Positions 1 to 64,000 of a stretch of 64,000 nt of DNA are shown here, in pieces. The notes beneath the pieces are model-generated. The model ran no database searches, was not told the DNA's origin, and was given only the letters and a program-made list of their open reading frames with translations. The translations under genes and the position numbers were made by a program. This DNA is from Fimbriiglobus ruber (GTDB lineage: Bacteria > Planctomycetota > Planctomycetia > Gemmatales > Gemmataceae): the NCBI RefSeq assembly GCF_002197845.1, contig NZ_NIDE01000008.1:62001-126000 (forward strand), read 5' to 3'. Position 1 is the first letter of the stretch. The number at the start of each line of letters is the position of its first letter.

Positions 1-375
1 CGCGTAGAATGCGGCCGACAAGAGCCGGTTGGCGTTGGCTGCAAACACATGGGCTTCTTTTCCGGTGGCCGCGTCCTTGAGTTTGACCGAGCCGTCGTCA
101 CTGGCCGAGGCGAACCACTTCCCGTCCGGGCTGAACGCCACCGCCCGGACAACGTCCCAGTGCTTCAGTGGGTCGCCGAGGGTCAGTAGAACGGTCGCCG
201 GTTCCGCCCGCGGCCCGCGGCGACCCTGCTGCCTCTGTTGCTGGAGTTGCTGCTGCTGGGTTCCGGCGGCTTGAGGCACGGTCGGCTTGCCCGGCGGCGG
301 TTGGGCCGAAGACGGAGTGGCGAGCGACACGCCGGCGGCAACGACCACGGCGCGGAAGGCGGGGAATTTGGTCAC
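1..375 (-). CDS. WD40-repeat secreted protein, N-terminal part (cut by window edge)
   Basis: The 125 visible codons begin at a GTG (373-375) preceded by GAGGTG. They encode a signal-peptide-like start (alanine/valine-rich stretch ending near SSAQ), a Gln-rich linker, and then the first WD40 blade, seen as the motif [20 protein letters not shown]. The reading frame stays open to position 1, so the rest lies outside the window. WD40 propellers are protein-interaction scaffolds, and in planctomycetes they often accompany DUF1501/DUF1553 proteins. Here the gene is last in a minus-strand run with such a pair. The specific role is unknown. Confidence 0.75.
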
Positions 376-435
376 GAGACACCTCGGGGACGAAAGCGGC
401 CGGGCCGCACGCGGCCCGACCGGGGTGGTTTGGGA

Positions 436-1245
436 TTACTTCTTCGCCGCGACCTTGCGGATGAACGCCAGAACCGCTTCGCCGGTCGGATCGCCGTCGG
501 CGATCTTCGTGAGCAGGGTGCCGTGTTCGCGGCCCTTGGCCTCGTACACAGTCGCGATCACCTTGTTGGCCTTCAGGGCGTCGGCGAACTCGGCCGTCTG
601 CTTGTCCTTGCCGGGGTTGTCCTTGTCGGCGTAGGCCAGGAAGAAGGCCGGCAGCCCGGCGCGGACGTGGGTGAGCGGGGACGCCTGCCGGGCCGGCTCC
701 TCGCCGCCGTACTGGCTGACCCGGTCCGGGCCGATCTTGTAGCCACCGCTGAGCGAGACCACTCCGCGGATGTCGCCACCGTTCAGCTTCGGGTCGGTGG
801 CCAGGACGGACGCCAGGTGCCCCCCCGCCGAGTGCCCCCCGACGAACAACTTGTCGGCCGCAAGCCCGTACTTCGAGGCGTTCGCCTTCACCCACGCGAC
901 CGCCTTGGCGCCGTCCTCGACCGGAGCGGGGTACTTGTTGGCCGGTAGCAGCCGGTAGCCGGCGGCGGCCACCGCGACGCCGTGCTTGGCGAGCGTCCGG
1001 CCGAATTGAGCCGCGTCTTTGCGATCGCCCTTCGTGTACCCGCCGCCGTGGAAGAACACGAGTACCGGCGCGCCTGTCTGACCCTCGGGCAAGTACAGAT
1101 CGAGTTTGTTCCGGTCGGGGTCGCCGCCGTCGGCGTAAGGCACGTCCGCGATCAGCTTGACGGCCGTCTCGTTGTCGGCCGCCGGCGCCACCCCGGCGGT
1201 CATCGCCACCACGGCCACCGTCATCAGTCGAACGATCCACTTCAT
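436..1245 (-). CDS. Secreted alpha/beta hydrolase (HSL/esterase-like)
   Basis: 269 residues. The start at ATG 1245 is chosen because it gives a signal peptide (residues 1-23, ending AAD); the frame stays open further upstream but that part is not signal-like. HGGG at residues 66-69 is the oxyanion-hole motif of the hormone-sensitive-lipase branch. GHSAGG places the nucleophile at Ser139. A His in KGREHGTLL near the C terminus fits the triad His. The family hydrolyses carboxyl esters, and the natural substrate cannot be inferred. The gene lies 53 bp downstream of the DUF1553 gene on the same strand and is probably co-transcribed with it. Confidence 0.85.
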   Translation of the reverse strand: MKWIVRLMTVAVVAMTAGVAPAADNETAVKLIADVPYADGGDPDRNKLDLYLPEGQTGAPVLVFFHGGGYTKGDRKDAAQFGRTLAKHGVAVAAAGYRLLPANKYPAPVEDGAKAVAWVKANASKYGLAADKLFVGGHSAGGHLASVLATDPKLNGGDIRGVVSLSGGYKIGPDRVSQYGGEEPARQASPLTHVRAGLPAFFLAYADKDNPGKDKQTAEFADALKANKVIATVYEAKGREHGTLLTKIADGDPTGEAVLAFIRKVAAKK

Positions 1246-1298
1246 CTCATTACCTCGGTCGGTTGAGGCGGTCCGAAGACCGCCGTCGGTGTGCGGCA

Positions 1299-3515
1299 TC
1301 AATGCCGGAACAGGAATTCCTTCGAGTTCAGTAGCGCCCAGTGGACGTCCTCCCACGCCTGCCGGCGGTCGGGAGCGGACGCCAGGTGGAGCAACGCCGC
1401 CCGCTCCTCGACCGCGGTCGGCGGGCGGGTCAGCGTCGCCAGGTACAGTTCGCGGAGGGCCGCGTCGGCCGGCTTCCCCTCCTTGAGCAGCCGGCCGACG
1501 CGATTGTCCGGGGCGATCAACTTGACTTTCAGTGTCGGGCCGTTGATCAGTTGAAGGGCGTGGCCGAGGCTGGAGTCCGCTTGCCGCTCGCACTCACACG
1601 CCGTTTCCCGCGCCGGCTGGCCGAACGCCTTCAGGAACGGGTGGTGGAACACGTCTCCGTCCGGCAGTTGCGTCGCCCGGGTCCCCGGTTTTGTCCCCTC
1701 GAATATCTCCGGCACGCCGGTCGCGTCCGACAGGGCGTCGAGCAGCACCTCGGCCGAAAGCAGTTTGGTCACCGCGTGGGAGAAGAACCGCTCGTCCGGG
1801 GCGTTCGCTTCGGTCGACGCCGCCGAGAGTTGGTACGTCCGGGACCGCATGACCGTCCGGACGAGGTGCCGTAGGTCGAAGTTGTGGTCCGCGAAGTCCT
1901 TCGCCAGGGCATCGAGCAGTTCGTCGCTGGCCGCCGGGTTGGAGTCCCGGAAGTCGTCCACCGGGTCGACCAGCCCGCGGCCGAGAAGGTGATACCAGAC
2001 CCGATTCGCCGTCGACCGGGCGAAGAACGGGTTCTTCTTGTCGGTCACCCAGTTCGCCAGGGCGACCCGCCGGTCCTCGTCCGGGCCGATGACCGGGATC
2101 TCCCCGCCCAGGAACCGGGGCGGCTGGGGCTCCTTGATCCGCGGGTGGACGACCTCCCCGCTTTTGGCGTGAAAGATATCGAGGGCCCCCAGGTTGAACC
2201 GGTTCAGCCGCGGGTAGAGCGGGTCCGGCCGGTCCTTCACCCGGGCGAAGAACGCCGCCAGACCGTAGTAGTCGTCCTGGGTCCACCGCTCGAAGGGGTG
2301 GTTGTGGCACTCGGCGCAGCTCATCCGGATGCCGAGGAACAGTTGGGCGGTACTCCGACCCAGGTCGTCCGGCTTGCGGACCTTGCGGTCGCTCCGGAAG
2401 TAACTGGCCGGCGGGTTCAGGAAGGTGCTCCCGCTGGCGGTGAGCAACTCGCGCACCACCTGGTCGAACGGGGTGTTGGCGAGGAAGTGGTTTCTGAGCC
2501 ACTGGACGTACAGGTACGCCCCTTTGGCCTGGACCGCCCGCCGGTTGACGTTCAACACGTCGGCCCATTTGAGCGCCCAGAAGTCGGCAAACTCGGGGCG
2601 CTCCAGCAACCGGTCGATGAGCTTGTCCCGCTTCGCCGGGTCGGCGTCCGTCAGGAACGCCTCGGCCTCGGCCGGGGTCGGCAACACCCCGATCAGGTCG
2701 AGGTGCGTTCGCCGCAGGAACTCGGTGTCCGCGGCCAACTCCGACGGGGCGAGTTGGAGCAGCCGTTGTTTGGCGTACAACAATTCGTCCACGTAGTTGT
2801 TCGCGGGCGGGTCCGGCCAGCGGAACGCCGGGTCCGGCTCGACGAACGTCAGGCGGACCGAGACGATCTCGTTCAGGTACTTGGTCTGGATCGCCACCTC
2901 GCCGGTCTTGGCGAACGTGACGAGCCCGTTCGCGTCCACCCGGGCGACCGCCTCGTCGCTCGACCGGAACACGGTTAACCGGGTGACATCGGCTGTACTC
3001 CGATCAGCGAAGTGGGCGGTGGTCGTCACCTGCTGAGTGCGGACCGGTGCCCGCACGAGCGTGTTCGCCGGCCGGACTTCGAGCCGGGCGTGTGCGGGCA
3101 GGTCGACCGGGTCGGTCTTGGCGCCCTGGCGCACCCACTCCCTTAGGACGGCATCGGCCGGGTCGCCGGGTCGGAGCCGGATGCCCCCCTCGTGCGGCAC
3201 CTTGCCCCGCCCCTTGAGGAGGATCAGACTCTGGTCCGGGTCGGCCACGCTCACCCGCCGGCCGGCCGAGTCGTGGACCAGTTGCTTGTAGTCGGCGGCC
3301 GGGTCGAACCCCCGGAGCGACAGCTTGAATCCGTTCTTCCCGCTCGGGGTGCCGTGGCACGCCCCGGCGTTACACCCGGCCACACCCAGGGCCGGGACAA
3401 CCTGTCGGACGAAACTGACCGGTTCGCCCGGCTTGGGGACCGCCAGGTCGGCGGCGTCGGCCCGCGCGAAAACCGTCGCCATTCCGGCGACGGCAATCAG
3501 GACTGGTACGCGCAT
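1299..3515 (-). CDS. Planctomycete DUF1549/DUF1553 protein with cytochrome-like N terminus and Ig-like domain
   Basis: 738 residues with a signal peptide (1-22). A cytochrome-c-like segment has C48 and C53-H54 (CNAGACH), giving CX4CH spacing instead of the classical CXXCH. A Big2-like Ig segment follows around residues 150-225. Next come the DUF1549 region (FLRRTHLDLIGVLPTPAEA) and the DUF1553 region (ANWVTDKKNPFFARSTANRV). A second CAECH motif sits in the middle. These proteins are abundant, secreted and biochemically uncharacterised in planctomycetes; a link to polysaccharide breakdown has been proposed by others. The DUF1501 gene upstream at 3708-5111 is the usual partner. Confidence 0.9.
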   Translation of the reverse strand: MRVPVLIAVAGMATVFARADAADLAVPKPGEPVSFVRQVVPALGVAGCNAGACHGTPSGKNGFKLSLRGFDPAADYKQLVHDSAGRRVSVADPDQSLILLKGRGKVPHEGGIRLRPGDPADAVLREWVRQGAKTDPVDLPAHARLEVRPANTLVRAPVRTQQVTTTAHFADRSTADVTRLTVFRSSDEAVARVDANGLVTFAKTGEVAIQTKYLNEIVSVRLTFVEPDPAFRWPDPPANNYVDELLYAKQRLLQLAPSELAADTEFLRRTHLDLIGVLPTPAEAEAFLTDADPAKRDKLIDRLLERPEFADFWALKWADVLNVNRRAVQAKGAYLYVQWLRNHFLANTPFDQVVRELLTASGSTFLNPPASYFRSDRKVRKPDDLGRSTAQLFLGIRMSCAECHNHPFERWTQDDYYGLAAFFARVKDRPDPLYPRLNRFNLGALDIFHAKSGEVVHPRIKEPQPPRFLGGEIPVIGPDEDRRVALANWVTDKKNPFFARSTANRVWYHLLGRGLVDPVDDFRDSNPAASDELLDALAKDFADHNFDLRHLVRTVMRSRTYQLSAASTEANAPDERFFSHAVTKLLSAEVLLDALSDATGVPEIFEGTKPGTRATQLPDGDVFHHPFLKAFGQPARETACECERQADSSLGHALQLINGPTLKVKLIAPDNRVGRLLKEGKPADAALRELYLATLTRPPTAVEERAALLHLASAPDRRQAWEDVHWALLNSKEFLFRH

Positions 3516-3707
3516 GAAGTCCGCCTACGTATATTGGTGTAAATCGGCTGCCTCCGCACCGCCCGGCCGCCGTCCTCGGCGGCGGCCCGGCACGCGACAC
3601 AGGGATATCGCGTACACCGGCGATGTGCTCTCCAGTCACTCCGACGGTCGGTGGTGCGGAGGCAGTGGTTCAGGTCGTTCTCTTGTTGTTCGGCGTCGGC
3701 TTCTCGT

Positions 3708-5111
3708 TTACAGCAGGGCCTTGATCGGTTTGCCGTCGATCAGGTGGTGCGGACGTTGGAGCCCGTCGTACAGGACCGCGTCGGGGTCTACCCCCAGGCA
3801 GTGGTAGATCGTGGCGAGCAGGTCCTCCGGCCGGTACGGGTCGCTCGCCGGGTAGGCCCCGGTCTTGTCGCTGGCCCCGACCACCCGCCCGCCCTTTACC
3901 CCACCCCCGCCGAGCAGGATCGAGTAACAAAACGGCCAGTGGTCCCGGCCGCTGTTGGCATTGAGCTTCGGGGTCCGGCCGAACTCGTTAAAGAATATGA
4001 CCAGCGTTTCGTCCCAAAGGCCGCGGTCGGCCAGGTCGCCGAACAGGGCCGCGAACGCCCGGTCCGTGGCCGGGTACAAGTTCTCCTCGATCAGCTTGAA
4101 GCAGTTGGCGTGGGTGTCGTACCCGGGCCCGCCGCGCCCGCCGACGTTGGACCGGGGCCAGTTGATCTGGACCAACCGGGTGCCCGCTTCGACCAACCGG
4201 CGGGCGAGCAGGCACTGCTGGCCGAAGGTGTGCTCGCCGTATTTCTCACGAACCTCTTTCGGCTCCCGTTCGAGGTCGAACGCCTCCTGGGCGGCCGGCG
4301 ACCCGATCATGTCGAACGCCTTGGCGTAGTGCGGGTCGAGCGACTTCGTCGCCGCCTTGTCGTCCAGGTACTTCGCCCCGGCGGTCACCTGGGCGAGCAG
4401 GTGACGGCGGGCGCCCAGCCGGGTCGCCGAGAGCGCCGGGTCGGACGCCACCGCGCCGGGGTTGAACGCCGGCTCCCCGGCGTAGCTGTTCACCCGGTAC
4501 GGGTCGTGGGCGGCCCCCAGGAACCCGGCGAACTGGCCCGGCCACTCGGGCCCGTTCGGCCCCATTGCCACCGGCATCATGACGAACGCCGGGAGATCCT
4601 TGCGGTTCGGCAGGAACTTGGCCGCCACGCTCCCGAAGTGCGGCCGGTCCTCCCGGCTCATGGTCCCGCTCTCGGGCGTCACCGCGCGGGGGATCTTGGC
4701 CCCGCACAAAGTCCAGTACAGGGCCGACGGGTGGACCGTGTCGGTGTGGTGCAGGGACCGGAGGAGGCTGAACTTGTCCGCGTGTTTGGCCAATTCCGGC
4801 AATTTCTCGTTGATGCGCAACCCGGGCACGTTCGTGTCCGTCCCTTTGTACGGCCCGCGGATCTCGGCCGGCGCGTCCGGCTTCGGGTCGAACGAATCCA
4901 TCTGCCCGGTGCCGCCGTTGGTGCAGAAGACGATGACCGACCGGGCGGTGCCCACCTTCTTGGTCCCGTCGTCTTTCGTCGCGGCCGCCCGGGCCTTGAG
5001 CAGGCCGGGCAGTGTTAGTCCGGCGACCGACAGCCCGCCGACCCGGAGCAGTTCGCGGCGGCTGACGCCGTCGCAGAGGCGTGGGCCGGTCGGGGCATTC
5101 CACGTGATCAT
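3708..5111 (-). CDS. DUF1501 domain protein (Tat-exported, sulfatase-like fold)
   Basis: 467 residues. The start is ATG 5111, seven bases after a GGAGA ribosome-binding site. Longer reading is possible, but the added 19 residues precede the Tat-like signal SRRELLRVGG. DUF1501 hallmarks are seen: NGGTGQMDSFDPKPDAPAE near the N terminus, then CLLARRLVEAGTRLVQINWP, FFNEFGRTPKLN and GRDHWPFCYSILLGGGG. The family resembles alkaline phosphatase/sulfatase-fold proteins, but no activity is established. It is the first large gene of a minus-strand run with the DUF1553 protein, the hydrolase and the WD40 gene. Confidence 0.92.
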   Translation of the reverse strand: MITWNAPTGPRLCDGVSRRELLRVGGLSVAGLTLPGLLKARAAATKDDGTKKVGTARSVIVFCTNGGTGQMDSFDPKPDAPAEIRGPYKGTDTNVPGLRINEKLPELAKHADKFSLLRSLHHTDTVHPSALYWTLCGAKIPRAVTPESGTMSREDRPHFGSVAAKFLPNRKDLPAFVMMPVAMGPNGPEWPGQFAGFLGAAHDPYRVNSYAGEPAFNPGAVASDPALSATRLGARRHLLAQVTAGAKYLDDKAATKSLDPHYAKAFDMIGSPAAQEAFDLEREPKEVREKYGEHTFGQQCLLARRLVEAGTRLVQINWPRSNVGGRGGPGYDTHANCFKLIEENLYPATDRAFAALFGDLADRGLWDETLVIFFNEFGRTPKLNANSGRDHWPFCYSILLGGGGVKGGRVVGASDKTGAYPASDPYRPEDLLATIYHCLGVDPDAVLYDGLQRPHHLIDGKPIKALL

Positions 5112-5146
5112 GAGCGTCTCCTGTGTGTGCGTGTCAATCCGGCCCG

Positions 5147-5443
5147 TCATACGGTCGCCAGCGTCCACCCCTCAGCCTGGTCGCGGAGCAGTGCGAGGCC
5201 GGATTCGATGTCGAACGGGCTGACCCAACCCACGTTGCTCGCGTCGGCGTCCCCCCAGCCGTCGTCGGGCGAACAGCCGAGCCAGTAGTCGCCGGGTCGT
5301 GGGGTCGCGTCCGGCCGCGCGAGATCCAGACCGTAACGGTCGGCCAGCCCCCGAACGGCCGAGTCGACCGCCAGCGGGAGATCCCGTCGGACAACCACCC
5401 GCCGGACGTTCAACACCTCGTTTTCGCACGTCAGCCGTATCAT
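5147..5443 (-). CDS. Small hypothetical protein (98 aa)
   Basis: Starting at ATG 5443 the protein is MIRLTCENEVL..., ending AEGWTLATV. No family is recognised. It has no signal peptide or membrane segment, and a WVSPFDIESGLALLRDQ stretch near the C terminus looks like a folded domain. The stop lies 35 bp upstream of the DUF1501 start on the same strand, so it could head that operon. The 51 bases of open frame upstream of this ATG are judged non-coding because the ATG begins a well-formed hydrophobic/charged strand. Coding status is likely but not certain. Confidence 0.55.
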   Translation of the reverse strand: MIRLTCENEVLNVRRVVVRRDLPLAVDSAVRGLADRYGLDLARPDATPRPGDYWLGCSPDDGWGDADASNVGWVSPFDIESGLALLRDQAEGWTLATV

Positions 5444-5541
5444 TGCCGCCTCCTGGAAGGGACCACCGCGCCAGAAACAACTCGATCGGTTCATCCGACT
5501 TAACTCAGAGCCTCAGGCCAAGCCCCGTCGGGTGCGGGCGG

Positions 5542-6051
5542 TCATTTGAGATCGATGTCGGGGACGACTGTCGGGGCCGCATCGACCTTGATCTTGATCC
5601 CGGACGACTTCGGATCCCGGTAACGGTTCTTGAAAAGGTCGAACCGGCCCTCGTCCTTGCCGAAATCTTTCCCGGATTCCTCCGCCCCGATGGCCGGGTT
5701 GGCATCCTTGGCCGAAGCCTGGTTATGCGGACCCCGCCAGGTAATACCGACCGCGTACTCTCCGACGGGCGCCCCGTCTCCGGACGCGTACGTGGAGATC
5801 ACGAACGAGCCGTCGCTGGAGGTCGTGGCCCGCGGGCGTAAGGCCTCAGGATCCTCCCGGCCGACCGGCACCAAGAACAGCTTGGCGTGGCCGACCGGGG
5901 CTCCCTTGGCGAGTATCCGCCCTTTCACAGAGAAAACCTTCTGGCGCGGAGGCGGCCCCCCACACCCCGACTGGACCAGTCCCAGTTGGGCCACGAAAAC
6001 GGCGGTCGCAACTCGCACCCAACCACCACGAACCACGGCTGCCCGGGTCAT
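5542..6051 (-). CDS. Lipoprotein with transthyretin/carboxypeptidase-regulatory-like fold
   Basis: 169 residues. The N terminus has a basic start, a hydrophobic core and a lipobox-like end at LVQSGC, so it is probably lipidated. The body reads VKGRILAKGAPVGHAKLFLVP and then TSSDGSFVISTYASGDGAPVGEYAV. This is the planctomycete beta-sandwich 'carboxypeptidase regulatory-like' pattern in which a GKPVxGAxVxF strand is followed by TxxDGxF and GxY. It lies 108 bp downstream of the DUF1559 gene on the same strand, a very common planctomycete pairing. The function is unknown; it is probably a surface or envelope protein. Confidence 0.8.
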   Translation of the reverse strand: MTRAAVVRGGWVRVATAVFVAQLGLVQSGCGGPPPRQKVFSVKGRILAKGAPVGHAKLFLVPVGREDPEALRPRATTSSDGSFVISTYASGDGAPVGEYAVGITWRGPHNQASAKDANPAIGAEESGKDFGKDEGRFDLFKNRYRDPKSSGIKIKVDAAPTVVPDIDLK

Positions 6052-6159
6052 CGCTCACCTCGCAAGTTTTCGGTAATGTCACGCCCGACCAAGTGCCACC
6101 AGCCGAGCATGCTTCCGGGTCTGAGGCCAACAGTCCTGGGTTCAAGAAACCCGGATGAG

Positions 6160-7233
6160 TCAGTAGTTACTACCGGGGATGTCTCCCGCGGCCCGGGTGG
6201 CCAGGGACACGACGGTCTCGCTCGAGATGCTCGCGGTCAGGAACCGGACCGAGCCGTCCCCCAGGCTGACGTTGGCCCCACCGGTGTGGAACGAGTAGAT
6301 CTCTTCCGAGTTGGTGCAGTTCACCCAGCAGTTGCCGTAATAAGTGTTCGTGGCCTTGTTCCAGCCGGAGATTTTGGTCTGGATGCGGGGTTGAGACCAC
6401 GGGCCGCCGGTCACGTACCCGGCCGCCATTAACTTGCTGCTGCTAGTCTCGTCCGGATTGCTCTCGTCGAAGAGTTGCGTTGTGGGGGCCGGCTGGTTCC
6501 CGATATAGAGCAGAGGCCGCCCTGCCGACTCGATGAATCCGAGCGTGTTTGAAGTCCCGTCAGTGATATCCGTCAACTTGGTCGCCTTCTGCGTGATCGG
6601 GTAAATGTTTTTGAAGTACCCGGCGTAAAAACCCCTCGGTGCGACGATCCCCGCGCTCCCGATATTCGGATTGACCCCAGTGCACGGTGCGTAGTCGGTC
6701 GTCGCGGCGTTCGCATTGCCGCTCGAAGGATCGACCCGGCTTCCGGATTGGGGAGACGCCGGGCACTCGAAGGTCTTGACTCGGTTTGGCAACAGAGCAA
6801 AGTTCGGCCCACTGCTGGAATTCCACTGCCAGGTCAGGTCCCACCGGCTATAGAGGTCATTTCGCTCGATGTACGGGAGCAAGTAAACAAAGACCGAGTA
6901 CCGCGTGTAAGAGGTACCCGAGATTTGGTCCCCCAGGGCCAGGGCTTGCGCTCGACTCGTCGGCGGGTTCGGGTTGTCGTCGTCGAACCCCAGGATGGTG
7001 CCCGCGTCGTATGACCATTTCGCGGCGGGAGGTAGAAAGCTGTAGGTGCTCTCGTAATTCAGGGCAGCCAGGCCCAGTTGCTTCAGATTGTTGGAACACT
7101 GCGCCCGCGCAGCGGCGTCTCGGACTTTCTGTACGGCGGGCAACAGGAGGCCGATCAGGATGGCGATAATTGCGATTACCACAAGCAGTTCGATCAGCGT
7201 AAACGCCGACCGGCGATGGGACAGTGCGTGCAT
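6160..7233 (-). CDS. DUF1559 protein with type IV prepilin-like N terminus
   Basis: 357 residues. The class III/pseudopilin signal is [20 protein letters not shown]: a short basic leader, processing before Phe, Glu at +5 and a long hydrophobic helix. It is followed by [27 protein letters not shown], cited here as position 28 onward. The C terminus carries the DUF1559 pattern [21 protein letters not shown]-like RBS bases (GAGGG) lie eight bases before ATG 7233. These proteins are greatly expanded in planctomycetes and are thought to be exported by a pseudopilin system. The partner lipoprotein is directly downstream. Confidence 0.92.
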
Positions 7234-8151
7234 GGTCGAAACCCTCTGATTCAGGGACAGCGGGACACAGGTTTTGGTCGGGGCGCATCGCTCCCGGGAT
7301 CGGGACCGCGCCCGATCGCATGCTGATACTTCGTGAAATTTTGGGACCGCGAGTCCGAGCTCAAACCTGGAGAGAAGTGTGGGCTGTCAACAACAACCCG
7401 TGTGAGGAGATTGACAAAGCTCGACGCGCATGACTATCGGCCCTTTCGGTTGGAGTGTCGGTCCGAGGCCCTGTTTCCTCGGAACACGACGCCGGAAGTA
7501 CCGACGTGAATCAGGCAGATCAGCGAAGGAGTTGCGCGATCTGCACAGATTCGTGTCATGGTTGATCGTCACATCACGTCCACCGGATCTTGTTCCGATA
7601 CCCGGCGTCGCGTTGTGTTCACTAATATGATCGGAAACATGCACATTGTCAATGAGGCCCTTTTCATTTTGGCCGCACGACGAGGCCACTCCGTCAGATC
7701 GTTACAAGTTGACTGAGTAACACGCCGTCGGAACTCCTTACAGAACAAACTATTGACGCCGAATCGTTCTCAAATTCAAAATCGCACGTTCGGCTGCCAT
7801 CAGTCCGCCAACCTCTTGCGTGAAATGGCATGAACCCGGTGGCTGGGTCGTTTACAAAGCTCGGCTCATGAGGCGGCAGAGGTGCTTCGGCCTAGCGCGC
7901 GGCGCGGGTCTCCGACCCCGCCGTTCGACCCGACCGCAGGTCTCCCGCCCCACGGGATGTGCCCACCAGATTGGTGTCCCGTGCTGCACGCGGCGTGCGT
8001 TGGGTTGGGAGGCCTGCGGTCGGGTCGAACGGCGGGGTCGGAGACCCGCGCCGCGCGCCGGTGCGGGGGGGCGATTACAGCGTGATGTTTACACCCTTTC
8101 ACCATGCCGCCTCGTGAGCCACAAAGCTCTTCTGGCAGGGAGGTTAGCCGA
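7234..8151. other. Gene-free interval upstream of the DUF1559 gene
   Basis: No convincing coding frame is present in these 918 bases. The left part (7234-7800) is markedly more AT-rich than the neighbours and presumably holds the promoter of the minus-strand DUF1559 gene. The right part is occupied by the long inverted repeat listed separately at 7863-8120. Confidence 0.6.
7863..8120. repeat. Long interrupted inverted repeat (about 52-bp inner arms plus 16-bp outer arms)
   Basis: The inner arms run 7895-7946 and 8007-8058 approximately and are almost perfectly complementary; each contains the 20-mer family TCGAACGGCGGGGTCGGAGA or its complement. The outer 16-base arms GGCTCATGAGGCGGCA (7863-7878) and TGCCGCCTCGTGAGCC (8105-8120) match at 15 of 16 positions. 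The asymmetric inner spacers argue against a simple terminator. It may be a MITE or a structured RNA. Confidence 0.8.
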
Positions 8152-9051
8152 TCAATCGCGCGGATTCTTGCCCTGCACAACCGTGCGTTTGGCCTCTCGA
8201 ATCCAGTCGCCGAAGCCGCCCACGTAGTGACGGGACGGGACGCCGATTCGCTCCAGCGCAAAGATTGCGATCGCCGACCTGTTGCCCCCAGCCGAATAAG
8301 CAATGACGGACTTGTCGGTCACAAACCCGGCTTCGGCGAATCGACGCCGGATGGAGTCAGTGTCGAGGAATTGTCCGTCGGTGTCGACGAGCGAATAACT
8401 GTCGAGGTTTCGGGCGCCCGGGATGTGCCCGGTCGGGGCGGTCGGATTGGTTCTAGACTTGCGCTCGCCGCTGTATTCTTCGGCCGAGCGAGCGTCAAGC
8501 ACGTTCGATTCGGCTTTGCCGACCTCGTCGCGGGAGGCCAGGGATTTGTCGTGCAGTTGTGGGCGAAATTGGGCCAATGAGACCTTGGCCGGTTCCGTAC
8601 TCACCGGCCGCTTGTCTTTCGTCCATCGGTCAAACCCGCCGTCAACCAGTCCCACCCGCGGCACGCCGGCGTACACGAGCGACCACCAGACCCGTGCCGC
8701 GTCGTGTTGGCGGGCATTGTCATAGATGAAAACGACGCGGATGTCGGCGCCGAGGCCCAACGGCGCCAATGCGCTGGCCCAGGCCGTCTCGTTTGTGATC
8801 GATTCTGGCCGGGCGAGAGCCTGGAGCGCTTTCGTGTCGACCCAGACGGCTCCCGGAATGTGGCCCTTTTCGTACTCCGCTTTGAGGCGGGCGTCGAGCA
8901 GACGGATCGTAGCGTCTTTGAGCTCCCCCTGAAGTTTTTCTTGGGTGATGAGCGGCGAGCCCTTTTGCGGTTCGTCTGCCGCCCGGGCCGTGACCAGCAT
9001 GGCCAACATTGCAAGAACGGGCAGAGTGCCCTTCAGAATTCGTGTCAACAT
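8152..9051 (-). CDS. Secreted two-domain rhodanese-like protein without catalytic cysteine
   Basis: 299 residues from ATG 9051, with a signal peptide to about residue 25 (TARAA). It has two rhodanese folds. The first (about 35-150) contains LLDARLKAEYEKGHIPGAVW and VGLVDGGFDRW. The second (about 165-295) contains VLDARSAEEY, GHIPGARNLD and YVGGFGDW. Thiosulfate and mercaptopyruvate sulfurtransferases carry a Cys starting the active loop (CGxGxT/S). Here the loop is SAGGNRSA with Ser253 in that place, read directly from the TCG codon. Classical sulfur transfer is therefore unlikely, and the protein may bind rather than transfer. The gene is downstream of the DUF1501 gene on the same strand, but 364 bp separate them. 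Confidence 0.85.
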   Translation of the reverse strand: MLTRILKGTLPVLAMLAMLVTARAADEPQKGSPLITQEKLQGELKDATIRLLDARLKAEYEKGHIPGAVWVDTKALQALARPESITNETAWASALAPLGLGADIRVVFIYDNARQHDAARVWWSLVYAGVPRVGLVDGGFDRWTKDKRPVSTEPAKVSLAQFRPQLHDKSLASRDEVGKAESNVLDARSAEEYSGERKSRTNPTAPTGHIPGARNLDSYSLVDTDGQFLDTDSIRRRFAEAGFVTDKSVIAYSAGGNRSAIAIFALERIGVPSRHYVGGFGDWIREAKRTVVQGKNPRD

Positions 9052-9415
9052 CCTCGATCTCTCATTATGGTTGTAGGTAGAAGCCAATATTGCTGGTCAG
9101 AAAGGTTGTGTCAGAAAGGTTCCGGTCAGCCGTGGTTAGTAACCCCGATTCAACATCCTGGGAGGAACTGTCCGACGAATTCTGGGCAACTCGGACACTT
9201 CCTCCCGGGGTGTGAATCAGGCCCTTCCCCGAACACTGCTGGGGGCCGTGGGTCTTCCAGACCTTCCTCCGACTTCCGGCCCGGAGCTAATCCCAAAGCG
9301 GATCACCCGGTGCCAGAAACAACGTCACTTCCTGGCGGTGAATGACCGCAGGGGGATGTGTCACTGCACACGTTGGACTGACCCAATAAAGCACGACGGG
9401 AGTCCAGAACCGCGG
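9052..9415. other. Intergenic interval with a short tandem repeat
   Basis: No coding frame is supported. A 12-base unit GTCAGAAAGGTT occurs twice in direct orientation (9096-9107 and 9110-9121), just upstream of the minus-strand rhodanese-like gene. The spacing of 14 bases is too small to call it more than a possible promoter-region repeat. Confidence 0.4.
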
Positions 9416-10795
9416 TCAGGCAATGATTTCGTCGATCACTTTGCCGAAAACGTCGGTCAAGCGGAAATCCCGCCCCGAGTATCGGTACGTCAGTTTCTCA
9501 TGGTCCAGCCCCAGGAGATGGAGCAGGGTCGCGTTCAGATCGTGGATGTGGATCTTGTTTTCCGCAACCTTCTGGCCGAATTCGTCCGTTGCACCGTAGG
9601 TGAATCCCGGTTTGACCCCGGCGCCAGCCATCCACATGGTGAACCCGTCCACCTGGTGATCGCGGCCGTCGTCGGACTGACCAATCGGCTGCCGCCCGAA
9701 CTCACCGCCGAACAATACCAGCGTGTCCTTGAGCAGTCCTCGCTTCTCGAGGTCACCGAGCAGGGCTCCGACCGGTTGATCGACCGCGGTGGTCCCCCGC
9801 ACCATGTCTCGCCGCAGGTTGCGGTGGTGGTCCCACCCGGTCGAGGTAACTTCGACGAACCGCACGCCGGACTCGACCGCCCGTCGAGCCAGGAGGCACT
9901 GACGGCCGAAGTCGTCCGTCGCTTCCTTTCCGACGCCGTACTGGTCCAGCGTCGTCTGGCTTTCCGTCGACAGATCGAACAGTTTCGGGAGTGACCCCTG
10001 CATGCGGAAGCCCAGCTCGTAGGACTGAATTACCCCTTCCAGATCGGCGTCGTTGCTTGTCTGTCCCGAGCGGGATTTCTCCAGGTCCGCGAGGAGATCG
10101 AGTTGCCGTCGCTGCTCGCCGCCGTCCCATTGCGGATTGCGGACATATCCGAGCGAAGCTTTGGCGATCGACTGGCCTTCGGTGCCGATTCGGGCGGCCT
10201 GATACCGGGCCGGGAGGAAGGCGTTCCCGTAATTCTGCGCCCCGCCGACGCGAATCAGTGGGTTGAGGACCAGGAACCCGGGAAGTTCCTTGTTCTCGGT
10301 CCCGAGGCCGTACAGCAGCCAGGACCCGAACGATGGGCGGGCGAACCGGAACGCACCGGTGTGCATCTGCAACACCGCCTGCGGGTGGTTCGGAATGTCG
10401 GTCGTCAGGCTCTTCAAGAAGCACAATTTGTCGGCGTGCTTCGCCACGTGCGGGTACAACTCGGAGATCCAGTGCCCGGCTTGCCCGTATTGGCTGAACT
10501 TCCAGGGGGAGCCGAGGTATTTGTGCGGGTTGCCGCTCCCAGGGGAAACCAGGTTGCCGTTATCCTTCTGAAGACGGGGCTTGTAGTCAAACGTGTCCAC
10601 CTGCGAGGGAGAACCTTGCAGGAAGACAAAGATCATCCGCTTGGCCTTCGGCGTGTGGTGTGGCTTCGGGAGCGTGTCGGAGGCATGGGCTCGCTCGCCG
10701 GCCAGTATGTCGGCGAGGGCCAGGGAGCCGAATCCGCAGGCCGTAGTCCGGAGCCACTGCCGACGCGAGGAAACGGGGCTAAAGAACGAGGTCAT
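9416..10795 (-). CDS. DUF1501 domain protein (Tat-exported)
   Basis: 459 residues from ATG 10795, chosen because it is followed by the twin-arginine leader SSRRQWLRTTACGFGSLALA. Family motifs: FVFLQGSPSQVDTFDYKP, a FGSWLLYGLGTENKELPGF stretch, CLLARRAVESGVRFVEV, LFGGEFGRQP and GRDHQVDGFTMWMAGAGVKPG. It belongs to the DUF1501 branch that ends in LTYRYSGRDFRLTDVFG, like the protein at 56078-57508. It starts 80 bp downstream of the cytochrome/DUF1553 gene and is almost certainly co-transcribed with it. The activity is not established. Confidence 0.92.
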   Translation of the reverse strand: MTSFFSPVSSRRQWLRTTACGFGSLALADILAGERAHASDTLPKPHHTPKAKRMIFVFLQGSPSQVDTFDYKPRLQKDNGNLVSPGSGNPHKYLGSPWKFSQYGQAGHWISELYPHVAKHADKLCFLKSLTTDIPNHPQAVLQMHTGAFRFARPSFGSWLLYGLGTENKELPGFLVLNPLIRVGGAQNYGNAFLPARYQAARIGTEGQSIAKASLGYVRNPQWDGGEQRRQLDLLADLEKSRSGQTSNDADLEGVIQSYELGFRMQGSLPKLFDLSTESQTTLDQYGVGKEATDDFGRQCLLARRAVESGVRFVEVTSTGWDHHRNLRRDMVRGTTAVDQPVGALLGDLEKRGLLKDTLVLFGGEFGRQPIGQSDDGRDHQVDGFTMWMAGAGVKPGFTYGATDEFGQKVAENKIHIHDLNATLLHLLGLDHEKLTYRYSGRDFRLTDVFGKVIDEIIA

Positions 10796-10875
10796 TGCGT
10801 CGTATCCTGTGTCTGGGTCGTGTGTGGAAGTAAGCCCCAGCCCGACGATAGGGCTGGGGCGGACGGGAGGCAAAA

Positions 10876-13473
10876 TCAGAACAGGTAGCGGAATTCCGGG
10901 AGGGCCAGGAGAGCCTGTGCAAAGCTCGTCCAGGCCGCGAGTTCGCGAGCCTCGGACGTATCGGCACTCTTGGTCGGCCATTCGGCCAGGAACTTCAACA
11001 CACGATCCCGCTCGACAGAAGTCGGCTTCCGGGCCAGAACGGCCAGGAATGCCCGTTCGACGCGAGCCGAATCGTCTGCGTCCTTGATGTCCAGTAGCTT
11101 CTTGGCGAGATGGCGGGCTTGCGTCAGGGAGAAGGGGCTGTTCAGCAGGTAGAGCGCCTGACCAGGGCTAGTCGTCGTCTCGCGCTGACCGACGACCAGG
11201 CTCGGGTCCGGGAGGTCGAACAGTGCCAGCGGTTCCGGGCTCTTGTGGCGGACGACCGGCAGATAGACACTGCGGTGGCGGGACGGCGTCTGGATCGGGC
11301 CGAAGTCAGTGTTGGTCCCGAGTTCTCGAAGCCCCAGCTGGCCGACCGGAGACCCAACCGGCCGGTTCAGGTCGAGTTGGCCGGTGGCGACGAGAGTCGT
11401 GTCCCGCAGCGATTCGGCGTCGAGTCGCTTACGGTTCCACCGCCACAGGAAGACGTTCGCTTCGTCCTTAGCCAGATTGCCGGCGTCGTCGGCCCCACTC
11501 AGTTGATACGTCCGTGTGAGTACGATTTCCTTGATTGCCGTCTTGACCGACCAACCCCGTTCGATGAGGCGGACGGCCAGGAAGTCGAGCAGTTCGGGGT
11601 GCGTCGGCTTCTGCCCCTGGTCGCCGAAGTCGTCTAACGTGGGAACGATACCGACGCCAAGGAGTTTTGCCCAGATTCGGTTGACGATGACCCGCGAGGT
11701 GAGCGGGTGGTCCGGGCGGGTGAGCCAGTCGGCGAGCTGCCGTCGGCCGCTTTCTTTATCGTCGATCCCGGGCGGGTTCGCTATTTCGATCACTTTCGGA
11801 AAACCGCGATGAACAATCGGCCCGAACTGGTCCACTTCACCCCGGTGGCGGATCGGGATGTCGTGCGGGTCAGGCCTGTCGACCACCCCGGCGGCCAGAG
11901 TTAACTCACCCGTCCGCCCGGCTTTGGTCTGGAGTGCGAACAGCCGATCATTTGCCTTGCGGAACTCGTCCAGTAGTGCCACCCGTTTGGGATCGACCTC
12001 GGCCTGCCCATTCGCGGCAGAACGAACCGCTTGACCTGGTGGGCCGGTGGGAGCGGCGGTGGGCCGGGCAGGGCGACCCGGTTGGCCGGGTTGACCGGTG
12101 GGAGCGCCAACGGCCCCAAAATTCGGCAAGCCGAGCGCCTCCCGCCGGGCCGCCACGTCTTTCTCCGCGACCGCGATCTCGGCCGTCAGTTTCGGATCCA
12201 CTACCACGGTCGAAACATTGAGAAGAGGTAGCAACAGGTCGGCCCGGCCGGCCTGGAACTGTCGATTCATCACCCCGGCCCTGGTCTCACTGCTTCGGAA
12301 GATGCCCGCCAGCGCGTAGTAATCAGACATACGAATCGGGTCGAACTTATGCTCGTGGCAGCGGGCACACCCGATTGATAGCGCGAGTACTCCGCGGCCG
12401 ACGTTCTCGATCTGCTCGTCGGCGATGTCGAGAACGAACGATTCTCGGTTCCGATCGTTCATCCCTTTCGGCCCGAGGGCCAGGTAGCCGGTCGCTATGC
12501 GGTTGCGGTCCCGTTCGGCTGGCGAATCGGCGGGTAGGAGGTCACCCGCGATCTGCTCGCGCAGGAACCGGTCGTATGGCTTGTCCTGGCTAAACGCGTC
12601 GATCACATAATCGCGATATCGCCACGCCTGGGGGTAGATGAAGTTTCGCTCCTTACCGGTACTTTCAGCGTACCGAGCGATGTCCAGCCAGTGCCGACCC
12701 CACCGCTCCCCAAACTGCGCGCTCGCCAACAACTTGTCGACAATTTTTTCCCGTGCGGCTCGCGATGAATCCTTCTCGATATCGGCGATCTGGTCTACCG
12801 TCGGGGGTAAGCCCACGAGGTCGTAGGTCACGCGCCGAAGCCAAACGAGCGGAGGAGCGTCCGCGACCGGGTGGATCCCATTGGCTTGCTTCGCCCGGAC
12901 GAACTGGTCGATCGGAGACCAGGCCCAATCTTTACCCTCGTCCGGGACAGCCGGCTTCTTCGGAGGCTGATACACCCACCCCTCCTTACGGGCTTTCGCG
13001 AGGTCGATTTCCTCGCCGGGCACCTTCCGCGCGGTGGCGACACGAGGGTCCGGCGCACCCATTTTTACCCACGCGGTAAAGTCTGCGATTAGCCCGTCGT
13101 CGAGTTTACCGGCCGGAGGCATCCGAGGTCGTTGGGTGTGCGACAGGGCCAGGAGCAGCTGACTTTCCTCGGGCTTGTCGAGGTTGAGCGCCGGCCCCCG
13201 TTGGCCGCCGATCTGAATCCCTTCTCGGGTGTCCAGACGAAGACCGCCGCGGGCCTGGACACTACCCGAGTGACACTCATAACATTGTCTAGATAACACT
13301 GGTCGGATTTTCTTTTCAAAGAACTCGACGCCTTCTTTAGACGGCGTGGGATCGGTTGCCCGGGCGCTTACGGCAGTCGTAATCCCGAACAGAACTATTG
13401 CGAGGAATCGGACGGTGCGCGGCAGGCGCTTGGGTGGGCTTGTGGTCCGAGAAAGCTGGGGCGGAGAGAGCAT
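10876..13473 (-). CDS. Planctomycete cytochrome C / DUF1549 / DUF1553 protein
   Basis: 865 residues. A signal peptide or anchor covers residues 20-40. A PSCyt1 domain has CYECH at residues 64-68, followed by GLRLDTREG. DUF1549 lies around residues 165-370 (WLRRVTYDLVGLPPTVDQI, ERWGRHWLDIARYAES), with a second CARCHEHKFDPI motif. A low-complexity Pro/Gly/Gln/Ala linker covers about 455-490. DUF1553 is C-terminal (ADWLTRPDHPLTSRVIVNRI to the end). The CXXCH motifs suggest haem binding, but haem attachment is inference. The DUF1501 partner is immediately downstream. Confidence 0.92.
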   Translation of the reverse strand: MLSPPQLSRTTSPPKRLPRTVRFLAIVLFGITTAVSARATDPTPSKEGVEFFEKKIRPVLSRQCYECHSGSVQARGGLRLDTREGIQIGGQRGPALNLDKPEESQLLLALSHTQRPRMPPAGKLDDGLIADFTAWVKMGAPDPRVATARKVPGEEIDLAKARKEGWVYQPPKKPAVPDEGKDWAWSPIDQFVRAKQANGIHPVADAPPLVWLRRVTYDLVGLPPTVDQIADIEKDSSRAAREKIVDKLLASAQFGERWGRHWLDIARYAESTGKERNFIYPQAWRYRDYVIDAFSQDKPYDRFLREQIAGDLLPADSPAERDRNRIATGYLALGPKGMNDRNRESFVLDIADEQIENVGRGVLALSIGCARCHEHKFDPIRMSDYYALAGIFRSSETRAGVMNRQFQAGRADLLLPLLNVSTVVVDPKLTAEIAVAEKDVAARREALGLPNFGAVGAPTGQPGQPGRPARPTAAPTGPPGQAVRSAANGQAEVDPKRVALLDEFRKANDRLFALQTKAGRTGELTLAAGVVDRPDPHDIPIRHRGEVDQFGPIVHRGFPKVIEIANPPGIDDKESGRRQLADWLTRPDHPLTSRVIVNRIWAKLLGVGIVPTLDDFGDQGQKPTHPELLDFLAVRLIERGWSVKTAIKEIVLTRTYQLSGADDAGNLAKDEANVFLWRWNRKRLDAESLRDTTLVATGQLDLNRPVGSPVGQLGLRELGTNTDFGPIQTPSRHRSVYLPVVRHKSPEPLALFDLPDPSLVVGQRETTTSPGQALYLLNSPFSLTQARHLAKKLLDIKDADDSARVERAFLAVLARKPTSVERDRVLKFLAEWPTKSADTSEARELAAWTSFAQALLALPEFRYLF

Positions 13474-14430
13474 AAGCGAGTCTCCTGCAGGACGCGATCA
13501 AATGGTAAAGCGGCCAGCGAACCCGATGAAAGGGCGCGCGGGTCTAACCACCGCTGACGCGGGAACGTCCGGTAAGGGCATTGAGAGCCAACGCAAACCG
13601 CTACAAGCCGGCGCGAAAGCTGGAGTAACGCAATCTGGAGAAAAACGAGTGGTCGGTGGAATGCACCAACAGAGGAAGACAGTAAACAACCCCAAGCAGA
13701 ACCCGGAATCCATTCAAACCATCGCCCCGAAGCCCTGATTCAACGGGAAGCGACGGCCCCTTTACGGCCAATTCCGCGTCTGATTGATGAGAATTTGAAG
13801 CCAACGAAACGGCTAGAACTCCCGGGGGTAAAGAGAGAGTCGGGCTTATCGTTACTGTGTTCGTGTCGACAGCCCTGAATATGTTGACAATGATGATCCG
13901 CATAGTCCTATTTGTCAACCCTGGAGTCGAACGCTTTCGTTGAAGGAAAGCCACCTTGTCAGGTCCACCATTCTTTTGGCTACAGAATCCTCCCTACGGC
14001 GGTATACGGCGAGGCGGCGACGAGTGGTGGGACGGGTTTGCGTTCTTAAAAATTTCGGCAATGACCTGTCATGTATGGCTTGTCAGGAGCAATTGCGTTT
14101 GGATTGATATCCGATCGGCGGATTCAAGATAATTTGTGTCTGTCAAAAAATGTAATATTGGATTAACTCAACTAGCTGGTCGTCAGTGCGGAACACGTGC
14201 TGGTCCTGCAAGCGATCGAAGCCATTCGCGGCGGCACGTTCGTGGTAGAGACAAACATTCATTTCCTCACGGACTCGATCGAGATTGATGGGTGATGGCC
14301 TCCGCAGGGTAGTGACTCCGGCGGCGGAGTGGGCGACACGGCTTAGCTCGACTTGTCCAGTTTCTATGGGAGTATTAGTAACATGGCGTTTGAGAACTTC
14401 CGTCACCCAGCCGCGGACGGCTGCCATGCT
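13474..14430. other. Gene-poor interval, comparatively AT-rich
   Basis: No recognisable gene is present. Short frames occur on both strands (for example 14143-14427, minus), but none shows a family motif, a good ribosome-binding site or the strong third-position GC bias of the genuine genes nearby. It leads into the decayed transposase at about 14.43 kb, so it may be old mobile DNA. Confidence 0.5.
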
Positions 14431-15535
14431 CTTACGCGCCGAAACTCACTCGTTTCTCGTCGCGTTGATCTCGTATCTCACCCATCCTGACCCCGGGCCG
14501 ACAAACTGTTGCCAACCTGCTCCGGACGGTCGGCGACTTGGCCCCGGGACATGACGCCAGCTATTCTGTCGACGGCTGAATGGTCGGGGTTGGCCCTCGG
14601 GTGCAGGCTGGCCCGGTTTATCCTCACCCATCTAGTTCCGGATGGCCCGGTCGATCTGGTCGGGGATGACAACGCCGATGGTCATCCCACGCCTACATGG
14701 ATTGGCGGCACGGGCAAAGTGGGTCGTTCTCGCCGTCCTGGTGACATTCCCGTTCGCCACCCGACGGTGGGCCATGCCGATCCTCTTGGACTTGTACCTT
14801 ACGCCCGAGGTCAGCAAGGCCGGAGGCGTCCACCACCGGATGTCACCCCAAACTCCTGTGCCGACTCCTTCGGCTCGTGTTGATCAGGTTCCTAGACCTG
14901 GCGTTCGTATTCGGATGCTGGGTTCGGGACGCACGAGGTCGCGCGGTTCTGCCACCGGCACCGGCGGCGGCTCACCTGGTCAGCAAGTGCCACCCGGATG
15001 TCAACCTGTTCACCCTGCCCCCACCGAACCACGGGAAAGGGCGACCACGGATCAAGAGTGACCGACTCCCCAAGCCCCAGAGACGGCGGCAACGGAAGCT
15101 CACCGAGGCTTTGTTCAAGGGAGCAACCAGCGCGTTGGGACGGCCACCGGGTCCGGGCACTGGTACAAGGGCGGGAACGGCTTGGTTCCGATCCGACGGG
15201 TGAACGTGAAGGACACGACCTGGACTCATCGCGACGAGTACCTATTCACGACCGACATCGCTCGAACGGCCGACGCGTGGTCGGAACGTACTATGGCCGG
15301 TAGAATATCGAAACGACCTTTCGCGAATGCCGTCGTGTTTCGGCCTGGAAGACCCGCAGTTGAACCGTACTGCGGTGTCTCGGGCGGCCCCGCGCCTGTT
15401 CGGGTTGTACTCGCTCGTTGCCATCCTGTACTACTTGTTGCCCGAGGAGAAGCGAACAGGGTCCGTGTCATGGGCGGGCTAGGACACGCTGACGTTCTCA
15501 ATCGCCCTCTACCCAGATCCACCGGTGGATCTGGG
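14431..15535 (+). pseudogene. Decayed DDE transposase (IS701/IS4-like) with several frameshifts
   Basis: Fragments of one transposase can be read in changing frames. AEWSGLALGCRLARFILTHL and VPDGPVDLVGDD lie near 14580-14670, and KWVVLAVLVTFPFATRRWAM near 14720-14780. LVSKCHPDVNLFTLPPP is near 14978-15025, VKDTTWTHRDEYLFTTDIA near 15208-15262, and LFGLYSLVAILYYLLPEEK near 15390-15450. Their order and spacing match DDE transposases common in Gemmataceae, where a DD...E catalytic core is expected. At least four frame changes and a stop in the C-terminal segment rule out function. Family assignment is from memory of the motif order and is approximate. Confidence 0.7.
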
Positions 15536-15542
15536 TAGAGGG
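15505..15542. repeat. Perfect 38-bp palindrome
   Basis: The two 19-base halves are exactly complementary with no loop, centred between 15523 and 15524 on CCACCGGTGG. It falls at the 3' end of the decayed transposase. A zero-loop palindrome of this length is unusual and could mark a rearrangement end or a former terminus. Confidence 0.85.
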
Positions 15543-16577
15543 GGACCACAGGTCTAAGGTCTAAGGTGGACATGGTAAACACAGAACTCCCGCAGGCGGG
15601 GGGGGAACTCGTATTATCAGCCCTAGCAGCGGCCCAAGAAACTGCACAAGTCGAGCTTAGCGACCGATCCTGGGTTTGGTGATCCTCACCCACTTCATGG
15701 GTTTGATGGTTGCCGGCGTGCTTGCGGACACTAGTAGTGGGCAAACCATCGAGCTGATGCATTTCTAGTTGGGTCCGTAACTATCTGCTAATACACGATT
15801 TAAGGTGCCAGCCTGCGCCGGCCCGTGGCGGCGGTTCGCGCGGGACGGCGCATAGTTCGTTCCTGAGGCGGCCGCCAGCAAGCGATACTACGTCTGGGCG
15901 AACATTCTGGCCTGTGCCAGACCACCGACCCCGGCTGTCGAGGCCGCCGACCCGCCATTGGGCGGCGTGTGGGTCGACGGTGGGACGCGATTTGCCCCGG
16001 TTGCAGAGCCCGACTTACAAACGGCCCAGCCCTCTTACCCTTCCTTGCGTCGTATGCTGCTTCCGGGACCAGCAGGGGAGAAGGTGTTAGGTGCACGTGG
16101 CGACGACGAGGATTAATTGTTCCAAACGGTGTTGTCAAAATCAATCTGTGGACGTGCTGAATTCCTTACGTCCGGTATTGACGCAAGGTCTCGTCCAGTC
16201 GACCTGCCTTCCTTCATTCGTGATTGATGAATCGCGCCACGAAACTCGAGTCTGTGATAAGGAGGGGTAGTATCGGGCACCATGCGATAGTCAGGCCGGA
16301 CCCAAGACCCCCGACATCTCGTCGATATGCCCCTAAATTATTGACCGTTTTACGCCACAACAAATAGATGGGTGGCTTATTTGTTGAGCCACCTGGCACG
16401 TGTCGCGAGTGACCAAAAACGTATTTGGGAACGCACTCGCTGTCTTCGCCATCGGTTTGTGGCCCGGCGGACTGAGGGAGGCACCAAGAGGACGCCCGGG
16501 GCGCGGATGCCTGGCGGTTCTCGCACGTCGCACCATGCCCACGGTTTAGCACACTTTCCTTTGAGGGGAACACACCC
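15536..16577. other. Gene-free interval after the decayed transposase
   Basis: About 1.04 kb with no supported gene on either strand. The sequence alternates GC-rich and AT-rich patches. Short frames such as 15800-16144 (minus) are Arg/Pro-rich antisense-type products without motifs. Confidence 0.5.
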
Positions 16578-16745
16578 GTGTCTACCGCCGACCCGCGAAC
16601 ATCGCCCGAACCGGACGAGCGCACGCTGATCGCGCAGATTCTGGCCCGGTTGCTTGCCAAACACTGGCTGCGAGAACGAGACCACGAGGTCATCGACCGG
16701 ACCGCCACGCCTCACCCGACCCGGCATCGCCAGTCGGCGGACTGA
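16578..16745 (+). CDS. Small hypothetical protein (55 aa)
   Basis: Too short for most gene callers. A GTG at 16578 follows GAGGGGA at a good distance (eight bases). The peptide VSTADPRTSPEPDERTLIAQ continues with a short amphipathic helix (ILARLLAKHWLRERD) and ends HRQSAD at the TGA 16743-16745. Similar small helical proteins often precede recombinase-type genes in planctomycetes, so it may be an accessory to the downstream genes. No function is recognised. Confidence 0.45.
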   Translation: MSTADPRTSPEPDERTLIAQILARLLAKHWLRERDHEVIDRTATPHPTRHRQSAD

Positions 16746-16831
16746 CCTAACCGTAGAAGGGAGAACCGTGGCTCCTCTATCATAGCGACGCTCTGGTCGG
16801 TCACGTCGGCCGGCCAAGGGTCTGCTTCAGG

Positions 16832-18268
16832 ATGGAGTTCACCACCGTGCGAAAGAAGAAGTCGCCCCGACAACAAACGCCGCCCGCCCCCGGTTCGTCC
16901 ACCGCGCGATCGCGCGACAACGATCCCGGCATCTACTGGCAAAAGTTCCAGGGGGCGTTGCAAGAGCAGCACGCCCGCCCCGAAGGAATCGGCCCCGTCG
17001 ATTTCGGGCCTCATCCGCCATCGATTCCTCTCCTGCTTGAGGTTTTGGCAGACGAGCTTCAACGCGCTCCCGACCCGCCCGTGTCCGGAGCCGGCGTTTC
17101 AAACCCGTCTCCCTCATCCGACTGGACGTGCGACACGACCGGGGCCTCAACCTTGCCGGGCGGCTACCGCCCGGCTCCTGAAGCCGACATCGGCTTTCAA
17201 CTCTGCCAACTTCTAAAAAGAGGATGGACGCACTTTTTAATCGTTCCTATTGACGACCCGGTCTTCTGTTTTTCCGAATCGGCGATCCGGATCCTCCACC
17301 AACGGAAATTGCTGAGTCCGGAGGCTGGCGCGATCGAAGCCGACCTGCTCAGGATCTGCGAGCAGTTCCAGAGTTGTGCCATAATTCGGGATCCATCCCC
17401 GCAACGTGGGAGGCTCTTCAACTCCCCGTTGATGAAACGAAAATCGTTGATGTCTTATTGCCAAATGAATTACAATACGTTGACGAATTGTGACTTGGCG
17501 AGTTCAGAAGAAAGTGCCCAGCAGACCTGGACCCGGTGTCGTGGGACGGCCGCGGCCTTGTTGACCGAACCCAAATTTCTGAGCGACCAGGAGGGGCTCA
17601 GGAACGCTTATCTGAAGTTCCCAATCGCCCTCCGGCCGACGTTCCCGTTCCGTCCCGCGGCGGAATCCTTCTCGATCCCGGTCGGGTCCCAGCTCAATAC
17701 CCCCGCCGATTCGCGGGGGCGAACGCCGACCGTCGGAATGTGTGACCGGCCGCCGGTTGTATCCGACCCGGTGATGTGCCCGACCGTCGCGTTCCGTCGC
17801 CTCGTTCAGACGCTGCTGTCGACGTGGAATCTGAGCGAGCTGACCTACTGGGGTTTGCCGTGCCCGGAGACTCCCCTCGTTCCCAACCTCCTGCCCGCGG
17901 GGTCGCACCTCCAGCCTCGCTCGGGCGTCGTCCTCAACATCCCATTGAACCACCCCGTCGGCGCCGATGTCGTCGACCAGATCTGTGCCGCCCAGCGTCG
18001 GGAAGCGGAGGACCGGAACATCCCCCCGGATTTGGTCGGCGGGCACCACGTCGAACTCTACGCCCGGATGTTCCATGTCATCCGTCTGGAAGTGGCTGCT
18101 CGCAGCCGTTTCCCCACCTCGCCCCGGAATCTGGTCGCCGCGATCGAAGAGATCGCGGCGACCGAACTCGATGTGTCGAAGGAGTACGTCGGCAAACTTC
18201 GGAAGTGGATCCGCCGGTGCCAAGGGGGAAAACGGCACGCGGTTCGCCAACTCCGGATCAAAAAGTAG
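16832..18268 (+). CDS. Unrecognised protein, 478 aa
   Basis: A long frame with clear third-position GC bias. The first ATG (16832) has poor RBS spacing. A GTG at 16847, nine bases after GGAG, gives a basic start VRKKKSPRQQ and may be the true start (473 aa). The N-terminal 110 residues are Pro-rich and probably disordered. The middle is mixed alpha/beta. The C terminus (about 440-478) is basic and helical, with SKEYVGKLRKWIRRC followed by QGGKRHAVRQLR, and could contact nucleic acid. There are no signal peptide or membrane segments. It sits upstream of the excisionase/integrase pair, so it may be element cargo. No family was recognised and no function is offered. Confidence 0.7.
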   Translation: MEFTTVRKKKSPRQQTPPAPGSSTARSRDNDPGIYWQKFQGALQEQHARPEGIGPVDFGPHPPSIPLLLEVLADELQRAPDPPVSGAGVSNPSPSSDWTCDTTGASTLPGGYRPAPEADIGFQLCQLLKRGWTHFLIVPIDDPVFCFSESAIRILHQRKLLSPEAGAIEADLLRICEQFQSCAIIRDPSPQRGRLFNSPLMKRKSLMSYCQMNYNTLTNCDLASSEESAQQTWTRCRGTAAALLTEPKFLSDQEGLRNAYLKFPIALRPTFPFRPAAESFSIPVGSQLNTPADSRGRTPTVGMCDRPPVVSDPVMCPTVAFRRLVQTLLSTWNLSELTYWGLPCPETPLVPNLLPAGSHLQPRSGVVLNIPLNHPVGADVVDQICAAQRREAEDRNIPPDLVGGHHVELYARMFHVIRLEVAARSRFPTSPRNLVAAIEEIAATELDVSKEYVGKLRKWIRRCQGGKRHAVRQLRIKK

Positions 18269-18341
18269 CCATTTCCGCCGCTCCCATTCGACCGAGGGCA
18301 TTTCACCGTCTCTTCGTGATCGCGGCCACGAAGGTCGTGAT

Positions 18342-18377
18342 CGCGGGGATACAAGATTCCGATTTCGTATCCCCGCG
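18342..18377 (+). terminator. Hairpin downstream of the 478-aa gene
   Basis: Arms CGCGGGGATAC (18342-18352) and GTATCCCCGCG (18367-18377) pair perfectly over 11 bases with a 14-base loop. There is no U-tract, so it could equally be a recombinase-associated inverted repeat, since the excisionase-like gene begins 70 bases further on. Confidence 0.45.
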
Positions 18378-18446
18378 AGGGTGTGAGCCGGGGCTCAGGA
18401 TTATGGGGCGTTCGACCGCGTTGACATGAACCCCCGAGGTTTTCCC

Positions 18447-18701
18447 ATGCCCGGTAGGAAGCCGACCCTCACGCCCGGTGACATTGCCCGCGCGTTCGCG
18501 GGCGAGTCGCCGTGCGATGTTCCCCGCATCCTGACCACTCGCCAGGCCGCCGCCTTGTGCCAGGTCAGCGTCAAAACCTTTTACGAGTGGGTAGCCAAGG
18601 GCCGCCTCGAAGGCACCTTCCGCCGCCGGGGCAAACACTGCTTGTTCTGGCGGGACAAGGTCATCGACAAACTCTTCAACGGAGGTGACTGGACCCCATG
18701 A
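18447..18701 (+). CDS. Excisionase-family helix-turn-helix protein (84 aa)
   Basis: The start at ATG 18447 is preferred over ATG 18426 because GAGG lies seven bases upstream of it. The core TTRQAAALCQVSVKTFYEWV plus KGRLEGTFRRRGKHCLFW is a MerR/excisionase-type winged helix-turn-helix, which binds att or promoter DNA. It overlaps the integrase start by ATGA (18698-18701), so the two are translationally coupled. Such small HTH proteins act as recombination directionality factors or regulators of the integrase next door. That role is inferred. Confidence 0.8.
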   Translation: MPGRKPTLTPGDIARAFAGESPCDVPRILTTRQAAALCQVSVKTFYEWVAKGRLEGTFRRRGKHCLFWRDKVIDKLFNGGDWTP

Positions 18702-19843
18702 CCGATGAACCCAACCGCATCAAGGTCTCAGACCGGGTGACTATCTATCCCCGGGGTCGAAAGAGGATCTGGTGTGCCGAGTTCTCCCAGGACGGTGAAC
18801 ACCGCCGGGTATCCCTGAAGACCACCAACAAGAGAGTTGCCCTCGATAAGGCCGTCCGTCTGGCCGCGGATCTGGCCGAGCACACCTACCGGTCTCCACC
18901 CCGGCCGGTGACCGTCGCCCAGGCGGTCGAGGACTACCTCGGGTACCTGCGGACCGAACACCGGGCCCGCAAAACCCTCGTCAAGTACCACGGGATTTTC
19001 GACCGATTCGTCACCTACCTGGCCGAGCAACGGGTTCTCCGGCTCGGCCAGGTGACGGCCGGGCATTTCGACCGCTACCGGGCCCACCGCCAGAAGTCCC
19101 GGCACCGCAAGACCGTCTACACCGAAGGTGTCGTGATCAAGCAGTTGTTCCGGTGGGCCCGGACCCGGAAACTCGTGACCGAAGACGTGCTCGCGGACGT
19201 CCGTCTGCATAAGCCGCCGCTCGTCCCGAAGACGGCCCCGACCCTGGCCCAGGTTGCCCGACTGCTCGCGGCGGCCGACGAGCCGTTGCGAACGTACCTT
19301 TCATTCCTCGCGTTTACCGGGATGCGGGCGGGCGAACTTCAGCGGCTGAGACTTGAGGATATTGACCGGACCGGAAACTGGGTCCACGTGGTCTCCCGGC
19401 CGGGGCACGAGACGAAAACCCGGATGTCACGGAAGATACCGATCCATCCCCGACTACAAGCGATCCTGGGAATAATCCGGGCGTCTGGGGGAACGTGGTT
19501 GTTCACGGCGGCCCCGAGCACAAAGTACCCGGACGGGGGTCGCCCGATTAGCGTGAAGCGATTGAACGAGCAGTTCACGCGGTTGGCCGCTCGGCTTGGG
19601 CTACCGGTCGGTCGGGAGTCGGGGTTCGTGGTCCACTCGCTCCGCCACTTTTTCGAGACGGCTGCGGTCAACGCCCGGGTCCCCCAGCGGGTGGTCGACG
19701 CGTGGCTCGGTCACCGTTCAGACCGGTCGATGGCCGCGGTCTACTACCACCTGGGGGACGAGGAATCGCACCAGTTCATGGGATCCGTCCCGTTCGGGAT
19801 GGGCGAACCGGCCGCCGACGCCGGAAGGGAGGATGCGTCATGA
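18698..19843 (+). CDS. Tyrosine recombinase (phage-type integrase)
   Basis: 381 residues. GGAGG lies 11 bases upstream of the ATG. An N-terminal SAM-like core-binding domain (about 72-165, VTVAQAVEDYLGYLRTEHRA) is followed by the catalytic domain. Catalytic residues read as Arg210 (FTGMRAGEL), His313/Arg316 (VHSLRHFF), His339 (WLGHRS) and Tyr349 or Tyr350 (AVYYH). All expected positions are present, so it should be active. The gene points at the 3' end of tRNA-Ser(GCT), 154 bp away, the classic arrangement for tRNA-directed integration. Confidence 0.92.
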   Translation: MTDEPNRIKVSDRVTIYPRGRKRIWCAEFSQDGEHRRVSLKTTNKRVALDKAVRLAADLAEHTYRSPPRPVTVAQAVEDYLGYLRTEHRARKTLVKYHGIFDRFVTYLAEQRVLRLGQVTAGHFDRYRAHRQKSRHRKTVYTEGVVIKQLFRWARTRKLVTEDVLADVRLHKPPLVPKTAPTLAQVARLLAAADEPLRTYLSFLAFTGMRAGELQRLRLEDIDRTGNWVHVVSRPGHETKTRMSRKIPIHPRLQAILGIIRASGGTWLFTAAPSTKYPDGGRPISVKRLNEQFTRLAARLGLPVGRESGFVVHSLRHFFETAAVNARVPQRVVDAWLGHRSDRSMAAVYYHLGDEESHQFMGSVPFGMGEPAADAGREDAS

Positions 19844-19996
19844 ACGGAATCGTGATGTGCGGGTTGTTACTGGTTGTTCCCGCTTGGTGCGGGGTCATCA
19901 ACCGGGACAATTCCGGGACACAAAAGGAGAACGACACAAATCAAGAAACCGAAATCGTTATCACGCAATCACTTGCGAAGGTAAGCTCTTTTCTAG

Positions 19997-20085
19997 CGGA
20001 GAGGGCGGGATTCGAACCCGCGGTGGGGTTTTACCCCCACGCCGCTTTAGCAAAGCGGTGCTTTCAACCACTCAGCCACCTCTCC
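19997..20085 (-). tRNA. tRNA-Ser (anticodon GCT)
   Basis: On the minus strand a full class II cloverleaf can be drawn. The acceptor GGAGAGG (20085-20079) pairs with CCTCTCC (20004-19998), with discriminator G at 19997. The D-arm is GCTGAGTGGTTGAAAGC. The anticodon stem CCGCT/AGCGG encloses TTGCTAA, giving anticodon GCT. There is a long variable arm (GTGGGGG...CCCCAC type) and the T-loop GTTCGAATC. CCA is not encoded. The long variable arm and GCT anticodon identify a serine tRNA for AGC/AGU codons. Confidence 0.97.
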
Positions 20086-20235
20086 AGGTGGGGCAAACCA
20101 TTTCCGGGACACACTTTACGTCATTTCTGGTCGTGGCCCATTTCCCCGTCTTTTCCCGTGTGTAACTCGGTGTGTAACTCTAAAACGGTTTACTCACGAA
20201 TCGCTGTCATTTTTAGGGTGAACTCCTCGCGTCGT

Positions 20236-20766
20236 CTAGTCCAGTCGAGCGAGATTCAACCTCGCGAAATCTCCGTGGGTTGCAACCGCCACACGATCAT
20301 AAACCAAAGCCGCCTCTACCTCGGTGCCGAAGTATCCCAGGAACCTGGTTCGGCCGTTGTGGTAGATAGCCGCTCTCCATGCACCCTTCTCAGAATTCCA
20401 GGACACGCCCTTGTGCTTCGAGGTTCCCGTGAAACTTCCCCGATTTCCCTGATTCTGTGAATCGGTGGATGAGCGGAGATTGGCCTTGCGGCAGTCGAGC
20501 CCATCCCCAGACCGGTGGTCGATCTTCTCGCCGTGCCGGGCATTCATGACCAAACGGTGTAGTTGGAGTTTCGTCCGGGGTCGGCTGTCCGCCTTGGGAA
20601 TGTTGGTATGGGCATAGTACCTCGGTTTGTGGGAAGAACGGTCCTCGTGGACGTGCCACTTGAACCGGCTCACCAGCGGGTAGTCTTCGTCGTCGATGAT
20701 GGCCGCGAGGCCTCTGGTCAGGGGTATCTGCACCGGGCGATAGTAGCGCGGATTAGAACGTGACAC
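20236..20766 (-). CDS. HNH endonuclease with C-terminal AP2 DNA-binding domain
   Basis: 176 residues if started at GTG 20766; the frame is open up to 20895, but that extension would overlap the divergent repeat-protein gene. The N-terminal HNH_3-type part reads QIPLTRGLAAIIDDEDYPLV, KWHVHEDRSSHKPRYYAHT, LHRLVMNA, IDHRSGDGLDCRKANLR and SQNQGNRG. The AP2 part reads GTSKHKGVSWNSEKGAWRAA and ends LGYFGTEVEAALVYDRVAVA. This is the domain order of phage and homing-type HNH-AP2 endonucleases: AP2 binds DNA and HNH cuts. It lies next to a tRNA/integrase site and a putative defence island, consistent with mobile DNA. Native target unknown. Confidence 0.85.
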   Translation of the reverse strand: MSRSNPRYYRPVQIPLTRGLAAIIDDEDYPLVSRFKWHVHEDRSSHKPRYYAHTNIPKADSRPRTKLQLHRLVMNARHGEKIDHRSGDGLDCRKANLRSSTDSQNQGNRGSFTGTSKHKGVSWNSEKGAWRAAIYHNGRTRFLGYFGTEVEAALVYDRVAVATHGDFARLNLARLD

Positions 20767-20835
20767 TAGTGTTTTGTTGACAGTGAATCCCTGCGGTATC
20801 CTGTCAGCGTCCCATTCCTGACCCAGCAACCGGCC

Positions 20836-21960
20836 ATGCGACCGCCTCCCCTTAATATCGCGGACATCCTTTGCTGGGCGGACGAGTTCCACCAAAAGCA
20901 GGGCCGGTGGCCTGACCGGAACGATGGCGCGGTCGAAGGTGAATTCGATCTGAGCTGGCGCAAGATCGACTCGGCCCTGAAGCTCGGCAACCGTGGGCTC
21001 CAGCGGGGATCGTCACTCGCCAAATTGCTCCTCGCGAGACGGAAACGGCGCCACAAAGGAATGCTGCCGACGCTGACCGAGGCGCAAATACTCACGTGGG
21101 CGGACGCACACCATAGCCGGACCGCGGAATGGCCGATTTATTCCTCCGGGAGCATCCCAGCCGTTAAAGGCGAGACGTGGAGCGCGGTGGATCACTCCCT
21201 CCGCATTGGTCGGCGCGGCTTGCTGGGCGGTTCCTCCCTCGCACAGTTGCTCGAAGCCCGGCGCGGCGTCAGGAACGTGCAGGCCGCTCCCGACTTGACC
21301 GTGCGGCAGGTACTGGTTTGGGCAGATTCCTACCACGCGAAGTATGGGTCGTGGCCTACGCGCGAATCGGGACCGGTTGACGGGGCCACGGTCGAAACGT
21401 GGTCTGCCGTGGCGCAGGCCTTCGTGGTTGGCGGGCGCGGGCTCGGCGAAAGAAGCTCGCTGGCTCAGTTCCTCGCGCTTCACCGCAATGCCCGCAATCA
21501 CATGGACGTTCCGCCACTGACGGCAGAGCTCATCCTCGGCTGGGCCGATGCTCATCAGGAGAGAACGGGGACGTGGCCCAAGCGGGGTTCGGGCGCGATT
21601 CCCGATGCGGAGGGGGAGAAGTGGTCGGCGGTGGACGCGGCACTCGTCATGGGGGTTCGCGGCCTGCCCGGCGGGTCTTCGCTCGCGAAGCTCCTTGCCG
21701 AGCATCGAGGGGTGAGGAACAAGCAGGCGCTGCCGCAGCTCGCGACTGAACAGATTCGGGAATGGATCGAGGCGTATCACGAGCGGACCGGCGAATGGCC
21801 GAAGCCGGGTTCGGGGCTGATTCCGGAATCACCCGGCGAGACATGGGCGGCTGTCAACACGGCGCTGGCACGTGGGGGTCGTGGGCTACCGGGTGGGTTA
21901 TCGCTGTACGGGGTGGTATGCGAGTGTCGTGAAGTGACTGTTTTCGAGTCAGCCGATTGA
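20836..21960 (+). CDS. Protein made of five 74-residue tandem repeats
   Basis: 374 residues = 2 + 4 x 74 + 76. Repeats begin near residues 3, 77, 151, 225 and 299. Each follows the pattern PxLTxxxILxWADxxHxR, xGxWPxxxSGxI, then ETWSAVDxAL and RGLPGGSSLAKLLxxxRGVRN. The fifth degenerates after GGLSLYGVV. There are no signal peptide, cysteine cluster or membrane segments. The helical, Trp-rich unit resembles homing-endonuclease-associated or helicase-associated DNA-binding repeats, which is an inference. It starts 70 bp from the divergent HNH-AP2 gene and ends 195 bp before the SNF2 helicase on the same strand, so it may work with either. Confidence 0.8.
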   Translation: MRPPPLNIADILCWADEFHQKQGRWPDRNDGAVEGEFDLSWRKIDSALKLGNRGLQRGSSLAKLLLARRKRRHKGMLPTLTEAQILTWADAHHSRTAEWPIYSSGSIPAVKGETWSAVDHSLRIGRRGLLGGSSLAQLLEARRGVRNVQAAPDLTVRQVLVWADSYHAKYGSWPTRESGPVDGATVETWSAVAQAFVVGGRGLGERSSLAQFLALHRNARNHMDVPPLTAELILGWADAHQERTGTWPKRGSGAIPDAEGEKWSAVDAALVMGVRGLPGGSSLAKLLAEHRGVRNKQALPQLATEQIREWIEAYHERTGEWPKPGSGLIPESPGETWAAVNTALARGGRGLPGGLSLYGVVCECREVTVFESAD

Positions 21961-22154
21961 GCAGGTCGTGCGTTCGTCAACTCCGGGTGGGGCAACGGTC
22001 ACAGGCCACGGAGGTTGCTTGCACCTACCGCGCGCGGTAGACTCACCCTCAAACTCTGCCCCCGAGAAACAACTCCTCATGGGTGACTTCGACCGTTTGG
22101 TCATCGTCGGGCAGAGCGTCCTGTTTCGAGCAGTGAGTCTTCGCCGGCAGATCC

Positions 22155-25016
22155 ATGACGCTGACCGACTTCCACAGCGCGTTCTTCGCCCACGAACTTA
22201 CCAAACGATGCCCCTCCGACAGCATCGAGAAGTTCGCCGGTGCCCTCGTCGATGCTCAGGTCACGCTTCACCCCCACCAAGTCGAGGCTGCCCTATTCGC
22301 GTTCCGCTCGCCACTGTCCAGAGGCGCGATGCTGGCGGACGAGGTCGGGCTGGGAAAAACGATCGAGGCCGGGCTGGTGATCTCCCAGAAATGGGCAGAG
22401 CGCAGGCGCAAGCTTCTCGTCATCACCCCGTCGAATCTCCGCAAGCAGTGGCACCAAGAGCTTCAGGAGAAGTTCTTCCTGCCCTGCCGCATCCTCGAAG
22501 CGAAGTCTTACAAGGCCGCGATCAAGAGCGGCACGCCATCGCCATTTGAGCCTACCGACGCGGTGGTGATCTGCTCGTACCAGTTCGCGAAGGCCAAGGC
22601 CGCCGACCTTACCGCCGTGCCATGGGATCTCGTCGTCATCGACGAAGCCCACCGGCTGAGGAACGTCTACAAACCGTCGAACGTGATCGCCAACGTCCTG
22701 AAGAACGCACTGGTCGCCGCTCCGAAGCTCCTTCTGACAGCCACACCCCTTCAGAACTCCCTGCTCGAACTGTTCGGGCTGGTGAGTTTCATCGACGAGC
22801 ACGCCTTCGGAGACCTGAAGAGCTTTCGGGAACAGTTCGCCAACCTGAGCGAAGAGGAAGTTTTCGAGGCGCTCAAAGCACGGCTACGGCCAATCTGCCA
22901 CCGAAGCCTCCGGCGGCAGGTGGTCGAGTACGTGCCGTTCACGAAGCGCCACGCGATGGTTGAGGAGTTTACGCCAGCGGACAACGAAGACCTGCTCTAC
23001 AACGAGGTTTCCGCGTACCTCCGGCGCGACAACCTGCAAGCACTTCCCGCAAGCCAGCGATCCCTGATGACGATGGTGCTCCGCAAGCTCCTTGCGTCGT
23101 CCACGTTCGCTATCGCAGGGGCGCTGGACACATTGATCGTCCGACTCAAGGGGAAGGTTGCCAAAAAGCCCCCTGCGAAGTCGCTCGAAGAGGAGATGGA
23201 GGAGGAATACGAAAGCCTCGACGAGACGGCGGAAGAGTGGGGGGATGAAGAGGACGACGATGCCCCGCTTTCTGAGAGTGACCGGGCCGCGATCGATCAA
23301 GAAGTCCGCGACCTCGAAGGCTTCCGCGACCTCGCGCTGAACATCACCCAGAACGCGAAAGGCCTCGCGCTGCTGACGGCGCTCGGGAAAGCGTTCGAGG
23401 AAGCAGATCGGCTCGGGGCAGCCCGCAAAGCGATCATTTTCACCGAATCACGGAAGACCCAGGACTACCTCCTGCGGCTTTTGGGCAACAGCCCGTATCG
23501 AGATGGCATCGTCCTGTTCAACGGGTCGAACGCGGATAACGGATCGAAGGCGATCTACACCGAGTGGGTGAAAAAACACGCGGGTACCGAAAAGATCTCG
23601 GGCTCCAGAACCGCCGACATGCGGTCTGCCCTCGTGGAATACTTCCGCGACGAAGGCTCGATAATGATCGCCACCGAGGCCGGGGCTGAGGGCATCAACC
23701 TCCAGTTCTGTTCCCTCGTCGTGAACTACGACCTGCCGTGGAACCCCCAGCGGATCGAACAGCGGATCGGGCGCTGCCACCGTTACGGCCAGAAGTTCGA
23801 CGTGGTGGTGGTCAACTTCATCAACCTGAACAACGAGGCCGACCGCCGCGTCTTCGAGCTTCTGGATGAGAAGTTCAAACTCTTCGAGGGCGTGTTCGGA
23901 GCGAGCGATGAGGTGCTGGGGGCTATCGAGTCTGGAGTCGATTTCGAGAAGCGAATTGCCGGCATCTACCAAGGCTGCCGGACGGCTCAGGAGATTTCCG
24001 ATTCGTTCGTCCACCTCCAGCGGGAACTCACATCGCAGATAAACGATGCGATGACCAAAACCCGTCGCCAGCTCCTCGAAAATTTCGACGATGAGGTTCA
24101 CGAAAAGCTGAGGATCAGCAAGAACGAAAGCGATGGGTATCAGACCCGCTACGAGCGGATGCTGATGCGGATGACGCGCCACGAGCTGAACGGGCACGCC
24201 AAATTCGATGCGGACGACACGGCGTTCAATCTCTGCGCGAACCCGTTCCCCGATCTGCAGATGCCGATGGGGCGGTATGAACTGCCGAGGCGAAGCGGCG
24301 AATCGCACCTGTACCGGATCGGTCACTCGCTTGCACAAAGGCTGCTTCACCAAGCCCGCGAAAAGGTTCTGCCCCCGGCCGAGATCGTCTTCGATTACGC
24401 AGGGGCACTGCCGCGAGTTGCGGCCTTTCAGCCGTACAGGAATCTGTCGGGTGAACTGCTGGTTCAGCGGCTGAGCATAGAATCGATGGATCAGGGCGAA
24501 GACCATATGATGGTCGCTGCCATTACGGACGAAGGAACGATTCTCGCCGCCGACTTCGCCTGCAAGTTCTTCCTCATGGCCGCGTCGGAGGTCATCGACA
24601 GGCCTGAGTTCACACCGGACGCACGCCTCGTTGCCGAGATCGAGCGGCAGCAATCGGACATCAGGCGAACGATTTCCGAGCGGAACGGCAAGCTGTTCGA
24701 GGAAGAAGCCTCGAAGCTTGATGGGTGGGCTGATGACCTCAAGGTCGGACTGGAACGGGAAATCAGGGATCTGGACAGGCAACTGAAGGAAGCCAAGAGG
24801 GCTGCTTCGGCTGCTCTGACGCTTGAAGAGAAGCTGGCCGGGCAGAGACAGGTCAGAACGCTCGAATCGCTAAGGAATGCAAAGCGCAAGTCGCTGTTCG
24901 CCGCGCAGGACGAGATTGAAGCTCGACGTGACTCGCTCATCAGGAAGGTGGAAGGCAAGCTGGAGCAAACCGTCAGTCAGCGAACAATATTCTCGGCGCG
25001 GTGGAGGCTGATATGA
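22155..25016 (+). CDS. SNF2/DEAD-type helicase of a defence-type operon
   Basis: 953 residues. Walker A is DEVGLGKTIEAG (GLGKT at 65-69) and the DEAH box is VIDEAHRLRN (163-166). Motif III is LTATPLQNS (about 194-202), with the late motifs ATEAGAEGINLQFC and QRIGRCHRYGQ near 505-545. An acidic insertion (EEEMEEEYESLDETAEEWGD) separates the two RecA lobes. The C-terminal part is coiled-coil-rich (DRQLKEAKRAASAALTLEEK). It belongs to the RapA/HepA-like SNF2 helicases that occur with methyltransferases or nucleases in restriction-type operons. An ATGA overlap couples it to the AIPR-like gene downstream. Codon use is less GC-biased than neighbouring housekeeping genes, suggesting transfer. Confidence 0.9.
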   Translation: MTLTDFHSAFFAHELTKRCPSDSIEKFAGALVDAQVTLHPHQVEAALFAFRSPLSRGAMLADEVGLGKTIEAGLVISQKWAERRRKLLVITPSNLRKQWHQELQEKFFLPCRILEAKSYKAAIKSGTPSPFEPTDAVVICSYQFAKAKAADLTAVPWDLVVIDEAHRLRNVYKPSNVIANVLKNALVAAPKLLLTATPLQNSLLELFGLVSFIDEHAFGDLKSFREQFANLSEEEVFEALKARLRPICHRSLRRQVVEYVPFTKRHAMVEEFTPADNEDLLYNEVSAYLRRDNLQALPASQRSLMTMVLRKLLASSTFAIAGALDTLIVRLKGKVAKKPPAKSLEEEMEEEYESLDETAEEWGDEEDDDAPLSESDRAAIDQEVRDLEGFRDLALNITQNAKGLALLTALGKAFEEADRLGAARKAIIFTESRKTQDYLLRLLGNSPYRDGIVLFNGSNADNGSKAIYTEWVKKHAGTEKISGSRTADMRSALVEYFRDEGSIMIATEAGAEGINLQFCSLVVNYDLPWNPQRIEQRIGRCHRYGQKFDVVVVNFINLNNEADRRVFELLDEKFKLFEGVFGASDEVLGAIESGVDFEKRIAGIYQGCRTAQEISDSFVHLQRELTSQINDAMTKTRRQLLENFDDEVHEKLRISKNESDGYQTRYERMLMRMTRHELNGHAKFDADDTAFNLCANPFPDLQMPMGRYELPRRSGESHLYRIGHSLAQRLLHQAREKVLPPAEIVFDYAGALPRVAAFQPYRNLSGELLVQRLSIESMDQGEDHMMVAAITDEGTILAADFACKFFLMAASEVIDRPEFTPDARLVAEIERQQSDIRRTISERNGKLFEEEASKLDGWADDLKVGLEREIRDLDRQLKEAKRAASAALTLEEKLAGQRQVRTLESLRNAKRKSLFAAQDEIEARRDSLIRKVEGKLEQTVSQRTIFSARWRLI

Positions 25017-25365
25017 GCGTCGTCGAAAAGCCTTACGAGATCGACCACGTTCCCCCTCGCTTGCACAGGGATTTCGACGGGCGTGTGCCTCCCGCGAAGA
25101 GTGGGAAGACGGATCGGGAAAAGGAGAACAACTTCCTGTCCCGCGCGCTGGCCGCTTTTGCTGTGCATCGACTGAGCGGCTGCGGTTTGGACGAAGCTGC
25201 GGCATCGGTAGTCGATGGCGGTGGCGATGCCGGCATTGACGCGGTGTATCACACCCCGACCTCGAACACGCTCTATGTGGTGCAGTCAAAGTTCATCGAA
25301 TCCGGACGGGGAGAACCCCAGGGCAATCGCATCACAACAGGCAGTCTGGGCGATCTGGCTCGGGT
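25013..25365 (+). pseudogene. AIPR-like nuclease gene, N-terminal fragment truncated by an IS
   Basis: It starts at ATG 25013, overlapping the helicase stop as ATGA. The surviving ~118 residues read NNFLSRALAAFAVHRLSG, VVDGGGDAGIDAVYHTP and LYVVQSKFIESGRGEP. The GGGDxGIDAV...VQSK pattern is the PD-(D/E)xK-like core at the front of AIPR (abortive infection phage resistance) proteins, which are normally 500-700 residues. After GDLARVV the sequence changes character and becomes the left part of an ISAs1-type element. The C-terminal domain is absent from the window, so the defence module is probably dead. The exact junction within 25360-25400 cannot be fixed by eye. Confidence 0.7.
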
Positions 25366-26469
25366 TGTCACCTTTAATATATTGAGAAATGACGATCGGG
25401 TTCTCTCATAACCACGGATGGTTACCGCATCCTATGGACACGACTCCTCCCGCGCCCTTCGTTGAGGCCTTCCGCACCTTGGTGGACCCGCGCCGCCCGG
25501 GGCGGACGTTGGCTCACAACTTGCACGAGATTCTGACCATCGCCCTGTGCGCGGCCATCGGCGGGGCCAACGATTGGGTCGCCGTCGAAACGTTCGGCCG
25601 GGCCAAGATCGGGTGGTTCCGGCGGTTCCTCCCACTGGTCCACGGGATCCCGTCCCACGACACTTTCGGGCGGGTGTTTGCCCATCTCAAACCGGCCGCG
25701 TTTCAGGCGTGCTTCGGTCAATGGATCGCCGACGTGTGCGGGAAACTCGGACGCGCGCACATCGCGATCGATGGCAAGCGGTTGGCCGGATCGGAGGACG
25801 CCGGGGCCGGGGTCACGGCACTCCACTTGGTCAGCGCGTGGGCCACCGATGCCCGCCTGAGTCTCGGCCAAGTGGCCGTCGACGACAAGTCGAACGAGAT
25901 CACCGCGATCCCGAAGTTGTTGGAATTGATTGAGATCTCGGGGGCGTTGGTGAGTATCGACGCCATGGGCTGCCAGAAGGAGATCGCCACCACGATCCGT
26001 GCCGAGGGGGCGATTACCTGCTCGCGGTAAAGGACAATCAACCCCATCTGCGCGCGGATCTCGGGGCTCTGTTTGATCACGCCTTGGAGCAGGAGTTCGC
26101 GTCGGGTACGTGGGACGGGTTTGCCCAGGAGAAGACGACTCGGGGTCGGGAGGAACTGCGGCAATGTTGGGTGCTGACGGACGTGGACGAGATCCGGAAG
26201 GGGGTCCGGGATTACGCATTGTGGAAGGACCTCACGAGTGTGATCGTGGTGGTCTCGGAGCGTGGGGAGAAGGGGAAGAGCCAGACCGAGACGCGCTTTT
26301 ACATCAGTAGTCGGGTCGCCTCGGCAGTTCGCCGGGTGGGCGCGGAATCATTGGGGCATTGAGAACCCCCAGCCAGACGACTGGCGAAGCAACAACTTGT
26401 GCGAGGTCGGGGGGACCGGTTACGATCGCACTCGAGGCCCTTCTGGCGCTGGCCGCGTGGTGCGACCAG

Positions 26470-26676
26470 CGCCCCGGCCACGGAGGCACCCCATGTCCGA
26501 CAACGACCCCGTCCTCGGTCCCCCCGTCGCTAGCCCCTCCGGCGGCGATCTGGGCGCAACTCCCGCCCGAGCGCCGGCGGCAACTCCAGCGACTCCTCGC
26601 CGACCTACTCGCCCGGCCAATTCTGACCGATGTGCCCCCACTACGGGAGGCGCGTCATGACCGCCACCCCGCGTGA
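26470..26676 (+). CDS. Small accessory protein upstream of the serine recombinase
   Basis: The frame encoding WAQLPPERRRQLQRLLADLL and then ARPILTDVPPLREARHDRHP ends at TGA 26676, overlapping the recombinase start by 20 bases. Short helical proteins of this type regularly precede this class of recombinase in planctomycetes. The start is uncertain. The only ATG nearby (26493) is in a different frame (MSDNDPVLGPP), so either a non-ATG start is used or the gene has a frameshift near 26530. No function is assigned. Confidence 0.45.
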   Translation, partial: RPGHGGTPCPTTTPSSVPPSLAPPAAIWAQLPPERRRQLQRLLADLLARPILTDVPPLREARHDRHPA

Positions 26677-28795
26677 TCTCTCGCCTTCCCCCAAGGTCCG
26701 ACCGTGGCACCTCGACCGCGGGGCGATCGTCTACGTCCGGCAATCCACCCCGCAACAGGTCGCCGACCACCAGGAATCGACGGCCCGACAGTATGCCCTC
26801 ACCGATCGTGCGAGCGCGCTCGGTTGGACCCGTGAGCGGGTGACCGTCATCGACGACGACCTGGGCAAGAGCGGCCAGTCGATCGAGGGGCGGCCGGGGT
26901 TCCAGCGCTTGTTGGCCGAGGTCGCCCTCGATCGCATCGGCCTGATCCTCGGGCTCGAGATGAGTCGACGGGCCCGGTCGTGCAAGGACGGGCACCAACT
27001 GCTGGAGTTGTGCGCCCGGTTCCGCGTTCTGCTGGCCGACGCCGACGGCGTGTTCGATCCGACCGACCATTCGGATCGCCTCCTGCTCGGGTTGCACGGG
27101 ATGATGAATGAGGCCGAACTGCACGTCCTCAAACAGCGGATGCACCAGGGGAAGTTGAATAAAGCCCGCCGGGGTGAGTTGATCGTGTCCGTCCCGGTCG
27201 GTTACCTCAAGCACCCGTCCGGGCAGGTCACCCTCGATCCCGACGAGCAGGCCCAGGGCGTCGTCCGGTTGATCTTTGACGAGTTCGACCGGCAGGGCAC
27301 CGTCCACGGAATCCTTCGCCACCTGATCGCCCACGGGATCCGACTCCCGGTGCGCTCGACCGCCGGCGGGAGCGGCGGACCGTTGCAATGGCGGCCACCG
27401 GGCCGGGAGACGATCCGCCAGATCCTCCGCCACCCGATCTACGCGGGGGCGTACCGGTACGGGCACCGGCCGACCGACCCGCGGAGGCAGACGGCGGGAC
27501 ATCCCAAGAGTGGTCGGAACTCCGGCCTGGCGGCGGATGAGTGCCTCGTGTTCCTCAGGGATCGATTCCCGGCGTACATCAGTTGGGAGCGGTTCGAGGC
27601 GAACCAACTGCGGCTCGCGGCGAACCGATCGCGGGCGGGGTCGCCCGGGGCGATTCGGAACGGGACCGCCCTCCTGGCCGGGGTGGTACGGTGCGGGCGG
27701 TGCGGCAAGCGAATGTACGTCCGGTATACCCGGACGGGGCGACCGTCGTACGTGTGCAGCACCCTGCGGTCCGACTACGGGCTGCCCCTGTGCCAATCGA
27801 CTCCGGCCGCGGACATCGAGACGTGGGTGGCCGAGCAGGTGCTGTCGGCGTTGCAACCGGCCGCCCTGGATGCGAGTCTGACGGCCGCGGCCGCCGTCGA
27901 GGAGCAACGCCGGCAACTGGTCCGGCACTGGGAGCAACGGATCGAGCGGGCGCGGTACGAGGCGGATCGGGCGGGACGCCAGTACCACGCCTGTGAGCCG
28001 GAGAACCGGCTGGTGGCCCGCACCCTGGAGCAGCGGTGGGACGAGTTACTCCGGGAGGTCGCGCGGCTGGAAGCGGAGTTCGATCGCGTCCGCCGAACCC
28101 AACCGCGCGTCCTGGGGGAGGCCGACCGGGACCGCGTCCGGCAGTTGGCCGAACATGTGCCGGCGGTGTGGCGGGCGTCGACCACGACACCGGCGGACCG
28201 GCGGCAGATCGTTCGACTCCTGATCGACACGGTCGTGGTGACGGTCGACCCGACCGGCGACCGGGCCGCGATTCGCGTCGAGTGGTCCGGTGGGGCCGTC
28301 CAGCAGCAGACGGTCCACCGCCCGGTGCAAGGATACCGGCAACAGCGGGATTGGCCGCAGTTGTCCGCCCGGTTGATCGCGCTCCACGAACAGAATCGGA
28401 CGCCGGCCGAGATCGCCACCATTCTCCAGGAGGCCGGGTTCCGACCCCCGAAACGGGCGACCGGGTTTACGGCCGGAATGGTGCGGCGGTTAGTGGACGA
28501 TCTGGGGGTGCGGCCGCGGGTGTCGCGAGTCCCCGACGAGGCAGGTCCGCTGACAGAAGGCGAGTGGTGGTTGCACGAGTTGGCTCGCCACCTGGGCGTG
28601 TCGCCGTACACCTTGCACGGGTGGCGGACGAAGGGATGGTTGCATGCCCGCCAAGTCGGCGGGCGGGGCGGCCCGTGGGCCGTGTGGGCGGGTGGCACGG
28701 AGGTCGACCGGTTGCGTGCGCTCAAGGAATGCCCGCGGGTCTGGGCCAATCGGGATCGGCTGGCGGCGTTGCGCGTGCCGACGGTACGTGCGTAA
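26657..28795 (+). CDS. Large serine recombinase
   Basis: 712 residues. GGAGG six bases before ATG 26657 fixes the start. The N-terminal resolvase domain has AIVYVRQSTPQQ with nucleophile Ser30, then GRPGFQRLLAEV and GLEMSRRARS. A 'recombinase' domain follows (DRQGTVHGILRHLIAHGI, TIRQILRHPIYAGAY). Next is a zinc ribbon (CGRCGKRMY...YVCSTLRSDYGLPLC) near residues 345-375, a long coiled coil (about 410-480), and a C-terminal helix-turn-helix region (LARHLGVSPYTLHGWRTKGW). All expected parts of a large serine integrase/transposase are present and the frame is intact, so this is the likely mover of the surrounding element. Confidence 0.93.
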   Translation: MTATPRDLSPSPKVRPWHLDRGAIVYVRQSTPQQVADHQESTARQYALTDRASALGWTRERVTVIDDDLGKSGQSIEGRPGFQRLLAEVALDRIGLILGLEMSRRARSCKDGHQLLELCARFRVLLADADGVFDPTDHSDRLLLGLHGMMNEAELHVLKQRMHQGKLNKARRGELIVSVPVGYLKHPSGQVTLDPDEQAQGVVRLIFDEFDRQGTVHGILRHLIAHGIRLPVRSTAGGSGGPLQWRPPGRETIRQILRHPIYAGAYRYGHRPTDPRRQTAGHPKSGRNSGLAADECLVFLRDRFPAYISWERFEANQLRLAANRSRAGSPGAIRNGTALLAGVVRCGRCGKRMYVRYTRTGRPSYVCSTLRSDYGLPLCQSTPAADIETWVAEQVLSALQPAALDASLTAAAAVEEQRRQLVRHWEQRIERARYEADRAGRQYHACEPENRLVARTLEQRWDELLREVARLEAEFDRVRRTQPRVLGEADRDRVRQLAEHVPAVWRASTTTPADRRQIVRLLIDTVVVTVDPTGDRAAIRVEWSGGAVQQQTVHRPVQGYRQQRDWPQLSARLIALHEQNRTPAEIATILQEAGFRPPKRATGFTAGMVRRLVDDLGVRPRVSRVPDEAGPLTEGEWWLHELARHLGVSPYTLHGWRTKGWLHARQVGGRGGPWAVWAGGTEVDRLRALKECPRVWANRDRLAALRVPTVRA

Positions 28796-28802
28796 TGGCT
28801 TG

Positions 28803-28845
28803 GCGGGGTCCGGTCATCGTCACGGTGTCGATGACCGGACCCCGC
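28803..28845 (+). terminator. 17-bp-stem hairpin after the serine recombinase
   Basis: Arms 28803-28819 and 28829-28845 (GCGGGGTCCGGTCATCG and its exact complement) enclose a 9-base loop. It begins 7 bases after the recombinase stop. No U-run follows, so termination or protection from read-through into the host is inferred. It could also be part of the att region. Confidence 0.6.
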
Positions 28846-29062
28846 ACAACTTGTAACTTGGAGGTCAGTGTGACAGGCCAATCGAAAATCAACTCCATTG
28901 GGTTCTCGATGTGGTGTTTCGGGAAGATGCGAGTCGGACGCAATCGGGACACGCGGGGGCGAATCTGGCCCTGATCCGTCGGGTGTTGGTGTCGTTGCTC
29001 CGTCGCGTTCCCGGGAAAGAAACCTTACCGAGTAAGATCCTAAAAGCCGCTTGGGACGAAGA

Positions 29063-30358
29063 TTATTTGCTGAAAGTACTCCAGGCTATCCCAGAATCAT
29101 AGTGCGTGAGCCCTGCCGGCGCCCGCAACGCCCGCACGCCGCTCTTCAACTGGGCGTGCAGGTTCTCCTGGTGGCACCGGTCGTTGGCCGAGAACACAAT
29201 CGCGTCCGCCGACCACTCCCGCTCGTTGGTGATGTAAAAGAAGTAACGCACGTCATCGAACAGCGCCGCCTCGCCTTTCGCGCGGGTGATGTTCTTGCGG
29301 ATCACCACCATCCGGTACTTCTGGCGGCAGGCGGTGGGCTGATACTCGAACTCGGCGATGTCTTCCGAGTCCAAACGGAGCGTCTCGTACTCCCGCTCCG
29401 TCACGATCCTGGCCTTGACGTTTTCCGGCGTCCGCCGCGGTTGCGTGTTCACGTGATAACGGGCGGGGCGGGTCAGCCGCCGCCAGGCGTGGTCCGGGAG
29501 TTCCTCGGCTTTCCGCACCAGAGTGGGCACGGCATCGTAACCGAAAAGGAACCGCGTCTTGCGGATGGCATTCCAGCCATCCAGATACTGGGTCTGCGAG
29601 AAATCGGTGTCGCCCCGCAAGAGGACCGTGCGAAAACCGGCCTCGAGGCACAACACCAGCGAGCGGTTGACTTCCCGGGCCGCGCCCTCGTGCGACGGTC
29701 GATTCCCCGGACGATTCACGATGCTGAGGACCTCCCCGGTCTCGGCCAGCGAAACGACCAGCGGGTGATAACCCCAGGTGCCGTCGTAGGCGATGTCCAT
29801 CCCGTCCTTGCACTGACCGGTGGTCCCGACGAGGGTACCGTCCATGTCGATCGTCGCGCAGTCGAAGAACGACTCGGGTTGCTCGGCCCAGACGCGCCGG
29901 CGAACCTCGTTAATCGCGTCGATCAGCGCTTCGACGTCGGACGCCAAGAAGCGGCGGCAGAAGTCGCCGGCGGTGGTGGGGTCGGGGATGCGTCGCGCGT
30001 CCAGGGCGTTGAGGAAGGTCTCGTCGTTGCGGAGGAGTTCGAGGTCTTGAAGGCAGGTGCCGCCGCAGAGCGGGTTGTAGGCGAGGGTGAGGACGTGATC
30101 GGATTCGTGATACGGGACGTGGAATTTGAGCAGATGAAGTTTTTGGTCGATGGTCTTGGCGAGCCCGAATCGTTGACCCAGCGCGTGGATGAGGCCGATG
30201 CCACCGCAGTGGATGGCCTGGGCTTTGTCGGAGACCTCATAGTGGATGTTGCGGGCTTTGAGCACGGGCTCGGGGCTGAGCGGATTGCGCGTTTGATCGA
30301 GTCGGCGATCGATGCGGGCCTTGCCTTTTTGGAACCAGCGGCGGAAGATAGGTTTCAC
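29063..30358 (-). pseudogene. IS1380-family transposase, C terminus lost
   Basis: From GTG 30358 (MKPIFRRWFQKGKARIDRR) the frame is intact. It contains HYEVSDKAQAIHCGGIGLIH, PYHESDHVLTLAYNPLCGGT, RIPDPTTAGDFCRRF, ATIDMDGTLVGTTG, NRPGNRPSHEGAAR and LRGDTDFSQTQYLDGW. Then come FDDVRYFFYITN and NLHAQLKSGVRALRAPAG. These are the DDE core and signature blocks of IS1380. After APAG the family continues for roughly 90 more residues, but here the ISAs1 end takes over and the frame stops 17 codons later. The Tyr/Trp-rich C-terminal domain is missing, so it is non-functional. Confidence 0.9.
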
Positions 30359-30359
30359 T

Positions 30360-30434
30360 TGAAATCCTTCGTGTTTTCCGGTGGTTGTGGACTCTGCAAC
30401 CCTACAAACACCGGAAAACACGAAGGATTTCAAG
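30360..30434. repeat. 25-bp perfect inverted repeat upstream of the IS1380 transposase
   Basis: TTGAAATCCTTCGTGTTTTC and its continuation CGGTG (about 30360-30383) are repeated in inverse orientation at about 30410-30434. The roughly 26-base spacer itself contains a small hairpin (GGTTG...CAACC). It sits where the IS terminus is expected, and the 5' part of the palindrome is translatable in frame with the transposase. Confidence 0.8.
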
Positions 30435-30568
30435 CTTTTCGTTTTTCTCCAACGTCAATTTGCCAATGGCGACGCTTGGTTAAGGATTAGATGCTCGTGC
30501 TCACAACCTCGCGACGCCCGAGCTGGCCATCGTTGTGGATTGGCAGCGGCCCGTGCGATCCGACGCCG

Positions 30569-33073
30569 CTATTGGTACGGGGCTTGCCACCTTCCGTTCC
30601 ATCCGAACTGCAGCCCCCGCAGGAACTGTTCCCACTCGGTGAGCGTGCGCGACGGCGGGTACGGTATGGGACGGATCGGTACTTCTGTCCCTGCGCCCGA
30701 CACCAGGGACACTTGACCGTCCGCCCGGATCTGCCCGATCCGTACCGGGAGCCACGCGTGCCGTGTGTCCGGGTCGATCGTCACCCGCCCCCGTGGGCCG
30801 TCGAACTGCCGACCCCGCAACGAGCCCAGGACTGCTGTGGGATCGACCGTCCCCGCGCCGGTCGCGGCCTGTGCCCACAGATGCACTCCGCAGTACGCGC
30901 CCGCCATCGGGTCCGACACCACGCGGCCCTCCCCGTACCGGCTCCGGAACGTGTCGACGAACGCGCGGCTCTCCGGCCGGTCCACCGTTTGGAAATACGC
31001 AGCCGCCAGGTAGTCCCCGGCCAGCGCCGCCGGGTTGAGCCCCTCGACCTCGCTCTCCGCGATGCTCACCGACAGCGTCGGCAACCGCTCGGCCGTCATC
31101 CCCGCCGCCCGCAGTGCGCGGAAGAAGTGGAAGTTGGTGCCCCCGTTGAGCGTGTTGACGATCGCGTCCGGCGCGCACACCTTGATCCGCTCAATCACCC
31201 CGGCGACGTCGGGCGAGCCGAGCGGGATGAACGACTCCCCGACTACCGCCACGTCCGGCAACTCCCGGACCCGGTCCCGGATGATCTCGTGGGCTGTGCG
31301 GGGGAACACGTAGTCCGAACCGACCAGGAACAACTTCTTCTTCCCCAACTTCCCGGTGAGGAAGTCGATGGCCGGGATCAGTTGCTGGTTCGGAGCCAGG
31401 CCCAGATAGACCACACGCAACGACTGCTCCAACCCCTCGTATTGCACCGGGTAGAATAGGAGCCCCCGGTTTCGCTCGAACACCGGGCGGACGGCCTTTC
31501 GGCTGGCACTGGTCCAGCAGCCGAACACCGCCACGGCCTTGTCTTCGGACAACAACTTCTCGGCCAGCCGGGCGAACTCTTCCGGGTCGGACCGCCCGTC
31601 AACGATGACCGGTTTCACCGGCCGGCCGAGTACCCCGCCCGCCGCGTTGACCTCTTCGATCGCCAACAGGGTGGCGTCCACAACCGGGTTCTCGCTCACC
31701 GCCATCGTGCCGCTTTGCGAGTGCAAGATCCCGACCACCACCGGTTCGGCCGGTCCAACACCGACCTCCGGAACCGGCTGTCCGCCCTTCTTTCCGAAGG
31801 CGAGTAAACTGACCACCACAAGAGCCACGCCGACCGCGACCAAACCGATCCCGACACTCACCATCCGCCCCCGTTGCCATGCTCCCGGGGACACCAGAGC
31901 GGGCGCGGCCGGGGGCGTAACCGGCCCCCTCGGAGCAGGCGTGGGCATCCCGCTCTCGGGCTGTGTGTCGAAAGTTGACGATCCACCGGACAGGTTGAAG
32001 TTGACGATTTCGTAGGATTGGGTGTCGGAAAATGCGGAATCCGGGCGGGTCGATGGTTGCTGTCTTGTCGTCCCACTGAAGACTCCGGACGGGCGAACCT
32101 GGGGCGATGCCTCGTGGGCGCGCGTCGCCGCGAGAGCGCCGAGCCGCGCGATCACCTCGGCGGCCGAGCCGGGTCGGTCCTCCGGAGCCTTGGCCATCAG
32201 TTGGGCGGCCAGCGCGGCCAGTTCCGGGGGAACTGCGGGGTTGACCGTTGTGAGCGGTCGCGGAGTGTGGTTGGCCAGGGCCATCAGGACAGCCATCGTG
32301 GATCCACCGGGGAAGGCCAGCTCCCCGGACAGCATCGTGTAGAGTACGCACCCGAGACTGAACAGGTCCGCGCGGGGATCGACCGGCAACCCGCCCGCTT
32401 GCTCCGGAGCCATGAAGTGCGGGGTGCCGACAACGACACCGGCGGCCGTCAGTTGCGACCCGGCCCCGGTTTCGCGGACCAAGCCGAGGTCGAGGACGCG
32501 AACCCGATGGAACGTGCTCCCCGACTGGTCCGCCTCCAGCCATAGGTTGGCCGGCTTGATGTCCCGGTGGACCAGCCCTTTGTCGTGGACAGCCGCCAGT
32601 CCGGCGGCCGCCTGAGCGGCAATGGTGACCGCCTCAGCCACCGGTAGCCGTCCCGCACGCGCGAGGCGGGCGTCAAGTGGCTCGCCGCGGAGCAGTTGCA
32701 TGGCCAGGAACGGCACGTCGCCGTCCTGCTCGACCTGATAGACAGTGACGACGTGGTCGGAGGCGAGTAACGCCGCGGCTCGCGCTTCATTCAGAAACCG
32801 TGTCCTGTTGGCCAGTAAAGCGGACAGTTCCGGGCGCATGACCTTCAGGGCGACCGGGCGCTGGAGTTGGGTGTCCTCGGCTTCAAACACCATCCCCATC
32901 CCGCCGATTCCGATCAGGCGGAGGATTCGGTAGTGGGCCAGCCAGCCGATTTCGTCCGGGCCGAGCGGCGGGCGGAGGAAGGAAAAGTCGGGGAGAGGCT
33001 TAAAGTACGCCGTGCTGTCGGACGCGCCGAGGAGGTGCATGTGCGTCTGATAGCCAGTCCGGTCGGGTGCCAT
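30569..33073 (-). CDS. Transmembrane Ser/Thr kinase fused to a UrtA-like urea/amide-binding domain
   Basis: 834 residues. Three consecutive ATGs exist, and the last (33073) has ideal spacing from GGGGAG. The N-terminal cytoplasmic kinase covers about 48-315: GIGGMG loop, VALK lysine, VHRDIKPAN catalytic loop, and a DLG in place of DFG (VLDLGLV). APE is MAPEQ. A Ser/Thr/Pro-rich linker is followed by one membrane helix (about 405-428, VSVGIGLVAVGVALVVVSLL). The exported part (about 445-834) matches ABC-type urea/short-amide binding proteins: LHSQSGTMAVSENPVVDA, AVFGCWTSASRKAVRPVFE, LLFYPVQYEGLEQS and APNQQLIPAIDFL. A receptor kinase sensing urea, amide or similar solutes is inferred. Confidence 0.9.
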   Translation of the reverse strand: MAPDRTGYQTHMHLLGASDSTAYFKPLPDFSFLRPPLGPDEIGWLAHYRILRLIGIGGMGMVFEAEDTQLQRPVALKVMRPELSALLANRTRFLNEARAAALLASDHVVTVYQVEQDGDVPFLAMQLLRGEPLDARLARAGRLPVAEAVTIAAQAAAGLAAVHDKGLVHRDIKPANLWLEADQSGSTFHRVRVLDLGLVRETGAGSQLTAAGVVVGTPHFMAPEQAGGLPVDPRADLFSLGCVLYTMLSGELAFPGGSTMAVLMALANHTPRPLTTVNPAVPPELAALAAQLMAKAPEDRPGSAAEVIARLGALAATRAHEASPQVRPSGVFSGTTRQQPSTRPDSAFSDTQSYEIVNFNLSGGSSTFDTQPESGMPTPAPRGPVTPPAAPALVSPGAWQRGRMVSVGIGLVAVGVALVVVSLLAFGKKGGQPVPEVGVGPAEPVVVGILHSQSGTMAVSENPVVDATLLAIEEVNAAGGVLGRPVKPVIVDGRSDPEEFARLAEKLLSEDKAVAVFGCWTSASRKAVRPVFERNRGLLFYPVQYEGLEQSLRVVYLGLAPNQQLIPAIDFLTGKLGKKKLFLVGSDYVFPRTAHEIIRDRVRELPDVAVVGESFIPLGSPDVAGVIERIKVCAPDAIVNTLNGGTNFHFFRALRAAGMTAERLPTLSVSIAESEVEGLNPAALAGDYLAAAYFQTVDRPESRAFVDTFRSRYGEGRVVSDPMAGAYCGVHLWAQAATGAGTVDPTAVLGSLRGRQFDGPRGRVTIDPDTRHAWLPVRIGQIRADGQVSLVSGAGTEVPIRPIPYPPSRTLTEWEQFLRGLQFGWNGRWQAPYQ

Positions 33074-33810
33074 CATCACTCCCCGGTAGACCGGAGGTAG
33101 AACCGAATCACCGGCAATCTAGTATGGAAAAGGCGTTTGCTTCGCGCGCCCCGCCATGTTTTATCACAGCCGCCTCAACGCTCGTCTGGTGACTGAATTT
33201 TCGCACCCGCACACATTTCCAACGTCTCAGCTCAACGACAAATACCCAGGCTGTCGGCCCGTCCAGTCGACACCCGAAATCCGGAGTGCGATCGTAAAGC
33301 CCGTTTTGGACGTGTGCGCGAGCCAGTCGGGAGATGTCTCGTTGCAAACTGATTGAAACAGAGACTTCTCGCTCCACGCGGCCGATCCGTGTGATTTTTC
33401 GGTCGTGGGAACGGCGGGTAGCCCCGTGCCCGGGGTACGCTGCGCGAACTCCGGGCTGTGCTGTGTAACGCTTTCAGCGTATCCAATCCTGTGACGCCAA
33501 ATGGGCCGACAATTAGGACCGTGGCGAGGTGGGTTTGTACGCTGAAAGCGTTACACAGCACAGCCCGGAGTTCACGCAGCGTACCCCGGGCGAACAGGCT
33601 GCTGCGTTGGATACGGTTATGCCAGAGTAGATATTTGGCATTCCCCCTTCGGAATGAGGTTCGTGCCAGTCTCCCTAATGACTTTCTCATCCGCGGTGCC
33701 TTATCTACCTTTGCGGTCACGCGGAACCAGAACACACGTTTCGCTCTGACCGATACCCCATCCGCCCACCGACTTGGTTTTGTCACCAGACGTCACCAGA
33801 GGAACGACTC
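33074..33810. other. Intergenic interval holding a long palindrome
   Basis: About 740 bases between divergent genes, with no supported coding frame. It presumably contains both promoters. The centre is the 53-bp-arm inverted repeat listed at 33429-33590. Confidence 0.6.
33429..33590. repeat. Long inverted repeat, 53-bp arms
   Basis: Arms 33429-33481 and 33538-33590 are complementary at 52 of 53 positions; the inner ends read CTTTCAGCGTA and TACGCTGAAAG. The spacer is 56 bases. The mismatch is G versus A in the AACTCCGG-flanking part. Too long for a terminator; a MITE-like remnant or large RNA hairpin is possible. Confidence 0.9.
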
Positions 33811-34608
33811 ATGAGGCTCGCACTCTCGGCGTGTTTACTCGGCCTGCTGGCTGCCCCGGCGGTGGCCCAGGACTGGGCCAAGGCCAAGCTCGAAAAGTCC
33901 CTCCGCCACGGCGAATGGGTGAAGGTGAAGAGCGGGGCGCGGGAAGTCCAGACGTTCGTCGTGTACCCCGAAGTCAAGGAGAAGGCGACGGCCGTGGTGG
34001 TCATCCACGAGATCTTCGGACTGACCGACTGGGTTCGGCTCGTTGCCGACCAACTCGCGGCCGACGGTTACATCGCGATCGCCCCGGACCTGCTGACCGG
34101 CGCCGGTCCGAACGGTGGCGGCACCGACTCGCTCGGCAGCGGCGACGGCGTCCGCAAGGCGATCATGTCCCTCCCGCCCGACCAGATCACGGCCGACCTG
34201 AACGCGAGCGTCGACTACGCGACCAAGCTGCCAGCGTGCAACGGCAAGGTGGCGGCCGGCGGCTTCTGCTGGGGCGGCGGTCAGGCGTTCCGGTTCGCGA
34301 CGAACAACAAGGCGATCAAGGCCGCGTTCGCTTTCTACGGCACCGGCCCGGACAAGGAGTCCGACATCGCCCGCATCCAGGCCCCGGTTTACGGCTTCTA
34401 CGGCGGTAACGACGCCCGGGTGAACGCGACCATCCCGAAGTCGACCGACCTGATGAAGAAGGCCGAGAAGACCTACGACCCCGTCACCTACGAAGGCGCC
34501 GGCCACGGCTTCATGCGGGCCGGCGCTGCCCCGGACACGAACGAAGCCAACAAGAAGGCGATGACCGAGGCGTGGAAGCGGTGGAACGAGCTACTGAAGA
34601 AGCTGTAA
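33811..34608 (+). CDS. Secreted dienelactone hydrolase family protein
   Basis: 265 residues; AGAGGA precedes the ATG at a suitable distance. The signal peptide is residues 1-20 (LLAAPAVAQ). The core is an alpha/beta hydrolase of the dienelactone hydrolase type: VVVIHEIFGLTDWVR (strand and oxyanion region), GGFCWGGGQAFR with a Cys nucleophile, YGGNDARV with the Asp, and GAGHGFMRAG with the His. The Cys-Asp-His triad is complete. The family hydrolyses dienelactone or related esters, but this secreted member is of unknown substrate. No operon partner is evident, as a hairpin follows immediately. Confidence 0.9.
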   Translation: MRLALSACLLGLLAAPAVAQDWAKAKLEKSLRHGEWVKVKSGAREVQTFVVYPEVKEKATAVVVIHEIFGLTDWVRLVADQLAADGYIAIAPDLLTGAGPNGGGTDSLGSGDGVRKAIMSLPPDQITADLNASVDYATKLPACNGKVAAGGFCWGGGQAFRFATNNKAIKAAFAFYGTGPDKESDIARIQAPVYGFYGGNDARVNATIPKSTDLMKKAEKTYDPVTYEGAGHGFMRAGAAPDTNEANKKAMTEAWKRWNELLKKL

Positions 34609-34619
34609 ATCGCCGACAT

Positions 34620-34649
34620 GCCCGGGCCGCCTATGCAGGCGACCCGGGC
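34620..34649 (+). terminator. Hairpin after the dienelactone hydrolase gene
   Basis: GCCCGGG (34620-34626) pairs with CCCGGGC (34643-34649), and CGCC pairs with GGCG inside, closing on TATGCA. It starts 12 bases after the stop. No U-tract is present. Confidence 0.45.
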
Positions 34650-34927
34650 GGACGATACCGCCCGAGGGAGTTGTTTGCTCGGCCACGTCTTCACACAATT
34701 GAAATGATTGCCAGGCTATTCCCGTCGAGTAGAATTGTGGACATTCGATTGAAAATCGGCGTGAGTAATGAACAAGCCGTCGACGAGAAGGGATAAATTG
34801 TTCGCAAATGAACGCTCCTCCGATTCGAATTGACCAATAGATAGCGGTGCGGACAAAAGCCGGGCTACGCTCCCAGAGTGACGCCCGGAAGGGACGAGCC
34901 TTTGTTACCCGACCCGGAGTTCCGGCG
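34650..34927. other. Short AT-richer intergenic interval before the vWA operon
   Basis: 278 bases without a gene. It presumably carries the promoter for the vWA-PP2C-kinase operon. Confidence 0.4.
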
Positions 34928-35626
34928 ATGATCGAGCAAACGGCGTTCGGAGCCGATACACAGCCCCAGTTCGGAACGAACAGTTTCGCCGAGAACCCCG
35001 AACCACGCTGCCCGTGCTTACTGTTACTCGACATCTCGGGATCTATGAATGGTCCCCCGATCAACGAGCTGAACGCCGGGCTCGTGACCTTCAAGGATTG
35101 TCTGGCTGCCGACGCGCTCGCGATGAAGCGAATCGAAATTGCCATCGTGACGTTCGGTGGAACTGTTCAAACGGCTTGCGATTTCACGACCATAGAAGGC
35201 TTTCACCCGCCAACTCTTACGGCCGGCGGAGACACACCGATGGGAACCGCGATCGCCCAGGCGGTTAGCATGATCCGGCAGCGTAAAGACACATACAAAG
35301 CCCACGGCATCTCTTATTACCGCCCGTGGATTTTCCTGATTACGGATGGTGGACCCACTGATGCTTGGGCGTCCGCGGCGGCTCAGGTCAAACAGGGCGA
35401 AGCGTCCAAATCGTTCCTCTTTTTCTCGGTCGGAGTCGCAGGTGCCAATTTCGACGTGCTGAAACAGATTTCGACACGTGAACCTCTACAGTTGCAAGGC
35501 CTCGAATTTAAGAAGTTATTCCTCTGGCTGTCCCAGTCACAATCATCCGTCTCCCGTTCCAACCCTGGCGACGGCGTTCCGCTTACAGACCCGACCGGCC
35601 CTAAAGGGTGGGCGTCAACGATTTGA
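34928..35626 (+). CDS. vWA domain protein, TerY/YegL-like
   Basis: 232 residues from ATG 34928, with GGAG eight to nine bases upstream; in-frame sequence further upstream is unlikely to be coding. The von Willebrand A fold is clear: [12 protein letters not shown] supplies the MIDAS DxSxS (Asp35, Ser37, Ser39), [15 protein letters not shown] supplies the Thr, and [13 protein letters not shown] supplies the Asp. It is followed 11 bp later by a PP2C phosphatase and then a kinase. In the TerY-P triad the vWA protein is proposed to be the substrate or scaffold of the kinase/phosphatase pair. That role is inferred from context. Confidence 0.88.
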
Positions 35627-35637
35627 GGCTCGCCCGG

Positions 35638-36432
35638 ATGCCATCTCCCTGGAAGGTGCTGGCGAACAGCGTCGTCGGCACCTCGCACGAGCGGATCGGC
35701 GAACGCTGTCAAGACTACGCGACCGCCCGACTCGTCGAGGCGGGTGAGGTGTCGTCGCTCATTCTCGTTTGCGCTGACGGGGCGGGAAGTGCGTCCCGGG
35801 CCGAGGCGGGGGCGAAATTAGCCTGTCACGAGTTCCTTTCCGTGGCCGCCAGTGCCTTGACTGGCGGTTTATCCGTTTCCGCAATCACGTTTGAAATAGC
35901 CCGCGACTGGTGTGACCGAGCCCGGCGCCGCCTCAGTCTGGAAGCCTGCGTTTGTGGGGCGGAACTGCGCGACTTCTCATGCACCTTGCTGGCCGCGGTC
36001 GTATCCGACCGGCACGCGGTATTCATGCAGATCGGCGACGGCGCGATTGTTTATCGGGAAGGCGATGGCTATCGAACGGCGTTCTGGCCCGAGAACGGGG
36101 AGTACGCGAACGTCACGTACTTCCTCACCGGCCCGGATTTCGAATCGCGGTTGAACGTCAAGCTGCTGGAGTTCGGACCCGACGAGGTTGCCCTTTTCAC
36201 GGACGGCCTGCAGCCGCTCGCACTCCACTACGCCACAAAGACGGTCCACGCCCCGTTTTTCGACCCGATGTTCGCAACCTTGCGGCGGGAGCCCGACCCG
36301 GACACCCTGCGGGCTCCTCTGAAGCAGTTCCTGGCGTCCAAGCCCGTCGTCGAGCGAACGGACGACGACAAAACCTTAATCCTGGCCACCCGCCGGCTGC
36401 CGGAGCATGACCACGCGCCCCCTCGTCAATAA
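35638..36432 (+). CDS. PP2C-family Ser/Thr phosphatase (TerY-P triad, YegK-like)
   Basis: 264 residues from ATG 35638, with GAGG nine bases upstream. Metal-binding PP2C motifs are visible: LVCADGAGSASRAEAGA (Asp47-Gly48), MQIGDGAIVYREG, ALFTDGLQPLAL and a C-terminal ERTDDDKTLILA. The N terminus SVVGTSHERIGERCQDYA is the usual start of this subgroup, with His-x6-CQD. There is no signal peptide; cytoplasmic. It overlaps the kinase gene by 26 bases. It should remove phosphates placed by the downstream kinase, probably on the vWA protein or a shared target. Confidence 0.9.
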   Translation: MPSPWKVLANSVVGTSHERIGERCQDYATARLVEAGEVSSLILVCADGAGSASRAEAGAKLACHEFLSVAASALTGGLSVSAITFEIARDWCDRARRRLSLEACVCGAELRDFSCTLLAAVVSDRHAVFMQIGDGAIVYREGDGYRTAFWPENGEYANVTYFLTGPDFESRLNVKLLEFGPDEVALFTDGLQPLALHYATKTVHAPFFDPMFATLRREPDPDTLRAPLKQFLASKPVVERTDDDKTLILATRRLPEHDHAPPRQ

Positions 36433-38692
36433 CCTCGGCCAACCGGTCGCCCTCGGGACGCTAGTCGGCAAGGGAGGCGAAGGGAGTGTCTACGAAGTCG
36501 CGGGCAGTCCCAGCGCGGTGGCCAAGATTTACGACCCATCCATGCCCGACCGCTCGGCCAAATTCCTGGCCATGGCTTCGCTCGCGAAAAAGGAAATGTA
36601 TCGTGTGGCCGCCTGGCCGCTCGCGACGCTCCACGACAGACCCGGCGGCCCGGCCGTCGGGTTCGTGATGCACAAGGTCACGGGTTGCAAGGACATCCAC
36701 ATCCTCTACAGCCCCGCCCAGCGGAAAACACTCTTCCCGCACGCGGACTGGAAATTCCTGATTCACACGGCCGCGAACTGTGCGGCTGGGTTCGACGTGA
36801 TTCACGGTCAGGGCGTGGTGATCGGGGACGTCAACCAGTCGAATTTCATGGTATCGAAAGACGGCCTGGTGACGTTCATTGACTGCGACTCGTTTCAAAT
36901 CCAGGCCGGTGGACGCACGCATTTCTGCGAGGTGGGCGTGCCGCCGTTCACCCCGCCCGAGTTGCAAGGCCTGCCCTTCCGCGGCCTGACTCGGACAGTT
37001 AACCACGACCGATTCGGCCTCGCCGTCCTGATTTTTCACCTGCTCTTTATGGGTCGCCACCCGTTCGCCGGCCGGTACAGCGGCCAGGGCGACATGCCGA
37101 TCGAGCAGGCGATCCGAGAATACAGGTTCCCGTACAGCCCGCACGCCGGCAGCTACCAGATGCTGCCCCCACTGCACAGCGTTCCGTTCGCCGCCCTCTC
37201 GCCCCAACTTCAGAGCCTGTTCGAGAAGGCGTTCCGGACCACTGGACCGACAGCAGTACGCCCCGCGCCGGCCGAATGGTTCACGGCTTTGAAAGCCTTT
37301 TTCGACACCCTGCGCCCGTGTACGCAAGACCCGGGGCACCAGACGCCGTCGCACGTATCGGGCTGCATTTGGTGCGACCTCGTGAAGCAGGGGGCACCGA
37401 ACTTCTTCGTTTCCGTCACGTTCACCGCAGCCCGGGGTAGCGGCCCCGCGTTCATTTTGGCGACGGTTTGGGCGCGAATCGAAGCCGTCCCGCGGCCGAA
37501 TGTCACATACGTCAGACCTGCCCCGATGCGGCGCACCCCGAACCCGTGGTCTGCCACCTTGCCGCAGTCGGTGCCCCCGGCCATCGCCCGCCCGACGCTG
37601 TTGACGCACCCGCCGTCGCCGCCACGGCCCAACCTGCCCCCGCCCCAGTACCAGCGCAAGCGTATCCCGTACAGTCACGGTCAGCGGGTCACGGGTTACG
37701 TGGCCATCGCCTTCCTGACCTTTCTGATCCCTGTCGCCATTTTGGGGACGATGATCGGGCAAGCCGCTTTTGGCCGCCCGACCCTCGTTGCGGCGGTACT
37801 GGCGTTGATCGATTTGCTGTTGCTCGCGGCGAGCGGCGTTCGCTGGATGATCCTCGAACTGGACCGCCGAGCCACGGAACACCGGCAAAATGAACAGTAC
37901 GAGCAAGAGCGTGAGGAACGGGACGAGATCGCCCGGCAACAGCGCGACGAATGGTATCGCCAGCTAAAGGGCCGCCAGGCCGACGCCGAGCGGCAGTACA
38001 ACGAGCTGACCCAGCGGTGGCGGGCGGCGACCACCGTGGCTGCCGAGGAAGTCCGCCGACGCAAGTCGCGATTCCAGGCGGCGATGGCGAACCTGGAACA
38101 GTCGACAAAAGCCTGGGCCGAGGTGTCCGCGAAATGCGCGGCGGAGTTCGATCATAAGAAGGCGCAATTGACCGCGTTTCGGCAAAAGCACACGGAACTC
38201 GCGCCGCGGTATCAGAGCGAACAGCAACGACTCGTGGCCCAGGCTCACGAGATGCAAAAAATGCTTTACCTGCAAAGCCAATACATTGCCGACCACGACA
38301 TCCCGGACATCGGCGACGCGCGTAAATCGACGCTCGCCTTGTTCGGGATCGAGACGGCGTTCGACGTCGAGCGGGACGCGATTTTTTCGGTGCCGGGATT
38401 CAAGGAAAAGCTGACGGGCCGGCTGCTGACGTGGCGGGCGGGCGTGGAAGCCAGATTCGCTTTCAATGCCATCGTCGGCGTCCCCCCGCACGAACAGCAG
38501 GCGCTCGATTTCAAGTTTTTCCAGGAACGGCAGGTGATCGAAACGCACCTGCTTCAAGGCGAGAGCGAGTTGAAAGACATCGCCTCGCGAGCAACAAAAG
38601 AACTCGGTCGTATCAGCGACAGCATGACTCTCTTCCAGCGCGAGTGCGAACAGGCGGACGCCGATCTGGCCGTTATTCCGCACGGCTTCTGA
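36407..38692 (+). CDS. YegI-like protein kinase with coiled coil and helix-hairpin-helix domain
   Basis: 761 residues. An unusual kinase domain covers about 15-310: loop VGKGGEGSVYEV, Lys40 in VAKIYDP, catalytic loop VIGDVNQSNFMV (Asp141, Asn146) in place of HRDxxxxN, and FIDCDSFQI (Asp159/161) in place of DFG. This variant set is typical of the YegI group. Two membrane segments follow near 425-475 (AIAFLTFLIPVAILGTMIG; LVAAVLALIDLLLLAAS). A long charged coiled coil (about 485-620) and a helix-hairpin-helix region (DIGDARKSTLALFGIETAFD, then FSVPGFKEKL) end the protein. It forms an operon with the vWA and PP2C genes. Confidence 0.9.
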   Translation: MTTRPLVNNLGQPVALGTLVGKGGEGSVYEVAGSPSAVAKIYDPSMPDRSAKFLAMASLAKKEMYRVAAWPLATLHDRPGGPAVGFVMHKVTGCKDIHILYSPAQRKTLFPHADWKFLIHTAANCAAGFDVIHGQGVVIGDVNQSNFMVSKDGLVTFIDCDSFQIQAGGRTHFCEVGVPPFTPPELQGLPFRGLTRTVNHDRFGLAVLIFHLLFMGRHPFAGRYSGQGDMPIEQAIREYRFPYSPHAGSYQMLPPLHSVPFAALSPQLQSLFEKAFRTTGPTAVRPAPAEWFTALKAFFDTLRPCTQDPGHQTPSHVSGCIWCDLVKQGAPNFFVSVTFTAARGSGPAFILATVWARIEAVPRPNVTYVRPAPMRRTPNPWSATLPQSVPPAIARPTLLTHPPSPPRPNLPPPQYQRKRIPYSHGQRVTGYVAIAFLTFLIPVAILGTMIGQAAFGRPTLVAAVLALIDLLLLAASGVRWMILELDRRATEHRQNEQYEQEREERDEIARQQRDEWYRQLKGRQADAERQYNELTQRWRAATTVAAEEVRRRKSRFQAAMANLEQSTKAWAEVSAKCAAEFDHKKAQLTAFRQKHTELAPRYQSEQQRLVAQAHEMQKMLYLQSQYIADHDIPDIGDARKSTLALFGIETAFDVERDAIFSVPGFKEKLTGRLLTWRAGVEARFAFNAIVGVPPHEQQALDFKFFQERQVIETHLLQGESELKDIASRATKELGRISDSMTLFQRECEQADADLAVIPHGF

Positions 38693-38919
38693 TCGGATTC
38701 GCATCGCTCGTCAGCGTGTCGCGCCCATTCCTGTGGATCGCAATAGAGAGCAACCGGGATGTTCAGGTCGGTCCAAAGGACTGGCGGTTCTCAGCCGCTG
38801 GCAACGCATCAAGGTTTTTCTGTCCGTATGCGGGCGCAACTCATGAAGAGTCCGCTCGTTGCATTCCCTCGTCGCCTGGGATACGATTTCCCTCGCATTC
38901 CAACGCTAGGGGAATCATC

Positions 38920-39522
38920 ATGCCGATCGCTGTAGTGTGTCCCAGTTGCTCGTCCCGTTTGAACGCGCCGGACGCAGCGGCAGGTAAGCGAGTCAAGTGC
39001 CCGAAATGCCAGACGCCGATCCCCATCCCCGACAAGCCGCCGTCCGCGGTCCAGCCCGCGCCGCAACCCCGCGCGAGCAGTGATTTGCCGCGCGATCCCG
39101 ACCGACCCGCCGCGAAATCAGGTTCCGTCGGTCGGCCGTCGCGCCGGAAGGACGAAGAACTCGATGACGACGATTTAGGCCTCGAAGACGAGACGGAATC
39201 ACCGGCCCGGAAACCCGCGCCGCAAACGGGCCGTCGCAAGGCGGATAATGACGACGAAGAAGATGAAGACGACGGCGATGACCGACCCAGCGACCGGAAG
39301 AAAAAGGGCGGTGGGAAAAAGAAAACCGGCCTCATCATCGGGGCCGTAGTCGGAGTCCTCGTGCTCGGGCTCTTTACCTGCTGCGGCGGCGGGATCTTGG
39401 CCTACCGCCAACTTGTACTCAAAGCTCAGAACGCCGTGGCGGACGCCCAAAAGAATGCCCAGAAGGGCGGCGGTGTGCAGATCGACATGTCTAAGTTCGA
39501 GCCGACCATGCCGCAACAGTAG
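38920..39522 (+). CDS. Zinc-ribbon membrane protein, N-terminal part ended by an in-frame TAG
   Basis: 200 residues from ATG 38920. The N-terminal zinc finger is CPSCSSRL...VKCPKCQTPIPIP (MJ0042-like). A long acidic/basic disordered linker follows (DDDDLGLEDETE, DDEEDEDDGDD). One membrane helix (about 144-168, LIIGAVVGVLVLGLFTCC) precedes a short extracytoplasmic tail ending PTMPQQ. The same frame stays open for 500 more bases after the TAG at 39520-39522, including a Pro/Thr linker and a domain. This entry is therefore probably the first half of a longer protein of about 367 residues. Confidence 0.75.
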   Translation: MPIAVVCPSCSSRLNAPDAAAGKRVKCPKCQTPIPIPDKPPSAVQPAPQPRASSDLPRDPDRPAAKSGSVGRPSRRKDEELDDDDLGLEDETESPARKPAPQTGRRKADNDDEEDEDDGDDRPSDRKKKGGGKKKTGLIIGAVVGVLVLGLFTCCGGGILAYRQLVLKAQNAVADAQKNAQKGGGVQIDMSKFEPTMPQQ

Positions 39523-40023
39523 GGAACTCCGACGACCCCCGAGGCGCCACCGGCGACGGCCGCGACGAACAGCACACAGCGGCCCCAACTGATCGCCGGG
39601 TGGACCGATTACACGGCGAAAAACAAACAATTCCGCGTATTCCTTCCGGACAAGCCGGTCGACAGTTCCGGGTTCGTTACGACGATGCGGTCCAACAAGT
39701 CGATCTTCTGTTCGGTCTCCCAGTCACAGACTGCCGACATTGACACCATGATCAAGCAGATGGCCATGCTGACCAAGCAGACCGGCGAGAAGAAGGAGAC
39801 CACACTCGCAGGGCAGCCGGCATTCGAGGTGGAATATGAGGCGCTGGACTTGAATGCGAAACAACCGAAAGACAAGAATCAGCAAAAGCCGCTTTCTCTC
39901 ATGCGTTTCGTCACGATCAACGGGACATCGTATGCGGTCATGATCGCGAACCGGGGTCCGGGTCTCCCGCCAGCCGATCAGGTCACCGCGTTCTTCGACA
40001 GCTTTGAAGTTTTGAAGAAGTGA
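39523..40023 (+). pseudogene. In-frame continuation of the zinc-ribbon membrane protein
   Basis: Directly after TAG the same frame reads GTPTTPEAPPATAATNSTQR, then WTDYTAKNKQFRVFLPDKPV, SFCSVSQ-like strands, and ends VTAFFDSFEVLKK at TGA 40021-40023. The first 54 codons lack a start with a ribosome-binding site, so this is not a separate gene. The domain resembles the small beta-rich C-terminal domains attached to planctomycete zinc-ribbon membrane proteins. Alternatives are a nonsense mutation (CAG to TAG), read-through, or an assembly error. Confidence 0.65.
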
Positions 40024-40109
40024 CGACACGGGCTCAAGCAGAAAGAAAACTCACCCTCGGTCCGGCGAAAACCGGACCAGGACATCCCAGAATAACCCAC
40101 CATTCCCGG

Positions 40110-40709
40110 TTACTCCCCGTCGCCCAGATCCTGCAACAAACTCTCCCGCACCTCGGGACTCAGCCGGTTCCCTTCGTGGCAATACCCCGCCGCCTCGACG
40201 AACAGATGCCAGATGCGGTTCGCGTCGGCGAACGCGGTTCGATCGTCTCCTGTGAAGTGAAACTCGGCCCACAGCGCCAGCCCGATCAGGTGGTCGTTGA
40301 CGCGGTTCGTGCGGAACGTCCCGGCCACCTCGTGGCCGTCGTCCGCCCGAAACCCGATGCGGCCGTTCGCCACGGCCAAGCGGACGACCGCGAGCGCCTT
40401 CGACGGACGGCGACCCGGCTCGGCAACCCACACCGCCGCGTGCAAGCGGTTTTGCCCGGGTAGAAGTTTCGAGTACCAGTTGAGTTCGGGCTGGATGTGA
40501 TCCGGATCGGTCGCGCGGGCGACTTGGGCAAGTTCCTGGATGCGGAACCAGAGGGTTTGACGGTTTTCGAAGACAACCGTCACCGCCGGCCCGATCGGGA
40601 GCCGCCGACAGCGGTCGAGATACTGGAACTGCCGTTCCACCGCGTGGTCGGCAGCACTCGGGGGGAAATCGTCCGGGGCGAACACGTCCGCAAGGCTCAG
40701 CGCGTTCAT
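40110..40709 (-). CDS. DUF3501 family protein
   Basis: 199 residues from ATG 40709; the 31 in-frame residues upstream are low-complexity and unlikely to be coding. The family pattern is seen as RLPIGPAVTVVFENRQTLWF, then RIQELAQVARATDPDHIQPE and LNWYSKLLPGQNRLHAAVWV. DUF3501 proteins are small and cytoplasmic and are often encoded beside rubrerythrin or iron-sulfur proteins elsewhere; no such neighbour is present here. The function is unknown. The upstream STAS gene has its own terminator, so this gene is probably transcribed separately. Confidence 0.8.
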   Translation of the reverse strand: MNALSLADVFAPDDFPPSAADHAVERQFQYLDRCRRLPIGPAVTVVFENRQTLWFRIQELAQVARATDPDHIQPELNWYSKLLPGQNRLHAAVWVAEPGRRPSKALAVVRLAVANGRIGFRADDGHEVAGTFRTNRVNDHLIGLALWAEFHFTGDDRTAFADANRIWHLFVEAAGYCHEGNRLSPEVRESLLQDLGDGE

Positions 40710-40890
40710 GAGTAGGGACTTCCTACAAGCACCGCGCGGTCGCCGGCCGGGACGGCACCAACGCAGTGACGGATACGCGACCTCCGGGCCAGTCAAGACC
40801 AAATTTCCTCTTACTCTATTCTTGCGACGTACTCCCCGGCACGGACGGATTTTTCGAATAAGTTTTCGTGAAGTTCCCAGACGGTGCCGT

Positions 40891-40928
40891 TAAAACACAA
40901 ACCGCCGCACCCAAAACGGGCACGGCGG
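40891..40928 (-). terminator. Rho-independent terminator of the STAS gene
   Basis: On the minus strand, CCGCCGTGCCC and GGGTGCGGCGG (40928-40902) pair over 11 positions, two of them G-U, with loop GTTTT. A T-rich tail (TTTGTGTTTT) follows. It lies 29 bases after the STAS stop codon. Confidence 0.8.
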
Positions 40929-40956
40929 GTGAATGAAGTGGTGAAAATCGACGCGA

Positions 40957-41346
40957 TCAGTCGGACCCACTCAACGCGTTAAGTGCTTCCTGCCGCGTCT
41001 CATACAGCGCCCACAAGGTGTCCAGAGCGGTGGTCCGAAGCAGCTCGCGAATCCGCTGATTGACGCCGGCGAGTACCAGCTCACTCCCCCGCTGTTTGAT
41101 GAGTAAGTGGCAGCGGAGCAGGAAGGTAATAAACGCCGACCCAAAGTAGCGCACGCCCGCGAGGTCGACGATGAGGTGCGACGGCGGGTCTTCCTTGAGG
41201 GGCGCGAGAACCATGGCCGCGGCCGGCTGAATCAAGTTATCCGGCAGTTGCTCGACTTCCGGCGAGGGAACGATTACCGCCACGTCGCCGTGACGCTTGA
41301 CTTGGAAGTATTCGTTCGCCAGCTGGGCGGTCATATCGTTAGCCAT
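40957..41346 (-). CDS. STAS domain protein (anti-sigma factor antagonist-like)
   Basis: 129 residues. The STAS core reads GDVAVIVPSPEVEQLPDNLI, then SHLIVDLAGVRYFGSAFITF and SELVLAGVNQRIRELL. In SpoIIAA-type antagonists a Ser follows the DLSxVxxxDSS segment and is phosphorylated by an anti-sigma kinase. Here the equivalent is FGSAF, keeping one Ser. No partner anti-sigma factor is adjacent. A role in partner switching or general stress is inferred only from the family. A terminator follows immediately. Confidence 0.87.
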   Translation of the reverse strand: MANDMTAQLANEYFQVKRHGDVAVIVPSPEVEQLPDNLIQPAAAMVLAPLKEDPPSHLIVDLAGVRYFGSAFITFLLRCHLLIKQRGSELVLAGVNQRIRELLRTTALDTLWALYETRQEALNALSGSD

Positions 41347-41769
41347 TCGCAGAACCTCGAATAAAACGGGGGGCGATCCGTGTCACCAAGCGTAGCCGTG
41401 CAAGAAAGGCGAATCAAGCGCCGCGATGAGGATGGAGGGACTTTCTCAAGTTCCGGCCTCGTGAGCGGTTGAATATTGCGGCGGTCGAGGCGCGGCCGTT
41501 CGTTAGGGGTTACCGAGTCAACACCCGATTCGTCGTTTTCGAAACAAAAGCGATTTAACACTCAACCCCGCCCCCACCGCGTCAGCGGGATGGATCGGTT
41601 AGGGTGGGTTCGTTTTCCGACCCTATGACCGTGAGCTAGTCCGCGAACCAGTACGGCTCGAATAGCGGCCGGGCGGACGTCTCGACCACGAAAACGAACT
41701 GCTGCCGGTGCCGGTGCCATTCGGACCGCAACACTCGCCGGGCGCCTCACCAGTCGGACAGTCGTACCC
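41347..41769. other. Intergenic interval before the insertion sequence
   Basis: 423 bases without a supported gene. It ends with the left copy of the 9-bp target duplication GTCGTACCC (41761-41769) and presumably includes the STAS promoter. Confidence 0.5.
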
Positions 41770-43472
41770 TAGGCTGATCGGAAGTCAGGCTGGCCGTGGT
41801 TTCGGGTTCATCCCGGATCTGGTACGGTTTTTCCCGGGGCCGAGTCGGTCCCGAGGAACTTCCGCCGTAGCCACTGGACCGTCGACCCGAACATCTGTTT
41901 CGCCCACGTCTGAACGACCTTCTCGGGAACCCGCTCGAGGTCGCCCTGGATCTGCTCCGGGGTAGTCGTCCCGATCATGGCCCCCAACCCCACGCTCAAC
42001 CCCGTCAACCCACTGGCCGATTGGTCCCCGGACAAGCGCTTGAGAACCCCGAACGCGGATTCCACGATCTCCGTACTCCCGACCAGCCGTTCGCCCGGGT
42101 GGGCCGCCCGGGTCTCCCGACCGACGTACGCCCGCAACCGGTTCCGCAAGCGTTCCGTGGTCGGATGGTCGCGGGTCGCCAACGGTTCCCACGCCTCGGC
42201 GACCAGGGCCGGGGTCCGGGCGCCGAACCCCTCGACCCGGACCACCCGGACGGTCGCCTGGGCCAGCGCGTGTTGGTCGGCCCAGACCGGCAGCGCCGCC
42301 GCGTACCCGGCCACCCACCCGTAGTGCGCCACCACGTCCGCATCCGGTTCCGCGGCCTGCAACTTCCGCAGAACGAACGGGCCGAACCGGACGAACGCGG
42401 CCACACTCAGGTACCGTCCCCGAGCCCGCAACGTTGGGGCCATCAGGTGCGCCGACCGGGTCTGGCGAATCGCCGCCGCGGTGGCCGCCATCTGGCGGGT
42501 GAACGCCGCCCACTGGGGATCGCCCTCCCAGTAGTGCTTGAGCAGGTTAGCCGCGACGTGGGTCACGTCCGCCACCCCGACGGTGTCCGGATACCGGACC
42601 CGGAAGTCCTGAATGCCGGCCCGCCATTCGGTCGCCCCGTCGGACACGATCTGCCGCGGCGGCCCGGTCCGGGCGACCGCGTCGGCCAGCGCGGTGGCGA
42701 CCTGCGCGCGGTTCGTGGTGGCCATCGGAACCAGGGCCAGGAGATGCACATCAGCCAACGGGAGGGGGCGGACCCCGAACGGCACCTGATCGAGTGGGAT
42801 GCCAAAGATGGCGAACAATTTCTGGTGACCGATCTGGAGGGTGTGGTCGATCAGCCACGCCCACGAGTGGTCGTGGGCCAGGGGGCGCGTGAGGTGGGCG
42901 TACCCGAGTCGGACGACCCACGACCGGACGGTGGTCGGGCACGGCGTCCGGTCGGTGTCCAGGGCGGTCGGCCCGGCGGCGGCCACGACGGCCAGCGCGG
43001 CGGCCGTTCCGCGGAACGACAACCCGGCCTGCCGGACGAGGGCGACGGCGAGACCGATGACGGCGACGGGGTATTGGCCGCCGCGGGGGGACAAATCTTT
43101 TTGGGGGCGCGACATCGCCCGCGTCGGCCCCATCCGGGCGATACCGGGCGACTTCCTGTTCGAGGTGGTCGACCCGTTGTTGCAGGTGGTCGACCCGCTG
43201 TTGCAGGTCCTCGGCCCGCTGACGATGACGTTGGCGGGACGCGACGAGATCCCGGACGCGGATGGTCAAGGCTTTCTGTTCGGCTTTGCGGGCGGCCGCT
43301 TTCGCTTTCCAGGCGTCCCGCGAGCGGACCAGTTTGGGGATCAGAATCCGGGGCGGGGTGTGGAATGCCGTTGCGGTTGCCATGCGAGCCTCGTGCCCGA
43401 CAAGCGGGAAACAGTTCCCGGAAGTAGAATCGCGCGAATAATCCGCGACAAGCCCAACTTCCGATCAGCCTA
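41770..43472. mobile_element. Complete insertion sequence, 1,703 bp, with 9-bp target duplication
   Basis: The terminal inverted repeats are TAGGCTGATCGGAAGT (41770-41785) and ACTTCCGATCAGCCTA (43457-43472), perfect over 16 bases with weaker similarity further in. The direct repeat GTCGTACCC flanks both ends (41761-41769 and 43473-43481). The element carries a single transposase gene on the minus strand that now has a frameshift. Confidence 0.93.
41808..43383 (-). pseudogene. Transposase of the 1.7-kb IS, one frameshift
   Basis: ATG 43383 starts MATATAFHTPPRILIPKLVR, followed by a leucine-zipper-like coiled coil (LQQRVDHLQQRVDHLEQEV). The frame then enters homopolymer runs at 43085-43107, after which the true product continues in the next frame from RGGQYPVAVIGLAVALVRQA. 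The DDE-type core includes IVSDGATEWRAGIQDF and VADVTHVAANLLKHYW, and the C-terminal part has STEIVESAFGVLKRLSGDQ. One extra base in the C-run would explain the shift. The IS family was not identified with confidence. It may still be expressed by slippage, but simple inactivation is more likely. Confidence 0.8.
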
Positions 43473-43481
43473 GTCGTACCC

Positions 43482-44102
43482 GGTGACAACCGCTGGTCGG
43501 GGCGGGCGGGTGGCGATGGCGGGACGCACCGGCGCGATTCGATTTTCGGGAATTGCTGCCACCACACGGTTCACGCCTCCCGCAATCCCGACAAAGGGTG
43601 GGGGCACCAGCACTCATTCGGAAGCAGACGGACTCGACGTTGTCGCCCCGCACGGATCGGCCCTCTAACTTGAGACTAACCCCGGTGTGATGGGGCCACC
43701 GCGCTAGATCGCAGCCAATTCTCTGCCGAAAAAACCGTGCCAGACCAATGTGAAAGTGACGGGGAAGGGTTTTTGCGCTTTTCGCACCTTTTAACGCGTT
43801 TGGTGAGAGAGTACAGACAAAGACACAACTGCAGGAGGGAACGAGGCGTCGATATGTCCGTATTTCGTGATCGATCGTGCACAAGCACACAAATACAAGA
43901 TAAGGGGTCTTGAACTTTTTGCGCCCGTCAGCTCGCGCTCTTTAAGCGAACATAGACAATGGCACGAGTTCAGGCGAGGGTTGTGCGGCGTCGGCCGGAA
44001 CTTCGCGGCGGCGCAGCGTAAGACAAGTACCCGGGGGCTTCGGAACGGTGGTGACCGCGAACTCCCTCCGGCACCGCGTTGCCCCCATACTCGTCTCAAC
44101 GA
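43482..44102. other. Gene-free interval right of the IS
   Basis: 621 bases with AT-rich stretches and no recognisable coding frame. Short frames lack motifs and ribosome-binding sites. Confidence 0.45.
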
Positions 44103-44579
44103 TCACGCCTGGTACTGCTGCATCTCCTCCTCGATGCTCTTGCGCAGCTCCATTAACCGCCTGGCGTATTGTTCCTGCGCCCGATCCTCTTCCGTCTCCG
44201 GTGTCCACGACGACACCGGGACCGGCTCGCCGTTGCTGTTCACGGCGACGAAGATGATGACGCAGTGCGTGGTGTGGGTGCGGTCCCCGCCGCGCGGGTC
44301 GGCCGCCCGCACGTTGACGGCCACGTGCATGCTGGTCCGGCCGGTGTAGATGACCCGGGCGTTCACCTCGACCATGTGCCCGATGGGGATGGGCTTGAGG
44401 AACCGAATACCGCCGACGTACGCGGTGACACAATACTGCCCGCTCCAGCCGACGGCGCAGGCATAGCCGGCCTGGTCGATCCACTTCATCACGGCGCCGC
44501 CGTGGACCTTCCCGCCGAAGTTGACGTCCGTCGGTTCCGCCAGGAACCGCAGGGTAATTTCGCGCTGCCGCTCGCTCAC
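44103..44579 (-). CDS. Acyl-CoA thioesterase (hotdog fold, YciA/BACH-like)
   Basis: 158 residues. The hotdog signature reads PTDVNFGGKVHGGAVMKWID, then QAGYACAVGWSG. The next strand is CVTAYVGGIRFLKPIPIGHM, followed by VEVNARVIYTGRTSMHVAV. The N-F-G-G...HGG...D arrangement carries the residues that position the thioester and catalytic water in this family. The C terminus is a charged helix (EDRAQEQYARRLMELRK). It probably hydrolyses acyl-CoA thioesters in the cytoplasm; chain-length preference cannot be read. It is a single-gene unit in this window. Confidence 0.9.
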   Translation of the reverse strand: MSERQREITLRFLAEPTDVNFGGKVHGGAVMKWIDQAGYACAVGWSGQYCVTAYVGGIRFLKPIPIGHMVEVNARVIYTGRTSMHVAVNVRAADPRGGDRTHTTHCVIIFVAVNSNGEPVPVSSWTPETEEDRAQEQYARRLMELRKSIEEEMQQYQA

Positions 44580-44893
44580 GCTGCCACCTCGACTCTTCTT
44601 GTTAGACCTAAGTTCCCGATGCGGTCGTAAACGACATAGAGGTTTTCAGCCTGGATGCCTTCGACCAACCGTGCCCGCCGCCCGGCTATCGCCGGCTGTG
44701 ACGTTAGCCATCGCGGCCCGGGATTTGATCCGGGGCCGCGATGGCTGAGTCATTCAAACTTACCCTTCCTAACCGGGGTGGAATTAGACTTCAATCTTTT
44801 TGTGGTTAGCACGATCCAACATTCTGGACCGGACACGGAATTTTTTCTGCATGTGAGGTCGCCCGGCGAGACACTACACGGGTAGGTAGACTC

Positions 44894-44974
44894 AGAGCCT
44901 GTGAATCAAACCCCGCCGATTCGTTGAAAAATAAGGACTTACGTCGCAAAAACGGGGTTTGATTCACAGGCTCT
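44894..44974. repeat. 22-bp perfect inverted repeat upstream of the ECF sigma factor
   Basis: Arms 44894-44915 (AGAGCCTGTGAATCAAACCC plus CG) and 44953-44974 are exact complements with a 37-base AT-rich spacer. The right arm ends two bases before the AGGAG ribosome-binding site of the sigma factor gene at 44987. It is either a translational/transcriptional control hairpin or a short terminal-repeat element. Confidence 0.88.
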
Positions 44975-44986
44975 CAGGAGAACTCC

Positions 44987-45967
44987 ATGAAACCCCGAAT
45001 CCCGACCATTCTCAACTGCTTGGTGTCCACCGATGCGGTGGCCGACGCCGACCTTCTCGTCAGATTTGCTACGAGCCAAGACGCAGCCGCGTTCGAACTA
45101 CTCGTGTGGCGACACGCGGGGATGGTTCTGCGAGTCTGCCGAGGGATTCTCCGCGATCATCACGCTGCCGAGGATGCCTGCCAGGCGACCTTCCTCGCGC
45201 TTTCCCGACAGGCAGGCACGGTGGGCCGCGGATCGGTTGTCGGGTGGCTCTACCGGGTGGCTCGGCGGGTGGCAATGCGCGCTGCTGCGCGAACGGCGCC
45301 CCGGGGGCTCTGTGTCGTCGCCACGCAGCCCCACCTTTTCGCCCAGTTTCCCGCCCCACCGACGCTCGATTCAGATCCGGCCACCCTTCGGGCATTAAAC
45401 GATGAAGTAGCCGGGCTACCCGAGCGGTACAGAGATCCAATAATCCTGTGCTTCTTCGAGGAGCTAACGCATAAGGCCGCTGCCGATCGGCTCGGGGTAC
45501 CGGTCGGGACACTTGCTGCCCGCGTCTCACGGGCGAAGGACCGGCTTCGTCGGCGCCTTTACGCGCGCGGATTCAGTGTGTCGATCGGAATGCTATTTGC
45601 CGCGTTGGCGCCCGAATCGGCGGTGGCAACGTCCACCTTTGTCAGCGCGACAACCCGAGCCGCAATTACGTTCGCGTTGGGAGGCGATTCTGGGTTGTCG
45701 GAAACCATTCTCAAACTGGCCGAAGGAGCCTCTCGTACCATGATCCCGGCAAAAATTCGGTGGGCTGTCGTTGCGTTCGCCGTGTGCGTATCCACACTGG
45801 GCGTGTTGTGGGTCGCCGGAGGACAGGAATTGCCGAAGCAGCCACTGGCCGCGGTGAAGTCCGTACCAATGCCAGTGGATGGCCCTCCATTCCGCTATAA
45901 GAAAGTTTCGCTTGAGGCCGACGACTTGGCCGAGGCGATGGGACTGAACGTCTACAAGTTCCGAGTC
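44987..45967 (+). pseudogene. ECF sigma factor with C-terminal extension, 5' part (split by IS66-type element)
   Basis: AGGAG lies six bases before ATG 44987. Sigma region 2 is seen in DAAAFELLVWRHAGMVLRVC and HHAAEDACQATFLALSRQ. Region 4 is seen in LPERYRDPIILCFFEELTHK and VPVGTLAARVSRAKDRLRRR. A membrane helix follows (about 262-280, WAVVAFAVCVSTLGVLWVAG), then an extracytoplasmic segment ending LNVYKFRV. At 45968 the IS begins; the frame continues only 22 spurious codons into it. The missing end is found at 47654-48079. The DNA-binding sigma part is intact and could still be made as a truncated protein. Confidence 0.88.
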
Positions 45968-47647
45968 GGTATCCGTTCACGGGCTCCGACTCACGTGATC
46001 TGCGCCTGGATTTTTAAGGGCATTTCGCGATGAACTCACGCGGGCGATGTTGTCGGTCAGGCCGCTACGGGGACGAGTGAGGGTCGTGCGGTCCCATTCC
46101 GGTCGGCCACGACCGCGGCCGTCAGGAACGCCAGGATGTTCCGCTTCTGCCGCCGGCAACTGGCGATCACCGTCAAGATCCGCTCGACGTACCGACTCCC
46201 GCGGGCGCTGTCGGTCCCGTAGCTGGTCTTCCGCCAGCAGACGGCGTGACGGAGTTCCCGCTCGGCGGCGTTGTTCGTCGGCTCGACCGTCGACCGGCGG
46301 GCGAACGTCCACAACGCGTCCGCCGTCGCCCACAGGTTGGCGCACACGGCGGCCGTCTTCGGGCACCCGCAGGCGCGGCCGCGAGCGAGCAGGGCGTGGA
46401 CCTCGTCCCGCAACCCCGGAAGGTAATTCCGCCGGAACGTGCCGCGGGTGATCGTCCCGTCGCGAACGCGTTCCCAGTGTTCGAACAAGATCCGGGCGTG
46501 AGCCAACAATTCCTCCCCGATCCCCGACCCGGCGTTCGTCCGGTCGATCATGGCCTGGAAATCGCGGGCGAGGTGGGCCCAGCAGAGTTGGCGCCGGGCC
46601 GGGGTGAGGTGGTCATAGACGACGTACCGGTCCGTCGTGTGGATCGTCGTGGCTCCCCCCCGGAGGTCGTCGAACGCGGCCCGGTTGCGGCACCCGCGGA
46701 TGAGGAAAACAACGACCGCGGGGGTGACGGCGACCCACAGCCACGCCTTCTTCTTTCGTTGGTGGGTCGGCGTGGTCCCGCGCGCGTCCAGGGGCAGTGG
46801 AGGTGGGGGCGCTTCGGTCGGTGGGTCCGGAGGGGGCGACGACTCGACCGGCGGGGTCGCCGGGTGGCGGCCCTCATACCACGTCGTTTCGTCGAGGTTG
46901 GCATCCTGGGTCTTGGTGTACTCATGAGCCGCGGTGTGAATCGGCCCGAGGGCCGTGCTGGTCCGGTGCTCCAGATTGGTGATGGTGCCCAGACTCATGG
47001 GGATGCCGAAGACGTCCTCGAAGAGTTGGCGGGTCGGCCGCTTGCCGATCCGGCACCCGCCCGTCAAGTACGCGGCGGTCGCTTGGACCGCCGGGCCGAA
47101 CCCGGTGGCGGCTTCGGGAACCGGCGGGGCGGTCGTCCGGACGCGGCAGTGCGGGCAGGTCAGGGTGTGACGGCGGTGGTGAATCACGTGCCGCATCTTC
47201 GCCGGCAGATCGATGACCTGATCGATAACGGGCTCGGGGTCGTCACCGGTGAGGGCCTGTTGGCAGCGGCCGCAGCGGGTCGGCTTGTGGTCGAGGACTT
47301 CGTCGGCCGGAAGAATCGTCCGCTCGTGCTTCGGGTGACCGGGTTGGCCACCCCGTCTCTTGCCGGACGGCGTTCGGGGCGGGGCCGGCTTGGCGTGCGG
47401 TGGGTCGGACGACGGCGGCTTGTGTGAATTGGTCGAGTTCTGGCTGACTCGTTCGGACAGATGGGCGACCTGGGCGCGGAGGGTGGCGATCTCTTCGGTG
47501 AGAGCGGCGATGATGGCTTGCGCGGCCGCGGGAAACGTGGCCCACAAGTCGTCAGGAATCGAAGGCGGTCGCGGCATAGCCAAGTAAATGCGCGGCACCC
47601 GTCGCGGTTGTCAAGCCGAAGCAGAAATGGAGTCGTGGACGGATACC
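45968..47647. mobile_element. IS66-type insertion sequence, 1,680 bp, inside the ECF sigma factor gene
   Basis: The ends are imperfect inverted repeats: left GGTATCCGTTCACGGGCTCC (from 45968), right GGAGTCGTGGACGGATACC (ending 47647). The host sequence CGAGTC is duplicated at 45962-45967 and 47648-47653. Removing the IS and one copy gives codons TTC CGA GTC GAG ATC, restoring the sigma factor frame. It holds one transposase gene, intact. Confidence 0.9.
46057..47577 (-). CDS. IS66 family transposase
   Basis: 506 residues from ATG 47577 (MPRPPSIPDDLWATFPAAAQ). The N-terminal coiled coil (ALTEEIATLRAQVAHLSERV) is followed by the IS66 hallmark NSHKPPSSDPPHAKP and GGQPGHPKHERTILP. A zinc-binding CGRCQQAL...CPHCRVRT and the DDE core follow: QDANLDETTWYEGRHP, then YDHLTPARRQLCWAHLARDF, and STVEPTNNAAERELRHAVCW. 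The frame is uninterrupted. No accessory tnpA/tnpB genes are present, as in the single-gene IS66 subgroup. It likely moves the surrounding element. Confidence 0.93.
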   Translation of the reverse strand: MPRPPSIPDDLWATFPAAAQAIIAALTEEIATLRAQVAHLSERVSQNSTNSHKPPSSDPPHAKPAPPRTPSGKRRGGQPGHPKHERTILPADEVLDHKPTRCGRCQQALTGDDPEPVIDQVIDLPAKMRHVIHHRRHTLTCPHCRVRTTAPPVPEAATGFGPAVQATAAYLTGGCRIGKRPTRQLFEDVFGIPMSLGTITNLEHRTSTALGPIHTAAHEYTKTQDANLDETTWYEGRHPATPPVESSPPPDPPTEAPPPPLPLDARGTTPTHQRKKKAWLWVAVTPAVVVFLIRGCRNRAAFDDLRGGATTIHTTDRYVVYDHLTPARRQLCWAHLARDFQAMIDRTNAGSGIGEELLAHARILFEHWERVRDGTITRGTFRRNYLPGLRDEVHALLARGRACGCPKTAAVCANLWATADALWTFARRSTVEPTNNAAERELRHAVCWRKTSYGTDSARGSRYVERILTVIASCRRQKRNILAFLTAAVVADRNGTARPSLVPVAA

Positions 47648-48079
47648 CGAGTCGAGATCCCCAAAGGACAGAAGTTTCGAATGATCCTTCAGGAGAGAGC
47701 AACCAAGGATGCTATTCCACGAAGAGGCTTGAATCTCCCATTCCGGAAGCGGGATATGGATGGCCCGGTCACAGTCCTGGTGAATTTGGCCCGGACCGAC
47801 GGGGTTGCGGGTGGAGTCCTTCTTTCCGATCAGAAGCAGGCAATGATTCGGATACAGTGCTCGGACTGTACCCCAAATGGTATCGCCACAATCGTGCCCG
47901 TGCCATTGTCAGATGTCAAATATGACGAGCGCATCTTTTACGTCCACAAATCTGACGAGCAAAAGTTTCCTGGCGCTGCGAACGAGACACGGCTTCTGAC
48001 TGTTTCACGGAACGTAAATACGGCAGGACCAGGGGCTACAAACTATCCTCAAGCAGAACTCTTAATCGAAACGGATTGA
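47648..48079 (+). pseudogene. Displaced 3' end of the ECF sigma factor gene
   Basis: After the duplicated CGAGTC the frame reads EIPKGQKFRMILQERATKDA, then LNLPFRKRDMDGPVTVLVNL and ends PQAELLIETD at TGA 48077-48079. It joins perfectly onto LNVYKFRV at 45967. Together they give a sigma factor of about 470 residues whose extracytoplasmic C-terminal domain is this segment. There is no start signal here, so it is not expressed alone. Confidence 0.85.
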
Positions 48080-48496
48080 CCGTTTGCATCCGCGCTCCCC
48101 GGGCCGCGTCTCTCTAGCCTACGCGCCTCAACCGGCAAGGATCGCGGAAGCACAGAAGATTCAATGACTCCTCACCACGAACGCGGACACGTCGGACGCG
48201 TTCCTCCCGGGCATGCGAGAACCGGCACGACCCGCGAATCGCCGGGAATGCAGTTGTAACGAAAGAAGTTTTTCCCGGGTAAATTCCGCTTTTTGCAAAG
48301 CATCGCGCAGGTCCGGTCGTTTTCCTTTCGGTCCCCAGTCAGAATTGAGCCAACGGCTCGAACTCGGCTTCTCGAACGTTCGCCATCTGAAAGCGTAAAA
48401 TACCATTATTCCTCATGTTGCGGCCATTCGTCTGGCCCCATCGCCGCGCGGCTACCACCCTTGCGGCGTTGGCCGCCCGTGGGGTAGGGTACATCT
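48080..48496. other. Intergenic interval upstream of priA
   Basis: 417 bases with no supported gene. It should contain the priA promoter. No strong repeats or hairpins were noticed. Confidence 0.45.
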
Positions 48497-50857
48497 ATGA
48501 ACGGTACGCCTCCCGCCCCCCAATCCGACCTGCCCGTTTTGGAAGCGCCGCCCGCGATTTTTGCGGACATCGTCTTCGACCGCCCGCTCGACCACGCTTA
48601 CACTTACGCGGTCCCGGACACCCTGCGCGACCGCATTGGCGTCGGCAAGCGGGTCGAGGCGCCGTTCGGGCAGGGGAACAAGGGGACAATCGGGTACTGC
48701 ATCCGGGTCTCGGACGCGGCCCCGGCGCGGCAGGTCAAAGACCTCACCCGCGTCCTCGACGACGAGGTGATGCTCGACGATCATCTTCTCAAACTGACCC
48801 GTTGGATGGCGGACTATTACCTCTGCGGCTGGGGCCAGGTACTCCACGCCGTCGTCCCGGCCGGCGCCCGCGAAAACGCCGGGACCAAAGCCGTCACGTT
48901 CGTGGAGCCGATACCCAAGGACCAGCTCCCAAACCCTTTGCCCAGCGTCACCCCGAAACAGAAACAGGCTCTTGACCGGCTGAAAAAAGAAGGCCGGCCG
49001 ATGGAACTGAACCAACTCGCCCGGATCGTCGGTAGCGGTCCGTCGCCGATCAACGGGCTGGTCGGTAAGGGACTCGTCCGCAAGTACTCGGAGCGCGTCG
49101 ACCGATTCGCGGGCGAGGAACCGGCCGAAGGTGATCAGCCCGCAGACGGTGCGGCCCCCGAAGACGCGAAGCCTGCCGCGGGACTCGTCCTCAATGCGGA
49201 CCAGCAGCGGGCGTGGGACACGATCAACGCGGCCCTCGGCGTCGGCGGGTATCACGCGTTCCTCCTCCACGGCGTCACCGGGAGCGGGAAAACCGAGATT
49301 TACCTGCGGGCGATCGAAGAGGTGGTGAAGCAAGGGAAGGAGGCGATCGTCCTCGTCCCGGAAATCTCCCTCACGCCGCAAACCATCCAGCGATTCAAGG
49401 GGCGGTGTAGTGGTGTCGCGGTGCTGCACAGCCACCTGACCGACGCCGAGCGTGGCGGGTACTGGCGGCGGATCGCGGCCGGGTACGCACAAGTCGTCGT
49501 CGGCGCCCGGAGTGCGGTCTTCGCGCCGACCCGGAAGCTCGGCCTCATCGTGATCGACGAGGAACACGAGAACAGTTTTAAACAGGAATCGACTCCCCGC
49601 TACCACGGCCGGGATGTGGCCGTCATGCGGGCCCGCCTCGCGGACGTGCCGATCGTCCTCGGTTCGGCCACGCCGTCGCTCGAAAGCTGGCACAACGCGG
49701 AGAAAGGGGCGTACACCGTCCTCGACCTGCCGAGCCGCGTCGAGAATCGGCCGCTCCCGCTCGTCAAACTCGTCGACCTACGGCACGAGCCAAAGACCCG
49801 CGGCAAGCACTTCGCCATCGGCCCGACGCTGGACACGGCCATCCGCAACGCACTCAAGGCCGGCGGCCAGGTGATGTTGTTGCTCAACCGCCGCGGGTAC
49901 AGCACGCACGTCCACTGCCCCGCGTGCGGGCACGTCGCCCAGTGCCAACACTGCGACCTGTCGCTGACGTTCCACCGGACCAAGGCGGCCCTCGTCTGCC
50001 ACTACTGCGGGTGGGAAACACTCCCGCTCGTCCAGTGTCCGGCGTGCGGCCAGTCGGCCATTCGCTATCAGGGGTTAGGCACCGAAAAGCTCCAGTCCGA
50101 GATCGAGGAGAAGTTCCCGGACAGGGTCGTGCAGCGGATGGACTCGGACACGATGTCCAAGCCCGGCAGCCACCAGCGGGTACTCGACGCTTTCCGCGAC
50201 GGCCTGATTCACATCCTGCTCGGCACGCAGATGATCGCGAAGGGGCTCGACTTCCCGAACGTCACGCTCGTCGGCGTCATCAACGCGGACGTGGGGTTGC
50301 ACCTGCCGGACTTCCGGGCGGCCGAGCGGACATTCCAGATCCTGGCCCAGGTTGCCGGGCGGGCCGGCCGCGGGGACAAGGGCGGCACCGTGATGGTCCA
50401 GACCTTCACGCCCGAACACCCCTGCATCAGCCTGGCGGGGAAGCACGACTTCGTAAAGTTCGCCGCGCTGGAACTGGGCCACCGCCGGCAGCACGGATAC
50501 CCGCCCTACCACCGACTCGCCCGGCTAATCGTGCGGAGCGAGAAGGAAGACGCCGCGGCCAAGTTCGCCGACCAACTCGCCGGGGCATTCCGCGAAGCCG
50601 TTCACCGCGCCGGCCGGGCAGCCCGCCCCGCGCCGCTGTTACCGACGGACGGAACGCCGCCCGCCCCGGTGGTGCGCGTCCTCGGCCCGGCCGAGTGCCC
50701 GGTCTTCAAGCTGAACGACTACTACCGGTTCCACTTCCAGCTCCAGTCCGAGAACAGCGGCCAACTCCACGAAGTGCTGCGGGAAGTCCTCGCGGTCGCC
50801 AAACCGCCCTACGGGGTCGAATTCCAGGTCGATGTCGATCCGTACAGCATGTTGTGA
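48497..50857 (+). CDS. priA: Primosomal protein N' (replication restart helicase PriA)
   Basis: 786 residues. The N-terminal 3'-DNA-binding domain starts IFADIVFDRPLDHAYTYAVP. Helicase motifs: HGVTGSGKTEIYLR (Walker A at 259-266), VLVPEISLTPQT, VGARSAVFAP, IVIDEEHENSFKQ (DEEH 354-357) and VLGSATPSLES. The zinc-binding insert has paired cysteines in CPACGHVAQCQHC, VCHYCGWE and VQCPACG. Late motifs are ILLGTQMIAKGLDFPNVTLV and QVAGRAGRG. PriA reloads the replisome at stalled forks and unwinds lagging-strand DNA. All motifs are present, with no truncation. A hairpin follows the gene. Confidence 0.96.
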   Translation: MNGTPPAPQSDLPVLEAPPAIFADIVFDRPLDHAYTYAVPDTLRDRIGVGKRVEAPFGQGNKGTIGYCIRVSDAAPARQVKDLTRVLDDEVMLDDHLLKLTRWMADYYLCGWGQVLHAVVPAGARENAGTKAVTFVEPIPKDQLPNPLPSVTPKQKQALDRLKKEGRPMELNQLARIVGSGPSPINGLVGKGLVRKYSERVDRFAGEEPAEGDQPADGAAPEDAKPAAGLVLNADQQRAWDTINAALGVGGYHAFLLHGVTGSGKTEIYLRAIEEVVKQGKEAIVLVPEISLTPQTIQRFKGRCSGVAVLHSHLTDAERGGYWRRIAAGYAQVVVGARSAVFAPTRKLGLIVIDEEHENSFKQESTPRYHGRDVAVMRARLADVPIVLGSATPSLESWHNAEKGAYTVLDLPSRVENRPLPLVKLVDLRHEPKTRGKHFAIGPTLDTAIRNALKAGGQVMLLLNRRGYSTHVHCPACGHVAQCQHCDLSLTFHRTKAALVCHYCGWETLPLVQCPACGQSAIRYQGLGTEKLQSEIEEKFPDRVVQRMDSDTMSKPGSHQRVLDAFRDGLIHILLGTQMIAKGLDFPNVTLVGVINADVGLHLPDFRAAERTFQILAQVAGRAGRGDKGGTVMVQTFTPEHPCISLAGKHDFVKFAALELGHRRQHGYPPYHRLARLIVRSEKEDAAAKFADQLAGAFREAVHRAGRAARPAPLLPTDGTPPAPVVRVLGPAECPVFKLNDYYRFHFQLQSENSGQLHEVLREVLAVAKPPYGVEFQVDVDPYSML

Positions 50858-50875
50858 GAGGCGATAGCGGCGATT

Positions 50876-50919
50876 GGCAGTCGAACCGGCGACGTCATGA
50901 TGTCGCCGGTTCGACTGCC
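50876..50919 (+). terminator. Strong hairpin after priA
   Basis: Arms GGCAGTCGAACCGGCGAC (50876-50893) and its exact complement (50902-50919) enclose an 8-base loop, 18 bases after the priA stop. A T-run (TTTTTT) appears about 17 bases further on. It is probably the priA terminator. Confidence 0.7.
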
Positions 50920-51109
50920 GGGTTGGGACACGGTTTTTTGGACTTCCCGGTCGCGTCGAGTAAGAACGCTCGGCTTTTTTCGTTGGTTACGGTTCGCCGT
51001 AATGAAAGTAATGAGCCCACTTGACTGACGAATCGGGCTCTGCCGAGTGGCGTGCGAGAAGCATTGCGCCAAGAGCGGGTGAGCGTCACGTAAGGGGGCA
51101 GAAGCTGGT

Positions 51110-52267
51110 CTAATTCTTGGACCAAAACGCCGCCCACTGGTTATCCGAGCTACAAAACAGCGCCCGCAAGTGACTCATGGCATCGGCCCCATCTTCGCCC
51201 CAGCGCATTCCCCCGCCCTTCATCCGCTCCCCGATCACCGTCTTGCACGCGCTCTCGACAGGACCACTGCCAATCTGCCAGCCCTGGGCCAAGTCGTGCG
51301 GGTAATCCATCCGATGCGCCTGATTCGTGAAGTACGTCATGACCTCCGCGCGAACACTCTCCGCTCCCCCGCGACCGGTGACGTCCAACGACCGGAGCGT
51401 GTCGAGTACGACCCGGCCGCCCGACGTCTTGAGTTCCTCGCACGTCGCCTCCCGCCAATGCGTGTCCGCATCCGCGTCCCCCGGATGCAGGACCCGGGAC
51501 AGTTTGGCGACGTATTCGGCCACGTGGTAGAAGTCCAGGATGACGGCTTCGACGCGGGGGAAATTCGCCCGCAGGAAGTCCTCCAACCCGGTCCCCCCGT
51601 CCGACAACGCAACCCACCGGTCGGCCCCGTCCAGATCCACGTGGGACGCTTGCCGCCGCAACGGCTCGGCTAACTCCGCGAGCGATCGCACCTGGGACAC
51701 GTACCGGGCCTTCCACTCCGGCCGCTTGGCCGCCGTCGGATTCGCCCACCGCGGGCGTTCCTCGGGGACCGGGTTGTCAATCATCCCGATGTACGCCATT
51801 CGCCCTTCGGCTTTGGCCCCGCGGGGACCTTGTTGCCCGACGCCCGTGGCGTCGACCGACACGTAACCCACCGTCTTCCCGTCGGCATCCTTGTGCCACG
51901 CCCACGGGGTCGACGGGCCGAACGTCTGGCCCGCATGTTGGGCTTCGGCCAACCGCTCGCCGGCGGCCTCGGTCGCCCGCTGAACCGTCGACTCACTCAC
52001 CCGCAGACCGGCCAACCGCCGAAGTAGCGTTTCGGCCCCGGTGGCGAAACTGTCCTCCAGACCGGACAGGCAAACCACGTCGTCGGCGGCCGGGGTCAGA
52101 TCGTGAGCCCGTAATCCCAGTATCCCGTCCAGGGGCGACGTGCCGTGGTGACAGTGCCGGCACAAGTCGTAGTGCCGGGCGTACTCGAGCGGACCGAACA
52201 GGCTGACCAATTGACGGGACTGGAATCCCTTGCACCGGGCCGATTCGTGGCAGTGCGGGCACGTCAT
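51110..52267 (-). CDS. ISKra4 family transposase
   Basis: 385 residues. It starts with a zinc-ribbon MTCPHCHESARCKGFQSRQL followed by LCRHCHHGTSPLD. The catalytic core includes VGYVSVDATGVGQQGPRGAK, ADRWVALSDGGTGLEDFLRA, VILDFYHVAEYVAKLSRVL and GWQIGSGPVESACKTVIGER. The DDE-like Asp residues and the GSGPVE motif are typical of ISKra4. The frame is intact. The ATG (52267) overlaps the stop of the upstream small gene as ATGA, so the two are coupled or joined by frameshifting. Many relatives carry both parts as one protein. Confidence 0.9.
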   Translation of the reverse strand: MTCPHCHESARCKGFQSRQLVSLFGPLEYARHYDLCRHCHHGTSPLDGILGLRAHDLTPAADDVVCLSGLEDSFATGAETLLRRLAGLRVSESTVQRATEAAGERLAEAQHAGQTFGPSTPWAWHKDADGKTVGYVSVDATGVGQQGPRGAKAEGRMAYIGMIDNPVPEERPRWANPTAAKRPEWKARYVSQVRSLAELAEPLRRQASHVDLDGADRWVALSDGGTGLEDFLRANFPRVEAVILDFYHVAEYVAKLSRVLHPGDADADTHWREATCEELKTSGGRVVLDTLRSLDVTGRGGAESVRAEVMTYFTNQAHRMDYPHDLAQGWQIGSGPVESACKTVIGERMKGGGMRWGEDGADAMSHLRALFCSSDNQWAAFWSKN

Positions 52268-52506
52268 GGTTGACCCCTGGTACCCCCTTTTTTCCGCTCG
52301 TCGAGAGCGGTCTGCAGACTCCGGGCGGCCAGTTCGTGAACCCGATCCCGGAGTTCAAACTCCGTCTGGCCGAGAAGTTGGTCGTCGGACTTACTGGCGA
52401 ACAGACGGGCGACCCGCTTCGCCTCATCACGGAAGAGTTCCTGGAACCGCTGGTAGAGTTCGTCGGCTCGTTGCTCTTGTTCCGGGGTCAGAGTGAGTGT
52501 GTCCAT
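52264..52506 (-). CDS. ISKra4 accessory ORF (80 aa)
   Basis: MDTLTLTPEQEQRADELYQR, then FQELFRDEAKRVARLFASK and ending DERKKGGTRGQP. It is a highly charged helical protein that corresponds to the N-terminal helical part of longer ISKra4 transposases. Its stop overlaps the transposase start by ATGA. It may be a separate subunit or the front of a frameshift fusion. The sequence itself does not decide between these. Confidence 0.8.
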   Translation of the reverse strand: MDTLTLTPEQEQRADELYQRFQELFRDEAKRVARLFASKSDDQLLGQTEFELRDRVHELAARSLQTALDERKKGGTRGQP

Positions 52507-52776
52507 GACGAAGCTCAGGGTCGGAAGGGGATTTTCAGCCTCACCAAAATGCCACCGTTAGAGTATCAAAAAATCCGCCCCCTTTTGAGCTGCCCACCCG
52601 CCAAGAGCCGAGAGTGAAAAATCTTGTTGGCATTTCTGCCGGGAATCACTTAGCCTTAGTAACACTCGCTGCGAGCCAAAAAGCCTCTTGTTCTCCCTCG
52701 CCTGATTGGCTCACGATCCTGCCCGCCCGTGCCCGATCGACACGAACCCCCGGTTTCGACGTCGGGAGGTCATTGA

Positions 52777-55700
52777 GTGAAAGCGATTGCCGCGATTCTC
52801 GCCGTTGTTTGCGTGGCGCTTTCCCGCGCCGCGGGCGGTGAACCTGCGGCCCTCGCGGCGTCGCCGGAGAAGATCGCCTTCTTCGAATCCAAGGTGCGAC
52901 CTCTCCTACTCACCCAGTGCATCGAGTGCCACGGCGAGAGTAAGCAGAAAGGTGGCCTCCGACTGGATAGTCGCGCGGCCTGGCTGAAAGGCGGCAGTTC
53001 CGGCCCCGCGATCCTGCCGGGGAAGCCCGACGAGAGCGCGCTGATTGCGGCCGTCCGCTACCAGGACAAAGATTTGCAGATGCCGCCGAAGAAGCCGATG
53101 TCGCCGCAGGAAATCGAAATCCTGGCAGAGTGGGTGCGGCAAGGAGCCATCGACCCGCGCAAGGAGACCACGGTTGTTACGATTCGCACCAACGCGAACT
53201 GGGAAGCGGAGTTCCATAAGCGGCTGGACTGGTGGAGTCTCAAGCCGCGTCAAACAGCCGTTGTGCCCGGGGCCGCTAGTGACTCGTGGAACCGAGACGC
53301 GGTCGATCGCTTCATCAAGGCCGGCCTCGATACCGCGAAACTGAAGCCGGCCCCGCCAGCCGAGCCGGAAGTGTTGTTACGCCGCCTGTCCTTTGTCCTC
53401 ACCGGCTTGCCACCCACACCGGCCTTGCGTGAGCGTTTCCTGAACGAAGTCCGTCGGGACGAGGCGAAGGCTTACGAAAAGCTGGTCGACGAGCTGCTGG
53501 CGTCGCCGCACTTCGGGGAGACGTTCGCCCGGCACTGGATGGACGTGGTCCGGTACACCGACACCTACGGCTACGAGTGGGACAACCCGGCCAAGGGATC
53601 GCACGAATACCGCGACTACCTCATCCGGGCCTTCAACCAGGACTTGCCCTACGACCAGTTCGTGCGCGAACAACTCGCGGGCGATCTGCTGCCCCAGCCA
53701 CGCATCAACGCCGAGTTCGGCCTCAACGAGAGTCTGATCGGCCCGATGTTTTATCACATGGGCGAACACCGCCACGGGAGCAGCCTCGCTTTCAACGGCG
53801 TCCACCAGGAGATGGTGAACAACAAGATCGAGGCCTTCTCGAAGGCGTTCCTCGCCACGACCATCGCCTGTGCCCGGTGCCACGACCACAAGCTGGAAGC
53901 CGTTTCCCAACTCGATTACTACGCCCTCGGGGCCGTCTTCATGACGCCCCGCTGGACGTCGCGCGTCGTCGACGCCCCCGGCAAGAGCGACGCCGCAATT
54001 CACCGCCTGCAGGCACTCCGTGGGGAGCTTCGCCGGGAGATGGCCAAGGCGTGGCGAACGGTGGGCGGGAAGCCGGACGCATGGGCCGCGAACACCTGGC
54101 AGAAGTTGCTCCCAGGCAAAGACGCCAAGGCACCGGCGATCGAGGAGATCACGTACCCCTTGAGTCGGCTAGCCGTGCCACCGGGCGAGATCGTTGCGAA
54201 ATGGAACTCGCTGGCCGCGGAGTGGCGGACCGCGCGGGCCGAGCGCCAAAAACACAACAAGGGGCTCACGGTTCTCGCGGACTTTTCCACGCCAGCGCTG
54301 CCGGCCGGGTGGGTGACGGAAGGGGACGGCTTCCGCTTCGGGTACGTCGAGGACGGTACGCCGCTCGTCGCCCTGGAAGGTGACGCCCCCCTCGCCCGTC
54401 TGCTCCCACGCGGCTACCACACGCATGCCTTGTCGTCGAAGCTGCCGGGTGCGTTGCGGATGCCGCCGGACCACGTGGTGCCCGGGCGACAGGTCAGTTT
54501 GAAACTCGCGGGCGGACAGTTCGGCGGGTTTCTCGAAATGCACGAGAACGCCTTCCAGGGGGAGGAAGTCGTCTTTCTCAACAACGTGCAGCCCCAGTGG
54601 CGGACCATCGCGGACAAGGGTCACATCAACGGCATCACCCGCATTACCTACGACTTCGCGACCTCGTCGTTAAACCCCAACTTCCCGCCGCGGACCGGGA
54701 TCGCACCGGGCCTGCCCAACAACGATTTCGGCTACGACAAGCGGAGTTGGATCAGCGTCACCGGCATCGTCGCTCACGACGGAAACGGCCCCCTCGACAC
54801 ACTCGACGCCTTCGAAGGTCTCTACGAAGGAACGGCCCCGAAGACGCCGGAGGACGTTCAGCAGCGGATCGCAGCCTGGATCATCCGGACCGTCCTTCGT
54901 TGGTGTGATGGGACGAGTCACCCGGGCGACCAGCCGTTGCTCGACTGGCTACTGGCGAACAAACTGCTCCCCAACTCTGCCCCGCCCGGGAGCGAAGCGG
55001 CAAAGTTGCTCGCCGAGTACCGCCGGGTCGAGCAGACGATCGCGTTCGCTCGCACTGTGAACGGCATGGACGAGCGGGAGGCAGCCAAGGCGGCTTACGC
55101 GTTCAACGTCCGCGGCAACGTGGACGCCATCGGGCAAATGGTCTCGCCCGACTTCCTGCGGATGTTCGCTGGCCGAAACGAGGTCGCAAAGAGTGCAGGC
55201 AGCGGGCGGCTCGAACTTGCGAACTCCCTCGTTCAGCCGGACCACCCGCTCACGTCGCGCGTTTACGCCAACCGCGTCTGGCAGTGGGTGATGGGGACGG
55301 GAATCGTCGCCACGCCGGACGATTTCGGCCACCTGGGCGAAAAGCCGTCGCACCCGGAGTTGCTGGATTACTTGGCCGGCGAGTTCGTCCGCGAGGGGTG
55401 GTACACGAAGAAGCTGATCCGCCGCCTCGTGTTAACGCAGACGTTCCGGCAGTCTGGGCTCGTCACCGAAGACGGCCGCACGCGCGACCCGGGCAACCGG
55501 CTCCGCCACCATTACCCCACCCGTCGCCTGGAAGCCGAGGCCATTCGGGACAGCATGCTGGCCGTATCGGGCCGCCTCGACCCGCAACTATACGGCCGGC
55601 CGATCTTCCCGCCCCGGGCGGCTGAGGACGCGGCCAAGCGTCTGTACGCCGGCCCGCTCGACGGGAACGGCCGGCGGTCGATCTACCTGCAAATGTCGAT

Positions 55701-56061
55701 CATGGAGCCGCCCAAGTTCCTGGTCGGCTTTAACCTACCAGACCTACGGCTCCCCACCGGCCACCGCGACGAGACCAACGCGCCCGCCCAGGCGTTGATC
55801 CTGTTAAACGACCCCTTCGTCGCCGAGATGGCCCGGCTCTGGGGCCGGCTGTTGGTGAAGTCGCCGCACGCATCGCCGGAAGAACGGGTGCGGTCCATGT
55901 TCGTCGTGGCGTTCGGCCGGATGCCGTCAGAGACCGAGTTAAAGCGATGGACGTCGGCCGTCCGCGACCTGGCTTCTTCCGACTTGATGAAGGACGAAAA
56001 CGCCTGGACTCAACTGAGCCACACGATGTTTAATGCGAAAGAGTTCCTGTACTACAGATAA
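52777..56061 (+). CDS. Planctomycete cytochrome C / DUF1549 / DUF1553 protein, large form
   Basis: 1,094 residues. GTG 52777 follows GGGAGG at seven bases. A signal peptide (1-21) precedes a PSCyt1 domain with CIECH at 48-52 and GLRLDSRAAWLKGG. DUF1549 follows (LLRRLSFVLTGLPPTPALRE, ARHWMDVVRYTDTYGYEWDN, CARCHDHKLEAVSQLDYYAL). The middle (about 480-720) has an inserted beta-rich segment unlike the other two paralogues in the window, with VPGRQVSLKLAGGQFGGFLE. DUF1553 is C-terminal (LANSLVQPDHPLTSRVYANR, LRHHYPTRRLEAEAIRDSML). It is followed directly by two DUF1501 genes. Function unknown; exported and possibly haem-binding. Confidence 0.92.
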   Translation: MKAIAAILAVVCVALSRAAGGEPAALAASPEKIAFFESKVRPLLLTQCIECHGESKQKGGLRLDSRAAWLKGGSSGPAILPGKPDESALIAAVRYQDKDLQMPPKKPMSPQEIEILAEWVRQGAIDPRKETTVVTIRTNANWEAEFHKRLDWWSLKPRQTAVVPGAASDSWNRDAVDRFIKAGLDTAKLKPAPPAEPEVLLRRLSFVLTGLPPTPALRERFLNEVRRDEAKAYEKLVDELLASPHFGETFARHWMDVVRYTDTYGYEWDNPAKGSHEYRDYLIRAFNQDLPYDQFVREQLAGDLLPQPRINAEFGLNESLIGPMFYHMGEHRHGSSLAFNGVHQEMVNNKIEAFSKAFLATTIACARCHDHKLEAVSQLDYYALGAVFMTPRWTSRVVDAPGKSDAAIHRLQALRGELRREMAKAWRTVGGKPDAWAANTWQKLLPGKDAKAPAIEEITYPLSRLAVPPGEIVAKWNSLAAEWRTARAERQKHNKGLTVLADFSTPALPAGWVTEGDGFRFGYVEDGTPLVALEGDAPLARLLPRGYHTHALSSKLPGALRMPPDHVVPGRQVSLKLAGGQFGGFLEMHENAFQGEEVVFLNNVQPQWRTIADKGHINGITRITYDFATSSLNPNFPPRTGIAPGLPNNDFGYDKRSWISVTGIVAHDGNGPLDTLDAFEGLYEGTAPKTPEDVQQRIAAWIIRTVLRWCDGTSHPGDQPLLDWLLANKLLPNSAPPGSEAAKLLAEYRRVEQTIAFARTVNGMDEREAAKAAYAFNVRGNVDAIGQMVSPDFLRMFAGRNEVAKSAGSGRLELANSLVQPDHPLTSRVYANRVWQWVMGTGIVATPDDFGHLGEKPSHPELLDYLAGEFVREGWYTKKLIRRLVLTQTFRQSGLVTEDGRTRDPGNRLRHHYPTRRLEAEAIRDSMLAVSGRLDPQLYGRPIFPPRAAEDAAKRLYAGPLDGNGRRSIYLQMSIMEPPKFLVGFNLPDLRLPTGHRDETNAPAQALILLNDPFVAEMARLWGRLLVKSPHASPEERVRSMFVVAFGRMPSETELKRWTSAVRDLASSDLMKDENAWTQLSHTMFNAKEFLYYR

Positions 56062-56077
56062 CCCCGGTGTTCGCTTC

Positions 56078-57508
56078 ATGAGCCGCAATAGCCAAACATG
56101 GACATGCCCCGGCCGCGTTGCCGCGGACATCGGCCGACGCGGCTTTCTCCAACAGGCGTCCCTGGGGTTCGGTTGGCTTGCATTCAACGGCTTGTTTGCG
56201 AACCAGGCTACCGCGGCGACCCACCACGCCGCCAAAGCGAAGAGCATTATTTTCTGCTTTATGGACGGCGGCCCGAGCCACGTCGACACGTTCGACTACA
56301 AGCCGATGCTCAAAAAGCACGAAGGGCAGAAGATCGGTGCCAGCGCGGTGTCCAAGCGGTCGCAGTCGTCGGCCGACCGCGTTTGGTTGGGCTGCCCATG
56401 GGAATTCAAGCAGCGCGGCCGGAGCGGGCTCTGGGTGAGCGACTTGTTCCCGAATCTAGCGAAAGTTGCCGACGAGTTGTGCGTCCTCCGCTCGATGGTC
56501 GGCGAACTGCCGCTCCACGGGCAGTCGAACTTGCTCCTCCACACCGGCCGCAGCCTGGGCCAGGCCCCGAGCTTCGGTTCGTGGGTCTCTTATGGCCTGG
56601 GGACGGTGAACCGCAACCTACCCGGCTACGTCGTGTTGAACAACGACTGGGTGCCGAACGGCGGGCTGGAGAACTTCGGCAGCTCCTTCCTCCCGGCCAG
56701 CCATCAGGCGACGATGATGCGGGCCAAGGGGGTGCCTGTAGACAACATGACGCCGCGGGACACCCCGGCTGTCCAGCGCCGCAAACTGGCCCTGCTGGCC
56801 GAACAGGACGCCGTCTTCGCGACGACCGCGTCGGACGCCCGGGCGATCGAGGGGGCGGTCGCGAACTACGAGACCGCCTTTCGTATGCAGACCGCGGTGC
56901 CGGAACTCGCGGACGTGAGCCGCGAACCGGCGGCCATCCGGACCTTATACGGCCTCGACTCGAAGGACGAACACCAGCGCTACTACGCCACCCAGGCCCT
57001 CCGCGCCCGTCGGCTTGTGGAAGCGGGCGTCCGGTTCATCGAGATCACCTGCCCGAGCTTCGACGGCAACAACTCGCCGTGGGACCAGCACGGTATGCTG
57101 AAGGTGAACCACGAAAAAAACGCCCGCGTCACCGAGCAGTCCGTGGCCGCCCTGATCACCGACTTGAAACAGCGGGGTCTGCTCGACCAGACGATCGTCC
57201 TCTGGGCCGGCGAGATGGGCCGGACGCCGCACACGCCTGCCGTGAACGCCAACTGCGGGCGGGACCACCACGTCAACGGCTTCACGCTGTGCGTAGCCGG
57301 CGGCGGCTTCAAGGGCGGCACCGCCTACGGGGAGACCGACGAGCTCGGCAACGCCGCGGTCGTCCACCCGCTGACCGTCCACGACATCCATGCCACGCTG
57401 CTACACCAGCTTGGCATCGACCACACCAAGTTAACCTTCCGCCACGGCGGACGGGACTACCGCCTCACCGATGTCCACGGCGAGGTCATCAAGCCCATCC
57501 TGGCGTGA
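56078..57508 (+). CDS. DUF1501 domain protein, first of a tandem pair
   Basis: 476 residues from ATG 56078, 16 bp after the cytochrome/DUF1553 stop. A degenerate Tat-like leader (IGRRGFLQQASLGFGWLAFN) precedes FCFMDGGPSHVDTFDYKPML. Other motifs: FGSWVSYGLGTVNRNLPGYV, ARRLVEAGVRFIEITCPSFD, LWAGEMGRTPHT and GRDHHVNGFTLCVAGGGFKG. The C terminus LTFRHGGRDYRLTDVHG pairs it with the subgroup at 9416-10795 rather than with its tandem neighbour. Exported; activity not established. Confidence 0.92.
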   Translation: MSRNSQTWTCPGRVAADIGRRGFLQQASLGFGWLAFNGLFANQATAATHHAAKAKSIIFCFMDGGPSHVDTFDYKPMLKKHEGQKIGASAVSKRSQSSADRVWLGCPWEFKQRGRSGLWVSDLFPNLAKVADELCVLRSMVGELPLHGQSNLLLHTGRSLGQAPSFGSWVSYGLGTVNRNLPGYVVLNNDWVPNGGLENFGSSFLPASHQATMMRAKGVPVDNMTPRDTPAVQRRKLALLAEQDAVFATTASDARAIEGAVANYETAFRMQTAVPELADVSREPAAIRTLYGLDSKDEHQRYYATQALRARRLVEAGVRFIEITCPSFDGNNSPWDQHGMLKVNHEKNARVTEQSVAALITDLKQRGLLDQTIVLWAGEMGRTPHTPAVNANCGRDHHVNGFTLCVAGGGFKGGTAYGETDELGNAAVVHPLTVHDIHATLLHQLGIDHTKLTFRHGGRDYRLTDVHGEVIKPILA

Positions 57509-57558
57509 GTGATCGAGGATTCGCGGGCAAGTTGCGACATCGTCGAGGAGATATTCAC

Positions 57559-58932
57559 GTGACATTCGATCCGACGATAGCCGCCACACTGACCCGTCGG
57601 CGCCTCCTGCAATTCGGCGCCGGCGGTTACCTCGGCCTGAACCTCGGCGGGTTGTGGCGCGCCCAGGCCGCGCGCGCCACGGGAGCGGCCGAGCCGATCA
57701 AGGCCTGCATTTTGGTCTTCCTGTACGGCGGGCCGAGCCACATCGACACGTTCGACCCGAAGCCGGACGCACCGGCCGAGGTGCGCGGCGAGTTCAAATC
57801 GGTTCCCACGTCCGCGCCCGGGGTACGGATCTGCGAACACCTGCCCCAACTCGCCAGGCTGATGCACAAGGCCGCCATCGTTCGCAGCATGCACCACGCG
57901 GCTCACCTGCACGACTCCGGCTCGATCCACATGCTCACCGGCCGCCCCCTAGACGGCCCCGACCGCGAGCTGTTCGCCCCGCAACCGCAGCACTTCCCCA
58001 GCTACGGCAGCGCCGTCGCCGCCTTCCGGCCGGGCTCACCGTGCGACGTTCCGTTCGCGTCTCTTCCGTTCGTCTTCCACAACGTCGTGCCGACCCCGTG
58101 CCAGGGTAGCGGCATTCTCGGAGCCCCGTTCGACCCGCTGCTGATCGACGTCGACCCGGCCAAACGCGAGTACCGCGTCGACGTCCTCAGCCCGAAAGAC
58201 GGCCTGGACCACCTCCGACTTGAAGCTCGCCGCGAACTCCTCCTCAAGCTCCGCGACGGCCGGCCGGCCGGTTCCCTCGATCCCTTCTACGAAAAGGCCG
58301 TGCGGCTGTTGGATTCCGAGACCGTCCGCAAGGCGCTCGACATCAATCGGGAACCGCCGAAGGTCCGCGACCGCTACGGGTACGGCGCGGGCGACGTCGG
58401 GTACGGGCACATGATGCGCGGCCAGAATTACTTGTTGGCGCGGCGGCTCGTGGAAGCCGGCGTACCATTCGTGAACATTTACGACTACCAGCAACAGGGC
58501 CAGAACTGGGACGCCCACGCGAAATGTACCGAACAGCACAAGAACCACTTGCTGCCTCCACTCGACCGGGGACTCTCCGCCTTAATCGAGGATCTCGACG
58601 AACGCGGGCTCCTCGACTCCACCCTGATCGTTGTGACCGGCGAATTCGGGCGGACGCCGAAAATTAACAACACGGGCGGTCGCGACCACTGGCCGGAATG
58701 TTCGAGTATCCTGTTGGTCGGCGGCGGTGTGACGGGTGGTGCAGTTTACGGCGCGAGCGACCGACTCGGCGCTTTCCCGGCGGCCAACCCGGTCACGCCC
58801 GGCGACCTCGCGGCCACAATTTTTTCGCGCTTCGGGATCGACCCCGCCACCGAGATCCGCGACCAAGCCAAGCGGCCGTACTCGCTCGCAACCGGGGAGC
58901 CGCTCGTCAGATTGTTCTCGCGGGGGGCGTGA
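57559..58932 (+). CDS. DUF1501 domain protein, second of a tandem pair
   Basis: 457 residues from GTG 57559, eight bases after GAGGAG. The Tat-like leader is LTRRRLLQFGAGGYLGLNLG. Motifs: LVFLYGGPSHIDTFDPKPDA, SMHHAAHLHDSGSIHMLTGR, LARRLVEAGVPFVNIYDYQQ, VVTGEFGRTPKINNTGGRDH and WPECSSILLVGGGVTGGAVY. It resembles the 3708-5111 protein more than its immediate neighbour, so the tandem pair is not a recent duplication. Its stop overlaps the next small gene as GTGA. Confidence 0.92.
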   Translation: MTFDPTIAATLTRRRLLQFGAGGYLGLNLGGLWRAQAARATGAAEPIKACILVFLYGGPSHIDTFDPKPDAPAEVRGEFKSVPTSAPGVRICEHLPQLARLMHKAAIVRSMHHAAHLHDSGSIHMLTGRPLDGPDRELFAPQPQHFPSYGSAVAAFRPGSPCDVPFASLPFVFHNVVPTPCQGSGILGAPFDPLLIDVDPAKREYRVDVLSPKDGLDHLRLEARRELLLKLRDGRPAGSLDPFYEKAVRLLDSETVRKALDINREPPKVRDRYGYGAGDVGYGHMMRGQNYLLARRLVEAGVPFVNIYDYQQQGQNWDAHAKCTEQHKNHLLPPLDRGLSALIEDLDERGLLDSTLIVVTGEFGRTPKINNTGGRDHWPECSSILLVGGGVTGGAVYGASDRLGAFPAANPVTPGDLAATIFSRFGIDPATEIRDQAKRPYSLATGEPLVRLFSRGA

Positions 58933-59135
58933 AGTTTCCGCAATTGCGGCTTGTGTCCCAGGCGCTCGCCGGCCCCGCCTTGAAAGGCGGCGAGTTGGCC
59001 GTCGTGTCGCCGACCGGCGAAATGGCGGCGCTGGCCAAACTGACTTCCAACTGGCGCAGCGTCATCGAAGACAATGCGACCATAGTCGAAGAGCGGGCCG
59101 ATCAGAAGCGCGGCCAGAAGAAGCTGTTCGAGTAA
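58929..59135 (+). CDS. Small hypothetical protein (68 aa) coupled to DUF1501
   Basis: The GTG start at 58929 overlaps the DUF1501 stop (GTGA). The product reads VKFPQLRLVSQALAGPALKG, then GELAVVSPTGEMAALAKLTS and ends RADQKRGQKKLFE with a basic tail. There is no signal peptide or membrane segment. No family is recognised. The overlap and the well-formed amphipathic content support translation. Confidence 0.6.
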   Translation: MKFPQLRLVSQALAGPALKGGELAVVSPTGEMAALAKLTSNWRSVIEDNATIVEERADQKRGQKKLFE

Positions 59136-59156
59136 CTGAGCCTGTTTTCTCCGTTT

Positions 59157-59592
59157 TCTCCCCCCTTTGGAAGGGGGCAGGGGGGTTATGTATGACCGAG
59201 TTCTTCAACCGCACATCCGAAAAGGCGAAACGCCAGGAACTGCGCAACAACATGCCACCCGTGGAAGTCATCCTCTGGTCGAGGCTGAAGGGGCGTCAGT
59301 TGCTGGAGTGCAAGTTTCGGCGGCAGTACAGCGTCGGCGCGTTCGTGATCGATTTCTACTCCCCTGAGATCAAACTCGGAATCGAATTGGACGGCGACAG
59401 CCATTTTCGGGAAGGTGGTCCTGAATGTGACCGGGAGCGCCAAGAGTACATCGAATCGTTCGGAATTAAGATCATCCGGTTCCTCAACCCGGAGGTCTAC
59501 GACAACCTTGACGGAGTGCTGGAGGTGATTGCACGAGAGATTACTGGGAGGCGGGCCGGGAGAACCCCCTGCCCCCCTTCGAAAGGTGGGAG
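59157..59592. repeat. Inverted GC-rich repeats flanking the DUF559 gene
   Basis: The left copy 59157-59186 contains CCCCCCTTTGGAAGGGGGCA. The right copy 59564-59592 contains CCTGCCCCCCTTCGAAAGGT and is its near-complement (about 26 of 29). The left copy lies just before the start codon region and the right copy is translated as PCPPSKGGRR. Similar repeats bordering DUF559 genes are known in other bacterial genomes. Confidence 0.75.
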
Positions 59593-59800
59593 AAGATATG
59601 AGCACCGTTGGCATCAAACCGTGGATCGAAGTCGCAGCGAATTGGCCACGTTCCTGCGCGAGGCGGAGCGGAACCGGGAGCATTGGATACGTTTCGCAAA
59701 AGCGTGTGAAATGGAATCGCGCCGGGCGGGAAATATCACCAGGGAGAACAAATGGGGAACGCAATACTCCGCTCCCCCAAGATGCTCGCGTGTACGGTAA
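59192..59800 (+). CDS. DUF559 endonuclease-like protein
   Basis: The first ~118 residues are a typical DUF559 (very-short-patch-repair-like) domain: RQELRNNMPPVEVILWSRLK, then CKFRRQYSVGAFVIDFYSPE, KLGIELDGDSHFREGG and ESFGIKIIRFLNPEV. The D-ELD-Q/R layout matches PD-(D/E)xK/Vsr-like nucleases. The frame then runs through the GC-rich repeat (PCPPSKGG) and 75 further residues of different character, so the true domain ends near 59550 and the tail may be accidental read-through. There is no clean ribosome-binding site apart from AGGGGGG. It is probably a mobile insertion behind the DUF1501 operon. Confidence 0.8.
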   Translation: MTEFFNRTSEKAKRQELRNNMPPVEVILWSRLKGRQLLECKFRRQYSVGAFVIDFYSPEIKLGIELDGDSHFREGGPECDRERQEYIESFGIKIIRFLNPEVYDNLDGVLEVIAREITGRRAGRTPCPPSKGGRRYEHRWHQTVDRSRSELATFLREAERNREHWIRFAKACEMESRRAGNITRENKWGTQYSAPPRCSRVR

Positions 59801-59868
59801 CGCGCAGATTGTTCATTTTGGGACGAGCCGCCTTGTGTTCCACGATCGGATACTAGAAATTTAAATCA
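59598..59868 (+). other. Possible remnant reading frames after the DUF559 gene
   Basis: ATG 59598 opens MSTVGIKPWIEVAANWPRSC in one frame. The DUF559 frame over the same bases reads SELATFLREAERNREHWIRF, which is more protein-like. The pattern suggests a small decayed gene with a frameshift near 59640, interrupted or displaced by the DUF559 insertion. No family is recognised. Confidence 0.3.
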
Positions 59869-59904
59869 GTGTCTTCCTCTCCTCCCTGCTCGACGATTCC
59901 TGCC

Positions 59905-60450
59905 ATGAACGGGAATAACGACTTTGCTTCATTGCTGGACGGTATCCGCCGGGGTGAGGCGGCGGCCGCGGAAGAATTGATCCGCCGCTACCTGCCGCAC
60001 GTCCGGGCGGCCGTCCGGCGGAGACTCTCGCAAGATCTCCGGCTCCGGTTCGACTCGCAAGACTTCGCCCAGGACGTCTGGCTGTCGTTCTTCCGGTCCG
60101 CGGTCGACCGCCTGGATTTGCCGGACGAGGGCGCGCTGGTCGCGTACCTGTCGCAAATGGCCCGGCTCAAGGTGGCCGAGGAGTACCGCCACCAGACGAC
60201 CCAGAAGGTCGGACTGACGCGCGACACGCCGCTGGCCGCGACCGGCGAATTGATGACCCGGGAACCGACGCCGAGTGCCTTCGCCGTCGCGGCCGACCAG
60301 TGGGAGCAACTCACGGCCCGGCTGCCGGACCGCGAACGCGGGATTCTGCGGATGCTCCGCGACGGCCACACCCACGGGGAAGTGGCCGCCGCCTTCGGTC
60401 TCTCGGAAAAAACGATCCAACGGCTGGTCCAACGGCTTCACATTCGATGA
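59905..60450 (+). CDS. ECF-type RNA polymerase sigma factor
   Basis: 181 residues from ATG 59905; a GTG 36 bases upstream would add MSSSPPCSTIPA and is less likely. Sigma region 2 covers about 15-80 (EELIRRYLPHVRAAVRRRLS, RFDSQDFAQDVWLSFFRS). Region 4 covers about 125-181 (LTARLPDRERGILRMLRDGH, VAAAFGLSEKTIQRLVQRLH). It belongs to the planctomycete ECF group that is encoded next to Ser/Thr kinases. The stop overlaps the kinase start as ATGA, so the two are translationally coupled. The kinase probably controls this sigma factor. Confidence 0.92.
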   Translation: MNGNNDFASLLDGIRRGEAAAAEELIRRYLPHVRAAVRRRLSQDLRLRFDSQDFAQDVWLSFFRSAVDRLDLPDEGALVAYLSQMARLKVAEEYRHQTTQKVGLTRDTPLAATGELMTREPTPSAFAVAADQWEQLTARLPDRERGILRMLRDGHTHGEVAAAFGLSEKTIQRLVQRLHIR

Positions 60451-62561
60451 CTCTTATCTCTAGTACCCCTATGAACCCGACCCCCACCGAGAACGTCGCA
60501 GTCGAAGATGACGCCGCCGAGCGGGCGCGCCGGGCGGACGCGATCAAGGAGGCCTGGCACGCGGGCCAGAAGGCGGACGCGCGGGCCGCCCTGGACGCGA
60601 ACCCGGACCTGCTCGACGACCGGGCCATCGCCATCGACCTGGCCTACGAAGAGTTCTGCACCCGCGAGGAAGCCGGGGAGGAGATCGAGCCGGGGGCGTT
60701 CTGCGCCCGCTTCCCGTACCGCTCGTCGATCCGCCGGCTCATCTCCGTCCACCGGTTCCTCGACGACCACCCGGACGCCCTCGACGGGGCCGCGGTGCCC
60801 GCGTCGTGGCCCGCCGTGGGCGAGCTGGTCGGCGACTTCCAGGTCGGCCGGGAACTCGGCCGCGGGGGGTTCTCGCGCGTCTACCTGGGGCTGGAAACCA
60901 CGGCCGGCCGGCGGCCCGTGGCCCTCAAAGTCTCCGGGCCGCGGGCGAGCCTCGACGCCGAGACGCTCGGCCCCCTGTCCCACCCGCACCTGATCTCGGT
61001 ACTCTCCGCCCCCCGGGTCGGGGACCGCCAATTGTTCGCGATGCCGTTCGTCGGGACCGCCACCCTCGAAGACGTCCTCGAGTGCGCGTGGCCCGGTGTC
61101 GGCGCCGATCCGCCGCGGACGGCGGAACCCGTCCTCGCCGGGGCCGTCCGCGGCCGGCGGGCAACCGACCCGCCGTTCACGTCCTGCCCGCCTTACCCGG
61201 TCGACGCCGGGATGAGTTACGAACAGGGGATCGCCGCCGTGGCCTCGGGCCTGGCAAACGTGATGGCGTTCCTGCACGACCGGGACGTCGCCCACCGCGA
61301 CCTCAAGCCCTCGAACGTCCTCCTCGGCCCCACCGGCCACCCGTACCTGCTCGATTTCAACTTGTCGACCGGGCCGTCCGCCGCGTCGCGGGTGGGCGGG
61401 ACGCTGCCCTACATGGCTCCCGAACATTTGACGGCCGTCGCCAGCCCGGGGGCGGACGGCCCGACCGACTGGCGGCCGGCCGACGTGTATTCGTTCGGCA
61501 TCATCCTGTTCGAGTTGTTGACCGGCCGGCACCCGTTCGGTGCCTACGAGATCGGGTCAGGCGTCCGCAAGGAGGAGCTGGCGAAAATCTTGTTGGCCGC
61601 CCAGACGACCGGCTTCCCGGCCCCCCGCAAGTATAACCCGCACATCTCGGAAGGCATCGAGTCCCTGATCGCCCGGTGCCTGTCCGCCGCGCCGGCCGAC
61701 CGGCCGACCGCGCCGGAAATCTTCGCCCGCCTCGCCCCGAACCCGCCCGCGCAACGCCCGACCGGACTGCGGTGGCGGACGCTCACCTCGTTCGTGCTGG
61801 CGACGCTGTGCGGGTTCTCGCTCTCGCCCTGGGACCCGCGGGCGCCCGCCCCGAACCCGTCCCCGTTTATCCCTCCGGGGGACGAACCCCCGCCCGACCC
61901 GCTCAACCGCGGGTTGGCGCTTTACCGCCAGGGCGAGGTCGCACTGGCCGCCGCCGAATTCCGCAGGGTGGCCAAACAAACGAACGACGGCAAGGCGTAC
62001 GCGTACGCCGCCTACTGCTTTGCGGTCAAAAAAAATTGGATGGAAGCCGAGTTCGAGGCCACCCAAGCCATCGAAGCGGGATACCGGACGCCGGTGGTCT
62101 ACGCGGACCGGGCCTATATTCGACTTCGACTCGGCCAATTCGAGAAAGTCCGGGCCGACTGTGACGATGCCCTCCATCTCGACAAGAACATGCGGGCGGC
62201 CAGGCTGACCCGGGCGACCGTGAACCTCCGATTGGTGGCGGGCAAGATCGGGAAAAAGGTTAAGGACGAGACCGTAGCGGACATCAGACAGGTTTTGATC
62301 GGGTCGCCGATCGATGCCGAGACGTGGTTCACGGCCGCGCAAATTTTTATGCTGGCGCCTGCCGCGGCTGGCAATTTAAAAGATGAAGCCGCGGACGCCG
62401 TGTCCAAAGCCATTGCCGCGGGAAAGAAGACATCGGTGATCGGCCGCGAGCCGATTTTAGCAGGTCTGAAGGGCCACCCGCTCTTTGATCACGCCTTGAC
62501 GCAAGAGCCTGGTCTGCCGATCGATGCGCCCGAACTCCAACTTCCGTGTCCGATCCCCTGA
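60447..62561 (+). CDS. Ser/Thr protein kinase with TPR-like C terminus, partner of the ECF sigma factor
   Basis: 704 residues from ATG 60447 (a second ATG lies at 60471). A helical N-terminal ~125 residues (EAWHAGQKADARAALDANPD) is followed by the kinase domain: GRGGFSRVYLG (138-148), VALK Lys161, VAHRDLKPSNVLL (HRD 283-285), LLDFNLS in place of DFG (303-305), YMAPEHL, and ADVYSFGIILFELLTGRHPF. An insertion of about 45 residues (215-255) lies between the N and C lobes. A weak membrane segment (TSFVLATLCGFSLSPW) precedes TPR-like repeats (NRGLALYRQGEVALAAAEFR, AYAAYCFAVKKNWMEAEFEA). The ECF sigma gene upstream is coupled, so the two likely form a signalling pair. Confidence 0.92.
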   Translation: MTLISSTPMNPTPTENVAVEDDAAERARRADAIKEAWHAGQKADARAALDANPDLLDDRAIAIDLAYEEFCTREEAGEEIEPGAFCARFPYRSSIRRLISVHRFLDDHPDALDGAAVPASWPAVGELVGDFQVGRELGRGGFSRVYLGLETTAGRRPVALKVSGPRASLDAETLGPLSHPHLISVLSAPRVGDRQLFAMPFVGTATLEDVLECAWPGVGADPPRTAEPVLAGAVRGRRATDPPFTSCPPYPVDAGMSYEQGIAAVASGLANVMAFLHDRDVAHRDLKPSNVLLGPTGHPYLLDFNLSTGPSAASRVGGTLPYMAPEHLTAVASPGADGPTDWRPADVYSFGIILFELLTGRHPFGAYEIGSGVRKEELAKILLAAQTTGFPAPRKYNPHISEGIESLIARCLSAAPADRPTAPEIFARLAPNPPAQRPTGLRWRTLTSFVLATLCGFSLSPWDPRAPAPNPSPFIPPGDEPPPDPLNRGLALYRQGEVALAAAEFRRVAKQTNDGKAYAYAAYCFAVKKNWMEAEFEATQAIEAGYRTPVVYADRAYIRLRLGQFEKVRADCDDALHLDKNMRAARLTRATVNLRLVAGKIGKKVKDETVADIRQVLIGSPIDAETWFTAAQIFMLAPAAAGNLKDEAADAVSKAIAAGKKTSVIGREPILAGLKGHPLFDHALTQEPGLPIDAPELQLPCPIP

Positions 62562-62758
62562 GCGCGTCGCACTGTCTGTCCTCATTTCCTGTCCGCTCTT
62601 CCGGTCGACTACCCTAACGACCCGTTTCCGGCCACTTTCCGTGGCCGGTGTATTTTTTTGTCCAGTCATGCGCCCCGATCGCAATTCCCTTGATGCCGCG
62701 GCCCGTCTGCCGGGGTCGGACTTGAGTCCGTCGCAATCGCTCATCCCGGGCCCAAGCG

Positions 62759-63244
62759 ATGTGGTTTACCAGCAGAAAGAAGTCGGCCGTCTCCTCTCCG
62801 CGGGGTAACCGTTTCCGGCCGGAGTTGGAATCGCTCAACGAGCGGTTCATGCCCGACGCGACCCCAATAACTCCCCCGAGTGACCCGACCACACCGCCCG
62901 CGGTCACCACCCCCGCCACCCCCACCGGTTCCACGACGGTCACTACGACCCTGCCCCCTCCCCCGGTCGTGAGTAACTTCTTGATCGCGGCGGTGGCTGG
63001 CGGTCTCTACGAGATGACCGGCGACGTCACGGTCAACGGCGTCGGCGCGGCCGATATGTACGTGGCGTTCGGCGGCGGGCCGGAAACCCTCCAGGGCATG
63101 TCGACGATGACGGACGCGAACGGGCACTTCGACGTGATCGTGGATTTCAACGAAGACGGTAGCGACAACGGCATGGCCACCGCACAGGCCACCGACGACT
63201 ACTATCAAACGTCGAATCTGGCCATGGATTACATCACCATCTGA
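62759..63244 (+). CDS. Small secreted protein with planctomycete N-terminal sorting motif
   Basis: 161 residues. The N terminus MWFTSRKKSAVSSPRGNRFR leads into PELESLNERFMPDA, matching the LExLExRxxP-type motif that opens many large planctomycete surface proteins. A Thr/Pro-rich linker follows (PSDPTTPPAVTTPATPTGST). A compact beta-rich domain ends the protein (GGLYEMTGDVTVNGVGAADM, ANGHFDVIVDFNEDGSDNG). No enzyme motif is present. Export to the surface is inferred from the motif; role unknown. Confidence 0.75.
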   Translation: MWFTSRKKSAVSSPRGNRFRPELESLNERFMPDATPITPPSDPTTPPAVTTPATPTGSTTVTTTLPPPPVVSNFLIAAVAGGLYEMTGDVTVNGVGAADMYVAFGGGPETLQGMSTMTDANGHFDVIVDFNEDGSDNGMATAQATDDYYQTSNLAMDYITI

Positions 63245-63389
63245 AAAGCGCCGCGCGTTGCCGTTCGAATCGTTCCTCCCCGCCCCGGTACCGGCCGGCC
63301 CGAGCGGCGGGCTCTCCCGCGAGCGAGCGATTCGAGTGGCCGCCGCCGCGGACCGGGTTAATGGACTCCGACTCGCCGAGGTGCTTCAC

Positions 63390-63764
63390 ATGAATACACG
63401 GTCCGCGAGATCGCCCGATGATCTGCGCAGGCTGGTTTCTTTGGCGACGGCTGGCGACGGCGACGGTGGCTCGCCGCACGAGGAATTGATGGACGTGTTC
63501 TTACCGCTCGTACTCCGCGTGGTGCGCACGGGGCGCGGGCCGACGGCCCTCGTCCGCTGGGTCGGGCAGCAAACGGTCGGCCCCAAACGGCGGCAAGGCA
63601 GTGACCGCCTCACCCGGGAACTCACGCACCGCCTGGTCCGGTTACTCTGTCCGCCGGCCGATCCTCTCTCGGACACGGTGGTCGGTGGGTGCCCCACGAC
63701 GACGAATCCCCGGCGGGATCGGGGTCCACTCCGGTCCGCCAAGCGCGGTAAACGGGAGCGTTGA
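63390..63764 (+). CDS. Hypothetical protein (124 aa)
   Basis: ATG 63390 follows GAGGTG by six bases; the in-frame TTG at 63258 would add 44 residues with no better signal. The product is basic and helical: SPDDLRRLVSLATAGDGDGG, then HEELMDVFLPLVLRVVRTGR and DRLTRELTHRLVRLLCPPAD, with an Arg-rich end. No signal peptide. No family is recognised. Confidence 0.5.
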   Translation: MNTRSARSPDDLRRLVSLATAGDGDGGSPHEELMDVFLPLVLRVVRTGRGPTALVRWVGQQTVGPKRRQGSDRLTRELTHRLVRLLCPPADPLSDTVVGGCPTTTNPRRDRGPLRSAKRGKRER

Positions 63765-63859
63765 ACATTCACAATCACGATGGGGAGGCGTGCCCGGCAT
63801 CGTCCGCGCGGCGCCTCCCGGCTCGGGGTTGGAGGACGCGGTCAGCGAGCAACAGGCCT

Positions 63860-64000
63860 ATGTCTAGTTTGACGGACTTATCGATCGGGGAAGTGTCTTG
63901 CCGCGCGACCGTGGGCACGATCTGGCAACTTCGTCGGATGAATCGACCGGTCGACCACCTGACCCGCGGGCTGTCCCTCTCCCTCGACGATTTGAGTACG
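63860..64000 (+). CDS. Partial hypothetical gene at the right edge
   Basis: ATG 63860 opens a frame of 47 codons without a stop to the window edge: MSSLTDLSIGEVSCRATVGT, continuing IWQLRRMNRPVDHLTRGLSL. It lies 95 bp after the previous gene on the same strand. Too short to assign. Confidence 0.35.
   Translation, partial: MSSLTDLSIGEVSCRATVGTIWQLRRMNRPVDHLTRGLSLSLDDLST

Follow-up and report, generated by a model that had tools for sequence, protein, structure and literature searches.

A gene on the minus strand of a 64-kb window of the Fimbriiglobus ruber genome (the whole stretch of DNA analysed here) encodes a single-pass receptor Ser/Thr kinase with a UrtA-derived ectodomain, as seen from its domains, its single membrane helix and its fold. 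The ectodomain carries all residues known to contact urea in UrtA, and we favor, with moderate confidence, the reading that this outer, urea-family venus-flytrap binds urea or a nearly identical small diamide and reports it to the cell.

Domain architecture of the receptor

The sequence-only reading that preceded this analysis had described a Ser/Thr kinase joined through one membrane helix to a UrtA-like ectodomain, an assignment borne out by the Pfam domains and the sole hydrophobic segment of the protein (Table 1). Translation may start at the ATG at 33073 or at a GTG at 33079, and the frame is stop-free for 834 aa. The kinase domain contains the Gly loop, VAIK Lys, alpha-C Glu, HRD, Asn, DxG Asp, APE, alpha-F Asp and Arg of Hanks-type Ser/Thr kinases; relative to two full-length relatives (L084 and L082), these elements differ only in details of the Gly loop and in the first APE residue. 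The kinase thus carries the residues of an active enzyme. It is not a PASTA-type PknB, as the corresponding model (NF033483) reached 252.5 bits against a cut-off of 450 and covered the kinase and linker only. The DLG motif, pointed out in the sequence-only reading, turned out to be ordinary: among the 40 kinases in which the motif was legible, 35 carry DFG and five DLG, and DLG was therefore discarded as the mark of an odd kinase. Three of the DLG kinases are other fusions, two of them from relatives in the Gemmataceae and the third from a Phycisphaerales bacterium.

The ectodomain, in which the UrtA motif blocks quoted in the sequence-only reading are present, matches Peripla_BP_5 (PF13433) over the whole domain (E 3e-134; gathering cut-off 27 bits; profile positions 3-359 of 363). 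Its similarity to UrtA is far above chance: the UrtA equivalog model TIGR03407 (NCBIfam) scored 431.5 bits, which is below the curated cut-off of 492.75 but leaves the homology clear. While a structure model of the full-length protein was poor (pLDDT 55.6, from an alignment of three sequences only), AlphaFold2 modelled the ectodomain well from 31 sequences. The nearest solved structure to this model is 8TG1 (Z 53.2), titled as a Caldicellulosiruptor periplasmic urea-binding protein; three cyanobacterial UrtA-urea complexes match at Z about 52, and AmiC at Z about 49. The fold alone does not part urea binders from amide binders; the pocket residues do.

Table 1. Features of the receptor kinase gene in the 64-kb window.
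Feature	Coordinates	Strand	Evidence
Whole gene: 834 aa receptor Ser/Thr kinase with UrtA-like ectodomain	30569..33073	-	Open frame; full-length relatives L084 (48%), L082 (43%)
Kinase domain, residues 48-304: GIGGMGMV loop, K77, E96, HRDIKPAN (169-176), DLG (195-197), activation-loop T209, APE, D236, R300	32162..32932	-	PF00069 (Pkinase), 141 bits; catalytic residues invariant relative to L084 and L082
Single transmembrane helix, residues about 405-428	31790..31861	-	Kyte-Doolittle maximum 2.76; sole such segment in the protein
UrtA-like ligand-binding ectodomain, residues 436-834 (PF13433 at 447-807)	30572..31768	-	PF13433, 448 bits; AlphaFold2 mean pLDDT 90.2; best PDB matches 8tg1, 8hic, 7s6e, 7s6f
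First-lobe pocket residues W520, S522, Y541, Q544, E546 (UrtA W120, S122, Y141, Q144, E146)	31436..31516	-	Alignment to 8HIC UrtA; PMC10392092
Pocket residues Y588, F590 (UrtA Y190, F192)	31304..31312	-	Alignment to 8HIC UrtA; PMC10392092
Pocket residues N643, S670 (UrtA N246, S274)	31064..31147	-	Alignment to 8HIC UrtA; PMC10392092

Ligand pocket and fused relatives

In the urea-bound UrtA of Prochlorococcus (8HIC), nine residues lie near the ligand, and mutation of S122, Q144, Y190, N246 or W120 strongly lowers or abolishes urea binding (PMC10392092). We set the published numbering onto the 8HIC chain by the sole offset that fits all nine residues. A check for pocket loss, proposed together with the sequence-only reading, found the ligand-contacting residues retained: in the alignment to 8HIC, the window protein is identical to UrtA at nine of nine positions (Table 1). 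AmiC, whose structures hold acetamide or butyramide, reads Tyr, Ser, Tyr, Pro, Glu, Tyr, Tyr, Val and Thr when aligned at these positions. The two types are best parted by Q144 (Gln544 here; Pro in AmiC, Ala in two chemoreceptor-linked planctomycete homologues) and N246 (Asn643 here; Val in AmiC and in these two homologues), and the window protein, compared with AmiC as the example of AmiC/FmdD-type binders, has no amide-type pocket. Of the ligands named in the sequence-only reading, urea or short amides, this urea-type pocket fits the former and makes the latter less likely.

To gather fused relatives, we searched related genomes with the window protein and the phylum with PF13433, and added two metagenome-assembled genomes (MAGs) from a genome collection. 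The sequence-only reading had suggested looking for the same fusion in other planctomycetes, and it does occur there: with 24 kinase-UrtA-like fusions in total, the architecture is not unique to the window gene, and the relatives do not show the general break between kinase and binding domain that would have spoken against the reading. The fusions from a Fimbriiglobus MAG (L084) and a Phycisphaerales MAG (L082) match the window protein at 48% and 43%, respectively, over the full length. RefSeq has a product name that combines a Ser/Thr kinase with an ABC substrate-binding protein, so the bare architecture has probably been annotated already. In the papers searched, a set with most subscription journals outside it, we found no description of the fusion or its urea-type pocket, nor of the proposed sensory branch and the kinase exchange set out below. 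Beyond the planctomycetes, a search of 72,556 plasmid records gave no match spanning 80% of the window protein.

With L178 left out, the pocket is complete at all nine positions in 13 fusions besides that of the window, and nine fusions have changed pockets. The 13 share about 36-48% overall identity with UrtA and lie on several kinase lineages; that they keep the nine residues at such identities argues for selection on a urea-type pocket. Nor is this conservation a mere by-product of overall conservation, since the two chemoreceptor-linked planctomycete homologues are unchanged at 54-55 of 58 other invariant positions yet have lost 3-4 pocket residues, whereas one fusion (L064, 7096-9603) has lost 11 of the 58 and kept the pocket complete. 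The transporter UrtAs fetched for comparison share the pattern WSYQEY[FY]NS as well, although their conservation of Y141, Q144 and E146 is partly by construction because the fetch pattern itself included these residues.

Could urea be merely the historical ligand, and the fusions a diversifying family of orphan receptors for other small molecules? The nine changed pockets point this way—among them WSFTEYYDA in a same-genome paralogue (G000:C8:568403), one of the two fusions that F. ruber carries—as does the shortage of confident urea-catabolic enzymes in most genomes with an intact pocket (see below). Against the intact pockets of the 13 other fusions, however, we regard this explanation as unlikely. 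A slightly smaller chance falls to an amide receptor, in which formamide, acetamide or similar aliphatic amides would be sensed as by AmiC/FmdD-type proteins and signalled via the kinase. The structural family is the same (AmiC-acetamide, 1pea, matches the ectodomain model at Z 49.4), the C-terminal tail of the window protein can be aligned with AmiC nearly to the end, homologous transport systems beside amidases are known, and the SIMBAL paper cautions that signatures of the urea type may take in related amides (PMC3098086); but both of the best type-separating positions are urea-like. Still further behind comes the notion of a structural or protein-protein module, with the kinase signalling independently of small molecules: sensor kinases beside binding-protein genes are not always activated by those proteins (PMC11113362), and no output gene is conserved nearby, yet a pure scaffold would not be expected to keep a complete buried ligand pocket, and we deem this improbable.

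Several further features of the homologues deserve mention. At two loci (L075:5884-10765 and L077:4321-9790), unfused UrtA-like binding proteins whose pocket is of the Ala/Val kind are encoded beside methyl-accepting chemotaxis proteins, two of these with a dCache domain, and represent candidate amide chemosensing pairs. Two kinase fusions, L082:2880-5294 and L063:6414-8717 (the latter with a changed pocket), have no detectable membrane helix and may be cytoplasmic receptors, as AmiC is. In six fusions (L054, L055, L060, L061 and L062 among them), an SRR motif stands right before the membrane helix, reminiscent of a Tat signal-anchor; a Tat-signal origin of the helix was dropped, since of the 20 unfused kinases from these genomes in which a membrane segment is clear, 4 show such a motif as well. 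Inspection of all 24 loci, up to 20 kb, revealed no conserved gene neighborhood, and hence no target or output is indicated.

A signalling-linked branch of the UrtA family

The fusions carry kinase domains from several lineages, intermixed with unfused kinases of the same genomes. A tree that forces these domains together as a single clade is worse by 75.5 log units (p-AU 0.00135, for a group named after the tree had been seen), whereas a single clade of the fusion ectodomains is not rejected (p-AU 0.69). Similar ectodomains therefore sit on several kinase lineages.

An ectodomain tree of 66 rows, comprising intact-pocket fusions, UrtB-linked UrtAs and others and drawn without an outgroup root, placed the Ser/Thr kinase-fused ectodomains on one side of a branch (support 98/97). 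A 29-row set (100/98) unites them with histidine-kinase-paired and chemoreceptor-paired proteins and two planctomycete histidine-kinase fusions, opposite a 37-row clade (100/98) of UrtB-linked transporters, two free planctomycete UrtAs and one cyanobacterial group of histidine-kinase fusions. The window ectodomain thus groups with signalling-linked homologues, outside the UrtB-linked transporter clade. By gene context, the free proteins adjoin either UrtB or a histidine kinase, except for four with neither and one with both. The free proteins most closely related to the window ectodomain have their genes immediately upstream of a histidine kinase gene, and Pfam confirms seven of these kinases, six of them with dCache domains; adjacency of binding-protein and sensor-kinase genes is no proof of joint function (PMC11113362).

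Against this background we raise, tentatively, a broader possibility: the urea-binding-protein family may have a sensory branch apart from the transporters, driving Ser/Thr kinases when fused, histidine kinases when paired or fused, and chemoreceptors with altered pockets. In planctomycetes, one ectodomain lineage would have been joined to several kinase lineages and would sense urea even in organisms unable to catabolize it, so that urea would serve as a cue from the environment and not as a nutrient.

UrtA-like domains are also fused N-terminally to histidine kinases in both cyanobacteria (L087, L089, L090, L092 and L097) and planctomycetes (L066, L070 and L072 complete the set), and these proteins keep the full urea-type pocket except L066, in which Phe192 is replaced by Tyr.

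How does the receptor compare with known systems? With UrtA (8HIC, 7S6E, 7S6F; TIGR03407) and 8TG1, the window protein has in common the fold (Z 52-53), 42-49% identity and the nine urea residues, but its domain is fused C-terminally to a kinase and helix, lacks a permease partner and falls outside the UrtB-linked clade. It resembles AmiC of Pseudomonas aeruginosa (1PEA, 1QNL, 1QO0) in fold (Z 49), in a regulatory rather than transport role and in its C-terminal tail. It differs by having Gln and Asn at the pocket positions that are Pro and Val in AmiC, which is itself a stand-alone cytoplasmic protein acting on AmiR. The UrtA-like proteins paired with histidine kinases (L083, L086, L088, L091, L093, L098, L107), which lie on the same side of the tree, and those fused to them in cyanobacteria share the urea-type pocket and the link to a sensor kinase; they differ in having a histidine kinase as output, reached mostly via a separate dCache/HAMP receptor. 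In the GlnH-GlnX-PknG system of Corynebacterium and Mycobacterium, an extracellular solute-binding protein controls a Ser/Thr kinase (summarized in PMC11032199), with an amino acid as ligand and three separate proteins, whereas receptor and kinase here form one chain. A Gemmataceae genome encodes about 100 kinases, and the transmembrane Ser/Thr kinases of planctomycetes that carry WD40, TPR or FGE-sulfatase ectodomains share with the window protein a cytoplasmic N-terminal Pkinase domain, one helix and a periplasmic C-terminal domain (PMC11032199); a solute-binding-protein ectodomain is not mentioned in the text of that survey. Planctomycete receptor Ser/Thr kinases with varied ectodomains and solute-binding proteins feeding kinases are already known (PMC11032199).

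Urea physiology, proposed mechanism and genomic surroundings

The sequence-only reading had remarked that no urea transporter genes are nearby. None was seen in the annotated flanks of the gene within the 64-kb window, but on the same contig, about 190 kb off, lies a urease cluster with a UT-type urea transporter, ureA, ureB, ureC, ureF and a UreG-type gene. A search for UrtB found no gene over the cut-off in the F. ruber genome, and thus no permease partner for a UrtA; free UrtA is likewise absent from it. A urease operon with a UT transporter, together with the absence of free UrtA and of any urtB over the cut-off, fits sensing: F. ruber probably uses urea that is imported by another route, which leaves the UrtA-like domain free to be a sensor. 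A continued role in serving an ABC permease, the kinase being an add-on, could draw on the domain's clear homology to UrtA, but is highly improbable given that no urtB exceeds the cut-off, the position outside the transporter clade and the tether to the membrane via the N-terminal kinase linker. A few kilobases downstream of the urease cluster lies another Ser/Thr kinase gene (L182:15289-17697; G000:C8:291288-293696).

A general purpose in nitrogen sensing, as the sequence-only reading had envisaged, is not supported. Of the 12 genomes that encode a fusion with an intact pocket, nine gave no confident urease hit, a marginal fragment of 22.6 bits in G317 being disregarded. Urea carboxylase, considered as an alternative urea route and rejected, was found over the cut-off in none of 59 relatives, including the eight intact-pocket genomes covered by this search, which left four of family f4 outside. 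Within the family, urease accompanies an intact-pocket fusion in 3/8 genomes as compared to 3/29 others, a difference that is not significant (Fisher p 0.10).

For the favored reading—a receptor for urea or a near-identical small diamide—we envisage the following mechanism. With the kinase in the cytoplasm and the two-lobed venus-flytrap domain outside, the ligand, presumably urea, would be held between the lobes. Lobe closure might then change the pairing or orientation of the kinase domains, which could lead to autophosphorylation in the activation loop, in the region of T209, and to phosphorylation of cytoplasmic targets. The outcome would be direct urea sensing by phosphorylation, and in F. 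ruber the receptor would report external urea without a part in its uptake. If true, a single bacterial protein would directly connect a small molecule outside the cell with Ser/Thr phosphorylation. Of the roughly 100 kinases that a Gemmataceae genome encodes, most lack a known signal, and for the window kinase there is now a ligand hypothesis precise to single residues, in a host that carries a urease operon. Moreover, similar ectodomains repeatedly joined to different kinases offer natural comparisons for the coupling of ligand binding to the kinase.

As to the surroundings of the gene, a VWA protein, a PP2C phosphatase and a kinase-like protein of 761 aa that matches no Pfam family are encoded in a row on the plus strand (34847-38692), an arrangement that looks like a VWA-phosphatase-kinase signalling triad and is not conserved near the other fusions. 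Between the window gene and a dienelactone hydrolase gene, we noted a near-perfect (98%) 54-nt inverted repeat with a 56-nt spacer (33428-33591). Given its diverged copies at well over a dozen other genome sites, it belongs to a dispersed palindromic repeat family, possibly a MITE. On the other side (25389-30433), a DDE transposase piece, a large serine recombinase and a second DDE transposase, the last ending 135 bases from the window gene, place the gene in a stretch rich in mobile elements.
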